DNA of 64,000 bases from Halalkaliarchaeum desulfuricum. GTDB taxonomy: Archaea > Halobacteriota > Halobacteria > Halobacteriales > Haloferacaceae. The position numbers were made by a program, and so were the translations under genes. Below the pieces are notes generated by a model. The model saw only the letters and a list, made by a program, of their open reading frames with translations. It had not been told where the DNA came from and searched no databases. Below, piece after piece: positions 1-64,000 of the stretch (its first letter is position 1; every line of letters begins with the position of its first letter). The stretch is from NCBI RefSeq assembly GCF_002952775.1, contig NZ_CP025066.1, positions 1,054,001 to 1,118,000 of the forward strand, in the 5' to 3' direction.

Positions 1-18
1 CCGGTTTCCCCTCCCGGT

Positions 19-936
19 TCACCTGGCTGTCCCCGCGCGTTCGCCGTCGACGGATCGATCGGCAAGCTCGAGGAACACGTCCTCGAGGCTGGACTCCCGC
101 GTTCTGATGTCCAGCACCGATCCGCCGGCGTCTTCTGCCCGCTCTCGAGCCGACTCGACGCCGTCCATGTCCGCGCAAACCACCCGGAACCGACGGCCCG
201 TTCCGTCCGATCCGCCGGATGTCGGTTCGGCCCCGTCGATCGGTACGTCGACGTACACGTGATAGCTCGTCTCACCGTGTTCGGCACGGATCTCGGGCAC
301 GGTTCCTCTGGCGACGATCTCCCCTTCGTTCATGATGATCACCCGGTCACACACCGACTCGACGTGATACAGGTTGTGTGCCGAGAAGACGACCGTCTTC
401 CCGCGATCCCTGAGATCGCGTGTGAACTCGAGGACGTAGTTGGTGGTTAGCGGATCCAGCCCCGACGCGGGTTCGTCGTAGAGTAATACCTCCGGGTCGT
501 TGACCAGCGATCGGGTGATCGCCACCTTCCGTTTCATTCCCTTCGACATGTCGCCGATGCGGCGGTCCCGGTACTCCAGTTCGAGCCGGTCGAGCGAGTC
601 GGCGATCCGTTCGTCGGCGATCTCCCGTTCGACGCCGTACAGATCAGCGAAGAACCGCAGATACGAGCGGGGCGTCATGTCCTCGTACAGCGGCGACTCC
701 TCGGGAAGGTAGCCGAGCAGCCTGCGCATCGCCGGATCGTCGGCGTCGTACCCCGCAACCATCGCCGTCCCTGCAGTCGGTTCCACAAGTCCCGCGAGCA
801 TCTTCAGCGTCGTCGTCTTTCCCGCGCCGTTCGGGCCGACGATTCCGAACACTTCGCCGGGTTCGACCTCGAAACTGGCGTCGACGACCGCCGGGAACCC
901 GGCGTACGTCTTCCGCAGACCTGCGACCTCGATCAT
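19..936 (-). CDS. ABC transporter ATP-binding protein (ABC-2 export type)
   Basis: A 305-residue nucleotide-binding subunit that would hydrolyse ATP to drive an ABC-2 type exporter. Visible motifs are Walker A GPNGAGKTT at 34-42, a degenerate signature SKGMKRK at 131-137, Walker B LLYDEP at 151-156 with a SGLDP D-loop after it, and the switch His in SAHNLYHVE near 188. The SKGMKRK signature and a C-terminal ferredoxin-like tail ending near SLEDVFLEL are usual for the ABC-2/NatA/CcmA group. No membrane subunit is seen here; it would lie downstream, beyond the left edge. The substrate cannot be inferred. Confidence 0.9.
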   Translation of the reverse strand: MIEVAGLRKTYAGFPAVVDASFEVEPGEVFGIVGPNGAGKTTTLKMLAGLVEPTAGTAMVAGYDADDPAMRRLLGYLPEESPLYEDMTPRSYLRFFADLYGVEREIADERIADSLDRLELEYRDRRIGDMSKGMKRKVAITRSLVNDPEVLLYDEPASGLDPLTTNYVLEFTRDLRDRGKTVVFSAHNLYHVESVCDRVIIMNEGEIVARGTVPEIRAEHGETSYHVYVDVPIDGAEPTSGGSDGTGRRFRVVCADMDGVESARERAEDAGGSVLDIRTRESSLEDVFLELADRSVDGERAGTAR

Positions 937-1336
937 GTGAACTACCCGTCGGGATCCTCCGACTTATAATTCGCCCAGAAAGCACGAAGAAAACGTCCGT
1001 CGTTGTCCGCGTACGCCGGCCGGATGCGTCGCTACCGAACGGTGCCGTCCGATCTATCGTGAAAAATGCTCAATCCGTTTGTTCGGTCGCCTCTCCGCCT
1101 CGTTCCCAGACGCCGCCGGCGGACACGCCGGTCGGCGCCGTGTGACTCACGTCCCGCATCGTTGCGTTGTTTGCCATCGTGCTCTTTCATAGCACGGACG
1201 TCATATATAAACGCACCGGGGAACTGGCTATTACATTCCTTATCAAATAAGGGACCTTATACACCGGACCGCACTCGCCGAAATCGGCAGCCGGAAGACG
1301 AGACAACTTAAGTGGCGAGGACGCCCCGAATGAGCC
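937..1336. other. Divergent intergenic region with palindromes
   Basis: A 400-bp gap between two divergent genes. It holds the minus-strand box A at 961-971 and a plus-strand box A (ACTTAAGT near 1305-1312) for pgi. There is an AT-rich block at 1195-1265 with ATATATAAA at about 1203-1211, a hairpin GTGCT/AGCAC at about 1180-1196, and a perfect palindrome CCTTAT-CAA-ATAAGG at 1237-1251. The open frame at 1066-1311 is Arg-rich, lacks a recognisable domain and looks non-coding. The palindrome may be an operator or the end of a small transcript. Confidence 0.4.
961..971 (-). promoter_or_regulatory. Box A promoter of the ABC ATPase gene
   Basis: On the minus strand the sequence GAATTATAAGT lies about 30 nt before the ATG at 936. 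This spacing is typical of haloarchaeal transcripts with no or a very short leader. Confidence 0.5.
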
Positions 1337-2641
1337 ATGAACGTCGACATCGGGAACGCGCTCGACACCTCGCCGGGGGTCTCCAGGGACGGTCTGGAAC
1401 GGCTCGACCGGCGAGTAGAACGCGCCCACGGGCGAATTCAGGAGGGGCGAGAGCGCGGCGAACACGGCTTCGCCGCGTTGAACCTCCCCGAGCGGTGCGA
1501 CCCGAGGGAGGTCGAAGACACCGTGGCGCCGTTCGGGGACCCACGCGCCGTCGTGACCGTTGGAATCGGGGGCAGCGCGCTGGGGGCAGCGACGTTCTCG
1601 GCTGCCTTGGAAAGCGACGTCGACGCCTACTTCCTCGACAACGTGGATCCGGCACACGCCCGGAGGCTGTTGTCGTCGCTTCCACTCGAGGAGACCGTGG
1701 TGAACGTCGTCTCGAAGTCCGGGACGACCGCGGAGACGCTCGCAAACTTTCTGGTCGTCAGGGACGCCATGCAGCGGGCTTCCGTCGACTGGACCGACCG
1801 AACGTTCGTGACGACCGGGCCGTCGGGCAACCTCCGGGAGCTCGCAGCAAAACACGATCTGCCCGCCCTCGACGTCCCGGAGGGTGTCCCGGGACGATTC
1901 GCCGCACTCTCGCCGGTAGGACTGGCGTGTGCGGCGATTCAGGGCCACGACGTCGAGGCAATCCTGGAAGGGGGCTCGGCGGCCGCCGATCGACTGGATC
2001 GAGCCGGAGCCGGATCGCTGTTCGAGACCCCCGCCTACGCCTACGGCGCGGTGACGTACGCGCTCGCCCAGCGCGGCGCCGGCGTCAACGCCGTGATGCC
2101 GTACGCGGAGTCGCTGGAGACGTTCGCAGAGTGGTTCGCACAGTTGTGGGCCGAGAGCCTCGGGAAGGACGGGCTCGGTCAGACGCCGGCACGGGCACTG
2201 GGCGCGACCGACCAGCACTCGCAGCTCCAGCTGTATCGTGCGGGTCCACGGGACAAGCTGGTGACGCTGCTCCGGCCGACCGAGCGACCCGATCTGGAAA
2301 TTCCCGAAACGGATCTCGAGGGGCTGTCGTATCTGGGCGGGTCGACGCTGGGGGAGCTACTCGACGCGGAGTTCGAGGCGACGGAGGCGAGCCTGGCAGC
2401 TGCCGGTCGTCCCTCCGTCCGGATCGAAATCGACCGCGTGGACGAACGCTCCCTCGGCGAACTGCTGTACGCCATGGAGGCCGCCTGCGTACTGCACGGC
2501 GATCTCGCCTCCGTAGACACGTTCGTCCAGCCCGCCGTCGAGTGGGGAAAACGCGCCGCGAGGGGCCTTCTCGGCGGCGGGGAGTTCCCGGAAGCTGAGG
2601 CGGTGCGGGACAAGGAAACGCTGATCGTCGACGGTAACTAA
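1337..2641 (+). CDS. pgi: Glucose-6-phosphate isomerase
   Basis: A 434-residue cytoplasmic enzyme interconverting glucose-6-phosphate and fructose-6-phosphate, serving mainly gluconeogenesis in haloarchaea. Sugar-phosphate-binding motifs GIGGSALG (76-83) and SKSGTTAET (126-134) are clear, and GVPGRFAALSPVGL follows in the middle of the protein. The ATG lies about 27 nt after ACTTAAGT, which fits a leaderless mRNA and fixes the start. The last codons (ending VDGN-stop) form the template-like first part of the 35-bp repeats that follow. Length is shorter than the bacterial enzyme (about 550 residues) but normal for haloarchaeal PGI. Confidence 0.93.
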   Translation: MNVDIGNALDTSPGVSRDGLERLDRRVERAHGRIQEGRERGEHGFAALNLPERCDPREVEDTVAPFGDPRAVVTVGIGGSALGAATFSAALESDVDAYFLDNVDPAHARRLLSSLPLEETVVNVVSKSGTTAETLANFLVVRDAMQRASVDWTDRTFVTTGPSGNLRELAAKHDLPALDVPEGVPGRFAALSPVGLACAAIQGHDVEAILEGGSAAADRLDRAGAGSLFETPAYAYGAVTYALAQRGAGVNAVMPYAESLETFAEWFAQLWAESLGKDGLGQTPARALGATDQHSQLQLYRAGPRDKLVTLLRPTERPDLEIPETDLEGLSYLGGSTLGELLDAEFEATEASLAAAGRPSVRIEIDRVDERSLGELLYAMEAACVLHGDLASVDTFVQPAVEWGKRAARGLLGGGEFPEAEAVRDKETLIVDGN

Positions 2642-2815
2642 TCGACGGCAACTGAACAGCCGTCGACGGTAACTGATCGACGGCAACTGAACAGCCGTCG
2701 ACGGTAACTGATCGACGGCAACTGAACAGCCGTCGACGGTAACTGATCGACGGCAACTGAACAGCCGTCGACGGTAACTGATCGACGGCAACTGAACAGC
2801 CGTCGACGGTAACTA
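2641..2815. repeat. Five tandem 35-bp repeats after pgi
   Basis: Five head-to-tail units of 35 bp (2641-2675, 2676-2710, 2711-2745, 2746-2780, 2781-2815). The first four are identical and the fifth differs only in its last base. Each unit contains the palindrome CCGTCGACGG and two related halves (ATCGACGGCAACTG and GTCGACGGTAACTG). The pgi 3' end GTCGACGGTAACTAATCGA is a near copy of the unit junction, so the array seems to have grown out of the gene end. There are no spacers, so it is not a CRISPR array. Confidence 0.95.
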
Positions 2816-2854
2816 ATCGACGCTCCTTTGGGGTGCCGGCGCGTACTCGACCCG

Positions 2855-3610
2855 ATGAGCGAATCGCCCGAGTCCGGGGGTGGCGGGACGGTGAGCTCCG
2901 TGCTCTACCGGCTACTGCAGGGAGTCGCAGTCGTGTTGGCCGCGTTCGCGGGGGCCGTCGTTTTCGCGGGTGCCGGGATCGGCGCCCTGGTTTCCGGCGG
3001 GATCGTCGAACCCGAGACGGTTGGCTATCACCTCGCGTTGACGGTGTTGCAGTTCGTCGGCTTCGGCGTCGGTATCGCTGGCTACGTGGCGATCACCGAC
3101 GATCGGGAGCTCATTCGGTATCGTTTCCCCACGCGGTACAGTTGGGGACTGATCGGGGTCGGCGTCGTCATTTTGCTGGTGGTCCAGTTCGGTTTTGGAT
3201 TCCTGCTTTCCGAACTCGGGCTCGAGGCGGGCCAGAACGAGGTGATCATCATCGGGAGGGAGAACCCACAGTTCTTCCTGTACATGATCCTCGTATCGAT
3301 CGTCGTCGTCGGGCCGGTCGAGGAGTTGCTGTTTCGCGGGGTCGTCCAGGGGCTGCTCCGGCGGGCACTGTCCGCCTGGCCTGCGATCGTTATGGCGTCG
3401 GCGTTTTTCGGCCTCGTCCACGTGTGGGCCGTCCGTGGGACGATCGAACAGCAACTCCTGTACGCGTTCGTCGCTACTGTACTCGGACTCATACTCGGCT
3501 ATCTCTACGAACGGACGGACAACATCGTCGTCCCGGGACTCGCACACGGGCTGTACAACGCGGTGTTGTTCGCGATCCAGTACGTTGCCGTCACCCGTGC
3601 GTTTATTTGA
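2855..3610 (+). CDS. CPBP (CAAX protease/bacteriocin-processing) family membrane protease
   Basis: An integral membrane protein of 251 residues from the ATG at 2855; a TTG further upstream is a weaker start. The family's three motifs are present: EELLFR at 156-161 followed by RG, a second motif FGLVHVW with His 189, and a third motif HGLYNA near the C terminus. These supply the Glu, His and Asn residues of the glutamate-type intramembrane active site. About seven hydrophobic helices are visible. The substrate is unknown. The gene sits alone between the pgi repeat array and the dehydratase gene. Confidence 0.8.
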   Translation: MSESPESGGGGTVSSVLYRLLQGVAVVLAAFAGAVVFAGAGIGALVSGGIVEPETVGYHLALTVLQFVGFGVGIAGYVAITDDRELIRYRFPTRYSWGLIGVGVVILLVVQFGFGFLLSELGLEAGQNEVIIIGRENPQFFLYMILVSIVVVGPVEELLFRGVVQGLLRRALSAWPAIVMASAFFGLVHVWAVRGTIEQQLLYAFVATVLGLILGYLYERTDNIVVPGLAHGLYNAVLFAIQYVAVTRAFI

Positions 3611-3694
3611 TCCGTCACGGACGGTCATCAGATCGCCCGAGACGGGGGGTTCGCGCGACCAAAGGTTTACGCATTCACGAGTTAATTAGCGACT

Positions 3695-4933
3695 ATGGGA
3701 AGAGAGTACGCAGAGTTACACGACCCAAATGCCGAGTACACGATGCGGGAGCTCTCCGCGGAGACGATGGGCGTGACGGCAAAGCGGGGCGGGGGACGCG
3801 ACATCGAGATCACCGACGTCCAGACGACGATGGTGGACGGTAACTTTCCGTGGACCCTCGTTCGGGTGTACACCGATGCGGGAATCGTCGGAACCGGGGA
3901 GGCGTACTGGGGCGCGGGTGTGCCCGAACTCATCGAGCGGATGAAGCCGTTCGTCGTCGGCGAGAATCCCCTGGACATCGATCGGCTTTACGAGCACCTG
4001 ATCCAGAAGATGTCCGGGGAGGGCTCTGTCGAGGGTGTCACCGTCACCGCCATCTCCGGTATCGAAGTCGCGTTACACGACCTCGCCGGGAAGATTCTCG
4101 AGCTGCCGGCCTACCAGCTGCTCGGCGGAAAGTATCGCGACGAGGTCCGGGTGTACAACGACTGTCACACCGAAGCGGAGGCGGACCCCGAGGCGTGTGC
4201 CGACGAGGCCGAACGCGTCGTCGAGGAACTCGGCTACGACGCACTGAAGTTCGATCTCGACGTTCCCTCCGGGTTCGAGAAAGACCGTGCGAACCGGCAC
4301 CTCCGACCGGGCGAAATCCGCCACAAGGCAGAGATCGTCGAGAAAGTCACCGAGCGGGTGAAAGATCGGGCGGACGTAGCCTTCGACTGCCACTGGACGT
4401 TCTCGGGAGAATCGGCAAAGCGGCTCGCGGCCGCCATCGAGGAGTACGACGTCTGGTGGCTCGAGGATCCCGTCCCGCCGGAGAACCTCCAGGTTCAAGA
4501 GGAAGTCACAAAGTCGACGATCACGCCGATCGCGGTCGGCGAGAACCGCTATCGGGTCACCGAGGAGCGTCGACTCATCGAGAACGGCGCCGTCGACATC
4601 GTCGCTCCCGACCTCCCGAAAGTCGGCGGGATGCGCGAGACCCGGAAGATCGCCGACGTCGCCAACCAGTACTACGTCCCGGTGGCGATGCACAACGTCG
4701 CCTCGCCCGTGGCGACGATGGCTGCAGCCCACGTCGCCACCGCGGTACCGAACTCGCTTGCCGTCGAGTTCCACAGCTACGAACTCGACTGGTGGGACGA
4801 CCTCGTCGAAGAGACGGTGATCGAGGACGGTTCCATCACGGTGCCAGAAGAGCCGGGACTCGGCGTGACGCTCGATCTGGACACGGTCGAAGAGCGGATG
4901 GTCGACGGCGAGGAGTTGTTCGAGGAAGCGTGA
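3695..4933 (+). CDS. gnaD: Enolase-superfamily sugar acid dehydratase, probably D-gluconate dehydratase
   Basis: A 412-residue protein of the mandelate racemase/muconate lactonizing family. It has an N-terminal capping domain (about 25-150) and a TIM barrel with the expected metal ligands in FDCHW (about 230), WLEDP (about 256) and VGEN (about 282), and a catalytic-type His in MHNVAS. From memory it closely resembles the haloarchaeal gluconate dehydratase of the semi-phosphorylative Entner-Doudoroff route (gluconate to 2-keto-3-deoxygluconate). A related substrate such as xylonate or galactonate is possible. Its stop codon TGA is the loop of the first downstream hairpin. Confidence 0.75.
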   Translation: MGREYAELHDPNAEYTMRELSAETMGVTAKRGGGRDIEITDVQTTMVDGNFPWTLVRVYTDAGIVGTGEAYWGAGVPELIERMKPFVVGENPLDIDRLYEHLIQKMSGEGSVEGVTVTAISGIEVALHDLAGKILELPAYQLLGGKYRDEVRVYNDCHTEAEADPEACADEAERVVEELGYDALKFDLDVPSGFEKDRANRHLRPGEIRHKAEIVEKVTERVKDRADVAFDCHWTFSGESAKRLAAAIEEYDVWWLEDPVPPENLQVQEEVTKSTITPIAVGENRYRVTEERRLIENGAVDIVAPDLPKVGGMRETRKIADVANQYYVPVAMHNVASPVATMAAAHVATAVPNSLAVEFHSYELDWWDDLVEETVIEDGSITVPEEPGLGVTLDLDTVEERMVDGEELFEEA

Positions 4934-5104
4934 GCTTCCTCGAGCCAGCGAATCTCCGATTCGCGTTGTTCGATCCGGCGTGAGCCGGATCGGGCTCGGA
5001 AATCTTCGATTTCCGGTGTTCGAGGAAGCGTGAGCTTCCTCGAGCCAGCGAATCTCCGATTCGCGTTGTTCGATCCGGCGTGAGCCGGATCGGGCTCGGA
5101 AATC
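4917..5104. repeat. Duplicated hairpin cassette between gnaD and dppF
   Basis: An 88-bp sequence occurs twice without a mismatch (4917-5004 and 5017-5104; period 100 bp). Each copy holds three inverted repeats: GAGGAAGC-GTGA-GCTTCCTC, GCGAATC-TCC-GATTCGC and GATCCGGC-GTGA-GCCGGATC. A fourth, GAAATC-TTC-GATTTC, lies between the copies. Copy 1 overlaps the last codons and stop of gnaD. The block lies between convergent genes and may end transcription from both sides. Confidence 0.95.
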
Positions 5105-5111
5105 GGAGCAG

Positions 5112-6524
5112 TCAGTCGTCCGAACCGAGGATCCCCAGGCCGGCATCCTCCTCGTCCGTTCCCCCGAGAACCTCGTCGCTGACGTCCGTTCCGTCCTCCT
5201 GATGGAGGTGACACGCCGCATAGTGGCGTGAGGTACCGTACTCCGTCTCGACCTCGTAGGCCGGTTCCTCGCGGGCACAGATGCTCTGCTTTGCGAACGA
5301 GTCGACGAGAAGCGCTCCCGCCTCGTCCCACTCCTCTGCGGAGAGATGCTGGAACGCCTCCTTGATGATCGACCCGGCGTCGCCGTCCGGCACTCCCTCC
5401 TCGAAGTACTCCTCCCGAATCCGGGAGCTGTCGGTGACCTCGAAGGTCCGTCGGTCTACGGCCCGCGTGAACTCCCGAACGCCCGTCCACTCGACATCGG
5501 TAAGATCGTACTCCGCCGGCTGGATCAACTCCGGACACCGAGTCCGGAACCGACACCCCGACGGCGGATCCAGCGGCGACGGGACGTCGCCCTCCAAGAT
5601 TCCGCGTTTGCCACCCGACCGAGGGTCCGGCACCGGAATCGAGTCGAGCAACGCCTTCGTGTACGGGTGTTGGGAGTTCTCGTACAGCTCCTCTTTGTCG
5701 GCCAGTTCGACGAGTTTGCCCAGATACATCACCGCGACTCGATCGGAGATGTACCGGATGACCGAGAGGTCGTGGGCGATGAACAGGTACGTGAGATCGA
5801 ACTCCTCCTGGAGCTGCTCCATCGTGTTGAGCACCTGCGCCTGAATGGAGACGTCGAGCGCGGAAACGGGCTCGTCACACACGATGAAGTCCGGGTTCAC
5901 CGACAGCGCCCGCGCGAGGTTGACCCGCTGGCGCTGCCCGCCGGAAAAGGCGTGCGGGTAGCGGTTGTAGTGCTGGGGATCCAGTCCGACCTTCTCGAGC
6001 AGTTCCCTGGCGCGGGCTTCGCGTCCCTCCTCGTCGAGCATCCCGTGGGCCTTCATTGGCTCCTCGACGATCGGGCCGACTTTCATCCGGGGATCCAGCG
6101 ACGACTGGGGGTCCTGAAAGATCATCTGCATTTCCTTGCGCCGCCTCCGGAGCGGTTCCCCGGACAGTTTCGCGAGGTCCTCCCCTTTGAAGTAGACGCT
6201 GCCTTCCGTGGGTTTCAGCAGGCGCAACACCGTCCGCGCGAGCGTCGACTTCCCGCAGCCGGACTCGCCGACCAGCCCCAGGGTCTCGCCTTTCTTGATG
6301 TCGAAGGAGACGTCGTCGACCGCTTTCACCTGCCGATCCTGCCGTCGGAGGTACGGGAACTCGTCGTCGACGGTGACGTTCCCGAACAGGCTGTCGGTGT
6401 CGCTGAAGTACTTTTTCAGTCCCTCGACCCGGACCAGCGGCTCGCCTTCCGCCACCTCCCTGTCGATTCCCGGCGTCGCGAGCGTATCGTCCTCGAAGTC
6501 GAAGCCTGCATCGGCGTCACTCAT
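5112..6524 (-). CDS. dppF: Dipeptide/oligopeptide ABC transporter ATPase, DppF/OppF type
   Basis: ATPase subunit of the importer, 470 residues from the ATG at 6524. That start is preceded by GGAGGTGA and overlaps the dppD stop as ATGAGTGA, so translational coupling is likely; a start three codons earlier is possible. Walker [10 protein letters not shown] is at 86-94, then FSGGQRQRV and Walker B FIVCDEP. The oligopeptide-type C-terminal Cys region (CRFRTRCPE ... CAREEP ... YAACH) is interrupted by about 80 extra residues, making it longer than the usual 320-340-residue family member. Confidence 0.88.
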
Positions 6525-7641
6525 CGACCTCACCTCCCTGTCGGCCGGCGAAACCGGCGCTGAATCCGCCTGTCGCCTCCGTCTGCAGCGGTCGGCTCTC
6601 CTGGTAGCCGACGTCGAAGGCGTCGTACTTCACGCAGGCGACGTTGTGGCGCTCGGCCGACTCGCCGAGGTCGCGCGGTTCGGGATGCACCTCTGTACAC
6701 ACCTCCCGCGCTTCCGGACAGCGCGAGTGGAACCGACAGCCGGACGGCGGATTGATCGCTTCGGGCATCACGCCCTTGATGGGATCGAGCGCGTCGACTG
6801 TTTCGTCGGGGCGTGGCATCGAATCCAAAAGCGCCACCGTGTACGGGTGCATCGTCTCGTAGAAGATCTCCTCGACGTCGGCCTGTTCGATGATTTCGCC
6901 GAGATACATCACGTTCACGCGGTCGGCGATCTCGGCGATGACGCTCATGTCGTGAGTCACCCAGATAAACGCAGTGCCGTACTTCTCCTGGAGTTCCTCG
7001 ACGAGATCCAGGATCTGTCCCTCGACGGTCACGTCCAGCGCCGTCGTCGGCTCGTCGGCAATGATCAGGTCCGGCTGGCAGGCGAGCGCCATTGCGATCA
7101 GCACGCGCTGGCGCATCCCGCCGGAGAACTGGTGGGGGTACTCGTCGTACCGTGCCACCGGATCCGGGATACCCACCTCACGGAGCATGTCGATGGCCTC
7201 CTGTTTGGCCGCTTTTTTGTCGAGTTCCCGGTTGATCTCGATGAACTCCCGGAGCTGTCCGCCGACGGTGAACACCGGGTTCAACGACTCCATCGGGTCC
7301 TGGAAGATGATCGCGATCTCCCGGCCCCGGATCTCCGTTCGCATCTGTTCGTTCGAGAGCATCTCCTCGCTGGGACGGAGTTCGCCTTCTGGGCCTTCCT
7401 CGAAGCCGATCAGCGTCCGGCCCTTGAACGTGACCTCGCCGTCGACGATCTCTCCGGGGCTTTCGACGAGCCGGAGGAGACTGGAGGTCGCGACGCTTTT
7501 GCCCGCGCCCGACTCGCCGACGAGCCCGACGATCTCCCCTTCGTGGACGTCAAATGAGATGCCGTCGACCGCCCGAACGGTGCCTTCTTCGGTGAAAAAC
7601 TGGGTCTTGAGGTTTTCGACGCTGAGTAGTGGTTCGCTCAT
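6517..7641 (-). CDS. dppD: Dipeptide/oligopeptide ABC transporter ATPase, DppD/OppD type
   Basis: First ATPase of the importer, 374 residues. Walker A GESGAGKS is at 42-49, followed by FSGGMRQRV and Walker [13 protein letters not shown], and an intact C-terminal oligopeptide-type motif [14 protein letters not shown]. It begins nine bases after the dppC stop codon and overlaps dppF by eight bases. It should pair with DppF as a heterodimer on the inner face of the membrane. Peptide is the family's usual cargo, but sugars or nickel are possible for this class. Confidence 0.88.
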
Positions 7642-7650
7642 ATATCGATC

Positions 7651-8637
7651 TCAGTTGTTGATTCGTGGATCCAGCGCGTCCTGCAGACCGTCGCCGAGAA
7701 TGTTGAACCCGATCACCGTGATCAGGATCGCCAGGCCCGGCCAGAGACTGAACGTGGGCGCCGGCAGCATGTAGTGACGCGACTCCGAGAGCATCTGTCC
7801 CCACGACGGTGTCGGCGGCTGCGCGCCGAACCCGAGGAACGACAGGCCGGCGACGATCAGGATGCTCACGCCGATCTGGAGCGTTGCCTGCACCAGCACT
7901 GGCGCGAAGCTGTTGGGAATGATGTGCCGGAGGATGATGTTGCGGTCCTTCACCCCCGCCGCCCTCGCGGCCTCGATGTAATCTTCTTCCCGGATCGAGA
8001 CGACTCGCGACCGGATGAGACGATTGAAGATCGGGATCGCGGTGATCCCCACGCCCACCATCGCGAACGTCAAGTTGCGGCCGAACGCGACCATGAACGC
8101 GATCACGAGCACCAGGAAGGGGATGGCGTAGATCGTCTCCGTGACCCGCTGGAGCACGTCGTCGACCCAGCCGCCGTAGTAGCCCGACACCGCGCCGATG
8201 AGCGTGCCGCCGACCAGCCCGATCGCGGTGGCCATGAAGCCGACCGTGATCGCGATCCGGGTCCCGTAGATGAGCCGAATGAGGATGTCCCGACCCCGAT
8301 GGTCGGTTCCCATCGGGTGTTCGAGCACGCCCTCGCCGAACTGGTTTTCCATGCCGAACGGCGGCAGCAGCCGGGTTACCTCGTCGGGGTCGCGGGCGGG
8401 GTGGTACCAGACGGATTCGGCGATCGCGTAATCGAAGACGAAGTAGTCGATCGACGCGTAGATCGCCACGAGCGTGACGATCCCGACCACGAAGATGCCG
8501 ATCCGGGCGGTAGTGTCGCGTTTGACCTGTTTGAGCGTGTACCGCAATCCGACGCGGGCCTCCACCTCGTCGACGCCGCCTTCGGTGTCCTCCCCGGGGG
8601 AGAACTCGTCGGTCTGAGATTCGGTTCCAGTAGCCAT
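7651..8637 (-). CDS. dppC: Dipeptide-type ABC transporter permease, DppC type
   Basis: Membrane subunit of 328 residues. An acidic N-terminal tail of about 40 residues precedes the first helix, and about six membrane segments follow. The permease-to-ATPase coupling motif EAARAAGVKDRNIILRHI lies in the C-terminal half, and the end PRINN is typical of DppC. It starts 16 nt after dppB ends, so the two are co-transcribed. Confidence 0.88.
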   Translation of the reverse strand: MATGTESQTDEFSPGEDTEGGVDEVEARVGLRYTLKQVKRDTTARIGIFVVGIVTLVAIYASIDYFVFDYAIAESVWYHPARDPDEVTRLLPPFGMENQFGEGVLEHPMGTDHRGRDILIRLIYGTRIAITVGFMATAIGLVGGTLIGAVSGYYGGWVDDVLQRVTETIYAIPFLVLVIAFMVAFGRNLTFAMVGVGITAIPIFNRLIRSRVVSIREEDYIEAARAAGVKDRNIILRHIIPNSFAPVLVQATLQIGVSILIVAGLSFLGFGAQPPTPSWGQMLSESRHYMLPAPTFSLWPGLAILITVIGFNILGDGLQDALDPRINN

Positions 8638-8653
8638 CAGTCGTCACCCTCCA

Positions 8654-9649
8654 TTATTCATCACCGTAGGTAACCCGCGGGTCGATGTACGCGTACGCGA
8701 TGTCGGTGATGATGACACCGATCACGAACGCGAACCCGAACATGAACGTCGTGCCCATGATGAGCTCGTAATCCAGGTTGTTGATCGCCGTAATGATGAG
8801 CCGGCCCATTCCCTGGATCTCGAAGACGGTCTCGATCAGCACCGACCCGCCGAGTGCCGTCGAGAGGCCGAGCCCGACGATCGTGATCACGGGCAGCTGT
8901 GCGACCTGAAACGCGTGTTTCCGGACGATAGTCGTCTCGGAGACGCCGTAGGCCCGGGCGAGTTTGACGTACTCGCCCTGTAGCGATTCGACCATCGATG
9001 ACCGCTCGATCCTGGTAATCTGGGCCATCTGGAGCGTCCCCAGCGCGATCATCGGCATGATCAGGTGATACAGCGACGTCCGGATCACCTGCAGTTGCGT
9101 CTCGGCACCCCTGACATCACCGGGAGCATCCCACGGCAAGGGGAGCCCCCGGGCGGGGAACCAGCCGAGGTGGAACGCGAAGACGATGATCAACATCAGC
9201 CCGATCCAGAACGACGGCGTCGAGACGCCGATCAGCGAGACGATCCGGGCGACGTGGTCGGTGGGCTTGTTCCGCCGCTTTGCCGAGATGACGCCCAGCG
9301 GGATCGCCGTCGCGATCGCGAACGCGAACGCCGAGACCGTGAGGTACAGCGTCACCGGCAGACGAAGCATAATCATTTCGATGACAGGACGATCGTAGTA
9401 GAGACTGTGTCCGAGATCGCCGACCATCACGCCCTGAAGGTACGTGAGATACCGCTCGTGGAGCGGTCGATCCAGCCCGTATTTGGCCTGGATGAGTTCG
9501 ACGCGTTCCTGTGCGGGTGACGGTCCCAACATGATCGAGACTGGATCTCCCGGAATCTGATTCGCCAGGAAGAACGTTATCGTGATGATTCCGATCAGGA
9601 CGGGAACTGCCTGCGCACACCGCCAGAGTGTGTAACGCAGGAGGCTCAC
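8654..9649 (-). CDS. dppB: Dipeptide-type ABC transporter permease, DppB type
   Basis: Membrane subunit of 331 residues with a GTG start at 9649. It opens with the DppB-typical LLRYTLWRCAQAVPVLIGI helix, has about six membrane segments, and a coupling loop EYVKLARAYGVSETTIVRKH. First gene of the dppBCDF block. A minus-strand box A (GGTATTTATCC near 9723-9733) lies about 80 nt upstream, so the membrane and ATPase genes may be transcribed separately from the binding protein gene. Confidence 0.87.
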   Translation of the reverse strand: MSLLRYTLWRCAQAVPVLIGIITITFFLANQIPGDPVSIMLGPSPAQERVELIQAKYGLDRPLHERYLTYLQGVMVGDLGHSLYYDRPVIEMIMLRLPVTLYLTVSAFAFAIATAIPLGVISAKRRNKPTDHVARIVSLIGVSTPSFWIGLMLIIVFAFHLGWFPARGLPLPWDAPGDVRGAETQLQVIRTSLYHLIMPMIALGTLQMAQITRIERSSMVESLQGEYVKLARAYGVSETTIVRKHAFQVAQLPVITIVGLGLSTALGGSVLIETVFEIQGMGRLIITAINNLDYELIMGTTFMFGFAFVIGVIITDIAYAYIDPRVTYGDE

Positions 9650-9757
9650 GGGTAATCACCGGTGTGAACAGAGGTCATGGCTCGTACTCGCAATCGCAAC
9701 TTGGAAAACCTCGCAAACGCAAGGATAAATACCCTTCGGGAAGTTTCGGTCGTTACG

Positions 9758-11413
9758 TTACTCGACCGAGACGTTGTTGTGCTCGCTGAAGACCCGCGTG
9801 ACACTGGAGATCGGGTGCGCGTGGTAGTCGTCGACGCGTCCGCTGATCCCGTAGGAGTTTTGCAGGTTGTACGCCGGCAAGTGGACGCGTTCCTCGAGGA
9901 GTTCGGTCGTCGCTTCGATGTACAGCTGGCGGCGCTCCTCGCGGTCGGCCGACTGCCGGGCCTCGGTGATCTTGTCGGACGCCTCGTCGTAGTCGTGGAA
10001 CGTCCCGTTGGTGACGCCTTCGACTTCCTGGGAGAGGAGGTGGTACGCGAACGCGTCGGGATCCGGACTCCCGGACCAGCCGAGCGTGTACATGTTGAAG
10101 TCCTCCTCGTCACCACTCTGGTACGCCTCGGTGAACGTCCCCCAGTCGAGACGCTGCACCTCGACGTTGTCGAAGCCGACGTTTTGCAGGCCGTCGCCGA
10201 TCGAGACACCGATCTGTTCGCGCATGTCGTCCGGCGGGACGATGATCCGCCAGTCGTAATCCCAGTCGACGCCGGCTTCCTCGAACAGGTCCTCGGCCGC
10301 GTCGAGGTCCCGGTCGTGTTCGATCTCCGCCCACTCGTCGATCGGGAAGTCCCACTCCTCGGAGATCGACAGCGGGTACGGGCTCACCTGGCGAACTCCG
10401 GCCGGTTCGACGAAGTTCTCGATCGCCTGATCCATCGAGAACACGTAGTCGACCGCCTCGCGGACGACCGGATCAGCGGTCGGTCCTTCGCCACAATTGA
10501 ACGCCAGATAGAAGTATCCGACACCCGGCTCCTCGTCGATCGTCGCGTCTTCGATACCGCGAACGGTTTCGTACAACTGAGGCGGAATCGTCTCGATGAT
10601 GTCGTTGTCACCCGTCTGGAGACTGGTGACGCGAGTCGTCTGTTCCTCGATGGGGTCGAACTCGATGCGTGCGATGTTCGGATAGCCGATCCGGTCGCCG
10701 TCCCAGTAGTCGTCCCAGCGCTCGACCGTTGCGAAGTCCTCTTGGTCCCAGTCGATAAGCCGGAACGGTCCGGAGCCGACGGGATCCACGTTGTAGGCGT
10801 CGCGATCGTCGGTACGGACGCTCTCGTTTACGACGTATCGCACCAATGTCGTTTCGAAGGCACCGTACGGGAACTCCAGGTCGAACTGAACCGTCGTTTC
10901 GTCGATGACCTCCGCACTTTCCACCATATCGACTTCCGCGGCGTTTTCGGTTTCCTCCTCGTAGGGAGCCCGCACCGTGTGGATGACGTCCTCCGCGGTG
11001 ACCGGATCGCCGTTCTGGAACTCAGCGTCGTCACGGATCGGGACGATAAATCGGGTTCCGTCGCGTTCGACCGTCGGTTGATCGCTCGCGATCTTCGGGT
11101 CGATCCCGACGCCGAGATCGTACTCGTATAACCCGTCATATAGCTGTCCGATAATCTGAACGGACGGGACGTCGTTCGCGACGATCGGGTCGAGATCGAG
11201 AGGGCCTTTGACCTGTGCGAAATATAGCTCCTGGTCCGGAAGCTCATCTCCTGGATCCGGGTCCTCGCCGTTCTCGCCGGGGTCATCCCCGTTGTCGTCG
11301 TCCGCCGGTTCGTCGCCGAGACAGCCGGCCAATCCGACTGCGCCGCCCGCGCCGACGTACTTCATTACGTCGCGCCGGGACCAGTCCTTAATGTGGGACA
11401 ATTTATCACTCAT
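9758..11413 (-). CDS. dppA: Periplasmic-type solute-binding lipoprotein of the dipeptide ABC importer
   Basis: Family 5 extracellular solute-binding protein, 551 residues from the ATG at 11413. The N terminus reads SRRDVMKYVGAGGAVGLAGC: a Tat twin-arginine motif followed by a lipobox GLAGC, so it is exported folded and anchored by a lipid at Cys. An Asp/Glu-rich linker follows. Core family motifs include NCGEGPTADPVVREAVDYV. A longer reading frame extends to 11650 but would bury the Tat signal. AT-rich AATATAAAAGG (11454-11464) lies about 45 nt upstream. The ligand is presumed peptide and is not shown by the sequence. Confidence 0.88.
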   Translation of the reverse strand: MSDKLSHIKDWSRRDVMKYVGAGGAVGLAGCLGDEPADDDNGDDPGENGEDPDPGDELPDQELYFAQVKGPLDLDPIVANDVPSVQIIGQLYDGLYEYDLGVGIDPKIASDQPTVERDGTRFIVPIRDDAEFQNGDPVTAEDVIHTVRAPYEEETENAAEVDMVESAEVIDETTVQFDLEFPYGAFETTLVRYVVNESVRTDDRDAYNVDPVGSGPFRLIDWDQEDFATVERWDDYWDGDRIGYPNIARIEFDPIEEQTTRVTSLQTGDNDIIETIPPQLYETVRGIEDATIDEEPGVGYFYLAFNCGEGPTADPVVREAVDYVFSMDQAIENFVEPAGVRQVSPYPLSISEEWDFPIDEWAEIEHDRDLDAAEDLFEEAGVDWDYDWRIIVPPDDMREQIGVSIGDGLQNVGFDNVEVQRLDWGTFTEAYQSGDEEDFNMYTLGWSGSPDPDAFAYHLLSQEVEGVTNGTFHDYDEASDKITEARQSADREERRQLYIEATTELLEERVHLPAYNLQNSYGISGRVDDYHAHPISSVTRVFSEHNNVSVE

Positions 11414-11626
11414 GGTTGATGGTATGCGATACCAAGCAGCTATTCCAAGTTCGAATATAAAAGGTTGTCGGTTCGTGCAAGACACAAATCGCGGGCTACG
11501 GAATGTCGACCCGTTTCCGTGTCGGTCATTCGACCGTTCAAACTGCCCAAAGTCGGGCAGTCGATCCGGGTGGTCGAACAACCGATCCGGAAGGCCCTTT
11601 TCAGTCGAGGACGAACCGACGGACAG

Positions 11627-11711
11627 GCGGGGGTGGCCGAGCCTGGCCAAAGGCGGCGGACTTAAGATCCGCTCTCGAAGGAGTTCGAGGGTTCGAATCC
11701 CTTCCCCCGCA
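11627..11711 (+). tRNA. tRNA-Leu (anticodon UAA)
   Basis: An 85-nt class II tRNA. The acceptor stem GCGGGGG pairs with CCCCCGC at 11704-11710, discriminator A. The anticodon stem GCGGA/TCCGC encloses CTTAAGA, anticodon TAA at 11663-11665. The long variable arm and T-arm GGGTTCGAATCCC confirm leucine identity. The CCA end is not encoded. Confidence 0.95.
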
Positions 11712-11804
11712 CTCTCACCTTCAGTTCACTGGTCGTCCGTGCCGCATCCGTCGCCAACCCACGAAGCGGCCGCTTCCCGAGTTACCGTCGGTCAAAAGGG
11801 GATA

Positions 11805-11925
11805 GAAGCGAACCCGCGCCGACTGAAAAACGGTCGGCGCGGGCACGCGCCGCCCTGAATGGTCCCCGCTGACGCTTCGGCCCTCCAAGCGAAGCGTCAC
11901 GGGATACTGGTAGCGGGCACAACTT
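11805..11925 (-). ncRNA. Candidate small structured RNA
   Basis: A 320-bp non-coding gap (11712-12032) contains two strong inverted repeats: CCCGCGCCGAC/GTCGGCGCGGG (11813-11843, 9-nt loop) and TGACGCTTCG/CGAAGCGTCA (11870-11899, 10-nt loop). On the minus strand a box A-like AATTTAAG (near 11923-11930) lies about 25-30 nt before the second hairpin, as if it drove a short transcript. The first hairpin's loop gives a T-run on the same strand, a possible end. No known RNA family is recognised. The hairpins could instead be terminators of the flanking genes. Confidence 0.35.
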
Positions 11926-11990
11926 AAATTTGCCGGGCGCGGCAGCAATTTTGGATACCGAGCCGACACTGAGGGGGTCGATCGCCGACC

Positions 11991-11997
11991 AAAAAAA
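11991..11997 (-). terminator. T-run terminator after the small zinc-finger gene
   Basis: Seven consecutive T on the minus strand, 36 nt past the stop of the gene ending at 12033. Oligo-T tracts are the main archaeal termination signal. Confidence 0.5.
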
Positions 11998-12032
11998 TGG
12001 GCCGCATGCGAAATCAGTCGCCTGTATCCTCG

Positions 12033-12218
12033 TCAGGCCGCACCCGGACGCCAGCCGCATACCGAGCACTCTGTCGACGATTCGTCGTTGAGTCCGCCAC
12101 ACTCCGGACACTGCTTTTTGTTATATGAGTACTCCCATCGTGTCTCCGAAATTTCGTGTCCGCGGTCCGAAAGGAATTCGTCGAACAGCTCGTCGTCGGC
12201 ACTCGGTGCAGAGGCCAT
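12033..12218 (-). CDS. Small zinc-finger protein (haloarchaeal, CPxCG type)
   Basis: A 61-residue protein starting MASAPSADDELFDEF. Two CxxC knuckles, CPECG and CSVCG, are spaced for one zinc ion; the N-terminal half is acidic. It resembles the HVO_0416-type family of haloarchaeal zinc micro-proteins as I recall them. The function is unknown; such proteins often act in RNA or protein contacts. The first in-frame ATG giving this compact form is chosen over an upstream extension that is hydrophobic and unlike the family. Divergent from pyrF. Confidence 0.75.
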   Translation of the reverse strand: MASAPSADDELFDEFLSDRGHEISETRWEYSYNKKQCPECGGLNDESSTECSVCGWRPGAA

Positions 12219-12308
12219 ACGTGTTACGATATACCACACCACTACTTCAACTTTGTGGGGGGCTCTCACAGCGGGGGAAACGGCCGGACGTATTCCGTCG
12301 AACCGGGG

Positions 12309-12318
12309 GCCTATTTAC
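12309..12318 (+). promoter_or_regulatory. Box A promoter of pyrF
   Basis: GCCTATTTAC lies about 27 nt before the pyrF ATG at 12341, consistent with a leaderless mRNA. Confidence 0.5.
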
Positions 12319-12340
12319 GGGCGGCTGTCGAGGAGTTCGT

Positions 12341-13186
12341 ATGAGTTTCTTCGAGGAACTCCGGGATCGTATCGAGGCAACCGACAGCGTCGTATCGGTG
12401 GGGCTGGATCCGGATCCGAACAGGCTTCCAGGACCGATGGCCGACCGCGACCTCCCCCGATTCGCGTTCAACCGGCGGATCATCGACGCGACACACGAAC
12501 ACGCCGCCTGCTACAAGCCGAACGCCGCCTTTTACGAGGGCGCGGAGGGCTGGCGAGCACTCAGAGAGACTGTCGCGTACGCGCACGGCAAAGGTGTTCC
12601 AGTGCTCCTGGACGCGAAACGGGCAGACATCGGAAACACGACGCGTCAGTACGCCTCCGTCCTCGAGTGGGTCGACGCGATAACCGTCAACCCGTATCTG
12701 GGCCGCGACTCGCTGCAGCCGTTCCTCGACCGGCACGACAGCGGGGTATTCGTGCTGTGTCGGACCTCCAACCCGGGCGGCGCGGACCTCCAGGATCTCG
12801 AACTCGAAACAGGGGAGCCACTGTATCGCCGGGTCGCCGCCCTCGCGGATCTCTGGAACGAAGGTGGCAACGTCGGGCTGGTCGTCGGTGCGACCGCTCC
12901 GGAGGAGTTGGAGACGCTCCGGAGGGAAGTGCCGGACCTGCCGTTTCTGGTTCCGGGGATCGGCGCACAGGGAGGCGACGCGGAAGCTGCAGTCGAACAC
13001 GGACTGGTGGATCGCGATGGGGTGGACGTCGGCCTCGTGAACTCCTCGCGGGGGATCATCTTTGCCGGCGAAGACGCCGTCAACGCGACGGGAGCAGACG
13101 TCACTGAGGCCGACCTGGATCGGTACGTCAAGGCAGCCGGCGACGCCGCGAAACGGCTCAAAAGGGTTCTCAATCGGTACCGGTAA
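12341..13186 (+). CDS. pyrF: Orotidine 5'-phosphate decarboxylase
   Basis: A 281-residue cytoplasmic TIM-barrel enzyme that decarboxylates OMP to UMP, the last step of pyrimidine synthesis. The catalytic D-K-D signature appears as LLDAKRADIGNT at about 89-100. SVGLDPDP near the N terminus and VPGIGAQGG near the C terminus supply substrate and phosphate contacts. Length and motif order match the longer, type 2 subfamily. The start follows a box A by 27 nt; a longer frame upstream is not supported. Confidence 0.93.
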   Translation: MSFFEELRDRIEATDSVVSVGLDPDPNRLPGPMADRDLPRFAFNRRIIDATHEHAACYKPNAAFYEGAEGWRALRETVAYAHGKGVPVLLDAKRADIGNTTRQYASVLEWVDAITVNPYLGRDSLQPFLDRHDSGVFVLCRTSNPGGADLQDLELETGEPLYRRVAALADLWNEGGNVGLVVGATAPEELETLRREVPDLPFLVPGIGAQGGDAEAAVEHGLVDRDGVDVGLVNSSRGIIFAGEDAVNATGADVTEADLDRYVKAAGDAAKRLKRVLNRYR

Positions 13187-13192
13187 AATACC

Positions 13193-13336
13193 TTACTGCG
13201 ACGTCCCGGCAGCGCAGTCTGTACAGACTCCCTCGACCGTCCGGAAGTGCTCTTCACAGACGAATTGTCCGCACAGCTGACAGGTGTGGCGGCCCGGACG
13301 GGACTCGCAGATCTGGCAGACTCCGCTGACGCTCAT
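13193..13336 (-). CDS. Small Cys-rich zinc-binding protein
   Basis: A 47-residue protein beginning MSVSGVCQICESRPGRH. Cys and His pairs are arranged as CxxC, CxxC, CxxH and CxxC, enough for two zinc ions in a B-box- or AN1-like cross-brace. It ends seven bases from the pyrF stop on the opposite strand. Upstream codons add a non-homologous-looking extension, so the internal ATG at 13336 is preferred. The function is unknown. Confidence 0.65.
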   Translation of the reverse strand: MSVSGVCQICESRPGRHTCQLCGQFVCEEHFRTVEGVCTDCAAGTSQ

Positions 13337-13436
13337 GTATCGGCGTACGCAGGCGGGAATCGTATACGTTCGGGTCTGGTGCCAACAGTTCACCTCACCA
13401 AAATCCGCCCGAGAACCTTACGGGGATCCGCCCCCA

Positions 13437-13937
13437 ATGGAACCTGTGCACCGGGAGACGATCGTCGTCGGGCTCGCTGCGGTCATGGGAGGAATGACTG
13501 CGTTCATGCTCGTGGTCGGAGTCGTCGTCTCCCCGTTCTTTTTCCTCCTGTCGGTGCCGTTCGGGGGCGCGACATACGTAATGTGGCAACATGCAACGGG
13601 CCGGCTCGTCTTCGATCGTGCTCGGACGAGGACAGCCGGCCGAGTGCGTTCCGGATCGGGAAATCCGGGCTTCGATCGGGAGCGACGAGCCGAACGGAAT
13701 CGAAAGCGAGCCCGCCAGTCGAACGGGACGACCGCGGGTGTCGGAGTGTCGGAGACGACCCGACCCTCGAAACGGGAGGCGTTCCGTACGCTCGAGATCG
13801 AACCGAACGCCTCGCCCGACACCATACGGCGTGCCTATCGGCGTCGTGTGAAGGAATCCCATCCCGACACCGACACCGGAAGTCGCGAGGAGTTCAAGCG
13901 CGTCAACCGCGCGTACGAACGGCTCCGCGAGGAGTGA
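13437..13937 (+). CDS. Membrane-anchored J-domain protein
   Basis: A 166-residue protein with two adjacent hydrophobic segments (about 8-30 and 32-52), a basic linker (about 60-110) and a C-terminal J domain (about 115-166) with the invariant HPD in RRVKESHPDTDTG. J domains stimulate Hsp70 ATPase activity, so it probably recruits DnaK to the cytoplasmic face of the membrane. It lacks the zinc-finger and substrate-binding parts of classical DnaJ. The start is the ATG at 13437. Confidence 0.8.
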   Translation: MEPVHRETIVVGLAAVMGGMTAFMLVVGVVVSPFFFLLSVPFGGATYVMWQHATGRLVFDRARTRTAGRVRSGSGNPGFDRERRAERNRKRARQSNGTTAGVGVSETTRPSKREAFRTLEIEPNASPDTIRRAYRRRVKESHPDTDTGSREEFKRVNRAYERLREE

Positions 13938-13986
13938 CCCTCGGTGCTGAGCGAAGAGAGACGCTCGGCAGCTCGACGCGAGGGTC
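13936..13986. terminator. Nested inverted repeat between J-protein gene and menD
   Basis: GACCCTCG (13936-13943) pairs with CGAGGGTC (13979-13986) and TGCTGAGCG (13945-13953) with CGCTCGGCA (13962-13970). It starts inside the J-protein stop codon and sits between two convergent genes, so a two-way terminator or mRNA end-structure is likely. Confidence 0.55.
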
Positions 13987-13995
13987 GGCGTGGGG

Positions 13996-15855
13996 CTACT
14001 GGGTCTGCGTTTCTTGTGCCACCCGTTCGAGCACAGTCGCTTCGAGAGCCTCTCGCGCCCGGTGTCCCGCGTTCGCGTCCGTCCGGAGTTCGACCACGTG
14101 AGACCCCTCGCCGTCGATCGCCCCGGACAGGCGATCCCGGAACGTCTGTCGGGGGGTCTCGAGGGCGCTTTCGGGTCTCGCGTCGACGCGGGCAAACGAG
14201 AAGCCATACAGCTCCTCGCTGGGTTCGAAATCCAGCCCGTGTGGGGTTTTGAACTGCCGGGTGAACGGCGGGTCGAACCGCTCGATCGGGAGCTTGTGGA
14301 AGATCCCGCCGCCGTCGTTGTTGACGAGCACGAACGTCGCGTCGATCCCACACCGATCGAGCGCCAGCAGCCCGTTCATGTCGTGATAGAACGCCAGGTC
14401 GCCGAGTACGCAGATCAACTCGTCGGTCGTCCCGCTGCCGGCACCCAGTGCCGTCGAGGCAATGCCGTCGATGCCCGAGACGCCCCGATTTCCGAGCATC
14501 GTGACGGCACTCGTGTCGGCGGCCGCGAAACGGTCGGCGTCCCGGACCGGCATGGAGTTGGACACGAACACCGTCGCGGGATCGGGCGCGAGATCGACGA
14601 CGTCCGCGAGCACCCAGCCTTCGTAGAGCGCTCTCCCCTGCATCCCGTCCCCACGGTCGATCCACTTTCGGGCCTCCTCGAAGTGGATCCGGTCGGCCGT
14701 CTCCCAGCGGCGACGCCACTGCTCGGCTGTGGAGGATCGGCCCCGCACCACCTCCGAGAGACGGGCGCACAGACGGGAGGGGTCGGCGACGACGAGGTCG
14801 GTCGCGGAAAACTCCGCCTCCCGCCATTCACCGGCGGGATCGACCACGTACTGATCTGCACCGGTCCGGGCGAGATACTCCCGTAGCGGTTTCGACGTCG
14901 GAGAGGCGCCGAGTCGGAGCACGACCTCCGGTGCCGGCCAGTCGTCAACCGGGCCGGCCGGCGCGTCGTCGGGGTCGACAGTCAGGTAGCCGTCGTACCC
15001 CGAAATCACCGGCGCAACCCGTACGTGGCCGCCGAACCGGAGCCCGGAGAGCGGATCAGCGAGGATCGGATAGCCAGTCGCATGCGACAGCGCGACGATC
15101 GATTCGCGGTCGAATCTCGGCGGGTCCGCGGGCCCGGCCACGATGAGCCCACGTTCGGCCTCGAGATCGTCGGCCAACCGCCGGAGCCTTCCGTCGTCGA
15201 GTTCGGGCGTCCCGGGCATTCGGTCGACGAACGGTTCGGTAGTCGATTGAGACGGTCGTCGCCCCTCCGCAGCAACGGGATCCAGGTCGTCGGGTACGTC
15301 GCCCTCGACTGCGGTCGGTTCGAGCGGTTTCGCGAACGGCACGTTGAGGTGAACCGGTCCGGCGGGCGTCCCTTCCGCCGCCGAGAGCGCCCTGGCGACG
15401 GTGGTCCGGAGCGATCTAAGTTTCCTGGGGGCGGCTTCCGGTTCCGGGAGGTCCTTGTAGTACCGAACCGCACCCCCGTAGAGCTTCTCCTGATCGACTG
15501 TCTGGTTCGCGCCGGAGTCGCGCAGTTCCGGCGGCCGGTCCGCAGTGAGCGCCAGCAACGGCACGCGGGCGCGATCCGCCTCGAGCACCGCCGGATGGAA
15601 GTTCGCCGCCGCGGTTCCGGAGGTACACACGATCGGCGTCACCCGGCCGGTTCGACGCGCGCGTCCGAGGGCGAAAAACGCCGAGGAACGTTCATCGAGG
15701 TGAGAGAAGACGTGGACGTCGTCGTGGGTCGCGAACGCGACGGCAAGCGGCGTCGATCGGCTGCCCGGCGTGAGGCAGGCGGCGTCGACGCCCGCGGCCA
15801 CGAGCTCCTCGACGATCGCCTGGGCCCACAGCGCGTTTCGGTTCGGCGCGGTCAT
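13996..15855 (-). CDS. menD: 2-succinyl-5-enolpyruvyl-6-hydroxy-3-cyclohexene-1-carboxylate synthase
   Basis: A 619-residue thiamine-diphosphate enzyme. It joins isochorismate and 2-oxoglutarate in menaquinone synthesis. The N-terminal domain reads PGSRSTPLAVAF and has an early HLDERSSAFFALG; CTSGTAAANFHPAV follows. The C-terminal ThDP domain has GNRGVSGIDGIAS and GDLAFYHDMNGL with the VNNDGGGIFHKLP cofactor motif. The start at 15855 (MTAPNRNAL) matches the family N terminus; a longer Ser-rich extension to 16239 is unlikely. No other men gene adjoins; menB is about 28 kb away. Confidence 0.93.
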   Translation of the reverse strand: MTAPNRNALWAQAIVEELVAAGVDAACLTPGSRSTPLAVAFATHDDVHVFSHLDERSSAFFALGRARRTGRVTPIVCTSGTAAANFHPAVLEADRARVPLLALTADRPPELRDSGANQTVDQEKLYGGAVRYYKDLPEPEAAPRKLRSLRTTVARALSAAEGTPAGPVHLNVPFAKPLEPTAVEGDVPDDLDPVAAEGRRPSQSTTEPFVDRMPGTPELDDGRLRRLADDLEAERGLIVAGPADPPRFDRESIVALSHATGYPILADPLSGLRFGGHVRVAPVISGYDGYLTVDPDDAPAGPVDDWPAPEVVLRLGASPTSKPLREYLARTGADQYVVDPAGEWREAEFSATDLVVADPSRLCARLSEVVRGRSSTAEQWRRRWETADRIHFEEARKWIDRGDGMQGRALYEGWVLADVVDLAPDPATVFVSNSMPVRDADRFAAADTSAVTMLGNRGVSGIDGIASTALGAGSGTTDELICVLGDLAFYHDMNGLLALDRCGIDATFVLVNNDGGGIFHKLPIERFDPPFTRQFKTPHGLDFEPSEELYGFSFARVDARPESALETPRQTFRDRLSGAIDGEGSHVVELRTDANAGHRAREALEATVLERVAQETQTQ

Positions 15856-15902
15856 GCCGCGTAGTTTGTCGCTACCCGTGAAATAGGTCGGCGGTTTCTG
15901 AA

Positions 15903-15912
15903 CTCTTAAGCC
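15903..15912 (+). promoter_or_regulatory. Box A promoter of grpE
   Basis: CTCTTAAGCC lies about 27 nt before the grpE ATG at 15935, in the short divergent gap shared with menD. Confidence 0.5.
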
Positions 15913-15934
15913 GAGCCGTCCGTATCCTTCGAAC

Positions 15935-16822
15935 ATGACCGAGCAAGCCGGCGACGATACCCGGGAGACCGACGCGGCGTCGACGTCGACGGACGCGGCT
16001 GAGGGTTCGACCGCGGAGGGTTCGACCGCGGAGGATTCTACCACGACGGACTCGGCGGATGGAGCTGTCGGTGACCGCAAGCCGGAGTTCGTCGAGCGAG
16101 TGGCCGCACACGACGAGGAGCTCGCGGAGGCCGTCGAAGAGCGGATCAGCGAACTGGAAGAGAGAGTCGAAACGCTCGAATCGGAGCTCGAGGAGAAATC
16201 CGAGGAGGTCGACGACCTGGTGAGCCGGCTGAAACGCAAACAGGCCGACTTTCAGAACTTCAAGAAACGGCAGAAGAAAAAGCAATCGCAGCTCCGCGAA
16301 CGGGCGACCGAGGAGCTTGTCGAACGGCTCCTTCCGGTTCGGGATAACCTCATGCGTGCCCTAAAACAGGACGAGGACGCCGACATCCGCCCCGGCGTCG
16401 AGTCCACACTGGAACAGTTCGACGACGTACTCGACGAGGAGAACGTCGAGGTGATCGACCCGGACCCGGGCGAGGAAATCGACCCCCAGCGCCACGAGGT
16501 AATGTTGAAAGTCGATTCGGAGGAACCCGAAGACACCATCGCCGAACTGTACCAGCCGGGCTACGAGATGGGTGAACGGGTACTCCGTGCGGCACAGGTG
16601 ACCGTGAGCAACGGCACCGACAGCGAGAAAGGAGACGACGGGACTGACGGTTCAGGCGACGACGAGCACGACGAAACAGGCGACATCGAGGAGAACGGCG
16701 ACGAGAAGAACGGCGACGAGAAGAACGGCAACAGGGATACCGCCGACGGAGACACCACCGACGAATCCGACCCGAAGTCGGCCGAGGGAGCCGAAGGCAA
16801 AGACATCGACAGGGAGGAGTGA
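15935..16822 (+). CDS. grpE: GrpE nucleotide exchange factor for DnaK
   Basis: A 295-residue protein. It has an acidic Ser/Thr-rich head with a repeated GSTAEGSTAED stretch (about 20-40), a long coiled coil (about 60-115), and the GrpE core with KRKQADFQNFKKRQ and LLPVRDNLMRAL. The beta domain ends GYEMGERVLRAAQVTVS. It would exchange ADP for ATP on DnaK. The last 80 residues are an unusual low-complexity acidic tail with DEKNGDEKNG repeats, probably a salt adaptation. dnaK is not in the window, though haloarchaeal grpE is commonly next to dnaK. Confidence 0.9.
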   Translation: MTEQAGDDTRETDAASTSTDAAEGSTAEGSTAEDSTTTDSADGAVGDRKPEFVERVAAHDEELAEAVEERISELEERVETLESELEEKSEEVDDLVSRLKRKQADFQNFKKRQKKKQSQLRERATEELVERLLPVRDNLMRALKQDEDADIRPGVESTLEQFDDVLDEENVEVIDPDPGEEIDPQRHEVMLKVDSEEPEDTIAELYQPGYEMGERVLRAAQVTVSNGTDSEKGDDGTDGSGDDEHDETGDIEENGDEKNGDEKNGNRDTADGDTTDESDPKSAEGAEGKDIDREE

Positions 16823-16845
16823 GAGGGACCAAGCTCCCGCCATCC

Positions 16846-17148
16846 ATGCCCCGTGACAACCGCGAGCCACGGGCGCGACGTCGCTGCTTCGCCTGCGGCG
16901 AGCCGATTTCTCGAGGTACCAAAACGTGCCCACACTGCGAGGAGGTCCAGCCGTCGGGAGTGCTGTCGATCGTGCTTGCAACTGTCGGGGTGTTCACCTT
17001 CCTGATCGGATTTCTCGTCGGAACCTTCTCGATCGGGATGAGCAGCATCGTCGGGTTCGTGATCGCGATCGTCGGTCTCGCGCTCGCGGTGGGGTCGTAC
17101 AGCCGCTATCTCGACATCCAGGCGGCCAAACGCGGGCGTCCACGGTGA
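16846..17148 (+). CDS. Zinc-ribbon membrane protein
   Basis: A 100-residue protein starting MPRDNREPRARRR. An N-terminal zinc ribbon (CFACGEP ... CPHCEE, about 11-33) is followed by two hydrophobic helices (about 38-60 and 65-85) and a basic end. The ATG at 16846, 24 nt after the grpE stop, is preferred to a GTG overlapping grpE. It may be co-transcribed with grpE. The function is unknown. Confidence 0.7.
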   Translation: MPRDNREPRARRRCFACGEPISRGTKTCPHCEEVQPSGVLSIVLATVGVFTFLIGFLVGTFSIGMSSIVGFVIAIVGLALAVGSYSRYLDIQAAKRGRPR

Positions 17149-17237
17149 GGGAAAACGGACGGACGGGGGGCGTCTACAGGCTGCAAGCGAGGGATCCGTC
17201 CGCCGACTTTTATAGGAAGCCAGGTGAACACGTACGT

Positions 17238-17885
17238 ATGGTCACCCCAGTCGACGTCGGACTCGTCCTCGCAGGGCTGTTGCTCGCGTTCGTCGGCGCG
17301 GCGGTTTCGGTGTACACCGTCACGCTCGCCGGGTTCCTCGTCGGCGCAGGAACCGGCTACGTCTTCGCGCCGTCGGCGCTCGGCCTCCTCGGAGCTGAGG
17401 GACTCGTAGCGACGGCCGGGATCGTCGTTGTCGTCGGGTTGATCGGCGCGTTCCTGGCGTACGCCGGCCTCTCGTTTGCCGTGATGGGGATCGGCGGGAT
17501 CGTCGGTGCGTTCATCGCCCGGTTCGCCGTGGCGCCGATCTACGCCGCCGGGACGTGGGAAACCGCAGCGGTCACCGTCGTCGGCCTCGTAGCCGGCGCG
17601 CTGTTCGGCCTGATCGCGACCAAACTGACGCTCGTGTTCGCAAGCGGCTTCATCGGCTCGGCGTTCGCGACCCGGTCGCTGACGCTCGCGGAGTTCCAGA
17701 CCGCCCAGGAAACCCTGTCGATCGATCCCCTGATCTTCGACATGCTCTCGCCGCTGTTTGTGGCGGTGTTCGTTCTGGGGGTATTGTTCCAGCTCGGGCT
17801 GTTCCGGTTCGGCTACGTGACGAAACTGGTGGCGGTGATTCCGGGGGCGCGGCGGTGGACCGCCGGGGAAGAGTCCTCCAGTTAA
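17238..17885 (+). CDS. Multipass membrane protein (DUF4203/TMEM198-like)
   Basis: A 215-residue protein, almost entirely hydrophobic, with about seven membrane helices rich in Gly and Ala. Its pattern (VGAGTGYVFAP, GIGGIVGAFIARF, VVGLVAGALFGLIATKL) resembles the DUF4203/TMEM198 fold, which I offer tentatively. ACTTTTATAGG (17207-17217) lies about 27 nt before the ATG, fixing a leaderless start and rejecting the longer frame that begins at 16926. The function is unknown. Confidence 0.7.
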   Translation: MVTPVDVGLVLAGLLLAFVGAAVSVYTVTLAGFLVGAGTGYVFAPSALGLLGAEGLVATAGIVVVVGLIGAFLAYAGLSFAVMGIGGIVGAFIARFAVAPIYAAGTWETAAVTVVGLVAGALFGLIATKLTLVFASGFIGSAFATRSLTLAEFQTAQETLSIDPLIFDMLSPLFVAVFVLGVLFQLGLFRFGYVTKLVAVIPGARRWTAGEESSS

Positions 17886-17947
17886 CTCCACCACTATCGC
17901 TACTCGGGAGAGGTAGTTTTTTCTCGCCCGGTGCGGTTCGCCCCGCT

Positions 17948-18628
17948 ATGAGCGAGCGGGTGTTCGGGGAATACTACGTCCCCGACGTGATTCCGGAGTC
18001 AGACGTCCACTACTTCGACCTCGACGGGGACCGATCACGACGGGCCGGGTGGGGCAAATCGCCGGCAATCCTCGTCGTGGATCTGACGCGAGCATTCACC
18101 GAGGAACGCCCCGCGGTGAGTCAGCCGTGCGTGGAGGCAACCGCAGACCTTCTGGAAGTGGCCCGGGACGCCGGCGTTCCGGTCGTGTACACGACCCCGA
18201 CTCCCGCCGGTACGTACCCCCGTGACTACCGGAAACCGACGATCCGATCGTCCGATGGAGCGCCGAGTGACGAGCACAGACAGTGGGTGCAGAAACTGGA
18301 CGAGATCGTCCCGGAAGTCGAACCCGAGGACGGAGAACAAGTGTTCGAGAAACCCCGTGCGAGTGCCTTTTTCGATACGCACCTCTCGAACTACCTTCAC
18401 CACTACGGGATCGACACGCTGATCGTGGCAGGAATGTCGACGAGCGGGTGTGTCCGGGCGACCGTCGTCGACGGCCACTCCAGCAACTTTCGGATGATCG
18501 TGCCCCCCGAGTGCGTGGCGGATCGGTCGGTGACGTCCCACGAGGTGTCCCTGTTCGACATGGACATGAAGTACGCCGACGTCACCCCGCTGGCGACAGT
18601 CACGGAGCGACTCGAGGCGGACGACTGA
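17948..18628 (+). CDS. Isochorismatase-family (cysteine) hydrolase
   Basis: A 226-residue cytoplasmic protein of the isochorismatase/nicotinamidase fold. The three catalytic positions are visible: Asp in ILVVDLTRAF (about 40), Lys in FEKPRASAFF (about 137) and nucleophile Cys in MSTSGCVRATVVDG (about 176). This N-carbamoylsarcosine-amidase-like version hydrolyses amide-type substrates in known members. Because it has the Cys, true isochorismatase activity is unlikely. The substrate is not determined. A promoter-like GTTTTTTCT lies about 28 nt upstream. Confidence 0.82.
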   Translation: MSERVFGEYYVPDVIPESDVHYFDLDGDRSRRAGWGKSPAILVVDLTRAFTEERPAVSQPCVEATADLLEVARDAGVPVVYTTPTPAGTYPRDYRKPTIRSSDGAPSDEHRQWVQKLDEIVPEVEPEDGEQVFEKPRASAFFDTHLSNYLHHYGIDTLIVAGMSTSGCVRATVVDGHSSNFRMIVPPECVADRSVTSHEVSLFDMDMKYADVTPLATVTERLEADD

Positions 18629-18656
18629 ATCTGGCGGCTGACGGTGTCGCCCGCTA

Positions 18657-19352
18657 TCAGCCGGTCACAGGGGCCAGATCTGACGTATCCGCGTAGTCAC
18701 ACTCCGGGAGTATCGGGCAGCCGAGACAGGAGTGGAATCCCGGCACCTGAGTCACGTCTGGACCCATGCCGACGACGCCGCTTATCGTCTTGTTCGGGAC
18801 GTTCAATCCGTTGTCCAACAGCCTGACGTCTATCTCCTCGGCGGGGAGAGTTTCGAAGACGTATTTCCGATTCGCAAGCGGCCAGTCGTACCCGCCGTCG
18901 CCGGGCGTGAACAGCCGCGTGGTGTTCCAGCCGTTCGCATCGGCCACGTCCCGGATCTCCTCGCCGACGGTTTCCGTGAGCACCGTAAGCGCCACGTTCT
19001 CGACGGCGTCGCGAACGAATTCCTCGAACAACTGCTGACCGTCGTCCCCGCCGTCCGACAGTTCCCCCGCGGTGACGATGACGCTGCAGACGTACTCCGC
19101 GTCCGTCAACAAGTCCGGCGGATCGTAGGCGCCGATCCCGGAGCCGTCGGTTTCGAGGATCCGGTACATCCCTCGCGGGTCGAGGTCCGCCAGGACCGCC
19201 GGTCGAAGCTCTGTGACCGTCTCCCGGAGTTTCTCCTCCGAATGCCGGGAGCCCATCCACTTCGGAAACGGCGGCCGGTTTAGGATCTCCTCGACCGGCA
19301 GGTCGATGTCTATCTCCTCCAGCCGGCGAATCTCCCCCACCTTCAGGGACAT
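18657..19352 (-). CDS. Vitamin B12-dependent methionine synthase activation-domain-like protein
   Basis: A 231-residue stand-alone protein. The middle reads TPGDGGYDWPLANRKYVFE and then VPNKTISGVVGMGP, which follows the pattern of the MetH reactivation domain (SPGYGDW... Q ... P-KSVSG). The C terminus carries a Cys cluster CLGCPILPEC, as in corrinoid-protein activators that keep cobalt reduced. A role in reactivating a corrinoid methyltransferase is inferred from this pattern only. No methyltransferase or corrinoid protein is adjacent. It converges on the isochorismatase-fold gene. Confidence 0.6.
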   Translation of the reverse strand: MSLKVGEIRRLEEIDIDLPVEEILNRPPFPKWMGSRHSEEKLRETVTELRPAVLADLDPRGMYRILETDGSGIGAYDPPDLLTDAEYVCSVIVTAGELSDGGDDGQQLFEEFVRDAVENVALTVLTETVGEEIRDVADANGWNTTRLFTPGDGGYDWPLANRKYVFETLPAEEIDVRLLDNGLNVPNKTISGVVGMGPDVTQVPGFHSCLGCPILPECDYADTSDLAPVTG

Positions 19353-19515
19353 GTCCGTAAGATCTCTTGTTGGGACTTAACGGTTTTCGGAGTTGTCATA
19401 CACTGGGACAAACCTCCGAAGTAGTGTTCGATCAGATTCCGGATGCGGTCGGAAATACGGTGCACGATACAGTCAATAGGGATCGCGCCGTACGGTGAAA
19501 CGAGAGGTCGTCGAC

Positions 19516-20041
19516 ATGCAGGAGTTGAAACTCGTCGACACCGGACAGTTCGAGGACCGAGTCGACGGCCCCGTCGACGCGATACGACAACTCTTCACGA
19601 GGACAGAACTGTCTACCTGGTGACCGGCTTTTTCACCGCGCCGGCATCCCACGAACTCCGCGAGGAGATCCGGGAGTTTCTCGATCGGTCGCCGGACAAC
19701 GATATCGTGATCGTTGTCGGGAACGGCGCAGACCAGTTCTCTGCGACGATCGCCCGGGACCTGTGGGACCTCGACGTGAAGGGAAGCCTCCGGCTGTGCA
19801 AGTACCCACACGGGTTCCTCCATGCGAAACTGTACACGCGACATGGCTCGTCGCCGCGAGCGAGCCACTCCGACGGCGAGACCTGCTCGCGCCCGTCAGG
19901 GTCGCCACGACGGTGAGCAACTGGGCAAACAAGGGGCGGAAGTTCCCCGCCCGACAGGCAGCGCGATACGTCCCCCTGCGGACGATCCTGGCTGCGGCAG
20001 TCGCCGTCTGGCTGCTTTCGAGTCACCCAATGGGGCCGTGA
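19516..20041 (+). pseudogene. Decayed phospholipase-D-like gene and following fragment
   Basis: A broken reading frame in a stretch without intact genes (19353-20148). MQELKLVDTGQFEDRV starts at 19516, then a frameshift near 19600 leads into TVYLVTGFFTAPASHELREE and a PLD-type HAKLYTR motif near 19820-19840. Soon after, the frame changes again to VSNWANKGRKFPARQAARYV ending in a hydrophobic tail at 20041. The pieces share direction but need at least two frame changes, so no functional protein is expected. The second piece may belong to another gene. It lies on the 3' side of tRNA-Thr, a common site for element remnants. Confidence 0.55.
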
Positions 20042-20148
20042 GTGACAGCGTCCCCGACGGAAGTCGTTGGACGTCTTTTCGATGGAACAATAACGTAACG
20101 GTAGTGAGATCGTGAGTTTGTGAGTTTGCGCAGAAACGAAAGAATCGA

Positions 20149-20220
20149 AGCCTAGGCCGGGATTTGAACCCGGGCTCTCGTCCTTACCAAGGACGCGCTT
20201 TACCGCTAAGCTACCCAGGC
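20149..20220 (-). tRNA. tRNA-Thr (anticodon GGU)
   Basis: A 72-nt tRNA. Acceptor GCCTGGG/CCTAGGC (one G-T pair), discriminator U as in archaeal tRNA-Thr. The anticodon stem CGTCC/GGACG encloses TTGGTAA (anticodon at 20186-20188 on the minus strand). T-arm CCGGGTTCAAATCCCGG is standard. CCA is not encoded. Confidence 0.95.
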
Positions 20221-20268
20221 ACGCAAGAGTGGGTTGGCCGGATTCGTCTTTAGGGCTTTCGATTCGCG

Positions 20269-20928
20269 TCAGGAATCGGTCGTCGACGGCACTCGCCCAC
20301 CGGTCAACGTTGCGATGTGATCGGTGGTCGTCTCCGACAGTGCCTGCCGGGCCGGGGGCATATCGCCCTCGTACTCCCGGGCGAGTGTGCAGGCGTACGA
20401 AAGCAATTCCTCGGGGGGTTCCTCGTCGACGGCCGTCGTACCCGCCAGCACGGCGAGTTCGAACACGTCGGCCTCGAGGTTACGATCGAGCGTCTCGACG
20501 TCGGCACCGCCTTCCTCTCGGCGCGTCTGATCGCGGCCGAACGCCCGGACCACCTCGACCGCCCGGTCGCCGGCTTCGGTGCGGGCCAGCAGGTAGAACC
20601 CACGGGCGACGAGTACGTCGGCGGCGACGACGTCGAGATCGGCGTCGATGTCAGCCTCTGTGGCCGCAACGTCGGCCCACGGCTCCTCGTGGGCGAGCGT
20701 CCGGGTGAGGCGCAGCCCCTCGTAGATGAGTTGCACTCCGGCAGCACACCCGTGTAATGTGTCGAGATCGACGTCGGGCGAGAGCGCGCGGGCGCTCAAA
20801 AGCGTCAAAACTCCGGGAGTCATCGAGGCGTCGGCGATCCGGTCGTCGAGAACCTCTCGGAGCCGCACCGGTTCGATATCCGAGAGCGCCTCGCGCGCGG
20901 CGTTTCGAGCCCGCACGGCGTCGTCCAT
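20269..20928 (-). CDS. Conserved haloarchaeal alpha-helical protein of unknown function
   Basis: A 219-residue acidic protein starting MDDAVRARNAAREAL. It is almost wholly helical, with a central stretch DLDVVAADVLVARGFYLLA that recalls the helical bundle of polyprenyl synthases, but the Asp-rich catalytic motifs are absent. No function is proposed. The ATG at 20928 is chosen because the 49 codons upstream overlap the divergent crotonase gene and look unlike a protein N terminus. Confidence 0.65.
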   Translation of the reverse strand: MDDAVRARNAAREALSDIEPVRLREVLDDRIADASMTPGVLTLLSARALSPDVDLDTLHGCAAGVQLIYEGLRLTRTLAHEEPWADVAATEADIDADLDVVAADVLVARGFYLLARTEAGDRAVEVVRAFGRDQTRREEGGADVETLDRNLEADVFELAVLAGTTAVDEEPPEELLSYACTLAREYEGDMPPARQALSETTTDHIATLTGGRVPSTTDS

Positions 20929-21053
20929 CACTGTAATATTGGGGAGCGAAAGGCAAAGACCTTTGGAAAATCCCGCCGGATTCGGGGTGTGCACAGCCGC
21001 CAGATCGACTCGGAAAATCGCACGACTACGCCCCATCGACGGGAGGAACTGCC

Positions 21054-21749
21054 GTGACCGTTCGGACGAGGACACGCGACAGGGTCAGAACGGTCGAACT
21101 CGCGAATCCCGATCGGCGAAACGCCGTGTCGCCGGCCGACCTGAACCGCATCGAACGTGCGATCAGTCACGCCGAACAGGCGGGAGAGCCGGTGGTGTAC
21201 CTCGCAGGATCGGACGCCGCGTTCTGTGCGGGTGCGGACCTGGGCGCTGTCGCGTCGCTGTCTGACCCGGCGGCGTTCGCCCGACACGGAGCGAGAGTCG
21301 CCCGGCGGATCGAGGAGAGTGAGCCGATCGTCGTCGCCGGGATCGGCGGGCCGGCACGCGGCGGCGGCGTCGAACTCGCACTCGCGTGTGACCTCCGAAT
21401 CGCCACGCCGGAAGCGACGTTCGCGGAGTCGGGTGTCCGGCTCGGACTGTTCGGCGCCTGGGGCGGGACGGTCCGGCTGCCGCGGATCGTCGGCGAGGGG
21501 AACGCCCTCGACCTCTCGCTTTCCGGTCGGACGATCGACGCCGAGGAGGCGCTCCGGATCGGGCTCGTCTCCCGGATCACCGACGATCCCTTCGATGTCG
21601 CGGCCGATCTCGCCCAGTATCCGCCGGACGCGCTCCGGGGAATCAAACGGCGGATCCGGGACCGGAGTGACCTCGACTCTCAAGAACGCGCCGAGGCGGA
21701 GCTGTTCGCCCGGCTCCACGATCGGTACGGTGAAAACCTTCGCAAATGA
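21054..21749 (+). CDS. Enoyl-CoA hydratase/isomerase family (crotonase) protein
   Basis: A 231-residue cytoplasmic protein with a GTG start. The oxyanion-hole motifs are FCAGADLGAV (about 62-71) and ARGGGVELALACDLRIA (about 101-117). FAESGVRLGLFGAWGG lies where crotonases carry catalytic acids; Glu in FAES is present, but the usual second Glu position near the AWGG loop is not obvious. It may be a hydratase, isomerase or dehalogenase-like member. It is a little shorter than the common 255-260 residues. Divergent from the helical protein gene. Confidence 0.8.
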   Translation: MTVRTRTRDRVRTVELANPDRRNAVSPADLNRIERAISHAEQAGEPVVYLAGSDAAFCAGADLGAVASLSDPAAFARHGARVARRIEESEPIVVAGIGGPARGGGVELALACDLRIATPEATFAESGVRLGLFGAWGGTVRLPRIVGEGNALDLSLSGRTIDAEEALRIGLVSRITDDPFDVAADLAQYPPDALRGIKRRIRDRSDLDSQERAEAELFARLHDRYGENLRK

Positions 21750-21779
21750 CGGTGTGGTGGCACGCGACCGGGATATCAG

Positions 21780-22619
21780 TCACTCCCGCGACGGAGCCGG
21801 CGGCATCGACCGCTTGTGTTCGCTGCCTTCGACGAGTTCGACGACCCGGTGGATCTGGTCGGCCGTCACGTCCAGGGCTCGGACAGTGGCGGCGACCGAC
21901 AGCGGACCGTCGACGTGCAGCGCCAGGATCCCGTCGAGTGTGTCGTAGTCGACGCCCATCTCCTCCTCGTCGGTCTGGCCCACCCACATCCCCGCGGTGG
22001 GCGTCTGCATCACCAGATCGTGCGGGACGCCCAGGTGGGTCGCGAGCTGGCGCACCTGCATCTTGTAGAGGTTACCGATCGGATTGCAGTCGACCGCCTG
22101 GTCGCCGTACTTCGTGAAGTAGCCGGTCATCGCTTCCGAGCGGTTGCCCGTCCCGAGCACGATCCGGTTTTCGTGGTTCGCAACGAAGTAGTTCAACACC
22201 GCCCGCGTCCGGACGTAGACGTTGCCGGCGGCCATCCGGTCGTCTGCCGCCTCGGGATACCGGTCGAAGAACGTCTCGGCGATCGGCTGGATCTCGATGA
22301 CGTCGTACTCGATACCCAGATCCTCGGCGACGCGCTCGGCGTCGGACATCGTTTCGGGATCGTTCACCTCGCTGGGCATGAGCAGGCCGTGGAGGCCGTC
22401 AGTCCCCAGCGCTTCGACCGCGAGATACGCGGTCGTCGTCGAGTCGATCCCGCCGGAGAGGCCGAGGACGGCGCCGTCGGCGCCGGCCGCCTCGACGGTG
22501 TCGGCGATAAAATCGGTGATACGTTCGCGAGTTCGTTGCAGTTCGGCGTCCGAAAGCGTGAGGTCGAGCGGCGGTTCCCCCTGGAGGAAGATCGACCGCT
22601 CGTCGTCGAGTTCGCTCAT
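21780..22619 (-). CDS. nadE: NAD+ synthase, ammonia-dependent
   Basis: A 279-residue enzyme amidating nicotinic acid adenine dinucleotide to NAD+. The PP-loop SGGIDS is at 55-60. LGTGNRSEAMTGYFTKYGD and DCNPIGNLYKMQVR follow, forming the NaAD and ATP site. There is no glutaminase domain, so free ammonia is the nitrogen donor. The start at 22619 (MSELDDERS) is preferred to an ATG 12 codons earlier. It converges on the crotonase gene. Confidence 0.92.
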   Translation of the reverse strand: MSELDDERSIFLQGEPPLDLTLSDAELQRTRERITDFIADTVEAAGADGAVLGLSGGIDSTTTAYLAVEALGTDGLHGLLMPSEVNDPETMSDAERVAEDLGIEYDVIEIQPIAETFFDRYPEAADDRMAAGNVYVRTRAVLNYFVANHENRIVLGTGNRSEAMTGYFTKYGDQAVDCNPIGNLYKMQVRQLATHLGVPHDLVMQTPTAGMWVGQTDEEEMGVDYDTLDGILALHVDGPLSVAATVRALDVTADQIHRVVELVEGSEHKRSMPPAPSRE

Positions 22620-22802
22620 CGTCCGACGGTTCGGGTTCGAATAACTAATAGCCACCTGTACCGACTAAAGTGTGTACAATCAACCCAAAATTGGAATGAT
22701 AAACAAACGTTCGTTTATAAGGCAGGCAAAAATTGAGACGGAACTGGATCGTCGGGCGACAAGCGCTACGTTGAAGTGTTCCGATACGGTATCTCGACGT
22801 GC

Positions 22803-22873
22803 GCGCCGTTGGTCCAGTGGTAGGACAGTGGCTTCCCAAGCCACTAGCCCGGGTTCAATTCCCGGACGGCGCA
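22803..22873 (+). tRNA. tRNA-Gly (anticodon CCC)
   Basis: A 71-nt tRNA. Acceptor GCGCCGT/ACGGCGC, D-arm GTCCAGTGGTAGGAC, anticodon stem GTGGC/GCCAC enclosing TTCCCAA (anticodon 22835-22837), T-arm CCGGGTTCAATTCCCGG, discriminator A. CCA is not encoded. Confidence 0.95.
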
Positions 22874-22875
22874 TG

Positions 22876-22930
22876 CGAGGCCGAACGCAGTGAGGCCTCG
22901 AAAACGTGAACGGCGAACGAAGTGAGCCGT
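22876..22930. repeat. Two hairpins with the same loop, downstream of tRNA-Gly
   Basis: CGAGGCC-GAACGCAGTGA-GGCCTCG (22876-22900) and ACGGC-GAACGAAGTGA-GCCGT (22910-22930). The stems differ but the 11-base loops differ at only one base. Similar hairpins with a GAACGNAGTGA loop occur after haloarchaeal genes; here they may end the tRNA transcript. The rest of the gap to 23246 is AT-richer, with no recognised gene and one ATATTGATAA (23035-23044). Confidence 0.75.
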
Positions 22931-23246
22931 GAGCGCATGATTGTCTGTACTAACCGATTCCATTCTCTGCGATTCGGGAGATGGAGGCGGGGGTAAGATA
23001 CGCGAGCTGTAACTTGCATCGGGTTTCTGGTGAAATATTGATAAAATGGGCTTGAGTCCGGGCAGTCACTCACATATAGTAACCCAAGAACGATCCCCTC
23101 GATCCACAGCTCTTCGATGAGGTATTCGCCCCTTGCACACAGCAGCGGTCGAATGTCAGCTTAAATATGCGATTCGGACCGACTGGGGTATACAGACGTT
23201 GTACACATCAACTCCCAGGGTTGGCCCTGTTGCCTCGGTTGCTCCC

Positions 23247-23594
23247 CTAATTTGACTCCTCGGACGCCCATTCCAAGAGCGGACGAAGGCGATCCCTAAC
23301 CTCTTCACCTTCTTCGGTTAGTGCGTATTCGACACGGGGTGGAATTTCGTTATACTGGCTGCGCGTGACGAGCCCAGCCCCCTCAAATTCATCGAGGCGT
23401 TTCGAAATCGTTGATGTGCTTGCAGTCGGGAGGTGGTGTTCTATCTCGGCAAATCGCATCGAATCGTGCGCCCCAATGATACTCACCAACTGCATGGCGT
23501 ATTTCCGGCTCAACGTTTCGATGATACCGGTTAATGGACAGTAACACGTGCCGTCGATATTGCAGTTTGGCGCTGGTGAGGTTGCATCTGCCAT
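23247..23594 (-). CDS. HxlR-family winged-helix regulator with N-terminal Cys cluster
   Basis: A 115-residue DNA-binding protein. The N terminus has CNIDGTCYC (Cys 11, 17 and 19) directly before the helix-turn-helix, whose recognition region includes STSTISKRLDEFEGAGLV; the wing is RVEYALTEEGEEV. HxlR proteins often sense thiol-reactive or electrophilic compounds through Cys. It is divergent from merA by 75 bp, so it most probably regulates merA, with mercury or thiol stress as the signal. This role is inferred from position and the Cys cluster. It is not a MerR- or ArsR-type mercury sensor. Confidence 0.82.
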   Translation of the reverse strand: MADATSPAPNCNIDGTCYCPLTGIIETLSRKYAMQLVSIIGAHDSMRFAEIEHHLPTASTSTISKRLDEFEGAGLVTRSQYNEIPPRVEYALTEEGEEVRDRLRPLLEWASEESN

Positions 23595-23633
23595 GACTTT
23601 GATGCCTCGAAGTGTGTTTGAGGCTTTGGACTC

Positions 23634-23665
23634 TACAGTATAATAGTTTCGGGAAGTACAGTATA
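23634..23665 (+). promoter_or_regulatory. Direct-repeat operator candidate before merA
   Basis: The 9-mer TACAGTATA occurs at 23634-23642 and 23657-23665, starts 23 bp apart (about two helical turns), in the 75-bp hxlR/merA gap. The first copy runs into TATAATAG, a likely box A about 27 nt before the merA ATG; the second lies just before that ATG. A repressor bound here would block transcription. Confidence 0.5.
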
Positions 23666-23669
23666 GGAA

Positions 23670-25118
23670 ATGACGAAGTCAGATACGTACGATCTGGTCG
23701 TTTTGGGTGGCGGAGCGGCGGCGTTTGCGGCTATCACTGAGGCTGACAGACGTGGACTCTCGACGGCTCTGGTAAATAGTGGTCTCCCATTGGGCGGAAC
23801 GTGCGTGAATGTCGGTTGCGTCCCCAGCAAACACCTCCTCGAAGTCGGAAAGACTGCCTTCGAGCCGCCCCGTACGCCGTTCAAAGCCATTTCTTACGAC
23901 GACGGGCAGCCGGCGACGAATTGGCACGAAGCGATTGCGGAAAAAGATGATCTCGTTGCCGGATTGCAACACGAAAACTACGCGAGTGTCGCCGACCACT
24001 TCGGCACGAAAATTCTCGAAGGATACGGAGCTTTTTCGGATTCTCGCACCATCGAGATCCTCGACGGCCAGGACGCCGGTCGTTCGGTGACCGGTAAAAA
24101 GATACTGATCGCAACTGGCAGTTCACCGGCAATTCCCGACTTTCCGGGATTAACCGACGTACCCTACGAAACGAGTGAGTCGATCCTCGAACGAACTGAC
24201 TTGCCCGAACACGTCATCATGATCGGCGGCGGCTACGTGGGGTTGGAATGGAGTCAGATACTCCATCATTTCGGGGCGAGTGTAACCATCCTGCAACGCT
24301 CAGACCGCGTGCTCTCTGCGATGGAACCGCAACTTGGTGAGGAAATCGAGCGGACATTCACCGACGAGGGGATCGAGGTTATCACCGGTGCACAGATTCA
24401 GGCAATCGATGGGTCGGATCGTACTATCGAGAACGACGAGGATGTCGTCGTTGCTGCGGATGTGGGTGGGAGCAACCAGACGTTTGCGGGGAGCGATCTC
24501 TTCCTCGCAACCGGGGTCACCCCGAACACCGACGAAATCGGCCTGGAATCCGCCAAGATAGCGACCGAGAACAGCGGTGCGATACAAGTCAATAAGCGGT
24601 TTCAAACCGCAAATCCCGACGTGTATGCGGCCGGTGACTGTATCGGGGAACCAATGCTTGAAACTACGGCCGCGAAGGAGGGAAATCACGCCGTGAAGAA
24701 TGCCGTTGGCGACGAAGGGGTGACGATTGATTACCAAAGTGTTCCGGCGGTGGTTTACACCAGTCCCGAGGTTGCTTCTGTGGGTATCACGGAAGCCGAG
24801 TATGTGGAGGAGTTTGGCACTTGTACCTGTCGAACCGTTCGCATGGACGACGTGCCGAAGGCGAAGGCTGTCCGGGATAGTCGCGGCTTTGTACAGGTTG
24901 TCAAGCATCACGAAACGGATGAGATCGTCGGCGTGCACATGGTCGGGGCCCGAGCAGCAGACATGATCTCGGAGGCAACTCTGGCCGTAAAGTTTGGCCT
25001 GACAGTGGACGACATTATCGATACGGTTCACCCGTTTCCGACTTTCTCGGAGGCCTTCAAACACGCCTGTCAGGCGTTCCGTCGGGATGTCTCAAAAATG
25101 AGCTGCTGCGTCGAATAG
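23670..25118 (+). CDS. merA: Mercuric reductase
   Basis: A 482-residue FAD/NAD(P)H disulfide oxidoreductase that reduces Hg(II) to volatile Hg(0) in the cytoplasm. The FAD motif GGGAAA is at 13-18, and the redox-active pair Cys 45/Cys 50 in GGTCVNVGC. The second nucleotide-binding GGGYVGLEWSQ and YAAGDC follow. The C-terminal SCCVE has the vicinal Cys pair (479-480) that hands mercury to the active site and separates MerA from dihydrolipoamide dehydrogenase. There is no N-terminal heavy-metal (NmerA) domain. Base composition looks more AT-rich than the flanking housekeeping genes, suggesting transfer. Confidence 0.88.
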   Translation: MTKSDTYDLVVLGGGAAAFAAITEADRRGLSTALVNSGLPLGGTCVNVGCVPSKHLLEVGKTAFEPPRTPFKAISYDDGQPATNWHEAIAEKDDLVAGLQHENYASVADHFGTKILEGYGAFSDSRTIEILDGQDAGRSVTGKKILIATGSSPAIPDFPGLTDVPYETSESILERTDLPEHVIMIGGGYVGLEWSQILHHFGASVTILQRSDRVLSAMEPQLGEEIERTFTDEGIEVITGAQIQAIDGSDRTIENDEDVVVAADVGGSNQTFAGSDLFLATGVTPNTDEIGLESAKIATENSGAIQVNKRFQTANPDVYAAGDCIGEPMLETTAAKEGNHAVKNAVGDEGVTIDYQSVPAVVYTSPEVASVGITEAEYVEEFGTCTCRTVRMDDVPKAKAVRDSRGFVQVVKHHETDEIVGVHMVGARAADMISEATLAVKFGLTVDDIIDTVHPFPTFSEAFKHACQAFRRDVSKMSCCVE

Positions 25119-25223
25119 TTACATGAGACCCTCCATCACCGTAGTACGAACGGATCGAGAGCAGTTAGCCGATCGGGGCTTCGAAACTGTTAATTGACAT
25201 CTGCGAAAATTGGCCACGAATAG

Positions 25224-26978
25224 ATGGTTTCAGAAGTAGCGCTTTCTTTTGATCTGGCTATCATTCTCCTCGCTGCGACTATCGCCGGATTCCTCGCCAG
25301 GCAGACCGGCCAGCCGACCATTATCGCCTACATCATCGCAGGGGTCATAATCGGCCCTGTCGTGCTCGGCCTCGTCGAGGTCACCGAACTCACGGAGACA
25401 CTCTCGGAACTGGGACTCGCGTTTCTGCTGTTCCTGCTCGGCATCAAGATGCGCATCGACGAGATCAAACACATCCTCTCGCCGATCGTCAAGATCTCGC
25501 TGCCGCAGATGGCCGCCGTCGCCGCCGTCGGAACCGGCGTCTCGCTGGCGCTTGGATTCGGCACGATGGAATCGATTATCATCGGCCTGGCGGTGATGTA
25601 CAGTTCAACTGCGGTCGTCATCAAGATGCTCACCGATCTCGGCGAGACGACCACCCTCCACGGCAAGATCGACGTCGGAATCTTGCTGCTCCAGGACGTC
25701 GTGGTCGTCATCATCCTGGCTGTCCTGGCAGCGGGCCGTCCCGAAAGCGCCGCGGAGGTCGGCACAACGCTCGCGGTCGTCCTCACGCTCGTGGCGATCA
25801 TCACCGTCGCAGCGTTGGCGGCCTCGAAGTACGCGCTCCCACCCATCTTCCGGCGGATCGCCGACAACAAGCAGATTTTCTTCCTCATCGCCATCTCGTG
25901 GGCGTTCCTCTTCGTGTTCGTCTCCGATAACGTCAACCTCTTTTTGGCGCCGTTAGGCATCACAGCCTACCTCTCGATCGAGATGGGCGCGTTCCTCGCC
26001 GGAGTCGCCATCGCCCAGCTCCCTTACAGCAAGGAACTGCAGGATCGGGTCAACCCACTGACCGACCTGTTCGTGATGATTTTCTTCGCGTCGGTCGCGT
26101 TGAGTCTCGATGCCGGTGAGCTCTTCTTCTACTGGCAGGAGGCCGTCATCGCGGCAGTAGTGTTGATGATCGGGAAGTTCGTCATCTTCTTCGCGCTCAT
26201 CAGCTGGCAGCGCTTCGACAGCGAGACGACGTTCTTCGGCAGTCTCTACATGATCCAGGTCAGCGAGTTCGGTGTGGTCGTCGCAACTGCCGCGGTCGTT
26301 GGCGACTTTATCGGCGTCGAAATTCTCGGCTTCCTCACGCTTGTAGCACTCATCACGATGGGCGTTTCGGTGTACTTCTTCGCCTACGGGGGCGCTCTCT
26401 ACGAGCGAGCGCAACCGTCCCTCTCGCGGTTCGAGGCCGAGGAGACCTTCGCCGAGGAGAAACGGGAGTACACAGACCACGCGGTCGTCGTCGGCTACGA
26501 CGACCTGACGCGGAACGTTCTCGAACTGCTGGACGACCACTACGACGACCTCGTCGTGGTCGACCGGCAGGCCGCCCACGTCACCCAACTCACCCAGAAG
26601 GGCTACGACGCGGTGTTCGGCGACATCGGGAGCGGCTCCATCCGGAAGGACATCGCCCTCAAGAAGGCTGATTTCGTTCTCTCGTCGTCGGACCAAATCG
26701 AGATCGGAAAGACGATACTGCGGGAGACGAGCCAGGACGCGACTGTCATTCTGGAGGCGGGCGACGACGAGGACGCCCGCGCGCTCTACGATCGAGGAGC
26801 TGACTACGTCATTCAAAGCGTTCCCCTGTCGTCGGAGCGTCTCGCCGACTACCTGGAAGCGCTGCTGGAAGATCCGGACACCTTCGAGGACGCAGCAGAA
26901 CGCGACGTCGAACTCCTCAAAGATCCGCAGCCGTTCCGGGACGTCCACGAACGGATGCGAGGTGATCTCGATGAGTGA
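25224..26978 (+). CDS. Kef-type cation:proton antiporter with RCK (TrkA-N) domain
   Basis: A 584-residue CPA2-family antiporter. It begins with about 12-13 membrane helices (residues 8-395), including LGLAFLLFLLGIKM and QVSEFGVVVATAAV. A cytoplasmic RCK/TrkA-N domain starts near 418 (HAVVVGYDDLTRNVLELLDD) and ends with a short acidic tail. It would exchange K+ or Na+ for H+, gated by a nucleotide on the RCK domain. It ends just before a second, distinct Kef gene. The pair lies 105 bp downstream of merA, so co-expression is possible. Confidence 0.88.
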   Translation: MVSEVALSFDLAIILLAATIAGFLARQTGQPTIIAYIIAGVIIGPVVLGLVEVTELTETLSELGLAFLLFLLGIKMRIDEIKHILSPIVKISLPQMAAVAAVGTGVSLALGFGTMESIIIGLAVMYSSTAVVIKMLTDLGETTTLHGKIDVGILLLQDVVVVIILAVLAAGRPESAAEVGTTLAVVLTLVAIITVAALAASKYALPPIFRRIADNKQIFFLIAISWAFLFVFVSDNVNLFLAPLGITAYLSIEMGAFLAGVAIAQLPYSKELQDRVNPLTDLFVMIFFASVALSLDAGELFFYWQEAVIAAVVLMIGKFVIFFALISWQRFDSETTFFGSLYMIQVSEFGVVVATAAVVGDFIGVEILGFLTLVALITMGVSVYFFAYGGALYERAQPSLSRFEAEETFAEEKREYTDHAVVVGYDDLTRNVLELLDDHYDDLVVVDRQAAHVTQLTQKGYDAVFGDIGSGSIRKDIALKKADFVLSSSDQIEIGKTILRETSQDATVILEAGDDEDARALYDRGADYVIQSVPLSSERLADYLEALLEDPDTFEDAAERDVELLKDPQPFRDVHERMRGDLDE

Positions 26979-27004
26979 ACCGCCACACGACGGAGGGGAT
27001 AAGG

Positions 27005-28684
27005 ATGTCTGAGATGCTGACTGCGGTGGCGATCATCTTCATCGTCGCCGGGCCGTTCCTGCTGTTCGCCAACCGGTATGACCTGCCGGCCGCACCGCTT
27101 TTGGTCCTCGCGGGGATCGTCGCCGGCTTCTTCATCGACGAGGCGCTGGCGCTGGAGCTCGCGCAGTTCGGCATCGCACTACTGGTGTTTACCTTCGGTG
27201 TGGGGATCCAGCTCTCCAGCATCGAGATTGTGCTCGCCGACAGCGAACTCACCGCCCTCGGACAGATCCTCGTGGTCGGGGCACTCGGCATCGGGTTCGG
27301 CGTTCTCTTCGGAATTCCGCTCGGTGAGGCGATCTATCTCGGCGTCGCCGTCGCGCTGTCCTCGACAATCGTGGGGACCGCGCTGTTGCAGACCGAGATC
27401 CGGACGGATCTCATCCGGGGCCGGCTGGGCGAGTCGATCCAGTTCGTGCAGGATCTGTTCGCGGTCGCGTTCATCCTCGTCGTGGGTGCCGGCGTTCTGG
27501 AACTCGATCCGATCGTCCTGCAGATCGGCTACGGCGCCGTCTTCCTGGTTGGCGCTGTCCTCGTCAATCGCTACGTGTTCGACGCGATGGGGCGACTCGC
27601 TGGGGGTTCAGACGAACTCATGATCGTCGGGGTTGTCTCGCTTTTGGTCGTGTTCGTCGGCGCGGCGGCGGCAGTCGGTATTCCGATCGTCGTCGGGGCG
27701 TTCGCCGCCGGGCTGGCAGTGCGCCACGAGCCGGGCGAGTATCTGGGGCTGTTCAACGGCCTAGAATCGATCAAGGACTTCTTCGTGGCCATCTTCTTCG
27801 TGACCGTCGGTGCGCTCGTCGTCCTCCCGTTCGTCCAGCTCGGCGTGGCCGAATCGGTCGAGAAGCTGGCGCTCGTGGCCGGGGTCGTGTTGTTGGCGGT
27901 GCTCGTGAAGCCGGCAGTGACGACCACGATCCTGATGTACAGGGGATATGAGGCGCGGACGGCGACGCTGACGGCGCTCAGCACCGACCAGATCAGCGAG
28001 TTCTCCCTGATAATCGCCATCGAGGCCCTGCTGGTCGGACTGTTGACGCAGGCGGTGTTCGACGCCATCGTCCTCGCTACCGCCGTGACGATGATCACTT
28101 CGACAGTGACCCAGCGATACAACGAGCGGATCTACCGGATGCTTTCGACACGTGGCCTCGTCTCGGTCCGTCACGACAAGATCGACGAACTGAGCGACGT
28201 CCCGGAGGACATCAGCGACCACGTGATCATCGTCGGCTACGGCCGGAAGGGCAGGCGGATGGTCGAAACCTGTGAGGAACTGAATCACCCCTACGTCGTT
28301 ATCGAAAACGACCCGGCGCTTCGAGAGGAGGTTCGCATTGACTGTGAAGCGTACGTCTTCGGCGACGCGATGGGGGATTACACCTGGGAGAAAGCCAACG
28401 CCGACGAGGCCCGAGTCATCGTGTCGGTGTCTGGTTCGGGGGTTATCTCCCGCCGACTGCTGGAGCTGGAGTACGACGCGACCCTCGTCCTCCGGGCCCG
28501 GGACGAACGCACCGCGCTCTCGCTGCTCGACGCAGGAGCCACCTACGTCGCCGTCCCGGACCTGCTGGCGGGCCAACAGTTGATCCAGTACGTCCGTGGA
28601 CTGCTCGAAGGCGACCTGTCGGCCGAGGAGCTGCGAACGGAGGGGATCGCAGAACTAGAAGAACCCGTCCGCCTCATCCTCTAA
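27005..28684 (+). CDS. Second Kef-type cation:proton antiporter with RCK (TrkA-N) domain
   Basis: A 559-residue CPA2 antiporter, different in sequence from its neighbour. The membrane domain covers about 5-370 (FTFGVGIQLSSIE, VALSSTIVGTALLQ, STDQISEFSLIIA), followed by an RCK domain from about 405 (HVIIVGYGRKGRRMVE). The ATG at 27005 follows GGAGGGG, a better start than the GTG at 26975; it lies 26 nt after the previous stop. The two may assemble as partners or act on different ions. The 3' end is followed by a tRNA-Gly T-arm-like sequence (28717-28731). Confidence 0.88.
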   Translation: MSEMLTAVAIIFIVAGPFLLFANRYDLPAAPLLVLAGIVAGFFIDEALALELAQFGIALLVFTFGVGIQLSSIEIVLADSELTALGQILVVGALGIGFGVLFGIPLGEAIYLGVAVALSSTIVGTALLQTEIRTDLIRGRLGESIQFVQDLFAVAFILVVGAGVLELDPIVLQIGYGAVFLVGAVLVNRYVFDAMGRLAGGSDELMIVGVVSLLVVFVGAAAAVGIPIVVGAFAAGLAVRHEPGEYLGLFNGLESIKDFFVAIFFVTVGALVVLPFVQLGVAESVEKLALVAGVVLLAVLVKPAVTTTILMYRGYEARTATLTALSTDQISEFSLIIAIEALLVGLLTQAVFDAIVLATAVTMITSTVTQRYNERIYRMLSTRGLVSVRHDKIDELSDVPEDISDHVIIVGYGRKGRRMVETCEELNHPYVVIENDPALREEVRIDCEAYVFGDAMGDYTWEKANADEARVIVSVSGSGVISRRLLELEYDATLVLRARDERTALSLLDAGATYVAVPDLLAGQQLIQYVRGLLEGDLSAEELRTEGIAELEEPVRLIL

Positions 28685-28737
28685 CTTAACGCGACCGTAG
28701 GCAAAGCGTATACTGTCCCGGGATTCAATTCGTGACC

Positions 28738-28944
28738 ATGAGACGACCGGATGAACGGATGATCCCGGCTGAAAATCGAAAATGGTACCGCCTCGGTACT
28801 GCCATAGCGTTCTTCTGGGCAGCTTTCGTCGTGGTTTTGCTGTTGGCACTCGAGTGGAACCTGTTCTACGGGCTGGTGTTTGCAACGGTCGTTAGCGTGG
28901 TGTTTGGGATTGCGTTCACGTACTTCGTCTTGTACGTTTACTGA
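28738..28944 (+). CDS. Small two-helix membrane protein
   Basis: A 68-residue protein with a polar, charged N terminus (RRPDERMIPAENRKW) and two hydrophobic helices (about 20-40 and 44-66). GCGTATACTG lies about 27 nt before the ATG, supporting a real leaderless gene. A GTG six bases earlier is an alternative start. The function is unknown. Confidence 0.55.
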   Translation: MRRPDERMIPAENRKWYRLGTAIAFFWAAFVVVLLLALEWNLFYGLVFATVVSVVFGIAFTYFVLYVY

Positions 28945-29088
28945 TCGCTCATTCAGGTCAATCCTCTGTCGGTGGGTTGCCGTCCCCTATAGTCCATGTA
29001 CGTCACCGATCGAATCTGTAGGTTGTCGTCGGTTATTATGAAGGCTAATGTAAACGAACGCACTACTGGAACGCTTCGAAGCCACCGC

Positions 29089-30285
29089 TCAGGGATCCGT
29101 CTCTCCGCCGACGAGCCCCGAAAGAACCCGTTCGAGATCGTCGATGGGGAGATCCCGTACGGCAGTGTCGACGGTCGTCTGTTCCTTGTAGCCCGACCCC
29201 GTTAGAATGCCGACAACGTCGTCATCCGCACCGAGAGTATCGGATCGAGTCAATTCCTCGATCGCCGAAAGGACGAGCGCACTGGACGGTTCCACCGAGA
29301 GCCCGGCTTCTTCGGCGAGTTGTCGCATGGCGGCCCTGATCTCGTCGTCTTCGATCGAGAGCACGGCCCCACCAGTCTCGCGAACAGCAGTCAGGGCTCT
29401 CGTCCCGCTCGGTGGGTCTTCGTTCGCAATCGACACCGCAATCGTCTCCTCACCGTCGACAGCCGTCACCGCCGCTGACCCAGCCCGGTAGCTCTGGGCG
29501 ATCGGATCACAGCGGGCCGCCTGGACGAGATACAGACGAGGCATTGCCGACGAATCGAGCAATTCAGCCGTCTCGAGTTCCCGCAGTGCCTTCCAGATCC
29601 CGCTCGCGTTCCCACCGCTGCTCACCGGAAGGACGATCGCATCCGGAGCCCCGGGGGCAAATGCCTCGCAGATTTCGTATGCCACCGTCTTCTGTCCGGC
29701 GACCCGCAGTGGCGTATCCGAGTTGACGAACTCGATATCCACGTCGAGATTGAGGGTCTCCTCATACAGATCGCCATACGATCCGATCGCGCGAAACAGG
29801 TGCGGATCGTGTTGTCCGATGAGTTCGAGGCGTTCACGAGGCGTCTCCTCGGCGACGAGTACTGCACACTCCAGGTCGACACTGGCAGCGTGGGCGGCGA
29901 CGCTCAAGGCCATGTTCCCATGCGAAACGGTCCCAACCCAGGTCGTGCCGTCGGCAACTGCGTAACTGATGCCGACCGCACTCCCGCGATCCTTGAAACT
30001 CCCGGTCGGATTGAGCCCCTCGAGCTTCAGGTGGATTCGTGGCCCGTCCGCAGATTCGAGCCCTCGATTGCGATGAAGTGGCGTGTTGCCGGACACACGG
30101 GACAGTCCCACGGGTTCATTCACGGGTAAGACATCCACATAGCGCCAGATTCCCATCCCTTCGTCGGGCCAGTCAAAATCGCGTGTGTCGGTGTCGAACC
30201 AGTGTGGTTCGCCGCAGTTACAACGTTTGCGATCACGGAGGTCGTCCGTTGCCCCGCAGTCGTAACATCGCACCCGGGTATCCAT
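29089..30285 (-). CDS. thrC: Threonine synthase-like PLP enzyme
   Basis: A 398-residue fold-type II pyridoxal-phosphate enzyme. An N-terminal Cys knuckle (CYDCG ... CNCGEP, 7-26) precedes the PLP-Lys motif NPTGSFKDRG (about 92-101), and the phosphate-binding loop VSSGGNASG is near 226. Threonine synthase converts O-phosphohomoserine to threonine. The neighbours do not include thrB or hom, and haloarchaea carry several paralogs, so a related beta-replacement or elimination reaction is possible. The ATG at 30285 is preceded by GCTTTACT about 25 nt upstream. Confidence 0.75.
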   Translation of the reverse strand: MDTRVRCYDCGATDDLRDRKRCNCGEPHWFDTDTRDFDWPDEGMGIWRYVDVLPVNEPVGLSRVSGNTPLHRNRGLESADGPRIHLKLEGLNPTGSFKDRGSAVGISYAVADGTTWVGTVSHGNMALSVAAHAASVDLECAVLVAEETPRERLELIGQHDPHLFRAIGSYGDLYEETLNLDVDIEFVNSDTPLRVAGQKTVAYEICEAFAPGAPDAIVLPVSSGGNASGIWKALRELETAELLDSSAMPRLYLVQAARCDPIAQSYRAGSAAVTAVDGEETIAVSIANEDPPSGTRALTAVRETGGAVLSIEDDEIRAAMRQLAEEAGLSVEPSSALVLSAIEELTRSDTLGADDDVVGILTGSGYKEQTTVDTAVRDLPIDDLERVLSGLVGGETDP

Positions 30286-30516
30286 GGTATCCGTTGATCC
30301 GGTTCGGAGTAAAGCGTTCCTGTCACCTGGTGGAACGTATGTTTCACGTGGGAAGCTTACTCGCAGGATTCTCTGAAATAATGGATCACGTTTGGTGGCT
30401 CCTGAATTTGGGGCGTGAATTGTGAATCATGGACGCTTCGTCAGCGTGTTCGAGCGCGTTACGGAGATTTTCAGCGGTGGCGGTAGTCGAAAAGGGGAGC
30501 AGTGATAATCTTCTGA

Positions 30517-30531
30517 GATACTTTTAAGGGC
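30517..30531 (+). promoter_or_regulatory. Box A promoter of the universal stress protein gene
   Basis: GATACTTTTAAGGGC lies about 28 nt before the ATG at 30553, the standard spacing for a leaderless mRNA. Confidence 0.55.
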
Positions 30532-30552
30532 CATTTGAGACAACACGTAGGT

Positions 30553-30981
30553 ATGTACACGGTCCTTCTCGCTGTTGATAAAGAGCAACGGAATGTCCAG
30601 AAGCTCGCAGACGTTGTCATCGACTTTCCGGGATCCCCCGAAGAGAAAAAAGCTGTAATCGTGAACGTCGAACGCGAGTTCGACACCCCAGACGAGGGGG
30701 AGCGGGTGTCATCGGAAGACATGTTCGACGCGTCGAACATACCGAAAAGCGTCACCATGGTCAAGGAGCGCCTCGATTCGGCCGGGATCGAAACGACGAT
30801 CCGCCGTGAACACGGTGAACCGTCGGATAAAATCCTGGAAATTGCCGACGTTATCGACGCCGACAACATCGTTATCGGTGGGAAAAAGCGCTCTCCAGCA
30901 GGCAAAGCGCTGTTCGGTAGCGTGACACAGTCAGTCATTCTGGAGGCCGAACGACCGGTTACCGTGATTCAACGGGAATGA
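30553..30981 (+). CDS. Universal stress protein (UspA family)
   Basis: A 142-residue cytoplasmic alpha/beta protein. It begins MYTVLLAVDKEQRN and has the ATP-binding pattern G-x2-G-x9-G-(S/T) in IGGKKRSPAGKALFGSVTQ, ending PVTVIQRE. It should bind ATP and form dimers. It converges on the TAXI/TRAP transporter genes 69 bp away. In Halomonas the UspA protein TeaD regulates a TRAP transporter, so a link is plausible but unproven here. Confidence 0.85.
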   Translation: MYTVLLAVDKEQRNVQKLADVVIDFPGSPEEKKAVIVNVEREFDTPDEGERVSSEDMFDASNIPKSVTMVKERLDSAGIETTIRREHGEPSDKILEIADVIDADNIVIGGKKRSPAGKALFGSVTQSVILEAERPVTVIQRE

Positions 30982-31049
30982 GAGAGGAAAGGGTGGCCGA
31001 CTGCTCTTAGTAGTGTTCGAAAATATCCTCACAAGTACCGCCAGCGGTC

Positions 31050-33122
31050 CTACCCTCGATCGATCACTGAAGCCATCGGAAACGGCCGATCTGTCGCTAC
31101 CGTGCGGTAGACCAGGAACGTCAGAACAAACACACCGATTCCGGCAATCTGGAACAGCCTGACCGGGGCGATCATGACGAAAACACCCAGCCAGAACATG
31201 CCGAAACGGAGTGGATAGGCGAACCGTCGCTTCAGTCCGAACGGGTAGTTGAGGGCATAAATAATTGTTATCGAACCCATCATGATCACAGATGCGGTTA
31301 TCAACGTATTCAGATCGATCACCGTCGAAACCAGTTCTGGATGATAAATGAACGAAATCGGCAAGACGAACAGTGGTGCAGCGATGGTGATCGCAACACC
31401 ACATGACCGCCAGAAGTTCGAGCCGGCAATCCCGGAGGCAACTACGACCGCGATAGCCACCGGTGGCGTTACGCCCGCCATCACGGCGGCGTAGAACACC
31501 ATGTAGTGTGCGGCAAGTTCCGGAACCGCGAAGACGTTGACAAACGTCGGTGCGACGAGTGTCGAGACGATAACGTATGCTGCCACCGTCGGCATACCGA
31601 CGCCCATTACGATACAGACACCCATCCCGAACAACACGGCGATAAGCAGGACACCACCAGACAGCTCCATCAACATAATGGCGATTCGTGACGGCACACC
31701 GGTAGTCATCAGCAGGTCGACGACGCCGTTGACGGCGGCGAGGATGATCGCTATCGGAGCGAGGATGACCGCGCCTCGCCGGAAGCCGTGGATCGTGCGG
31801 CCAGTTTCTGTGAGGAACGTGTCGACGATTCGGTGTCCGCGAACGGTCCCTGCGACTCGAAGGACCGAGTTTTTGCCCCAGCGATCGCTGAGTTCGACCC
31901 GTGCGGATTGATGCCCGGTTACCACACCGTACGTCGATTGCAAGACCGGTGTCGTAATTCCCAGGATGACCATCGCGACGATCGTGTACAGTGCGGAAGT
32001 CATTACCGTCCACTGCAAATAGCCGAGTGTGAACAACAGGATCGCGAACGGGATACCGAACCGGGTCCCCTCCACGACCTTGTCTGCGGTCGTCAATTCG
32101 TCGTCGAAGTAATCGGCGAAGTCCATGCTCTGTCCACCGATCTCGTTGATGGACGTGTAGTGGACAGCAACGAGCACGGAAAACACCAGAATCGCCGCCG
32201 GGAGGAGGCCCGCAATAACCACGTCGATATAGGGAATCCCCAGTACCGACGCCATCACGAACGCCGAGGCACCCATGACGGGCGGGAGCACCTGCCCCGA
32301 GGTGGAGGCAGTTCCCTCGATACCGGCTGCCGTACGGCCGGAGAGCCCTGCGTCCATCATTGTCGGGATCGTAAAGGATCCGGTCATCCCTGCATTGGCG
32401 GCGTAGCTCCCGTTGATAGAGCCGATCACTGCGCTCGCAATGACTGCCGTTTGGGCCACGCCGGATTCGATGAACTTGGCGCTAACAATCGCGATTCGTA
32501 AGATCAAATCGAACGCCCCGAAGGCGAACAATAACCCTGCATACAGCAGGAATGGTGCAATCCAGGCGGCCGTCAACTGCGTCAGTGAGCCGTAGAAGCC
32601 GGCCAGATCCGTAAACAGCATCTGCAACATAAACGTCGTGTCGATCCCGGCATGTCCGAACAGGCCGGGGACGTAGTTCCCAAACACGGCGTACAGCATC
32701 GTCCCACCGACGAGCGCGAGGAAGATGTTTCCATAGGATCGCCAGGTCAGATAAAGAATGACGGTGACGACGAGCCAGCCGAGTCGATACTCGTGATCGT
32801 AGGCCCATCCCTGTCGACTAATGTAGAACCCCTGATAGTCGTTCCAGATGTAGATACTCGCGGCAATCATCACCAGTGCGGCCGCAAACAGGATGAGCAA
32901 ATCCAGATAATCCTCGTCTTCGATGGATTCTTTGGCTTCCTTGATGGCGTACAGGACGAGGATTCCCCCGAGGAACAACACCCCGTACTGGGATCGGCTG
33001 ATGTCCTGAGTCCAGGCCCACCAGAGAACCAGTGCCCACAGAATAAGGGCACCGACAGTGATGGCGTAATCGAGTATTGTGACGTTGATCTGTTGTATCC
33101 GAGACGCTGTTTCAGTACTCAT
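31050..33122 (-). CDS. TRAP transporter fused permease (DctQM type, TAXI system)
   Basis: A 690-residue integral membrane protein from the ATG at 33122. The N-terminal third corresponds to the small 4-helix subunit, and the rest to the large DctM-like subunit. Family motifs include GSINGSYAANAGMTGSFTIP, GQVLPPVMGASAFVMA and GVTPPVAIAVVVASGIAG. It would import an organic acid or related solute using an ion gradient and the adjacent binding protein. It lies 71 nt downstream of that gene and is probably co-transcribed with it. The substrate is not predictable. Confidence 0.87.
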   Translation of the reverse strand: MSTETASRIQQINVTILDYAITVGALILWALVLWWAWTQDISRSQYGVLFLGGILVLYAIKEAKESIEDEDYLDLLILFAAALVMIAASIYIWNDYQGFYISRQGWAYDHEYRLGWLVVTVILYLTWRSYGNIFLALVGGTMLYAVFGNYVPGLFGHAGIDTTFMLQMLFTDLAGFYGSLTQLTAAWIAPFLLYAGLLFAFGAFDLILRIAIVSAKFIESGVAQTAVIASAVIGSINGSYAANAGMTGSFTIPTMMDAGLSGRTAAGIEGTASTSGQVLPPVMGASAFVMASVLGIPYIDVVIAGLLPAAILVFSVLVAVHYTSINEIGGQSMDFADYFDDELTTADKVVEGTRFGIPFAILLFTLGYLQWTVMTSALYTIVAMVILGITTPVLQSTYGVVTGHQSARVELSDRWGKNSVLRVAGTVRGHRIVDTFLTETGRTIHGFRRGAVILAPIAIILAAVNGVVDLLMTTGVPSRIAIMLMELSGGVLLIAVLFGMGVCIVMGVGMPTVAAYVIVSTLVAPTFVNVFAVPELAAHYMVFYAAVMAGVTPPVAIAVVVASGIAGSNFWRSCGVAITIAAPLFVLPISFIYHPELVSTVIDLNTLITASVIMMGSITIIYALNYPFGLKRRFAYPLRFGMFWLGVFVMIAPVRLFQIAGIGVFVLTFLVYRTVATDRPFPMASVIDRG

Positions 33123-33193
33123 TGATAGATGGATTGGCGATTGATCCACTGCTCGCTCCACTGTTCGAAACGGGCTGCCCAGCCGCAGGGCAG

Positions 33194-34324
33194 TTAGTTC
33201 ACGTAATCGCCGACCATGTCACGGTCGCCGACGACCCAGTCGTCCTCCCAGACGTCGTTGTCCTGGTAATATTCGGCGGCACCCGGGTGGATCGGGTAGT
33301 CGGAGAGCGTCGGTGCCGCCGCACTCTCCGTGTCACTTGGCGTGAACCGTCGTTCGGCATCGCGCACGGTGTCGCCGTGTTCTGCCGCGATCCGAGTCAG
33401 TTCGTACACGGGTTCATCCGGTGTGTCGGGATGGAACGCGAACGTCACGTTGAGATCCCATGAAATGATCTCGTCGGCGTCGATATCCTGGCCCCAGTTG
33501 AAGTCCTCTACAGGGTTCTCGTACCGACTGAATCCGGCGCCGGCGAATCCCTGAACGGATTCGACAAGTGCGTCGGTGTGTTCGACGTATCTGACGTCGA
33601 CCCGGGAGTCGTATTCGACGACAAAACCGGTGTTACCGACCCCAGGCGTCCCGTATGCGATGGCAGCGTCGATGCGTCCTTCTTCCATCGCACCCGGTGC
33701 GTCCGAGACGTCCATGTCGACGATGTCCATCTGCTCGTAAATGTCGGCCGTCGGTTCTTGCGACCACACTTCGAGCGTCGTCGCCCGGGTCGAATAGCCC
33801 GGTTCCGCCGGATACACGCTGGCCCCGGCGAGGTCGTCGAACGTTTGAATGTCAGTGTCCTCCCGTGCCATTATATAAATACTATACGGGAACGCGAGGA
33901 AGCCCTGCCACGGGAGGAAATCGACCGGATCCTCCTCGAACATGTCCAGGTGATTCTGGGCCTTATCCATCGTGTTCGTGTCGGTAATGCCGCCATCGAA
34001 GGCGTCCTGCTGGAGCCGACGGACCGTTCCGACGTACCCAGGGCTCTCCACGGTGGCGTAATTGACCATGTCACTTTCGGCGGACACAGCCGCTTCGAAG
34101 GCCAGTCCGACATCCATCGTGCCACCAGCTGACGTTCCGATACTGATGTCGTATTCTGCGTCCTCGTCAGTATCGTCGTCGTCATCGTCATCTACGCCAT
34201 TATCGTCTTCGAGTGGGTCATCATCCGGATCCACGTCATCTCCGAGACATCCAGCAATTCCCACCACACTCATGCCACCGGCCGCTTGCAAGAAGCGACG
34301 GCGGTTCGGTTTTTTGCTTGTCAT
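33194..34324 (-). CDS. TAXI-family TRAP transporter solute-binding lipoprotein
   Basis: A 376-residue exported protein from the ATG at 34324. NRRRFLQAAGGMSVVGIAGC shows a Tat motif and a lipobox. A long Asp-rich linker (about 28-58) leads to the TAXI domain beginning YDISIGTSAGGTMDVG. Other family features are GGITDTNTMDKAQ and the GAMEEGRIDAAIAYGTPG loop. It captures the solute outside the cell for the fused permease. GAATTTATATAATAAAAG (about 34346-34363) lies about 30 nt upstream as a strong AT-rich promoter. Confidence 0.88.
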   Translation of the reverse strand: MTSKKPNRRRFLQAAGGMSVVGIAGCLGDDVDPDDDPLEDDNGVDDDDDDDTDEDAEYDISIGTSAGGTMDVGLAFEAAVSAESDMVNYATVESPGYVGTVRRLQQDAFDGGITDTNTMDKAQNHLDMFEEDPVDFLPWQGFLAFPYSIYIMAREDTDIQTFDDLAGASVYPAEPGYSTRATTLEVWSQEPTADIYEQMDIVDMDVSDAPGAMEEGRIDAAIAYGTPGVGNTGFVVEYDSRVDVRYVEHTDALVESVQGFAGAGFSRYENPVEDFNWGQDIDADEIISWDLNVTFAFHPDTPDEPVYELTRIAAEHGDTVRDAERRFTPSDTESAAAPTLSDYPIHPGAAEYYQDNDVWEDDWVVGDRDMVGDYVN

Positions 34325-34653
34325 GCGTGACAATCTATACCAGAATCTTTTATTATATAAATTCTTCGCCACCCCTCCAACGATGTGTCAGTTTTTTATC
34401 CTGAGGGACGTTCTATTTTTGCAACCAACATCAATACGAACAACTCCATTTACAATCCCCATATATCACTGTACATACTTATTAACTAAAAATTTATTTA
34501 AGGGTTTCAGCGGGGTGTTTTACAGGATGCACGAATACAGCCATGGACTTGCAAATTTCGGAAAATGCCACTCTGTTCACTCTGACGTCGGATGGATCGG
34601 GAGAGACGATCAAGGAGATCTGTGATCACCGAGAGCCGCCGAACGGATTTCAT
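34325..34653. other. AT-rich intergenic region upstream of the TAXI operon
   Basis: A 330-bp stretch clearly richer in A+T than the rest of the window. It contains the binding-protein promoter (about 34346-34363 on the minus strand) and an A/T block TTAACTAAAAATTTATTTAA near 34481-34500. I see no gene in it. The composition hints at an imported segment or a regulatory leader. Confidence 0.5.
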
Positions 34654-34854
34654 TCAAGCACCGACGATGTAAACGGTGTGATACCACTGGGCGAGCAGGA
34701 TAAGGAGCCCCAACGCCAGGACGATTTCGATTGCGCGGACGACGTACGGTGTGTAATTACGGAGCCATTCGACAGTTGTATTGTACGTTTCCTCGACAGT
34801 GGTAAGCAACTCGAACAACCGGTCGGAAATCGAACGTTCTTCCATGTGAGTCAT
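34654..34854 (-). CDS. Small single-helix membrane protein upstream of the TAXI genes
   Basis: A 66-residue protein. A polar N-terminal half (MTHMEERSISDRLFELL) is followed by one membrane helix (about 40-60), AIEIVLALGLLILLAQW. ATAATTTATT lies about 26 nt before the ATG at 34854, supporting a leaderless start there. It is on the same strand as, and just upstream of, the TAXI binding protein. It may be an accessory of the transporter, which is inference from position. Confidence 0.5.
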   Translation of the reverse strand: MTHMEERSISDRLFELLTTVEETYNTTVEWLRNYTPYVVRAIEIVLALGLLILLAQWYHTVYIVGA

Positions 34855-35058
34855 TGTCGAGAGTGTGCTGTAATAAATTATGCGCTGATATAGTCATATA
34901 CAGTACATTAATTAACGGTTGACTGGGTCAGTTTCACGGGTGGTTTCCCGATAACTGTGAAATCCCCGTTTGGATTTCGCCTAGAGGCAACCTCGGAGGA
35001 ACTATCGACATCGCTACCGACGAGGTCTCTTCCAGTGAGTGCCCGGACGCGACGGGAC

Positions 35059-35319
35059 TCACTGCTTGTGTGTGAAAATAAACGCCTGACCGTCCTCGAC
35101 GCCGACACAGAAATTCAACTGCTTCGAGAGATTTAGGCTGGTCGGATTCTGTTTGCAGACGACCAGGTCGTCGAAGGGCATCCCGCAGGCCGGACAGGCG
35201 ACCGACACCGTGTTCTGGTACGACTTGAGCGCCGAGTTCTCTTTGCGTGGCGTCAGGGACGTGATCAACTCCTCCGTATCGATGTCCATACGTTCTCTCA
35301 GCGATGCCACCGTATTCAA
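35059..35319 (-). CDS. Small Cys-containing haloarchaeal protein (DUF7385-like)
   Basis: An 86-residue protein with a charged helical N terminus, a CPACGMPFDDLVVC segment in the middle and a C-terminal FCVGVEDGQAFIFTHK. The ordering recalls the small family often labelled flagella cluster protein or DUF7385, which I name from memory. CxxC with a later Cys and His could bind zinc. The internal ATG at 35286 (MDIDTEEL) is an alternative start. The function is unknown. Confidence 0.6.
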   Translation of the reverse strand: MNTVASLRERMDIDTEELITSLTPRKENSALKSYQNTVSVACPACGMPFDDLVVCKQNPTSLNLSKQLNFCVGVEDGQAFIFTHKQ

Positions 35320-35459
35320 TTACGGGGGCGACTGCTCCTATCACCCCGGAGGGGTGACCGCGATGTCAACCGCACCCCTGAATCGCACCGGCATCACGAG
35401 AATCCGGGGGCCCTAAGAGCGTGTTTTTATAGGCGAGGAAGGTAACCGACCGAACCAGG

Positions 35460-36488
35460 ATGAAAGGACGGGCCCTCGTGGCGTTCGCCATCGCGATCGG
35501 GTTGCTCGGACTGTTCGTGTACGCGATCGGATGGAACGAGGTACTTTCCGCGATTTCCCGGACGACACCGTCGGTGTACGCAACTGCATTCCTCGCGATG
35601 ATCGGCTGTCTGTTCTTTCGAAGCCTCGTCTGGCATCGGGTACTATCGATCGTGGACGAGGCCAGACCCTACTGGCTCGTCGCTGGTGTCTTCCTCACCG
35701 CGATGTTCGCGAAGTACGCCGTTCCCTACGGGCAGGTCACCTCCGGCGTCGGGATCGCCGCGGTGATCAGCCGCTACTTCGACGCCGCCTACGAGGAGGG
35801 GCTGGCAGCGATCGTGAGCGCTGACTTCCTCAACTACGTTCCCTACTACACGCTGGGCGGTGTCGGCGTCGGCTACGTTTTGTTTACCCATCCGCTGCCG
35901 ATCGACCTCGGGGCCCACGCACTCCCGGTCGTCGCGCTCGTCGCGCTCGTGGCGACCGTACTCTGGATCGGCTGGCAACGTCGGACACTCGTGGTTCGGG
36001 GGATGGCCGGGGTTACTGCCCGAATACGAGCGCTCGTCCGTCGTCTGACCGGCCGGAACGTCGGGTTCCTCCGGCGGGAAAACGTCGAACGGCGGTTCGA
36101 GGGGTTTTACACGACGCTGGATCTGGTGGGGCGGGATCGCCGGGGAGTTCTGGGTGCTATCGTTTTTGCCCATCTCGGCTGGACCGGGCTCGCCGTCGCG
36201 CTGTTCGCGACCGCACACGCAGTCGGGACCGAAATACCGCTCGGAATCGCGTTTTTGGCCGTCGCCGTGAGCAAGGTCGGCTTCCTCGTCCCGACCCCGG
36301 GCGGCGTCGGCGGCGTCGAGGCGTCGATGGCGACTGCGCTGTATCTGCTGTGGCCCGTCGGATTCGCGACCGCGACCGCGACCGCGCTGCTGTGGCGGCT
36401 GTCGACTTACTGGTTTACGATCCTCGTGGGCGGAACGACCGCGATGGCGATGACGCTCCGGGATCCGACATCAGCAGGCACGGAGTGA
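35460..36488 (+). CDS. Flippase-like membrane protein (UPF0104/lysylphosphatidylglycerol synthase TM family)
   Basis: A 342-residue protein with about eight or nine helices. It carries YAVPYGQVTSGVGIAAVISRY near residue 90 and the family's PTPGGVGGVEASM near 280. Members move or modify lipid-linked molecules; the archaeal AglR/AglD group takes part in N-glycosylation and dolichol-phosphate flipping. GTTTTTATAGG (35423-35433) lies about 30 nt before the ATG. It converges on a PAP2 phosphatase, another lipid-phosphate enzyme type. Confidence 0.78.
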   Translation: MKGRALVAFAIAIGLLGLFVYAIGWNEVLSAISRTTPSVYATAFLAMIGCLFFRSLVWHRVLSIVDEARPYWLVAGVFLTAMFAKYAVPYGQVTSGVGIAAVISRYFDAAYEEGLAAIVSADFLNYVPYYTLGGVGVGYVLFTHPLPIDLGAHALPVVALVALVATVLWIGWQRRTLVVRGMAGVTARIRALVRRLTGRNVGFLRRENVERRFEGFYTTLDLVGRDRRGVLGAIVFAHLGWTGLAVALFATAHAVGTEIPLGIAFLAVAVSKVGFLVPTPGGVGGVEASMATALYLLWPVGFATATATALLWRLSTYWFTILVGGTTAMAMTLRDPTSAGTE

Positions 36489-36489
36489 T

Positions 36490-36528
36490 CCGAACGGTCT
36501 GTCGTCGACCGAACAGTCAGTCGTTCGG
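36490..36528. terminator. Inverted repeat between flippase-like gene and PAP2 gene
   Basis: CCGAACG (36490-36496) and CGTTCGG (36522-36528) flank 25 nt. The right arm covers the last codons of the PAP2 gene. The site lies between convergent genes and may mark both mRNA ends. Confidence 0.4.
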
Positions 36529-37479
36529 TTCGCCACCATCCGCCTGCAGTTCGGGGTCGACGACGCGGCCGCGGAACGGGAGCGTCGACTGGAGTGATAC
36601 CACCACCGGGTGTGTCTCAATCCGAACCGCAAGCCAGGGGACGACCAACACGAAGACGGTGAGCACGGCGTAGGCGATCACTTCGGCGACGAGCGCCGAG
36701 ATCGAATGGGTGTTCACCAGCGCCGTGATCCCCAGCCACACCGTCGCGACGCGCAACACCAGGATGCCGACGAGACCTGCCGCACCCAGAACCAACACGG
36801 CCGCGCCAACGGAGGTAGTCGGACGGTCGGCGACGAGATACCACCCAATCGCGCCGCCGAGTGCCGCACCCAGCGAGAAGGTGAGAAACACGCGCGAACC
36901 GAGGAGCCCGGCGAAAAGCGCGATCGCCGTCGCGGCGACGAACAGCGGCCCCGGGTCGAACGTCCACTGATCCCGATAGTAGATACCGAACGCGACGATG
37001 CCGAACCCGAGCAGAACGCCCACGAGAACGTCACCGACGTAGTGGACGCCCATCACGACCCGCGAGACGGCGACCACGGCCACGAGGACGCCCGCGGCGA
37101 GATACCGCCACACCGGACGACCGCGGGTCATACTCGCCGCCAGCGCGCCGTAAAACCCCGCACTGCCCATCGCGTGGGCACTCGGGAACGAGTAGCCCGG
37201 ATAGCCGGCCGGGGTAAACGCCAGTTCCGGCCGGGGAAGCTGGACGATTCCCTTCAGGCCGACCGAGAGCGCAAACACCGCGATTCCCACGGCGATGACG
37301 AAAGCCCGTTCCTGACGCGTCTCCCTGGCACCGAACCAGTAGAGCAACACGCCGAGGACCATCAGGAACGCGCCGTCGCCCAGATGGGTGAGCACCTCCA
37401 GGACCGGAACGAGCGGCTCCACCGCTTCCCGCAACGATCCGTTGACGGTCGGGTCCCACAGCGGGCCGTAGCGGTTCAT
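36517..37479 (-). CDS. PAP2-family membrane phosphatase
   Basis: A 320-residue membrane protein from the ATG at 37479 (MNRYGPLWD). All three acid-phosphatase motifs are present: KGIVQLPRP, PSAHAMGSAG and SRVVMGVHYVGD. Six helices lie around them, with about 130 further hydrophobic residues at the C terminus. It would dephosphorylate a lipid phosphate such as a polyprenyl pyrophosphate or phosphatidate on the outer side of the membrane. An upstream extension to 37578 is possible but less family-like. Confidence 0.82.
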   Translation of the reverse strand: MNRYGPLWDPTVNGSLREAVEPLVPVLEVLTHLGDGAFLMVLGVLLYWFGARETRQERAFVIAVGIAVFALSVGLKGIVQLPRPELAFTPAGYPGYSFPSAHAMGSAGFYGALAASMTRGRPVWRYLAAGVLVAVVAVSRVVMGVHYVGDVLVGVLLGFGIVAFGIYYRDQWTFDPGPLFVAATAIALFAGLLGSRVFLTFSLGAALGGAIGWYLVADRPTTSVGAAVLVLGAAGLVGILVLRVATVWLGITALVNTHSISALVAEVIAYAVLTVFVLVVPWLAVRIETHPVVVSLQSTLPFRGRVVDPELQADGGEPND

Positions 37480-37632
37480 CCCTCGAAGCCAGGGACGGGA
37501 GACAAAAATGTCCTCCGACTGCAGGCGAATCCAGGTGTTCGAGGGAGAGGTTGGAAGCTCCCTCGAGGGGTAACTCAAGCGTGCGTTTGTGTCTACAGTA
37601 CGTTATTAGAGTCGCAGATCGTGCCGTGATAT

Positions 37633-37848
37633 ATGAGCGGCTCAGTCGCCCGATCGAAGCCGTGGTCCGGGAGCTTCGGCGGCGATCGCCTCCGCGATCT
37701 CCTGCGGACGATCGCGTTCGTCGCCGCCGTCGCCCTGCCCGCGGTGTACGTCCCCGTGCTGTTCGCCGGCGGAATCGGCCCGCTAACCCCCTCCCTCGGA
37801 CTCGCACTGCTCGCGCTTCACGTGCTCGCGCTGGTTGCGGGACACTGA
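37633..37848 (+). CDS. Small two-helix membrane protein
   Basis: A 71-residue protein with a basic N terminus (KPWSGSFGGDRLRDLLR) and two hydrophobic segments (about 26-46 and 50-70). An AT-rich GTTATTAG lies about 28 nt before the ATG, in keeping with other leaderless genes here. The function is unknown. Confidence 0.5.
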   Translation: MSGSVARSKPWSGSFGGDRLRDLLRTIAFVAAVALPAVYVPVLFAGGIGPLTPSLGLALLALHVLALVAGH

Positions 37849-38149
37849 TACTGGCTGGCGTAGTGATTTACCGGTCGATCGGCCGCTCGGCCCGCCGATC
37901 GTCCGGTAACGGCCTACAACAGTCAGTACGAGAGGGACACCCCCCCGTCCCCGAGCGACCGATCCCAGCAGAGAGAGCGACGGCGTTCGACGGAGTAGTG
38001 ATCGCGGATACAGGTCGTCGACAGAAATCAGTAGAGTGGCTCGGTAGAACCCATCATCACAAGGGGCTCAGTGGGGGTAACCGTCGTCATCGCCACCAGA
38101 TGCGAGTAGGACGCGCCGCCTCAAAAGTCACTCGGCGCAGGGGCGTCTC
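37849..38149. other. Intergenic region without a recognised gene
   Basis: About 300 bp between the small membrane protein and the Nudix/eIF2B-like gene. It contains an imperfect inverted repeat around ACCGGTCGATCGG and CCGATCGTCCGGT (37871-37908). No start codon with a plausible reading frame and no promoter on either strand stand out. Confidence 0.4.
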
Positions 38150-39487
38150 TCAACAGTCGCCCGCCCCGTCAAAGCGCCGGTTCCACGCCGCGTTCTCCCG
38201 GTGTTTGGCTGCAAACGACCGGACGTCCGCCGTCGACAGCGTCCCGTGTTCGGTGACGATCGCCGTCACCAGCCCCGGCGGCGTCCGATCGAATCGGGGC
38301 GTCGTGACGTCGATCCCCGACCCGCCATACACTGCCGCAGGATCCGACCATTCCTGCTCGAATCCGGCCGTCGGGGCGATCTTCGGAGTCGACGCAACGA
38401 CGACCATCGGAACGCCCGCCCGGTCGGCGGCAAGTGCGAGCCCGTAGGTTCCGGCCTTGTTGTACACGCCCCCGCTGGGATCGATCGTGTCGGCCCCGAC
38501 GAGTACGCAGGCGGCGTCGTCGCGTTCGAGGAGCCAGGGGAGCGCCGAATCCGCCGCGAGCGTGACCTCGATGTCGGAGTCGGACAATGTCTCGGCCACG
38601 CCAACACCCTCCCGATCGGGACGCGACTCGCCGACAATCACCCGGAGGGCCGCCGCCCCGTCCGGATCACCGATCGGTCTCGCCCGTGAACGCAGTTCGC
38701 GAAGCGCGGCGAGTACCGTTTCAGAGCGGGAGAGGGTGACGATCGGTCCGCCACGTTTTCGGAACCGTCCTCCGGGTTCGAGCAGGTCGGCGACGGATCG
38801 GGACGCGGTGCCGTCCGCCTCGACCGCCCGTTCGATCGCCGCGACCGTCCGGTCGTGAACGAGATCCAGTGACGGCACGGCTTCCTGGAGGTCCCCTTCG
38901 GCGACAACGGCTTCCATCACCCGGTTCACCCGGTTTCCGATCGCAACCATCCCCGGACGGGCGTCGACGAGTTCTCCCGCGAGTTCAGCGATCGTTTCCC
39001 ACTCGTCGGCCGTCCCGGCCCCGTCACGGAGCACTTCGAGCGCGCGAATCGAGAGCCACGACGCGCCGTGAACCTCGTCAGTCCGGATCGTCTCGACGGT
39101 CGGGGCGATCCGGCAGTAGGTCTCCCACAGCATCGGGACGGTTTCGCGGTCGCGTATCGCCGTTGCGTGAGCCCATTCGGCATTCGCGACGGTTTCATCC
39201 GGGTGAACCTGCCGATCCGCGACATCGAACAGGAACGGGTGGACGAGCCAGGTGCGGTCCCCGTCCGGAACCGTGATCGGCGCCCCAGACCGAACGAGAT
39301 CCGTCCCGTCGAGGCCGACGGTCTCGCGAACCCGACGCTCGGCCTCGGCAAGTGGATCCTCGGGGTCCGCCCCGAGATAGTCGGTCAGTCCCGCCCAGCA
39401 GTTCGGATAGACGTCGACTGCCGAGGACCGACGGACCAGCAGGATTTCCCCGCGGTTTCTGAGATACGTCGCGACGGCGTGATACAT
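38150..39487 (-). CDS. Nudix-like/eIF-2B-like fusion protein
   Basis: A 445-residue protein from the ATG at 39487 (MYHAVATYLRNRGEILLVRR). Residues about 1-140 have a Nudix fold, but the Nudix box reads ADPEDPLAEAERRVRETVGL, lacking the usual spaced Glu residues (EExGU replaced). From about 165 it is an eIF-2B/sugar-phosphate isomerase-like domain with ARPGMVAIGNRVNRVM, VGADTI and GVYNKAGTYGLALAA. Related stand-alone proteins include ribose-1,5-bisphosphate isomerase and translation-factor homologs. The fusion suggests a nucleotide-derived sugar-phosphate substrate; this is inference. Confidence 0.8.
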   Translation of the reverse strand: MYHAVATYLRNRGEILLVRRSSAVDVYPNCWAGLTDYLGADPEDPLAEAERRVRETVGLDGTDLVRSGAPITVPDGDRTWLVHPFLFDVADRQVHPDETVANAEWAHATAIRDRETVPMLWETYCRIAPTVETIRTDEVHGASWLSIRALEVLRDGAGTADEWETIAELAGELVDARPGMVAIGNRVNRVMEAVVAEGDLQEAVPSLDLVHDRTVAAIERAVEADGTASRSVADLLEPGGRFRKRGGPIVTLSRSETVLAALRELRSRARPIGDPDGAAALRVIVGESRPDREGVGVAETLSDSDIEVTLAADSALPWLLERDDAACVLVGADTIDPSGGVYNKAGTYGLALAADRAGVPMVVVASTPKIAPTAGFEQEWSDPAAVYGGSGIDVTTPRFDRTPPGLVTAIVTEHGTLSTADVRSFAAKHRENAAWNRRFDGAGDC

Positions 39488-39608
39488 ACCCGGCTTTGGC
39501 GTCCGCAGGATACGGTACTTTCGGATTCGTCGGGTTTGACTGGCTGTGCGACTGGCCGCTGGTGTTGACCGTCGGTGCTGGCCATCGATTCTGGCCGTCG
39601 ACGCTTGC

Positions 39609-39839
39609 CTACGACGACTGGCCGTCGCCGATGCGTGGCAGCGTGATCCCGACCTCCGCCAGAACCGCGCCGATGGCCGAATAGAGAAAGACGACGACGG
39701 CGATCGTGATGAACGCCGCACCGCCCGCGACTGCGACGGCGCTGAGCGGATCTGCCAGTGCGACCTCCGTCCCGATGATGACGATCATCTCCCAGAGGTC
39801 GGTGACGAGTTCGACGACGAGTTCGCCCGGCGTGTACAT
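39609..39839 (-). CDS. Small membrane protein
   Basis: A 76-residue protein. Two hydrophobic segments (about 17-35 and 37-60) include AVAVAGGAAFITIAVVVFL. A box A-like ACAAATACC is found about 27 nt upstream of the ATG at 39839, and the gene is divergent from the site-2 protease gene. The function is unknown. Confidence 0.5.
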   Translation of the reverse strand: MYTPGELVVELVTDLWEMIVIIGTEVALADPLSAVAVAGGAAFITIAVVVFLYSAIGAVLAEVGITLPRIGDGQSS

Positions 39840-39995
39840 ATGGGAGGATTGAACGGGCGGGTATTTGTACGTTGATGGTTGTTCCCTTGTGATGCTTGAT
39901 GCTTGCTCCCGCGATGCGTTACCCGACCGTGGTCACGCAACGTTGCGTCCGCCGAATCCGAACTCCTTTGCCCGCTGAAGCCTCAGGTACCCACG

Positions 39996-41804
39996 ATGAA
40001 TACGCTGCTTTGGGTCCTGGCGGGGATCCTCGCGTACACGTTCGCCGCGATGGCGCTGCGGAACCGCGGGTATCTGCCGGACTCCGTCCGCGTCAGCGGA
40101 CCGCTCATGACGGTCCACACGAAACGCGGACGGGAGTTTCTCACGCGTCTCTCCCGCCCGAAGCGGTTCTGGCGGGCAGTCTCGAACGTCGGACTGGGGC
40201 TGGCGCTGGTCGCAATGGCAGGCGCGTTCCTGATGCTCGTCGGACAGGCGTTCATGATTCTCGAGTCGCCGCCCGACAGCGCGATCGCCGGTGGACCCCA
40301 GAACGTGCTCGTGATCCCCGGAGTCAACGAGTTCCTCCCCCTGGAGGTGGCGCCGGAGATCGTCATCGGCCTGCTCGTCGGGCTCGTCGTCCACGAGGGG
40401 GGTCACGGACTGCTGTGCCGCGTCGAGGACATCGACATCGAGTCGATGGGCGTGGTGTTGCTGGCGTTCATTCCGCTCGGTGCGTTCGTTCAACCGGACG
40501 AGGAGAGCGCTCAGGCGGCCTCCCGGGGGGCCCGCTCGCGGATGTTCGCCGCCGGCGTGACGAACAACATCATCGTCACGATACTCGCGTTCGGGCTGCT
40601 GTTCGGCCCGGTCGCCGGCGCGATCGCGGTCTCGCCGGGCGCGGCGGTCGGCGGCGTATATCCGGGCTCTGCAGCCGACAACGCGGGTATCGAGACGGGT
40701 GACCGGATCGTCGCCGTCGAAGGTGTCGATGTCGACTCGAACGCCGACCTGTATGCTGCGCTTGACGACATCGAAGACCGGACGATCACCGTGACCCTCG
40801 CCGACGGCGACGAACGGATCGAAACGAGCGTAGAGCGGTCGCTGCTCGTGACGACGCTGGTTGCCGACTCGCCGTTCGCCGCTCGAGGGGAGCGGGCCGG
40901 CCTGTCTATCAATGACACCGTGACCGCCGTCGACGGAACCGACGTCCGGACGGAAGCCGAACTCAGGAACGCGATCGGCGACGACCACGTCGCGACGTTC
41001 GAGACTGACGACGGCGAGACCGCAACCGGACCGGTCGGCGCGCTCGTGGCCGCCACCGACGACGGTCCCCTCGCCGCCGCCGACGCACCGACCGACAGAC
41101 GGTTCGTGGTCGCCGAAATCGGCGACGCGCGGGTGTACGATCACCGCGACGTGAACCGGGCGCTGGAGCCGTACGACCCCGGCGACACCGTCGAAGTCGA
41201 AACGTACGTCCCGGACGAGGAGGGTTCGTGGGACGAATCGGACGAGGAGACGTTCACCGTCACTCTCGGCGAGAACCCCGACCGCGGCGGCGCGTTCCTC
41301 GGCGTCTCCAGCGCCCGCGGGTTCAGCGGCGTCGCCGTCGACAGCGTCGGCGTGAGGTCGTATCCGGCAGACACCTTCCTCTCCGTGCTCACGGGTGGGT
41401 TCGTCGACTCGCCGTTCCTCGGCGCCTTCTTCCTGCTCGTGTTGCCGCTGTTTAGCCTCTTTGGCGCCGGAGTGGATTTCAACTTCGCCGGCTTCGTCTC
41501 GGCGAACGCGAACTTCTATGAGGTTTCGGGAATCCTCGGCGTCGCCGGCGAGCCGGTCGCGTTCCTGCTGGTGAACGTGATCTTCTGGACCGGCTGGATC
41601 AACCTCAACCTCGCGTTCTTCAACTGTATCCCCGCGTTCCCCCTCGACGGCGGCCACATCCTCCGCGCGTCAACTGAGGCCGTAGTCTCCAGACTACCGA
41701 TCGAATCGAAGCCACAACTCACTCGGGCGATAACCACCAGCATCGGGCTCACGATGCTGCTCGCACTGCTCGTGATGCTGTTTGGGCCTCAACTGCTGAC
41801 CTGA
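39996..41804 (+). CDS. Site-2 protease-family (M50) membrane metalloprotease with PDZ-like domains
   Basis: A 602-residue intramembrane protease from the ATG at 39996. HEGGH (about 133) gives the zinc HExxH site, and NCIPAFPLDGGH (about 545) carries the third ligand Asp. Between them lie two PDZ-like modules, the first SPGAAVGGVYPGSAADNAG and the second starting near SPFAARGERAGL, facing outside to screen substrates. The protein would cleave membrane-bound regulators. Its target is unknown. A longer frame from 39903 is rejected because its first 31 codons are unlike a membrane start. Confidence 0.85.
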   Translation: MNTLLWVLAGILAYTFAAMALRNRGYLPDSVRVSGPLMTVHTKRGREFLTRLSRPKRFWRAVSNVGLGLALVAMAGAFLMLVGQAFMILESPPDSAIAGGPQNVLVIPGVNEFLPLEVAPEIVIGLLVGLVVHEGGHGLLCRVEDIDIESMGVVLLAFIPLGAFVQPDEESAQAASRGARSRMFAAGVTNNIIVTILAFGLLFGPVAGAIAVSPGAAVGGVYPGSAADNAGIETGDRIVAVEGVDVDSNADLYAALDDIEDRTITVTLADGDERIETSVERSLLVTTLVADSPFAARGERAGLSINDTVTAVDGTDVRTEAELRNAIGDDHVATFETDDGETATGPVGALVAATDDGPLAAADAPTDRRFVVAEIGDARVYDHRDVNRALEPYDPGDTVEVETYVPDEEGSWDESDEETFTVTLGENPDRGGAFLGVSSARGFSGVAVDSVGVRSYPADTFLSVLTGGFVDSPFLGAFFLLVLPLFSLFGAGVDFNFAGFVSANANFYEVSGILGVAGEPVAFLLVNVIFWTGWINLNLAFFNCIPAFPLDGGHILRASTEAVVSRLPIESKPQLTRAITTSIGLTMLLALLVMLFGPQLLT

Positions 41805-41839
41805 TCGACCGGAGATACTGACCCGATCGACCGGAGACA
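41796..41839. repeat. Tandem 22-bp duplication at the protease stop codon
   Basis: Units 41796-41817 and 41818-41839 are identical at 20 of 22 bases. The first contains the protease stop codon TGA (41802-41804); the second forms the leader of the next gene and supplies its GGAG about 10 nt before the ATG. Confidence 0.85.
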
Positions 41840-41842
41840 AAG

Positions 41843-42343
41843 ATGGTACGGAAACGATACGACGGAACCGACGACGATCGACTCGGGTTCGACGAGACCA
41901 AAAACTACATGAGCGACGCGGTGGCGAAGTTCGTGCCGAACGCACTCGCCCGCCGGGCAGTCGACGTCGACGTCTCGACGGACAAGAAGGCCTACGAGGT
42001 CGGCGAGACGGTGACGATCACGGTGGAGTTCAAAAACCGGCTTCCCGTGCCCGTCCGGGTGCCGACGCCCAAACAGCGCAGATGGGGATGGGAGGTCGAC
42101 GGGATTCTCGAAGCGACCGACGAGCAACGGTACGCCTCCGACACCCCGTCGACGTTCCAGTTCCGTGCGGGGGAACGGAAACGGTTCTCCGTCGAGTGGA
42201 ACGGCCACTTCCGACGGACCGACGAGAACGGGATGGACGTCTCCCGACCCGCCTCGAAGGGGGATCACGTGATCACTGCGTTTCTGGCCACGGCCACGAA
42301 CGGGGAGCGGCCGGAGGCGTCGACGTCGATTCGGATCGTTTGA
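41843..42343 (+). CDS. Conserved protein with beta-sandwich (BsuPI-like) domain
   Basis: A 166-residue soluble protein. VSTDKKAYEVGETVTITVEFKN (split over about 46-66) followed by LPVPVRVPT recalls the BsuPI/intracellular-inhibitor beta-sandwich. A basic, charged N terminus precedes it. There is no signal peptide. It is 38 nt after the site-2 protease gene and preceded by GGAG, so they may form an operon. The function is unknown. Confidence 0.6.
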   Translation: MVRKRYDGTDDDRLGFDETKNYMSDAVAKFVPNALARRAVDVDVSTDKKAYEVGETVTITVEFKNRLPVPVRVPTPKQRRWGWEVDGILEATDEQRYASDTPSTFQFRAGERKRFSVEWNGHFRRTDENGMDVSRPASKGDHVITAFLATATNGERPEASTSIRIV

Positions 42344-42390
42344 GTCGAATTCGGATTCCGGCCGTTTGAGCCGTTCTGGCCGCAACAGAA

Positions 42391-43893
42391 CTACAACCGT
42401 CCGGCATCGACGTCCGTGACCAGTTTGGAGCCGGCGTCCCGCCAGTCCTCCTCGGCGTTCGAGAAGATTCGTTCCGCCCGGCGGTTCGCCTCGGCGATCA
42501 GTTCGCCGGCGTCGAATCCCTCGATCGCAACCTCGCCGTCACGGAGGAGGCGTCGCCCGTCGACGAAAACGTCGGTCGCCTCGACCCCGGTGCCGCCGTA
42601 CACGAGGTTCGGGATCGCGGTGTGGAACGGCTCGTCGACGGTCGGGGCAGTCCAGGGGCTTTCGAAGTCGAACACGGCGACGTCTGCGCGCTTTCCCTCC
42701 GTCAACGTGCCGACAACGTCGTCGATTCCCAGCGCCCGCGCCCCGCCGACAGTCGCAACCTCGAGGGTTTCCCATGCGGGCATCGCGGTCGGGTCGCCGC
42801 GATCGGTTTTCGACAGCAGCGCGGCCGTCCGGAGCTCGCGGACCGCGTTGTGACCCCCCGGTCCGGGTGCCTGATCGGTCCCGATCCCGACGGTCCCACC
42901 GTGCTCCCGGTACTCGACGATCGGGGGAACGATACCGTCGATGGCAGCGATCGACGAGGGACACCCCACCATCGAAACGCCGGCGTCGGCGAGACGGGCG
43001 CGTTCGTCAGGGGTCGCGCCGTGGAGATGGGCGGCGATCAGCCGGTCGGAGAGCAGATCCGCCGCGTCGAGGACCGACACCGTGGTGGGTTCCTCGCCGG
43101 CGCCCGGGATCGGGTTCGGGCCGTCCTCGCCGTACCGCTCCCGGATCTGGATCGCCTCCCGCTCCCCCTGGGCGACGTGTATGTGAATCCGACGGCCGTG
43201 TTCGTCCGCTCGACGCTCGATCTCCTCGAGCAACCGGAGAGAAACCATGTCCAGCGCCTGTGGACCGTACGCCGGCTCGACGAGGGACGCCGTCTCGTCT
43301 TCGTACTCGTCGAACAGCGCCTCCGCGCGTTCGAGCCCGGCTTCGCCGTTCCCCCTGTCGAACGGGTACAGCTCCTCGGGCCCCAGATCCGCACGGTCGT
43401 CGGGAACCTCGTTGATCGTCTCGGTGGCCACACACCGCACCGAAAACGGCTCGTACACTTCCTCCACGAGTTCCCCGACACGCCTCGCGTACTCACAGAC
43501 GGTCGTCGTTCCCGACGCGAGAGCCTCGAGAACGCCCAGTTTCGCGCCGATGACGCCGTCTTCGCGGGTCGCGTGAGCACTGATCGGCCCGAGCCCGCGG
43601 TTCATCCACTCGATCTCGGGGAGATCCTGTGCCGCCCCCCGGACGATCGTGTGTCGGGTGTGTGCGTGTGCGTTCACGAGTCCCGGGCACGCGAGATCTC
43701 CCTCGGCGTCGACAACGGCTCCCGCCCGGGGACGAGCGATCGCCTCGTCGACGTCTGCCGCCGGGCCGACGTACTCGATTTGTCCGTCCGCGATTCCAAC
43801 TGCCCCGTCCTCGACGATTCCGAGTTCGCCGGTTGCACCCCGCGACTCCGGGTCCATCGTCACGAGTAGTGCGTTCTCGATGAGCGTGTCCAT
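42391..43893 (-). CDS. Amidohydrolase (chlorohydrolase/SAH-deaminase-like)
   Basis: A 500-residue metal-dependent hydrolase with the ATG start at 43893. Metal ligands are in LVNAHAHTRH (about 73-82), IHIHVAQGE, LIAAHLHG and the Asp of GIGTDQAPGPGG. The composite beta domain is built from both ends. Relatives deaminate guanine, cytosine or S-adenosylhomocysteine, or hydrolyse chloro-triazines. The substrate is uncertain. A GTG two codons earlier is possible. Divergent from menB. Confidence 0.8.
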   Translation of the reverse strand: MDTLIENALLVTMDPESRGATGELGIVEDGAVGIADGQIEYVGPAADVDEAIARPRAGAVVDAEGDLACPGLVNAHAHTRHTIVRGAAQDLPEIEWMNRGLGPISAHATREDGVIGAKLGVLEALASGTTTVCEYARRVGELVEEVYEPFSVRCVATETINEVPDDRADLGPEELYPFDRGNGEAGLERAEALFDEYEDETASLVEPAYGPQALDMVSLRLLEEIERRADEHGRRIHIHVAQGEREAIQIRERYGEDGPNPIPGAGEEPTTVSVLDAADLLSDRLIAAHLHGATPDERARLADAGVSMVGCPSSIAAIDGIVPPIVEYREHGGTVGIGTDQAPGPGGHNAVRELRTAALLSKTDRGDPTAMPAWETLEVATVGGARALGIDDVVGTLTEGKRADVAVFDFESPWTAPTVDEPFHTAIPNLVYGGTGVEATDVFVDGRRLLRDGEVAIEGFDAGELIAEANRRAERIFSNAEEDWRDAGSKLVTDVDAGRL

Positions 43894-43938
43894 GTCCACC
43901 CCTCACGTTCCCGAACCGTGAATGTCCGGGAGTCGAAC

Positions 43939-43949
43939 GCTTTTATACG
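43939..43949 (+). promoter_or_regulatory. Box A promoter of menB
   Basis: GCTTTTATACG lies about 27 nt before the menB ATG at 43971, consistent with a leaderless mRNA. Confidence 0.5.
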
Positions 43950-43970
43950 GGTCTCGGCCGTCGATCCGAT

Positions 43971-44882
43971 ATGGTTTCGAAGATTTTCGATCCGGATCGG
44001 TACGAGCCCATCACCGAGGAGTTCGAAGACGTTACGTACCACCGGGCAAGGGACGTTCCCGCCGTCCGGATCGCGTTCGACCGGCCGGAAGTGCGCAACG
44101 CGTTCCGACCTGGAACCGTCGACGAACTGTACGCCGCACTCGATCACGCCAGGAAGCAGGCGGACGTCGGCTGCGTCCTCCTGACGGGGAACGGCCCGTC
44201 CCCGAAGGACGGCGGGTGGGCCTTTTCCGCCGGCGGAGACCAGTCGGTCCGGGGCGGCTCCGGGTACGAGTACCGCGACGACGACGAGGCCGACGAGGCG
44301 GACGATCCGCTGGTCCGGGAGGCGAAAGCCGGTCGCTTACACGTGCTGGAAGTACAGCGGCTGATTCGGTTCATGCCCAAACCCGTCGTCGCGGTCGTTC
44401 CCGGCTGGGCCGTCGGCGGCGGCCACTCGCTGCACGTGGTGTGTGACCTCACGCTCGCCAGCGAAGAACACGCGAAGTTCCTCCAGACGGATCCGGACGT
44501 CGCCTCCTTCGACGGCGGCTTCGGCTCGGCGTATCTCGCCAGACAGATCGGCCAGAAGAAAGCGCGTGAGGTGTTCTTCCGCGGGAAGACCTACTCGGCA
44601 GCGGAGGCAGCAGAGATGGGGATGGTCAACGAGGCAGTCCCCCACGAGGAACTGGAGTCGGTAGCGCTGGAGTGGGCCGACGAGATGACGAAGAAGTCCC
44701 CGACCGCAATGCGGATGCTCAAGTACGCGTTCAACCTCGCGGACGACGGGATGGTCGGACAGCAGGTGTTCGCCGGGGAGGCGACTCGTCTCGCGTACAT
44801 GACCGACGAGGCTCGGGAAGGGCGGGACGCGTTTTTAGAAAAGCGGGAACCGAACTTCAGGGAATACCCCTGGCACTACTAG
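43971..44882 (+). CDS. menB: 1,4-dihydroxy-2-naphthoyl-CoA synthase
   Basis: A 303-residue crotonase-fold enzyme closing the second ring of menaquinone from o-succinylbenzoyl-CoA. MenB-specific features are FSAGGDQSVRG (about 84), VVAVVPGWAVGGGHSLHVVCDLT (oxyanion loop, about 140-162), SFDGGFGSAYLARQIG and the C-terminal EKREPNF. It acts in the same pathway as MenD 28 kb to the left. The start follows the box A by 27 nt. Confidence 0.93.
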   Translation: MVSKIFDPDRYEPITEEFEDVTYHRARDVPAVRIAFDRPEVRNAFRPGTVDELYAALDHARKQADVGCVLLTGNGPSPKDGGWAFSAGGDQSVRGGSGYEYRDDDEADEADDPLVREAKAGRLHVLEVQRLIRFMPKPVVAVVPGWAVGGGHSLHVVCDLTLASEEHAKFLQTDPDVASFDGGFGSAYLARQIGQKKAREVFFRGKTYSAAEAAEMGMVNEAVPHEELESVALEWADEMTKKSPTAMRMLKYAFNLADDGMVGQQVFAGEATRLAYMTDEAREGRDAFLEKREPNFREYPWHY

Positions 44883-44896
44883 ACCCGACTAGCGTC

Positions 44897-45178
44897 TCAA
44901 GGCGACGTGATCCGGTACTCGACGGTTCCGACGCCGGGGATCGTGAGCCGGCGTGTTCGGTCGTAAAGCCGCCGGAGGAGCCGCGGTCCGCCCCGTCGCA
45001 GGAGAACGGCGACGGCGACGGCGATCGACAGCACACTCACCGCGAGCAGCGGATAGTTCATCGCCCACATGAGCGCGAGCAGTACCACCGGCACAGCGAG
45101 GAGGCTCACCAGCGACGGCCATCCGGGCGGGGGATCGTGCCGTTCGGCGGCGAGCGGCGTTCCGTGATGCAGGGACAT
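44897..45178 (-). CDS. Small membrane protein
   Basis: A 93-residue protein. A polar N terminus precedes two membrane segments (about 21-40 and 43-60), and a basic tail RRGGPRLLRRLYDRTRR follows, probably facing the cytoplasm. GATTTAAGAT (45205-45214) lies about 30 nt before the ATG at 45178. The function is unknown. Confidence 0.55.
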   Translation of the reverse strand: MSLHHGTPLAAERHDPPPGWPSLVSLLAVPVVLLALMWAMNYPLLAVSVLSIAVAVAVLLRRGGPRLLRRLYDRTRRLTIPGVGTVEYRITSP

Positions 45179-45531
45179 GATATTTCGTTTCGAGATACGA
45201 TCCCCGGCATCTTAAATCTTCAGATACTAGATAAGAATTGAGAAGTGTTAACACACATATTGATAAGATATCGGCTTTCGCGGCCTGAAACACCCTGTAA
45301 AGAGTAACATGGTATAGGAGACATATTGATAATGAATCTGATATATCTCGCAGTAGATTCGTCACTCCTGGATTCGTCGAACGGTCGCTTCGGGTCGTCG
45401 CTCGCAACGTCACGGCCGAACGGGAACGCCGAAGCGTGGCTCCCGGGCTGGACCTTTTATATCCACAATCTTGGATATGCTCCCGGCTACTCAGGGAAAG
45501 ATTTACACTTCCATGTGGTTCGATTTCCAGT
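45179..45531. other. AT-rich divergent regulatory region before purD
   Basis: A 353-bp gap. It holds a 12-bp direct repeat ACATATTGATAA (45255-45266 and 45321-45332), a minus-strand box A for the small gene on the left, and TTTTATATCC (45453-45462). The latter overlaps a palindrome TATCCA-N6-TGGATA at 45459-45476 about 70 nt before purD. No convincing gene is present; a frame at 45326-45535 lacks a domain. Confidence 0.45.
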
Positions 45532-46815
45532 ATGACCGAGACCGTACTCCTGGTCGGGGGCGGCGGGCGGGAACACGCGATCGCCAGGGCGCTGGCCGAA
45601 GACTGTACGCTGTGTGCGTGTGCGGGCAACAGGAACCCGGGTATCGCGAGCCTCGCTTCACAGTTCGAGACGCTCCCCGAGACCGACGCCGACGCGATCG
45701 TCGAGTTCGCGGGAGAGGTCGACGCCGACCTGGCGGTGATCGGTCCCGAGGCGGCCCTCGAGGCAGGGGTGGCGAACGCGCTCGACGACGCCGGGGTCTA
45801 CACGTTCGGTCCGGGGGCGGAAGCGGCCCGCATCGAGACCGACAAGGCGTTCCAGCGGCGCTTCATGCGGGAACACGGGATCACCGGTTGCCCCGAGTTC
45901 GAAACGTTCGACGACGTGGACGCCGCCTGTGCGTACATCGACGCGGTCGATCACGATCTCGCCGTAAAGCCCGCAGGGTTGACCGGCGGAAAGGGCGTGA
46001 AAGTGATCGGGGATCAGGTCACTCGCGGCGAGGCGAAGCAGTATCTCCGGGACTCCGAGTACGATCGGGTCGTGCTCGAGGAGCGACTCGTCGGCGAGGA
46101 GTTCACCGTCCAGGCGTTCGTCGCGAACGGTGACGTCCGTGTGACGCCGGCGATCCAGGACCACAAGCGCGCCTACGAAGGCGACGAAGGGCCCAACACC
46201 GGCGGGATGGGGAGCTACAGCGACACCACACCCGAACTCCCGTTCATGACGCGGGACGACTACGACGACGCGGTGTCGATCCTCGAGGAGGTCGCCGAGG
46301 CGCTCCCCGAATACAAGGGCGTGCTCTACGGCCAGTTCATGCTCACCGCCGACGGGCCGAAAGTAGTGGAGTTCAACGCCCGGTTCGGCGATCCGGAGGC
46401 GATGAACACCCTGCCGGTGCTAGAGACGCCGTTTCTCGGGGTTCTCACGGCTGCCCGCGACGGGAGGCCGCTGCCGGAACTGTCGACGACCGGTGAGGCG
46501 ACCGTCTGCAAGTACGCCGTCCCCGACGGCTATCCCACCGATCCGTCGGCGGGAGCCCGGATCGAGGTCGACGAGTCGACCGTCGGCGACGCCCTGCTGT
46601 TTTATGCCAGCGTCGACGAGCGCGAAGACGGCCTGTACACCACGACCTCCCGGTCGTTCGCGGTCGTCGGGCTCGGAGAGTCGATCGCCGAGGCCGAACG
46701 GAGCGCCGAAGCGGGGCTCTCGGCTGCGGGCGAGGGGCTCCGGGTGCGCCACGACGTCGGAAAGCCGGATCTCGTCCAGCGCCGGATCGATCACATGGAT
46801 CAGTTGCGCGGGTAA
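45532..46815 (+). CDS. purD: Phosphoribosylamine--glycine ligase
   Basis: A 427-residue ATP-grasp enzyme of purine synthesis that joins 5-phosphoribosylamine and glycine. It starts MTETVLLVGGGGREHAIARAL. The ATP-grasp region has KPAGLTGGKGVKV, the GPNTGGMGSY loop and the metal-binding EFNARFGDPEAM. The ATG at 45532 gives the family N terminus. No other pur gene is adjacent. Confidence 0.94.
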   Translation: MTETVLLVGGGGREHAIARALAEDCTLCACAGNRNPGIASLASQFETLPETDADAIVEFAGEVDADLAVIGPEAALEAGVANALDDAGVYTFGPGAEAARIETDKAFQRRFMREHGITGCPEFETFDDVDAACAYIDAVDHDLAVKPAGLTGGKGVKVIGDQVTRGEAKQYLRDSEYDRVVLEERLVGEEFTVQAFVANGDVRVTPAIQDHKRAYEGDEGPNTGGMGSYSDTTPELPFMTRDDYDDAVSILEEVAEALPEYKGVLYGQFMLTADGPKVVEFNARFGDPEAMNTLPVLETPFLGVLTAARDGRPLPELSTTGEATVCKYAVPDGYPTDPSAGARIEVDESTVGDALLFYASVDEREDGLYTTTSRSFAVVGLGESIAEAERSAEAGLSAAGEGLRVRHDVGKPDLVQRRIDHMDQLRG

Positions 46816-46869
46816 GCGATCGTCCACAGAGGTGGTCCTTTTTAAATTATGCGGCACGAACCCCATACC

Positions 46870-47439
46870 GTGACGGGTTCGAACGCGGACGATCGAACGC
46901 GACGGTCCCGGCTGGAACGCCATCCGACGCCGGGAGCGCGAAACTCCCTGTGGTCGTGGCCGTCGGCGAAGTCTCCGCTCGCGGTCGTCCGAAACTACGT
47001 CGTGATCGTGCTCGCGCGGATCGCCCCGAGCCTCCGACTCAAAAACTGGCTGTTGCGTCGGATCGGCGTGACGGTCGGCACCGGCGTCTCGTGGGGACTC
47101 GAGTCCACGCCGGACGTGTTCTGGCCCGAGCGCATCACCGTCGAAGACCACGCCATAATCGGCTACGACGCCACGATCCTGTGTCACGAGTTCCTCCAGG
47201 ACGAGTACCGTCTCGGGGACGTCGTCGTCGGCGAACGGGCGATGATCGGTGCGGGCGCGATCATCCTTCCGGGGGTCGAGGTCGGTGAGGGGGCACAGGT
47301 GGCTGCAAACTCCCTCGTTACCGAGGACGTCCCGCCGAACGTGACCGTCGCCGGAGTCCCGGCGGAAATCGTCTCGGAAAGTTCTGAGGAGAGCCACACG
47401 GACGCAGGCGAGGATAAAAACGGACGACGCGAGGGGTGA
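46870..47439 (+). CDS. Hexapeptide-repeat acyltransferase
   Basis: A 189-residue protein. The C-terminal half is a left-handed beta helix made of hexapeptide units (DHAIIGYDATILCHE, VVVGERAMIGAGAIILPGVEVGEG), as in CoA-dependent acetyltransferases that modify sugars or antibiotics. A CTTTTTAAATT box (46836-46846) lies about 29 nt before the GTG at 46870, so I prefer this leaderless start to the ATG at 46849 that would sit right next to the promoter. It ends close to the mscS gene, which is on the other strand. Confidence 0.72.
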   Translation: MTGSNADDRTRRSRLERHPTPGARNSLWSWPSAKSPLAVVRNYVVIVLARIAPSLRLKNWLLRRIGVTVGTGVSWGLESTPDVFWPERITVEDHAIIGYDATILCHEFLQDEYRLGDVVVGERAMIGAGAIILPGVEVGEGAQVAANSLVTEDVPPNVTVAGVPAEIVSESSEESHTDAGEDKNGRREG

Positions 47440-47455
47440 CCGCAGATCGACAGGT

Positions 47456-48247
47456 TCAGTTCCGGATCCGAACGATCCCGTCCGTGAAGACGGAGTGGTT
47501 CGGGACGATGTGCTCTTCGCCCTCCGTCTCGATGTGAGTGACGAGCAGGTTTACCTCCTGAACGATTCCGCGCTGTCCGGCGACCTTCACCTCGTCGCCG
47601 ATGCTGTACGGTTGGGCGAGCAGCAGGTACACGCCGGCAGCGCCCGAGGCCAGCAGGTCCTTGGTCGCGATCGCGGTGAAGACGATCAGCGCGAACGCGT
47701 ACATCCCCATCAAAACGACGAGGACCAGTGTGGCCACACCGACCTGCGCGAGCGCGAGCAGGATCGCGACGAACACGATCGAGTAGTTGGCGACGACCGG
47801 GACGACGTTGATCTCGGGGAGTTTGATCCCCTTGAGCCGTTCGGCGATGAGCAGTTCCACCTTGTCGCCGACGACGATCCCGACGAGGAGAATGAACACC
47901 GCAACGAAAAACTGCGGGAGAAACAGTGCAACCCCGGACCAGAAGATGTCGACGTACTGAATCTCGGCGACCGTCAATGCGGCCAGCAGGGCGATGGCCG
48001 CAATGAAGTAGAAGGTGAGCTTCGCGACGATTTCGACCGTCGACGTGTCGAACTCCCGGGCGGTGCGTTCGAAGGCGGTTCCCTCTATCGTCTCGGGGAC
48101 ACCGGCTCGTTCGAGCAGTCGCCGGTTGAGCCGCCCGGCCAGGAACGCGAGCACGATCCCGAACAACAGCACGGCCGTGGCTATCCACAGCTGTGGCGGG
48201 ACGGCACGGACAATCTCCCACTGGAGCGGAGTCTGCCCGACTGACAT
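47456..48247 (-). CDS. mscS: MscS-family mechanosensitive channel
   Basis: A 263-residue membrane channel. About five helices are followed by the Gly/Ala-rich pore-lining helix near 175-205 and the MscS beta domain LLAQPYSIGDEVKVAGQRGI and HIVPNHSVFTDG. It would release solutes on hypo-osmotic shock. Its ATG overlaps the dacZ stop by one base (TGATG), so both are translated from one mRNA. It is shorter than MscS proteins with a full C-terminal cage. Confidence 0.87.
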   Translation of the reverse strand: MSVGQTPLQWEIVRAVPPQLWIATAVLLFGIVLAFLAGRLNRRLLERAGVPETIEGTAFERTAREFDTSTVEIVAKLTFYFIAAIALLAALTVAEIQYVDIFWSGVALFLPQFFVAVFILLVGIVVGDKVELLIAERLKGIKLPEINVVPVVANYSIVFVAILLALAQVGVATLVLVVLMGMYAFALIVFTAIATKDLLASGAAGVYLLLAQPYSIGDEVKVAGQRGIVQEVNLLVTHIETEGEEHIVPNHSVFTDGIVRIRN

Positions 48248-49062
48248 CAGTAGTCCTCCGGATCGATCTCCATGACGAGGCGTCCACCCTTGAACGCCCT
48301 GACCAACCCGTCCGACTCCGAGAGCACGATCGCAGTGGCGTTCGTGTCCCTGGTGATCGCTCCCGCCGCCATGTGGCGGGCGCCCAGACCCTTGGGGATG
48401 TCGACACCCTCGGCGGCGGGCTCGAGGTATCGGTACGCGCTCACGATCTTGCCCGAATCGGAGATGACGAAGGCGCCATCGAGCCGCGAGAACTCCTTTA
48501 GCATCACGTCGACGATGGGATCACCCACGTGGACGTGAGATTTCTCGAACGGGTTGTACGACAGGGGCCGGGACTTGTTCATCACTTTACCGGCGTCGCC
48601 GACGACGAAAAGCGCCCCCACGGGCTTTCCCTTCTGCCCTTTCTTCCCCAGTTCGATAGCGACCTCGAAGACGTTTCGGATCACGCTCGGTTCCGCCCTG
48701 CTGTTGACGAACAGATCGTACACCCCCGACCGGACGGACTCCTCGACCCGCACCCGAAGCAGGGCGTCGGGATCGGAGTCGAAGACGTTCGCCACACACG
48801 CCACCACGTCCCCCTCCTCGAGGAACTCCTGTTCCATCGCGCCCTCTACCGCGTAGTGGATGCGGTCGCGAACGTTCTCGAATTCGAGGGGCAACACCAG
48901 GAACGTCTCGGCGTCGACGGTGTTTTCTCCCGATACGACGACGACCTCGTACTCCGGGTCTTCCTCCAGAAACGACTCGTAGAGAGAACCGCTGGGGGAA
49001 AACAGCAACGCGGCGTCGATCCCGGCGACCAGGTCCTCCAGAAAATCATTCAGTGGAGCCAT
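48247..49062 (-). CDS. dacZ: Diadenylate cyclase (c-di-AMP synthase)
   Basis: A 271-residue cytoplasmic protein. A diverged N-terminal domain (about 1-110) is followed by a DAC domain. Its catalytic motifs are FSRLDGAFVISDSG (DGA) and GLGARHMAAGAITRDTNATA (RHxAA). It makes cyclic di-AMP from two ATP; as I recall, the Haloferax volcanii homolog has been shown to do so and is essential. It is followed at once by mscS in the same frame order, implying osmotic function. Confidence 0.9.
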   Translation of the reverse strand: MAPLNDFLEDLVAGIDAALLFSPSGSLYESFLEEDPEYEVVVVSGENTVDAETFLVLPLEFENVRDRIHYAVEGAMEQEFLEEGDVVACVANVFDSDPDALLRVRVEESVRSGVYDLFVNSRAEPSVIRNVFEVAIELGKKGQKGKPVGALFVVGDAGKVMNKSRPLSYNPFEKSHVHVGDPIVDVMLKEFSRLDGAFVISDSGKIVSAYRYLEPAAEGVDIPKGLGARHMAAGAITRDTNATAIVLSESDGLVRAFKGGRLVMEIDPEDY

Positions 49063-49228
49063 TTGATTTAAGTGTGAACCCCCCCACTTAAAGGGATTGC
49101 CCCGCGTCGGCCGCGCGGCGGACGGGTAAAGCGGTGAGGAAGGTTGGTGTGTAGTCCCGAGGAAGGTGTCGTGTCGAGGGAGTCAGCCGACGGCAAAGGC
49201 CTTGTCCGCGGGGGCTCGAACGACGGGT

Positions 49229-50536
49229 ATGACAGCGACACCGTTCGTGGAGGTCGACGCCGAGCGCCTCCGACTGGACCTCGAAGAAAACGGCGAGTTC
49301 GGTTCGACTGGGCGAGATCCCCCGAGAGAGTGGGGGCGTACCGTACTCGCCGGGACACCCGCAAACCGGGCGGCCCGCGATCGGCTCTGTGAGCGATTTG
49401 CCGACGTCGGACTCGAGGTGACCGTCGACGCGGTGGGGAATCTGCTGGGAACGTGGACCCCGCCGTCTGCAGATCCCGAGGCCGCGCCGGTCGTGGCCGG
49501 AAGCCACCTCGACTCGGTTCCGGAGGGTGGGATCTTCGACGGTCCACTCGGGGTGTACGCCGCGCTGGAGGCAGTCCGGGCGATGCAGGCGGGGGACGTC
49601 GAACCGGATCGCCCCGTCGGCGTCGTGAGCTTCACCGAAGAGGAGGGACAGCGCTTCGGCGAGGGGCTGTTGGGCTCGTCGGTCGCGGCAGGGGACCGGT
49701 CCGTAGCGGAGGCGCGTTCCCGCTCCGACGCCGGGGAGGTGACCGGCGAGGAGACGACGCTCGCCGAAGCGCTTGCGGAGATCGGCTACGACGGCGAGGG
49801 ACGCCTCGACGCCGGCGAGTGGCACGCGTTCCTCGAACTCCACGTCGAACAGGACACGACACTGGAGCGGGCAGCGATCGACTCGGATGCAACGGAACCT
49901 GGGCCGGTGGGCGTGGTCACCACGGTCACGGGGATCACCCACGCGACTGCGGAGCTGGTCGGCGAGGCGAATCACGCCGGCGCGACGGGGATGGGCGAGC
50001 GGCTCGACGCGCTTTCGGCCGCCGCCGAATTCGTCCTCGACGTCGAAAAAAGCGCACGGGAGCTCGCGGACGACTATTCGGAGACGGCAGTTGGAACCGT
50101 CGGCTCGATCGACGTCGAGCCGAACGCGACGAACGTCGTTCCGGGGCGTGCGAGGTTGGGCGTCGATATCCGGGACGTCGAGTCGGAGCCGATGCGGCGG
50201 GTTCTCGCCGATGCGGAAGAGAGTCTCGCGCGCGTCGAGCGCGAACGGGGTGTCGAGACGTCGCTCGAACGCACCCTCGACGTTTCGCCGACGCCGATGA
50301 ACGACCGGTTGCGGGAGGCGGCCCACCGGGCGGGAACGGAAGCCGGAATCGGGACGCTGGATCTTCCGTCGGGGGCCGCCCACGACGCGATGATGGTCGC
50401 CCGCGCGACCGACGCGGCGCTGCTTTTCGTCCCCTCTCGAAACGGAATCTCCCACAGCCCCCTGGAGTGGACCGACTGGGACGACTGTGCGGCCGGAGCA
50501 GCCGTGCTCGCCGGAGCGATGGCTCGCCTCGCGTGA
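49229..50536 (+). CDS. M20-family Zn-dependent amidase (N-carbamoyl-amino-acid hydrolase-like)
   Basis: A 435-residue enzyme. Metal ligands are in AGSHLDSVPEGG, GIFDGPLGV, FTEEEGQRFGEGLLGS (Glu pair), ELHVEQD and ISHSPLEW near the C terminus. A dimerisation lid lies between them. Relatives hydrolyse N-carbamoyl amino acids, beta-ureidopropionate or allantoate. The start at 49229 (MTATPFVEVD) is chosen; no promoter is clear. Its stop codon lies in a 21-bp duplication. Confidence 0.85.
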   Translation: MTATPFVEVDAERLRLDLEENGEFGSTGRDPPREWGRTVLAGTPANRAARDRLCERFADVGLEVTVDAVGNLLGTWTPPSADPEAAPVVAGSHLDSVPEGGIFDGPLGVYAALEAVRAMQAGDVEPDRPVGVVSFTEEEGQRFGEGLLGSSVAAGDRSVAEARSRSDAGEVTGEETTLAEALAEIGYDGEGRLDAGEWHAFLELHVEQDTTLERAAIDSDATEPGPVGVVTTVTGITHATAELVGEANHAGATGMGERLDALSAAAEFVLDVEKSARELADDYSETAVGTVGSIDVEPNATNVVPGRARLGVDIRDVESEPMRRVLADAEESLARVERERGVETSLERTLDVSPTPMNDRLREAAHRAGTEAGIGTLDLPSGAAHDAMMVARATDAALLFVPSRNGISHSPLEWTDWDDCAAGAAVLAGAMARLA

Positions 50537-50568
50537 TCGACGGTTCTCCTCGCGTGACTGACAATTCT
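50527..50568. repeat. Tandem 21-bp duplication at the M20 hydrolase stop
   Basis: CCTCGCGTGA begins both 50527-50547 and 50548-50568; the units match at 17 of 21 bases. Each carries TGA in the same frame, so a second in-frame stop follows the gene's own stop. Confidence 0.8.
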
Positions 50569-50581
50569 GTAGAGAGCACAT

Positions 50582-51424
50582 ATGTACCTCGAATCCGTCC
50601 GTCCAGTCGTGACTGACCAGCGCTACCTGGAGGACGCCACCGTCCGGACGTTCGAGGCGACCGTCGAGCGCGCGCTCGACGATCGGATCGTCCTCGACGG
50701 CACCCACTTCTATCCGACCGGCGGTGGCCAGCCCAACGACACCGGCCGGATCGTAGCCGACGGCGACAGCTGGCGGGTCGTCGACGTCGAAAAGAAGGAC
50801 GTGATCTACCATCGCCTCGAACCGTCCGACGGCACTGACTCAGCTACCCCCACAGAGGGAACAGCCGTCACGGGACAGCTCGACTGGGATCGACGCTACG
50901 CCCACATGCGGTACCACACCGCACAGCATCTGCTGTCCGCCCTGTTGCTCGAGGCGTTCGACGCTCCGACGACGGGCAACCAGCTGTATCACGACCACGC
51001 GCACCTCGATTGCGCGTACGACCGGTTCGACGAGGCGGATCTGACGTCGATCGAGCGTCGACTGAACGAACTCGTCGACGAGGGGCGTCCCGTGCGGTGG
51101 TACACGATGGACCGCGAGCGGGCCGAAGAGACGCTCGACACCGACCGTACCCGGATCGATCTGCTGCCCGATTCGATCCAGGAGCTGCGGATCGTCGAAG
51201 TCGGCGGCGAGCGGGCACGGGCCGGCGGCGGCGCAATCGACGCACCACCCGGGGACTCCGATCGGGTGCCGCCGTACGACCGGACCGCCTGTGCGGGAAC
51301 CCACGTGGAAAACACCGCCGAGATCGGCGAGATCGTCGTCGACGGTCGGGAGACCAAAGGGAGCAACGAGGAGCGGATCCGGTTCGTACTGGCCGACCAC
51401 GACGGCGGGAACGCGGGGGAGTAG
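50582..51424 (+). CDS. alaX: Alanyl-tRNA editing protein AlaX
   Basis: A 280-residue trans-editing enzyme that removes Ser or Gly wrongly attached to tRNA-Ala. FYPTGGGQPND (about 43) and the zinc motifs HTAQH (about 113) and CAGTHVENTAEIG (about 238) match the AlaRS-type editing domain. Two extra regions bring it near the length of AlaX-L. The next gene begins two bases downstream, so they form an operon. Confidence 0.87.
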   Translation: MYLESVRPVVTDQRYLEDATVRTFEATVERALDDRIVLDGTHFYPTGGGQPNDTGRIVADGDSWRVVDVEKKDVIYHRLEPSDGTDSATPTEGTAVTGQLDWDRRYAHMRYHTAQHLLSALLLEAFDAPTTGNQLYHDHAHLDCAYDRFDEADLTSIERRLNELVDEGRPVRWYTMDRERAEETLDTDRTRIDLLPDSIQELRIVEVGGERARAGGGAIDAPPGDSDRVPPYDRTACAGTHVENTAEIGEIVVDGRETKGSNEERIRFVLADHDGGNAGE

Positions 51425-51426
51425 CC

Positions 51427-52506
51427 GTGGAGGTAAAGAACGTCCTCCCGAAGGACGCGATCCCCAGCGTCGAGGGGCCGACGTTCGCTCCCGCCTCCGA
51501 ACGGCCGGATGCGGTGTCGGACGACGACAGGGTGATCGTCGTCGAGCCGTCGGCGGGAAGCCGGACGGACGATGGAAGCGAACACCGAGCCGGCGACGGG
51601 AACGACGGGAACGCCAGGGCGTACCCCGTCCGATATCTCCACTTCCACGAGATCGTCAACGACGTACTCGACTCGGGGGTCCCGATCGCGGTGACGTGGT
51701 GTCCCCTGTGTGGCAGTGCTGTCGTGTACGATCGCCGCGTCGGCGACGGGCGAGTCCTCGAGTTCGGCGTCTCCGGAAAGCTCGCGGACGACGACCTAGT
51801 GATGTACGACCGAGAGACGGAAAGCGAGTGGAAGCAGTCGCTCGGCGTCGCCATCACCGGCCCGCTTGCGGGAACCGATCTGACCGTTCTCCCGGCGGCG
51901 ACCACGACGGTCAGTGCGTTCCGGAGACAGTTCCCCGAGGGACTCTTCATGGAGCCGCCAGGCGGCGCCTCCGAGGCGGCCAGCGACGACGACGAACCCG
52001 CGGCGATCGACTACGACGACGCCCCCTACGAGGCGTACTTCGAACGCGACGGGTTCGGGCTCGCCGCCCACCGGGGAACCGGCGGGCGCGACTGGAACCG
52101 GGATGATCTCGATCCGAAGGCGGTTGTGCTTGGTATCGAACGCGACGGAGAGAGCCTGGGAGTCCCGCTTCCCGTCGTCGAACGCGCGGACGGCGTCGTC
52201 ACGGCGAGTGCCGGCGAGCTCGACGTCGTCGTCTTCGCGACCGACGACGGGATTCACGCCTTCGAGGACCCCGGCTGCGACTGGCGTCGTGTCCCCGGCG
52301 GGTTCCGGGCCGAAGGAGCCCAGTGTGACGGGATCCTCTATGACGGGGCGACCGGAGCGCCGGTCGACGCGCCGGCTGCACACACCGGTGACGGTGGCTC
52401 CAGGAACGCGGCGCCGTTGCGGCGGATACCGGCCCGGCGGCTGTTCGCGTTCGCCTGGCAGGACGACCACGGTCCAGACGCGTTCCTGCTGGATCCCGAG
52501 CGCTGA
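51427..52506 (+). CDS. DUF3179-domain protein
   Basis: A 359-residue protein with a GTG start two bases after the alaX stop. The family motif TWCPLCGSAVVYDR (about 93-106) has a CxxC, and the C-terminal part reads FAWQDDHGPDAF. It carries no signal peptide. The upstream frame runs through alaX and is rejected. DUF3179 proteins have no established activity; the Cys motif suggests metal or redox chemistry. Confidence 0.75.
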   Translation: MEVKNVLPKDAIPSVEGPTFAPASERPDAVSDDDRVIVVEPSAGSRTDDGSEHRAGDGNDGNARAYPVRYLHFHEIVNDVLDSGVPIAVTWCPLCGSAVVYDRRVGDGRVLEFGVSGKLADDDLVMYDRETESEWKQSLGVAITGPLAGTDLTVLPAATTTVSAFRRQFPEGLFMEPPGGASEAASDDDEPAAIDYDDAPYEAYFERDGFGLAAHRGTGGRDWNRDDLDPKAVVLGIERDGESLGVPLPVVERADGVVTASAGELDVVVFATDDGIHAFEDPGCDWRRVPGGFRAEGAQCDGILYDGATGAPVDAPAAHTGDGGSRNAAPLRRIPARRLFAFAWQDDHGPDAFLLDPER

Positions 52507-52554
52507 GCCGACACATCGGCGGCCTTATGAGTTTTCCCGAAATAGCCATCTCAC

Positions 52555-53505
52555 GTGTCATACGGAGCCCTGCTGTCGATCGAGACACTGTTCCTCGTGG
52601 CCGGGATCCTCCTCCTGTGGAAGGGGGCCGATCTGCTCGTCACCGGCGCGGGGACGGTCGCGCTCGGGTTCGGCCTCCGCCGGGCGACCGTCGGGGTCAC
52701 CGTCGTCGCGTTCGCGACGACCGCCCCGGAGCTGTTCGTCGCCGTCGTGGGGACGATCACCGCCACGACCGACATCGGCCTGGGGGCGGTGATCGGCTCG
52801 AACATCGCCAACATCGGGCTCGTGTTGGGCCTGGCGGCGCTGATCCGGCCGCTCCCGATCTCCGAGACTGTGCTGCGCCGGCACGTTCCCTTCATGGTGC
52901 TCGCGGCGCTGTTGCTCGTCGTACTGGGCGCGAACGGCCGGATCGGTCGGCTGGACGGGATCGTTCTGCTCGGGGTGCTCGGGGGATTCTCCTACTACAT
53001 CGCCAAACGAGTCCAGGCAGGGGCGGCGTTCTCCCCGAACGCGTTGCCGAACCAGCCCGATCCGACGACCCGTGACTGGGCGTTGGTCGCACTCGGGCTC
53101 GTCCTCCTCGTGCTCGGATCGCGGTGGCTCATCGACGGCGGGCGGGGGATCCTGACGGCGATGGGTTTTAGCGACCTGTTCGTGGGACTGACCGTTCTCG
53201 CGATCGGGACGTCGCTGCCGGAACTCGCCGCGTCACTGGTGTCGGCGTATCGCGACGAGGCGGGATTCAGCATCGGCAACGTCGTGGGGTCGAACATCTA
53301 CAACATCCTCGCGGTGATCGGAATTCTCGCGATTATTACCCCGATCCAGATCTCGCCGGGGGTCCTCACGTTCGAGTTCCCCGCGCTGGTGGCGTTCACG
53401 CTGGTTCTCGTGGCGATGATGTGGCACGGCGAGCGGCTCTCTCGACTCGACGGGGGCGTCCTGCTCGTCGGCTACGTGGCGTTCATCTGGCTGCTGTTGC
53501 CCTGA
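52555..53505 (+). CDS. Na+/Ca2+ exchanger family (CaCA) antiporter
   Basis: A 316-residue protein with two homologous halves of five helices. The alpha repeats are FATTAPELFVAVVGT plus GAVIGSNIANIG in the first half and IGTSLPELAASLVSA plus GNVVGSNIYNILA in the second, carrying the paired acidic ion ligands. It exchanges Na+ for Ca2+, probably exporting calcium. The GTG start at 52555 is used. Confidence 0.9.
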   Translation: MSYGALLSIETLFLVAGILLLWKGADLLVTGAGTVALGFGLRRATVGVTVVAFATTAPELFVAVVGTITATTDIGLGAVIGSNIANIGLVLGLAALIRPLPISETVLRRHVPFMVLAALLLVVLGANGRIGRLDGIVLLGVLGGFSYYIAKRVQAGAAFSPNALPNQPDPTTRDWALVALGLVLLVLGSRWLIDGGRGILTAMGFSDLFVGLTVLAIGTSLPELAASLVSAYRDEAGFSIGNVVGSNIYNILAVIGILAIITPIQISPGVLTFEFPALVAFTLVLVAMMWHGERLSRLDGGVLLVGYVAFIWLLLP

Positions 53506-53551
53506 GAAACCGATTGATTGGCCTGCTCGCCGTGAGGGTTCGCTGTCGTCC

Positions 53552-54979
53552 GTGGCAAACGACGGCTATTCAACGACGGATCCCGCAGTGTCCCCCGTGA
53601 TCGGAATCGTCGTCAGCCGGGCCGACCGCGCGTCGGAACACATCGGCGAGCAGCTGCTGTCGCTCGTCGACTGGGATCGTCTAACCGACGATTCCCGCCG
53701 CGACGCCGACGGCGGGGGCGTCTACTACCGCCGTCCCGGATTCGAGCTGCGCACCTTCGACGAGCTGCACATCGACATGACCGACCCGTCGCCCGCGTTC
53801 GGGACGGACCGCCGATCGCCCGAGGCGATCGCGTTCGTCTCCCGTCACTCGGGCGAGACGGGACCCCTTCTGACCGCCCACTTCACCGGCAACTTCGGGG
53901 GCGTGGAGTTCGGCGGAAGGGAGGGCGATCTCGCCCGAACCGCGCCGGCGATTCAAAAGCGGCTGGTGCGGGCGTTCGACCAGCACGCCCCCGACGGCTA
54001 CGACGTCGGGATCGAATGCACCCACCACGGGCCGACTGCGATCGACCTCCCCTCGCTGTTCGTCGAACTGGGGAGCGGCGAGCCGGAGTGGAACGACCCG
54101 GACGGCGCCGCGGCGGTCGCCCGGTCGGTACTGGAACTCGTCGACGACCAGGGAACGCCGACACCCCCCGATCTCCTCGGTCCGGACGGCCGTCCAAGAC
54201 AGCTCGTCGGCTTCGGCGGCGGTCATTACGCCCCGCGGTTCGAACGGATCGTGAGGGAGACCGACTGGGCCGTCGGCCACGTCGGATCCGACTGGCAGCT
54301 CGACGAGCTCGGTGCGCCGGCCGCGAGCGAAGAGGTACTGGAGGACGCCTTCGAAGCGAGCCGGGCCGAACACGCCCTGATCGAGGGAACGAAGCCGCAG
54401 TTGGTCGAGACCGTCGAACAGCTCGGCTACCGGGTCGTGACCGAAACCTGGCTTCGCGAGGTCGGGGACCGCCCGCTCGCGATGGTCGGTCGGCTCGAGG
54501 ACGAACTCGCGACGGTCGAGGAGGGACTCCGGTTCGGTGCCGTGCAGCCGACGGACGGGGTGAGGAACTTCGAAACCGCGCCGCTACCTGCCGAACTGCT
54601 GGCGGAGGCACAGGGAATCGACGCCGACGCCGCCCGGGAGGCAGTCGAGACGCACGCCGTCGCGTTCGAGACCGAACAGGCCGGAACCCGAGCGGCCGGC
54701 CGTGCCGCGTTCGCGGACGCTTCCGACAGGGACGCGCTCGTCGACGCCCTCGCGGCGGTGCTCCGCCGACAGTACGAGGAGGTCACTCGCGAGGACGGCG
54801 ATGTCGTCGCCCGAACGGAGGGATTCGACCCGGAACGCGCGGTGGAACTCGGCGTCCCCGAAGGACCCGCGTTCGGGAAACTGTCCGCCGGGCAGCCGGT
54901 CACCGTCGACGGCGAGACGATAGAGCCCGGCGAGGTCACCACAGAGCGTGTCGAGCGGTTCCCGGTCGAACAGGGCTGA
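53552..54979 (+). CDS. dtdA: Archaeal D-aminoacyl-tRNA deacylase
   Basis: A 475-residue zinc-dependent deacylase (DTD2/DtdA family), GTG start. It removes D-amino acids from tRNA. Typical stretches are FVSRHSGETGPLLTAHFTGN, ECTHHGPTAIDLPSLFVELG and GFGGGHYAPRF, which hold the His ligands. A C-terminal extension (from about 290) is common in haloarchaeal forms and includes GAVQPTDGVRN. It lies 2.1 kb from alaX, another tRNA proofreading gene. Confidence 0.88.
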   Translation: MANDGYSTTDPAVSPVIGIVVSRADRASEHIGEQLLSLVDWDRLTDDSRRDADGGGVYYRRPGFELRTFDELHIDMTDPSPAFGTDRRSPEAIAFVSRHSGETGPLLTAHFTGNFGGVEFGGREGDLARTAPAIQKRLVRAFDQHAPDGYDVGIECTHHGPTAIDLPSLFVELGSGEPEWNDPDGAAAVARSVLELVDDQGTPTPPDLLGPDGRPRQLVGFGGGHYAPRFERIVRETDWAVGHVGSDWQLDELGAPAASEEVLEDAFEASRAEHALIEGTKPQLVETVEQLGYRVVTETWLREVGDRPLAMVGRLEDELATVEEGLRFGAVQPTDGVRNFETAPLPAELLAEAQGIDADAAREAVETHAVAFETEQAGTRAAGRAAFADASDRDALVDALAAVLRRQYEEVTREDGDVVARTEGFDPERAVELGVPEGPAFGKLSAGQPVTVDGETIEPGEVTTERVERFPVEQG

Positions 54980-55046
54980 GCCGTCCGAGGCTGCGTGTTC
55001 TGCACCATCCCGGGGCTGCGTGTTCGGCGTCTGCGGGGACGGCTCA
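54977..55046. terminator. Inverted repeat holding both stop codons of dtdA and the GST gene
   Basis: TGAGCCGTCC (54977-54986) is the perfect inverted match of GGACGGCTCA (55037-55046), with a 50-nt loop. The arms begin exactly with the stop codon of dtdA on one strand and that of the GST gene on the other. The loop holds two copies of GGCTGCGTGTTC. Confidence 0.6.
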
Positions 55047-56060
55047 CTCCGCTGTGATCGGCTCCGGCGGGCGGCCGGGTAGTTCGTCCCGGCCGTGTGG
55101 TGCCGTGAAGTCCAGGTCTGGCCCGCGGGCGACGATTCCCGAGGGAGTCACGTCCGGATGGGTCGTGTAGTAGTGCTCCTTGATGTGGCCCATCCGGACA
55201 GTGTCCGCGACTCCGGCGGTTTGATACACGTCGCGGAGGTACGGCCAGAGGTTCTCGTACTCGTGGATGTGCCGGACGTTACACATGAAGTGCGTGTGGT
55301 ACACCTGATCGAATCTGACGAGCGTGGTGAACAGGCAGATGTCGGCCTCGGTGAGGCGGTCGCCGGCGAGATACCGGTTCTCTCCGAGGTGTTCGTCCCA
55401 GTGGTCGAGGGCGCCGAACAGCTCGTCGATCGCCTCGTCGTACGGCTCCTGCTCGCTCGCGAACCCGGCGCGGTAGACCCCGTTGTTGATCGGCTCGTAG
55501 ATCTCGGTGACGATGCGGTCGATCTCCTCGCGGCGGTCTGTGGGGGCGAGGTCCGCCCCGTTCCCCAGATCCGCGAACGCAGTCGTGAACTGACGCAGGA
55601 TCTCCCTGGACTCGTTGTTGACGATCGTTTCCTCTGTTGTGTCCCACAGCACTGGCACCGTCACCCGGCAGGACACGTCGGGGTCGGCTTCGACGTACAG
55701 TTCCCGGAGGAACGACGAGTCGTACAGGTCGTCCTCGGTGCACCCGTCCTTTTCGGGAGTGAACTGCCAGCCGTCGTCGCCGCGCCAGGGATCGACCACG
55801 GAGACGCCGATTGCGTCCTCGAGACCCAGAAGCGACCGCGCCAAAAGCGTCCGGTGGGCCCACGGACAGGCGTAAGAGACGTACAGGTGATACCGGCCCG
55901 CTTCGGGCTGGAACCGGTCGTCGGGTTCGGCGTCGACGTGAGCGGGGACGTCGCTGCCGGCGACCCAGTCGCGGAACGTCGTCTGCTGGCGCCGGAACGC
56001 GCCGCCCTCGTCCGTCAGTTGATAGTCGGTCCGCCACTTCCCGTCCACGAGTCGGTTCAT
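55044..56060 (-). CDS. Glutathione S-transferase family protein (Xi class, glutathionyl-hydroquinone reductase type)
   Basis: A 338-residue protein. The thioredoxin-fold N domain has the Xi-class catalytic Cys 65 in YACPWAHR, and the C-terminal all-helical domain includes RYLAGDRLTEADICLFTTLVRFD. The bacterial Xi enzymes remove glutathione from glutathionyl-hydroquinones. Haloarchaea use gamma-glutamylcysteine instead of glutathione, so the thiol partner is unsettled. It is divergent from polB. Confidence 0.85.
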   Translation of the reverse strand: MNRLVDGKWRTDYQLTDEGGAFRRQQTTFRDWVAGSDVPAHVDAEPDDRFQPEAGRYHLYVSYACPWAHRTLLARSLLGLEDAIGVSVVDPWRGDDGWQFTPEKDGCTEDDLYDSSFLRELYVEADPDVSCRVTVPVLWDTTEETIVNNESREILRQFTTAFADLGNGADLAPTDRREEIDRIVTEIYEPINNGVYRAGFASEQEPYDEAIDELFGALDHWDEHLGENRYLAGDRLTEADICLFTTLVRFDQVYHTHFMCNVRHIHEYENLWPYLRDVYQTAGVADTVRMGHIKEHYYTTHPDVTPSGIVARGPDLDFTAPHGRDELPGRPPEPITAE

Positions 56061-56121
56061 TCTTCCATCGGTACGGGTCCACGACACTAAAGGCTTCCAG
56101 CGAGGGCGACGGATCGAAGGC

Positions 56122-56134
56122 TGGACTTTTTACC
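56122..56134 (+). promoter_or_regulatory. Box A promoter of polB
   Basis: GGACTTTTTACCC lies about 27 nt before the ATG at 56156, in the 95-bp gap shared with the divergent GST gene. Confidence 0.5.
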
Positions 56135-56155
56135 CAGTACCGCCGAAGCCCTCCC

Positions 56156-59100
56156 ATGGATCAGACGGGGCTTTCCGACTTCTCTCCGGACGCCGAGGGC
56201 GCGTCCACCGATTCGGCGGCTGACTCGGCGGACGAATCGCCGGGCGAGGAAGGGCGACCCGACGCCGAGGCGATCGCCGTCGCCGGCGACGACACAAACG
56301 TGAGCGACGTCGTCGACCTCGAGGAGGCGCGCTTCCCCGACTCGGAGGGCGTCCTCGAACTGCTGGTTACCCAGATCGATTACACCGTCGAACGGAACGG
56401 GCGTGAGGAGTACCCGGTCGTCCACGTTTTCGGCCGGACCGCGGACAACGAGGCGGAACACGTTCGAGTGCTGGGCGTCGAGCCGTACTTCTACGTACCG
56501 ACAGCCGACCTGGAGGGGGACCTCACGGAATCGTACGACGTCGTCGTGTCGACGCGGGAAACCGACCGCGACGGGGAACCGTTCGAGAGCATCCGTGGGG
56601 AGTCGCTGACGAAAGTCATCACCCGGACGCCCCGGGACGTCGGGAACATCCGGGACGACTTCGAGACCACGTTCGAGGCGGACATTCTCTTTCCCAACCG
56701 GTTCCTGATCGACAACGGAATCTCCGGGGGGATCCGGGTGGAGGAGCGGCGGCTCGAGGACGGCCGGCTCCAGGTCCACGAAGGACACCTCGAACCGGCC
56801 GAGGTCGACGCGGATCTCCGGGTGCACATGATGGACATCGAGGTCGACGACCGCTCGGGGTTCCCCGAGGACGGCGAGGAGCCGATCATCTGTCTGACGA
56901 GCCACGACTCCTACCGCGACGAGTACGTCGCCTGGCTGTTCGACGCCCCCGACGGCGACGCTCCGCTGCCGACGGAACTGGACGGCTACGAACCGCTCCG
57001 CGGCGACGTCGACGTCAGGGTCGAGACGTTCGACGACGAGGAGTCGATGCTGGATGCATATCTCGAGTACATCGACGAGACGGACCCGGACCTCACCTCG
57101 GGCTGGAACCTGGATGACTTCGACGCGCCGTATCTCCTCGATCGTCTCGAACGCCTCGACCCCCACACCGACCGCGATCTCTCGATCGAGCGTCTCTCCC
57201 GGATCGGCGAGGTGTGGCGCTCGGGGTGGGGTGGTCCGGACATCAAGGGTCGGGTCGTCTTCGACCTGCTGTACGCCTACAAGCGCACGCAGTTCACCGA
57301 ACTCGAATCGTACCGGCTCGACGCCGTCGGCGAACTCGAACTCGACATCGGCAAGGAGCGGTACCCCGGCGACATCGGCGACCTCTGGGAGCAGGATCCC
57401 GAGCGACTGCTGGAGTACAACCTCCGTGACGTCGAACTGTGCGTCGAGATCGACCGCAAGCAGGACGTGATCGCCTTCTGGGAGGAGGCGCGCAAGGTCG
57501 TCGGCTGCAAGCTCGAGGACGCCCCCACGCCCGGCGACGCAGTCGACATGTACGTGCTCCACAAGGCGTCCGGGACGTTCGCGCTGCCTTCGAAGGGACA
57601 ACAGGAGTCCGAGGACTTCGAGGGCGGGGCCGTCTTCGAGCCGGTTACGGGCGTCAGAGAGATGGTAACGGTACTAGATTTGAAGTGCTTCAGCGGCGAT
57701 ACGCAGGTACTCACCCCAACCGGCGTCAAAAACATTACGGACATCTCGGAGGGGGACGAGGTCTACTCGCTGAATCCGGAAACCTTCGAGTGCGAGGTGA
57801 CATCCGTTGCCGAGACGCAAGAATATCCGAACCAATTTGGCGAACTCCATCACCTCAGTGGGAACACGCACGATCTGAAGGTCACGGAGAACCACCGGTT
57901 CCTGTACTCGAACGATCGTGGATGGGACGGCCTCGGACCGGACGATTTCCAGTTTGACGCGTACCGGGACATTCCCGAGTACGACCGATACGCGTTCCCC
58001 AACCACATACCGATGGAGGGAGAACAGCCGGAGACGTTCGATTTCTACAGGGAGGTCGATGGGGGTTCTGTCGTCCTGTACGCCAAGGAGGATCTGCGTG
58101 CGGTCCGAAACGCCCTCCCGAAAGAGGTGACCGACGAACTGGACCTGGCTCGCGGCACCGCCGGTTCCCTGGGACTGCAAAAGGTCGGCAAGTACCTGCT
58201 CCCGGTCGAACTGTATCGCGAACACGCCGACGAGATCGACGCGTGCGTGGACGAGGTGTACCTGAAATACGGCCGTGGACACCGTGAAGTCCCGTTACAG
58301 TTCGAGATGGTTGACTGGCTCGAACTGATCGGCTGGTTCGTGGCCGAGGGGAGCATCGACGAGGCGAACGGTCGGCTGACCATCCATCAATCGGCGGGTG
58401 AATCGCGTGACGGGATCGTCGAACTCCTCGATCGGATGGGAATAAACTACAGCGTCGATCAGCGGGGGCTGAACGTCTCGAACCGGTATCTCGTTGAGTG
58501 GTTCCGCGAGAACTGCGGGGTCGGGTTCGCAAACAAACACCTTCCGGAGTGGGTGTTCGATCTCGATGCAGAGCTGCTCGAGGTAGTGCTCGAGACGCTG
58601 GTTGCTGGCGACGGGAGCGTCGCCGATAGCGGCCTGCGGAAGTTCTGGACAAAAAGTGACCAGCTGAAGACGGAGATCGCTCGTATCGCGGTACGGTGTG
58701 GTCACAAACCGACGGTGTCGCATCAGACAGATGGTACGTGGTACGTCTCGATCGGGAAGCGTGGGTCGTTCACGAAGTCGAACGCGACCATCGAGCAACA
58801 CGACGGGAACGTGTACTGTCTCACCGCCGAGGAGAACCACGTCGTGCTTGCGGGACGGAACGGGAACTTCCAGTGGGTCGGGCAGTCGCTGTATCCCATG
58901 TGCATGGTGACGATCAACGCGGGGCCGGAGACGAAGGTCGACCCCGAGGAGTACGATGGAGAGACGTACGTCGCCCCGAACGGCACCCACTTCCGGAAAA
59001 CGCCGGACGGGATGATGCGCGAGATGATCGACGAGTTGCTCACCCAGCGCGAGGAAAAGAAGGCACTGCGCAACGAGCACGACCCCGACAGCGAAGCCTA

Positions 59101-62100
59101 CGAGCAGTACGACCGGCAGCAAGGAGCTGTCAAGGTTATTATGAACTGCTTCACGCCGGACACGGAGGTCCTGACGCCTGCCGGGGTTCAGGGGATCACC
59201 GATCTCGAGGTCGGGGACGAGGTGTACTCGCTGGATCCCGACACGCTCGAGATGGAGGTCAAGGAGGTCGAGGAGACCCACGAGTACCCCGACTATCGGG
59301 GTGAACTCGTCGACATCGAGACCGAGAAGATCGACTTCCGCGTGACACCGAACCACCGGATGCTCGTCCGGAAGAACGAGACGAACGGGATTACCGAAGA
59401 CGGATTTGGGTTCGTCGAGGCCGGAGATCTCGATCGAGCGACGAACTACGAACTCCCCCACGACTGGACCGGGCCGGACGGAGAACGCATCGACAGAGTC
59501 GATCTAACGGAGTTCGTCGACAGAGAATACGAGGTCTGGGTTCGGCCGGAAGTCCATGGCCACACGTTCACCGCAAATCTGGGCTGGACACCCCGACGAG
59601 TCCCGAAAGCCGACGTCGGAGAAACTGGATACGTGTTCGACGCCGACCGGTTCGAAGACCACCGCGGATACATCGAATCCGTTTGCGAGTACAGTTATGT
59701 CCAGACAGAATCTGGTCGGAAGTGGATTCCGCGGACGTACGATGGCGACGACTTCCTCGAATTGGTCGCGTGGTATCTCACCGAGGGGAACGTGTATACG
59801 AGTACTGAGAACGTGTTCGGGGACAACGTCCGGGGATCGGCAACCACTGTGAAGATCGCCCAGGAGGCAGCCACTGACGGCGGAACGCTCGATTCTGTCG
59901 GAGAGGAAGAACCGGAAAGCGAGAGTGCAACTGACGTCACCCCCCAAGGGGATGCAGTTGGCGACGCGATCGACGATGGGTCGACGCACGCGACTATCGG
60001 ACGCCTGCTCGATCGCATGGGGATCGACTACTACGAGGATAACCGGTCCTACCAGTTCACCTCGAAGCTCTTCGGAGACTATTTGAGAGAACACTGTGGG
60101 GCCGGGAGCACCGAAAAGCGGGTTCCGGAGTTCGTCTTCGAGGCGTCAGCCGACCAAAAGCGGCACTTCCTCGAAACCCTCATCGACGGCGACGGGGACA
60201 GACAGCTCGGAAGCTGGCGGTACACCACCGCGAGCGAGCAGCTGCGCGATGACGTCTTTCGGCTGTGTGCACACCTGGGCATCACGGCGAATTATCGACA
60301 GGACGGGTCCGTCTGGCGGATTTACGCCAACGAGGAGGCGAAGAACACCCTCCGAATGCATCGCAGTTCCGACCGGACCGAGGCCAACGACGGCGTCTTC
60401 TGTGTCACCGTCGAGGACAATCACACGCTATTGGCAGGTCGAAACGGGAAGTTTCAGTTCGTTGGGCAGTCGCTATACGGCGTGACTGGGTGGGATCGAT
60501 TCCGACTCTATGACAAGGAAGGCGCTGCCGCCGTAACCGCAACAGGGCGAGAGGTTATCTCCTTCACAGAGGAGGCCGCGAGCGAACTCGATAAGGAGGT
60601 GACCTACGGCGACAGCGTGACCGGAGATCGCCCGGTCGTGGTCCGCGACCCGGACGGTATCGTACGGATACGTCCGATCGAGGAACTGTTCGAGAACGCG
60701 GCTGAAACGACTGCAGCCGACGTCGTCGTGACCGCCGACGGCGGCGTCGTCGGTTCGAACTCGATGAGCAAGGACAGGCGCAGGCTCGAGGGGTGGGAGG
60801 CGTTGTCGCTGTCTGCAGACAGAGGACCCGAGTGGCAGCCGATCCAGCAGGTGATCCGACACGAAACCGACAATCCCGTCGTTACTCTCCAGCACAAGTT
60901 CGGGGAGTCGACAACGACCCGGGACCACTCCTACGTCGTCGAGGAGGACGAGAAACTCGTCGAAGCGACGCCGGACGAAGTCGAGAAACCGCTTCGAATC
61001 CCGGGAGTTCCCGACGTCGAAACGGTAGAAACGATCGACGTCTACGAGGTGTTGAACGGATACACCCGCAAGTACGAGGACGGCCGAAGTGTCGGGAGCG
61101 AGAACGCCGAAACGAAGGTCAAGCGCGTTCACGCCGACGACGAGAAGGTCTGGTTCGGACACAAACACCACGCTGACATCGACAAGGCGATCACGGTGCA
61201 GCGGTACGTCGATCTCGACTCTCCCGACGGGGAGGCGTTGATCCGGCTGCTCGCAGCCTACGTCACGGAAGGCAGTGCTTCGACGATCGAAACCACCGAT
61301 TCGAAGTTCGGGGCGAGCATCGCCGAATCGAGACGGGAGTGGCTGGAAGGATTCAAACGGGATTACGAACGGCTCTTCGACGGTGCAACTGCAGGGATTA
61401 TCGCGTCGGACGCGAGCAGCCAACGAACCATCGCGTACGATACCGATTCCGGTCGGGAAACTGTCACGTACGGTGACGGGACGTACAAACTCCAGATGAT
61501 GAACGAGCTCTCGGCCGTGTTCTTCCGAGAGTTCGCCGGGCAGCGATCTCGGGGGAAACGAATCCCCGGTTTCGTCTTCAATCTTCGGGACGATCTTCAG
61601 GAGTTATTCCTCGAGGTGCTGGTCGAGGGGGACGGATCGCGGTCGTTCCCGCGCTACAGCGAGGAGTACTCCGACCGTAACTTCGATTTCGAGACGACGA
61701 GCCGCGAGTTGGCGGCAGGCCTCTCGACGCTGCTCACGCAACGCAGCGAGAAGCACTCGCTGAAATACCGGAAAGACAAGGGGAGTTACACGGTCCGGAC
61801 GTGTGACTTCTACCGGCGCGGGCGCGATCCGAGCCTCACGGAAACCGAGCACGACGGATACGTGTACGACCTGAGCGTCGCCGAGAACGAGAACTTCGTG
61901 GACGCCGTTGGCGGGATCGTGCTCCACAACACCGACTCGGTGATGCTGGAGCTCGGAGGAGACATCTCCAAGTCCGACGCCATCGAGACCTCCTTCGACA
62001 TCGAAGACCACATCAACGAACGGTACGACGACTTCGCGCTCGAAGAGTTGAACGCCGAGTCCCACCGGTTCGAGATCGAATTCGAGAAACTGTACCGGCG

Positions 62101-62767
62101 GTTCTTCCAGGCGGGGAAAAAGAAGCGCTACGCGGGCCACATCGTCTGGAAGGAGGGCAAAGACGTCGACGACGTCGACATCACCGGCTTCGAGTACAAA
62201 CGTTCCGACATCGCGCCCATCACAAAGGAGGTCCAGCGGGAGGTCATCGAGCGCATCGTCACCGGGGACGACCTGGAGTCCGACCTCGAGGGCGTGAAGG
62301 CGTACCTGAGCGACGTCATCGACGACGTGCTCGCGGGCGAACTCTCCCCCGACGAGGTCGCGATCCCGGGCGGGATCGGCAAGCGCCTCGATGCGTATGA
62401 AACCGACACCGCACAGGTCCGGGGGGCGAAGTACGCCAACCTGCTGCTCGGAACCAACTTCGACCGGGGCTCGAAACCCAAGCGGCTGTATCTAAAGAAG
62501 GTTCATCCGGACTTCTGGCAGCGCATGGAAACGGAGAAGGGCCTCGATCCGCAGACGAACCCCCTGTACGGGGAGTTCAAGCGCGATCCGGACGTGATCT
62601 GTTTCGAGTACGCCGACCAGATCCCCGAAGAGTTCGAGATCGACTGGGAGAAGATGCTCGAAAAGACCCTCAAGGGACCGATCGAGCGCGTGATCGAGGC
62701 GCTGGGGATGTCGTGGGAGGAGGTCAAGACCGGACAACAACAGACCGGCCTCGGCAACTTCATGTGA
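56156..62767 (+). CDS. polB: Family B DNA polymerase precursor with three inteins
   Basis: A 2203-codon precursor. After splicing, a 923-residue replicative polymerase is left: exteins 1-510, 911-997, 1439-1486 and 1926-2203. Proofreading motifs are MMDIEVD (Exo I, about 224), SGWNLDDFDAPY (Exo II, about 316) and EYNLRDVEL (Exo III, about 420). Restored polymerase motifs are DLK-SLYP (A), KVIMN-SLYG (B) and YGD-TDS (C), each split by an intein. The protein ends QTGLGNFM, a likely PCNA-binding box. The true start is the ATG at 56156; a longer frame upstream overlaps the GST gene. Protein splicing must occur before any activity. Confidence 0.95.
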   Translation: MDQTGLSDFSPDAEGASTDSAADSADESPGEEGRPDAEAIAVAGDDTNVSDVVDLEEARFPDSEGVLELLVTQIDYTVERNGREEYPVVHVFGRTADNEAEHVRVLGVEPYFYVPTADLEGDLTESYDVVVSTRETDRDGEPFESIRGESLTKVITRTPRDVGNIRDDFETTFEADILFPNRFLIDNGISGGIRVEERRLEDGRLQVHEGHLEPAEVDADLRVHMMDIEVDDRSGFPEDGEEPIICLTSHDSYRDEYVAWLFDAPDGDAPLPTELDGYEPLRGDVDVRVETFDDEESMLDAYLEYIDETDPDLTSGWNLDDFDAPYLLDRLERLDPHTDRDLSIERLSRIGEVWRSGWGGPDIKGRVVFDLLYAYKRTQFTELESYRLDAVGELELDIGKERYPGDIGDLWEQDPERLLEYNLRDVELCVEIDRKQDVIAFWEEARKVVGCKLEDAPTPGDAVDMYVLHKASGTFALPSKGQQESEDFEGGAVFEPVTGVREMVTVLDLKCFSGDTQVLTPTGVKNITDISEGDEVYSLNPETFECEVTSVAETQEYPNQFGELHHLSGNTHDLKVTENHRFLYSNDRGWDGLGPDDFQFDAYRDIPEYDRYAFPNHIPMEGEQPETFDFYREVDGGSVVLYAKEDLRAVRNALPKEVTDELDLARGTAGSLGLQKVGKYLLPVELYREHADEIDACVDEVYLKYGRGHREVPLQFEMVDWLELIGWFVAEGSIDEANGRLTIHQSAGESRDGIVELLDRMGINYSVDQRGLNVSNRYLVEWFRENCGVGFANKHLPEWVFDLDAELLEVVLETLVAGDGSVADSGLRKFWTKSDQLKTEIARIAVRCGHKPTVSHQTDGTWYVSIGKRGSFTKSNATIEQHDGNVYCLTAEENHVVLAGRNGNFQWVGQSLYPMCMVTINAGPETKVDPEEYDGETYVAPNGTHFRKTPDGMMREMIDELLTQREEKKALRNEHDPDSEAYEQYDRQQGAVKVIMNCFTPDTEVLTPAGVQGITDLEVGDEVYSLDPDTLEMEVKEVEETHEYPDYRGELVDIETEKIDFRVTPNHRMLVRKNETNGITEDGFGFVEAGDLDRATNYELPHDWTGPDGERIDRVDLTEFVDREYEVWVRPEVHGHTFTANLGWTPRRVPKADVGETGYVFDADRFEDHRGYIESVCEYSYVQTESGRKWIPRTYDGDDFLELVAWYLTEGNVYTSTENVFGDNVRGSATTVKIAQEAATDGGTLDSVGEEEPESESATDVTPQGDAVGDAIDDGSTHATIGRLLDRMGIDYYEDNRSYQFTSKLFGDYLREHCGAGSTEKRVPEFVFEASADQKRHFLETLIDGDGDRQLGSWRYTTASEQLRDDVFRLCAHLGITANYRQDGSVWRIYANEEAKNTLRMHRSSDRTEANDGVFCVTVEDNHTLLAGRNGKFQFVGQSLYGVTGWDRFRLYDKEGAAAVTATGREVISFTEEAASELDKEVTYGDSVTGDRPVVVRDPDGIVRIRPIEELFENAAETTAADVVVTADGGVVGSNSMSKDRRRLEGWEALSLSADRGPEWQPIQQVIRHETDNPVVTLQHKFGESTTTRDHSYVVEEDEKLVEATPDEVEKPLRIPGVPDVETVETIDVYEVLNGYTRKYEDGRSVGSENAETKVKRVHADDEKVWFGHKHHADIDKAITVQRYVDLDSPDGEALIRLLAAYVTEGSASTIETTDSKFGASIAESRREWLEGFKRDYERLFDGATAGIIASDASSQRTIAYDTDSGRETVTYGDGTYKLQMMNELSAVFFREFAGQRSRGKRIPGFVFNLRDDLQELFLEVLVEGDGSRSFPRYSEEYSDRNFDFETTSRELAAGLSTLLTQRSEKHSLKYRKDKGSYTVRTCDFYRRGRDPSLTETEHDGYVYDLSVAENENFVDAVGGIVLHNTDSVMLELGGDISKSDAIETSFDIEDHINERYDDFALEELNAESHRFEIEFEKLYRRFFQAGKKKRYAGHIVWKEGKDVDDVDITGFEYKRSDIAPITKEVQREVIERIVTGDDLESDLEGVKAYLSDVIDDVLAGELSPDEVAIPGGIGKRLDAYETDTAQVRGAKYANLLLGTNFDRGSKPKRLYLKKVHPDFWQRMETEKGLDPQTNPLYGEFKRDPDVICFEYADQIPEEFEIDWEKMLEKTLKGPIERVIEALGMSWEEVKTGQQQTGLGNFM
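57686..58885 (+). other. PolB intein 1 (motif A), LAGLIDADG endonuclease type
   Basis: A 400-residue intein between DLK and SLYP. It starts CFSGDTQVLTPTG (Cys 1) and its splicing block B is VTENHRFL. A central homing endonuclease has LAGLIDADG-type motifs LELIGWFVAEGS and LETLVAGDGS. The end NHVVLAGRNGNFQWVGQ has Gln as last residue and Gly as the penultimate one, unlike the usual His-Asn. The next extein residue is Ser. Confidence 0.92.
59147..60469 (+). other. PolB intein 2 (motif B), LAGLIDADG endonuclease type
   Basis: A 441-residue intein between KVIMN and SLYG. It begins CFTPDTEVLTPAG, and its block B is VTPNHRMLV. Endonuclease motifs are LELVAWYLTEGN and LETLIDGDGDR, with an acidic insert (about EEEPESESATD) between. 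The end NHTLLAGRNGKFQFVGQ again has Gly-Gln before Ser. Both ends closely resemble intein 1. Confidence 0.92.
60614..61930 (+). other. PolB intein 3 (motif C), LAGLIDADG endonuclease type
   Basis: A 439-residue intein between YGD and TDSVM, splitting the catalytic YGDTDS. It begins with Ser (SVTGDRPVVVRD) instead of Cys and ends with the canonical GGIVLHN followed by Thr. Endonuclease motifs are LLAAYVTEGSAS and LEVLVEGDGSRS. It is unrelated in detail to inteins 1 and 2. Confidence 0.92.
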
Positions 62768-62912
62768 GTGCCGAAACCGGGAACAGTCTCACCTGGAAAC
62801 GAACACGTTATTCGTGTTGTAAGAATATTTCTTTCTCCTACAAAAAATAGGCCACGAGAATCCGTAAGCATTATGCGTGTATCGCCCTTTTCGTCGGTGA
62901 GACACAGCAACG

Positions 62913-63827
62913 ATGGCAACGCTTACTATTTCGAACCTCCACACCGAAGTCGCACAGGAAGACGGGGAAAAAATCCTCCGTGGCGTCGACCTGGAAGTCA
63001 GTTCCGGGGAGATCCACGCGCTGATGGGGCCGAACGGCTCCGGAAAGTCGACGCTCGCGAAAGTCATTGCCGGCCATCCCGCCTACGAAGTCACCGAGGG
63101 CTCGATCACGCTCGAGTTGACCGACGAGGACCTCTCGGATATCGACGCAGAGCTCGACGAAGACGACTACACCTGGGAGTTACTCGACCTCGAACCCAAC
63201 GAGCGTGCAGCGCTGGGAATCTTCCTGGGGTTCCAGTACCCCGCCGAGATCGAAGGCGTCACGATGACGAACTTCCTCCGGCAGGCGCTCAACGCCAAAC
63301 TGGAGGAACGCCAGGAGCTGTTCGAGGAAGACGGGGAGGAAGCCGAGACCGAAGACGAGGCGGGCTACGACACCTCGCCGATGGAAGGCCCCGCCGACGA
63401 CGGCGACGTGAGCGTCGCCGAGTTCCAGGGGCTGCTCCAGGAGAAGATGGAACAGCTCGACATGGACTCGAAGTTCGCCCAGCGGTACCTCAACGCCGGC
63501 TTCTCGGGCGGCGAGAAGAAACAAAACGAGGTGCTGCAGGCGGCCCTGCTCGAACCCGCGATCGCGGTGCTCGACGAGATCGACTCCGGGCTCGACATCG
63601 ACCGACTCCAGGACGTCTCGAACGGGATCAACGCGCTCCGGGACGAACAGGGAAGCGGCATCCTCCAGATCACCCACTACCAGCGCATCCTCGATTACGT
63701 CGAACCGGACTACGTCCACGTCATGATCGACGGCGAGATCGCCAAAAGCGGCGGCGCCGAACTCGCCCACGAACTCGAAGACGAGGGCTACGACTGGGTT
63801 CGCGATGAATTACAGGGGGCGGCGTAA
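62913..63827 (+). CDS. sufC: Fe-S cluster assembly ATPase SufC
   Basis: A 304-residue ABC-type ATPase that works with SufB and SufD in building iron-sulfur clusters. Walker [10 protein letters not shown] is at 39-47. The SufC-type [20 protein letters not shown] follows, then signature [10 protein letters not shown], Walker [15 protein letters not shown] and ITHYQRILD. An acidic insert (about 128-160, [10 protein letters not shown]) lengthens it beyond the bacterial 250 residues. sufB begins 51 nt downstream. Confidence 0.94.
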
Positions 63828-63846
63828 ACATATGTCGTTACTCAAA

Positions 63847-63860
63847 GCCTACATAAGCAA
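63847..63860 (+). promoter_or_regulatory. Candidate internal promoter before sufB
   Basis: The 51-nt gap between sufC and sufB contains AGCCTACATAAGCA about 25 nt before the sufB ATG. It could give sufB its own leaderless transcript. Confidence 0.3.
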
Positions 63861-63878
63861 GCATACGTAATTACAACC

Positions 63879-64000
63879 ATGAGTTCAGAAGAACACCTCA
63901 AGCAGACGGACACGGAAGCCCGCTTCGAGTTCAAAAAAGAAGAGAAGTCGGCCTTCGCCGCCGAGAAGGGGCTGACCGAGGAGACGATCCGTGTCATCTC
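63879..64000 (+). CDS. sufB: SufB, Fe-S cluster scaffold protein (5' part)
   Basis: Only the first 40 codons are in the window. They read MSSEEHLKQTDTEARF and then FKKEEKSAFAAEKGLTEE, typical of the SufB N terminus. The frame runs to the right edge without a stop. Position straight after sufC supports the assignment. Confidence 0.8.
   Translation, partial: MSSEEHLKQTDTEARFEFKKEEKSAFAAEKGLTEETIRVI

Follow-up and report, generated by a model that had tools for sequence, protein, structure and literature searches.

The four genes hxlR, merA, kefA, and kefB of Halalkaliarchaeum desulfuricum probably make up two independent modules in one genomic island, an HxlR-merA mercury unit and a CPA2-RCK antiporter pair. 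The window, in which all positions below are counted, is the 64,000-nucleotide stretch of contig NZ_CP025066.1 that was analyzed. The first module would be a minimal haloarchaeal mercury resistance unit, consisting of merA and a divergent HxlR gene over a control region of 75 to 79 bp. The second appears to be a tandem of two CPA2 antiporters that carry RCK domains and would exchange K+ (or Na+) for H+; it has its own promoter and no demonstrated mercury link. The regulator of the first module is best read as an Hg(II)-responsive member of the HxlR/DUF24 family, a candidate third type of mer regulator beside MerR and ArsR. The first-pass annotation of this DNA had placed the four open reading frames correctly, with hxlR, a divergent merA, and two antiporter genes in the direction of merA.

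Mercuric reductase and its divergent partner gene

The merA gene (positions 23670 to 25118, forward strand) encodes a protein of 482 amino acids that is predicted, from its sequence, to be a mercury(II) reductase. It passes the curated TIGR02053 cutoff with 515 bits versus 454, has mercuric reductases as its best matches in the PDB, and corresponds to the core enzyme without the N-terminal NmerA domain. The protein carries the redox pair GGTCVNVGC and a C-terminal cysteine pair, MSCCVE; among 56 relatives, the active-site CxxxxC is found in 55 and the C-terminal pair in 54. At the position of Tyr605 of bacterial MerA, the alignment places a phenylalanine.

The hxlR gene (positions 23247 to 23594, reverse strand) and merA form a conserved haloarchaeal pair. 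An HxlR gene lies divergent to merA at a distance of about 75 to 79 bp in 38 of 48 named haloarchaeal merA loci, an ArsR-type gene occupies the same divergent slot in 9, and the remaining locus is at a contig end. Genes in relatives were called with a codon usage heuristic and tblastn, without a gene finder, and some of their starts are approximate. At the level of genomes, HxlR and merA co-occur far beyond chance (Fisher P = 6e-24), and merA is present in each of the 22 genomes whose HxlR has at least 70% identity. The MerA tree indicates that HxlR and ArsR have replaced each other repeatedly, with 10 changes, at least 6 of which are forced by starred branches.

The sister group of HxlRs is mostly divergent to merB (PF03243, alkylmercury lyase family) or to one unnamed gene, and its co-occurrence with merB is likewise strong (P = 1e-19); for some of these sister HxlRs, the linked gene encodes an unnamed protein, "d4," or is a different one. 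The close HxlRs are constantly linked to merA, and sister HxlRs lie beside merB, as would be expected of a mercury-responsive regulator. We found no paper on the pairing of HxlR with mercuric reductase in the open literature searched, and nothing on it in surveys of mer genes. A 2012 survey counted merR, arsR, and merD as the sole mer regulators and described archaeal mer operons as often consisting of just merA (PMC3466566).

The known systems resemble this unit only in part. The archaeal ArsR-type mer operons (Sulfolobus merRHAI and euryarchaeal arsR-merA) also have one regulator beside merA and no merT or merP, and in haloarchaea an ArsR-type gene stands at the same divergent position; unlike them, the unit described here has a regulator from another winged-helix family, HxlR/DUF24, whose N terminus reads CX5CXC, and has no merH/TRASH gene. 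MerR-controlled bacterial mer operons share the divergent arrangement of regulator and merA over a short common promoter and the cysteine ligands expected to bind Hg(II), whereas here there is no MerR family domain, the promoter is of the archaeal TATA/BRE kind, and transport genes are absent.

Cysteines and control region of the HxlR regulator

The regulator, 115 amino acids long, contains an HxlR winged-helix domain (PF01638, 64.8 bits versus a cutoff of 20.8), and a Pfam scan of it found HxlR only and no MerR or ArsR family domain. In the public records examined, its gene is named only "helix-turn-helix domain-containing protein." The protein starts with MADATSPAPNCNIDGTCYC and has cysteines at positions 11, 17, and 19, as the first-pass annotation had read them, in the arrangement C11-x5-C17-x-C19-P. 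These three cysteines occur in all 39 distinct merA-linked HxlRs and in all 38 of the tree set (the tree omits three rows), where the merA-linked proteins fall into a single clade (support, 95/84). The earlier proposal that merA is under a cysteine-rich HxlR is well supported by this conservation, by the tree, and by the pairing across haloarchaeal loci. In the sister group, C11 is absent and C38 is present, giving a C17-C19-C38 set. The CxC motif also occurs in more distant HxlRs, from other classes of the phylum, near which no mer genes were seen, so that CxC alone does not mean mercury. The AlphaFold model of HxlR has a helix-turn-helix core with a pLDDT of about 80, and because residues 1 to 30, which include all three cysteines, fall below 50, it lends no structural support to a three-cysteine site.

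DUF24 regulators sense electrophiles and oxidants through an N-terminal cysteine, and in Bacillus subtilis HxlR the modified cysteine flips the N-terminal helix (PMC7835342). C19-P aligns with position 14 of B. subtilis HypR/YybR and with the Cys-Pro found in further HxlR proteins of solved structure. The haloarchaeal protein is like the Bacillus thiol switches (HypR/YybR, YodB, and HxlR) in its family, its N-terminal Cys-Pro, and its build as a small winged-helix regulator; it is unlike them in having two additional invariant cysteines (C11 and C17) and in its linkage to merA. The signals known for the Bacillus switches are electrophiles, oxidants, or formaldehyde and do not include mercury (PMC7835342).

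Since C19-P represents the redox-sensing cysteine of the family, the regulator might, like YodB and HypR, respond to thiol-redox state or electrophiles in general, with MerA family flavoenzymes as part of the response and mercury as one inducer. Some relatives have a flavoprotein, a chromate transporter, or d4 as their partner, and in Staphylococcus aureus a thiol switch of another family, also called HypR, has a MerA-named hypothiocyanous acid reductase under its control (PMC10715087). We regard this explanation as rather unlikely, because MerA passes the mercuric reductase cutoff, scores 246 against 650 on the hypothiocyanous acid reductase model, and retains the C-terminal CC, while the sister HxlRs partner the alkylmercury lyase family, the slot can be taken over by ArsR-type regulators, and no redox enzyme appears as a constant partner.

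The control region between hxlR and merA (positions 23595 to 23669, 75 bp) has a shared TATA element flanked by CRAAGT/ACTTYG-type repeats, and the block is conserved in 41 distinct merA spacers. A promoter and repeat block of about 80 bp is common to the merA-linked and sister HxlR groups, including the merB- and d4-linked promoters, and a large part of the spacer conservation could simply reflect ordinary promoter sequence that was passed on with the gene. The core of the block, TTATACTGTAGAGTCCAAAG (positions 23624 to 23643, reverse strand), has its sole exact match in the 3.31-Mb genome here, between hxlR and merA; five further matches in the genome each differ from it at 3 positions, and the reversed pattern, used as a control, gave two hits.

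The conserved repeats overlap the TATA elements of both genes, an arrangement that would favor repression. This bears on the idea that the protein is an activator like B. subtilis HxlR, which responds to formaldehyde, is activated via its N-terminal cysteine, and then binds DNA better (PMC7835342), so that Hg(II) would raise DNA binding. The ArsR-type regulators that can replace HxlR in this slot act as mer repressors (PMC3466566), and together with the position of the repeats this makes an activator quite improbable.

In the preferred reading, an Hg(II)-responsive repressor, the most likely target of an HxlR dimer is the set of CRAAGT/ACTTYG repeats that flank the shared TATA element, from which, we infer, it would shut off both merA and its own gene. 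Hg(II) would be bound by the thiolates of C17, of C19, which is the family-wide sensing cysteine, and of C11. In the Hg(II)-bound form, the N-terminal helix would be rearranged at the dimer interface and the promoter released, and MerA, once expressed, would reduce Hg(II) to Hg(0).

A broader proposal, to which we give an even chance, is that a haloarchaeal class of mercury sensors evolved from the HxlR/DUF24 family, in which the C11-C17-C19 clade controls merA, the C17-C19-C38 sister clade mostly controls merB as well as other genes, the ligand set has shifted with inorganic versus organic mercury, and HxlR and ArsR have been swapped repeatedly at the merA promoter.

Antiporter pair and genomic island

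Downstream of merA, on the same strand and after a gap of 105 bp (merA end, 25118; kefA start, 25224), lie kefA (positions 25224 to 26978; PF00999, 171 bits; PF02254, 52.6 bits) and the second, divergent CPA2-RCK antiporter gene kefB (positions 26975 to 28684, forward strand; PF00999, 100 bits; PF02254, 60 bits). The start of kefB is more likely the ATG at 27005, which has GGAGG upstream, than the GTG at 26975. The label "Kef-type" given to both in the first-pass annotation holds in the sense that they are Na_H_Exchanger plus TrkA_N proteins. In both, as in gram-negative KefB and KefC, a KTN/RCK domain comes after the CPA2 membrane domain. The label KefB/C is nevertheless wrong for both, because they score 154/150 and 64/65 bits, far below the NCBIfam equivalog cutoffs of 804/752. 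The gene directly upstream of the pair is merA, not a KefF or KefG oxidoreductase gene, and in relatives the pair is preceded by varying genes. Use of glutathione is not known from haloarchaea. The Kef systems with an established role in protection from electrophiles are the glutathione-gated ones of gram-negative bacteria; a review restricts Kef to these bacteria and sets the shorter archaeal homologs apart as RosB-like transporters (PMC10224563).

The first-pass annotation had further proposed a joint defense against thiol toxicants, made up of HxlR, MerA, and both antiporters, with Kef-driven acidification complementing Hg(II) reduction. The three genes from merA to kefB are codirectional, no terminator-like site was found between merA and kefA in a scan built for bacteria, and in bacteria both families touch thiol-reactive stress (PMC10224563). 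Against this, none of the 48 named haloarchaeal merA loci showed a kef gene in the flanks examined, and genuine merA and kef occur together in 3 of 243 genomes versus 5.5 expected; that kef and merA are rarely neighbors elsewhere is the genomic half of what that annotation had itself named as counting against the idea. A BRE/TATA-like promoter for kefA, TTCGAAACTGTTAATTGA (positions 25180 to 25197, forward strand), is found with the same motif and at the same distance from the ATG in orthologs without merA upstream, and the closest kefA (87%; locus L119) adjoins a helicase gene instead of merA. The putative operator core is absent upstream of kef, and no structured RNA was detected between merA and kefA (fold z = +0.49). 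A joint merA-kef operon was rejected as a candidate on gene order, co-occurrence, promoter, operator core, and island evidence, although some read-through from merA into kef may occur, and we consider the joint defense highly improbable.

The adjacency of merA and kef is accounted for by their shared membership in an island. The stretch from about 22.9 to 35.0 kb of the window is missing as a whole from a sibling genome (synteny with G249/L204), which places all four genes, along with others, in one low-GC island of about 12.1 kb (positions 22913 to 35048, from synteny and composition). Its left edge adjoins a tRNA-Gly(CCC) gene (positions 22803 to 22873, forward strand; ARAGORN), and the sibling genome contains the corresponding tRNA 3' end together with additional partial copies. 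A copy of the tRNA 3' end was rejected as the right attachment site, the tRNA itself being the sole match in the window. No integrase was recognized among the subset of island open reading frames searched. On this sequence evidence, kefA and kefB appear to be neighbors unrelated to the mercury module that share an island with it in one genome, and annotation of the merA-kef neighborhood as a system is not warranted.

A candidate third type of mer regulator

If the preferred reading is correct, HxlR would add to MerR and ArsR a third type of mer operon regulator, in Archaea, and would give a name to a gene that is so far a "helix-turn-helix domain-containing protein" in the records examined. 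The protein would be a small, salt-adapted Hg(II) switch. The merA-linked and merB-linked forms would constitute a natural pair of regulators in which one cysteine ligand has moved, and selectivity for inorganic versus organic mercury would therefore be testable by single substitutions.

The HxlR-merA gene pair

The four genes hxlR (23247 to 23594, minus strand), merA (23670 to 25118), kefA (25224 to 26978), and kefB (26975 or, probably, 27005 to 28684), the last three on the plus strand, were located where the first-pass annotation had placed them, and its Cys-rich HxlR proved to be a genuine HxlR/DUF24 protein with C11, C17, and C19. A curated model identifies MerA as a mercury(II) reductase (515 bits against a cutoff of 454). 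The protein has both the redox pair and the C-terminal CC, and its residue 605 is the Phe typical of archaea. The kef products are CPA2 antiporters, each with an RCK/KTN domain, that score far under the KefB/KefC equivalog thresholds.

The same HxlR (about 72 to 84% identity) is divergent to merA, usually at 75 to 79 bp, in 38 of 48 named merA loci; an ArsR-type gene occupies this slot in 9, and 1 ends at a contig edge. All 22 genomes with such an HxlR, among 243, contain merA (P = 6e-24), although our co-occurrence values are overstated because genomes were counted as independent. Partner genes in relatives were assigned by tblastn and a simple gene caller. On the MerA tree, regulator type switches 10 times, at least 6 of them via branches well supported by a quick tree method. 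Since two unrelated regulators repeatedly replace each other before merA, we infer that a shared input signal best explains the swaps; ArsR-type mer regulators are Hg responsive (PMC3466566). A second flavin disulfide reductase, about 35% identical to MerA and best matched by FAD-containing oxidoreductase and lipoamide dehydrogenase models, often adjoins merA in the same direction (locus L084, 4625 to 6010; also L088, L089, L091, and L094).

Cysteines, sister regulators, and the control region

C11, C17, and C19 are invariant in 39 of 39 distinct merA-linked HxlRs, which have no further conserved Cys. By alignment, C19, followed by Pro, is the sensing Cys of the HxlR family (PMC7835342); the Cys region lies outside our structural model. 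The merA-linked HxlRs form one clade (95/84), with one change versus 27 in shuffles. Their next relatives (44 to 64% identity) keep C17-x-C19, lack C11, and have a Cys at position 38, which is Ser in the merA-linked clade. These sister HxlRs adjoin alkylmercury lyase family genes (merB; PF03243) at about 25 of 45 merB hits as read from coordinates, mostly divergently, with four convergent (genome co-occurrence P = 1e-19, uncorrected for relatedness). Others of the same subfamily are divergent, across the same control block, to d4, a protein of about 110 to 140 amino acids that carries a conserved QCC motif and matches no Pfam family (L217, 6086 to 6511; homologues in L213, L218, L258, L263, L264, L271, L274, and L280); d4 is an unnamed candidate mercury or thiol stress gene. 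C11 is absent and Cys38 present in 23 of 24 merB-linked and 9 of 9 d4-linked HxlRs.

In one exception (L205, 3860 to 6100; G029:C2), a C11-type HxlR lies away from merA, divergent to genes for a zf_CopZ domain protein and a flavoprotein that resembles MerA but lacks the C-terminal CC pair and is not classed as MerA by the curated model. This may be a related system directed at another thiophilic metal. In some further HxlR relatives (L222, 6573 to 8575, G205:C1; also L269, L273, and L277), the Cys-rich N terminus differs and ends in CGCGC; the L222 gene adjoins a chromate transporter gene (PF02417). Because distant HxlRs from other classes of the phylum (L302 to L317) carry an ICLCP-type CxC with no mer genes nearby, the CxC probably predates the mercury association.

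With few exceptions, the 41 distinct merA spacers share GCTTYGGACTC-N3-AGTATAA and flanking blocks. The merB- and d4-linked promoters have the same arrangement, ACTTTG-N5-CGAAGT-N2-TTATACTG...GAGTCCGAAGTAT...ACTTCG, in which inverted CRAAGT half-site repeats frame the TATA element; some repeat arms are degenerate in the merA group. The core can be used as a TATA element in both directions. Our reading of HxlR is that of a putative autoregulated repressor, but it may instead be an activator.

The antiporter pair and the genomic island

The kef genes are no part of the mercury module. The joint merA-kef thiol toxicant defense proposed in the first-pass annotation is not supported: no kef gene flanks any of the 48 named merA loci within the sequence inspected, in most cases 10 kb on either side, and merA (genuine in 32 genomes) and kef (in 42) co-occur in 3 of 243 genomes, with 5.5 expected. 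In the other two of these three, they are on separate contigs. The tandem kefA-kefB pair is a conserved haloarchaeal unit that recurs without merA in many genomes; the closest kefA (87% identity) has a helicase gene upstream. The BRE/TATA-like motif TTCGAAACTGTTAATTGA upstream of kefA stands at equal distance in kefA orthologues without merA, so kefA retained its own promoter. The putative HxlR operator core has a single genomic copy, which is not ahead of kef. The window genome has four separate tandem CPA2-RCK pairs, kefA-like and then kefB-like (G000:C1, 250036 to 253366, 272928 to 276270, and 521654 to 525002, plus 25224 to 28684 in the window).

In G249, one other genome of the genus, the flanking genes keep their order and the match to 20148 to 22912 directly joins that to 35049 onwards; the four genes thus share a stretch of about 12.1 kb that, of the two, only the window genome (3.31 Mb, haloarchaeal) contains. 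It also carries TRAP transporter genes and genes encoding a universal stress protein and a PLP enzyme, adjoins tRNA-Gly(CCC) at its left end, and has a GC content of 0.55 to 0.63 versus about 0.65 in its surroundings. Gain in the window genome, as opposed to loss in G249, is a direction that we infer from composition and the tRNA edge. The sibling site (L204, 7540 to 8260; G249:C2, near 812.5 to 813.3 kb) has more partial copies of the tRNA-Gly(CCC) 3' end, GGTTCAATTCCCGGACGGCGCA, as would be expected of a repeatedly used integration site, a pattern that would fit the insertion and later loss of several elements.

Mobility and relation to known mer systems

The hxlR-merA module is on plasmids in many haloarchaea, including Haloferax lucentense and Haloarcula marismortui, where on pNG600 it lies near genes for a P-type ATPase, a heavy-metal-associated protein, and a peroxiredoxin. 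NCBI names merA in both species and labels the regulator only as a helix-turn-helix protein. HxlR is unmentioned in the 2021 mer update (PMC8261052), and our search of the open-access literature found no paper on HxlR together with mercuric reductase. According to the 2012 survey, archaeal mer operons often consist of merA alone, and the regulators listed are merR, arsR, and merD (PMC3466566), whereas the haloarchaeal module has a predicted regulator of the HxlR/DUF24 family. What we rate as new here is a mer module whose regulator comes from another family.
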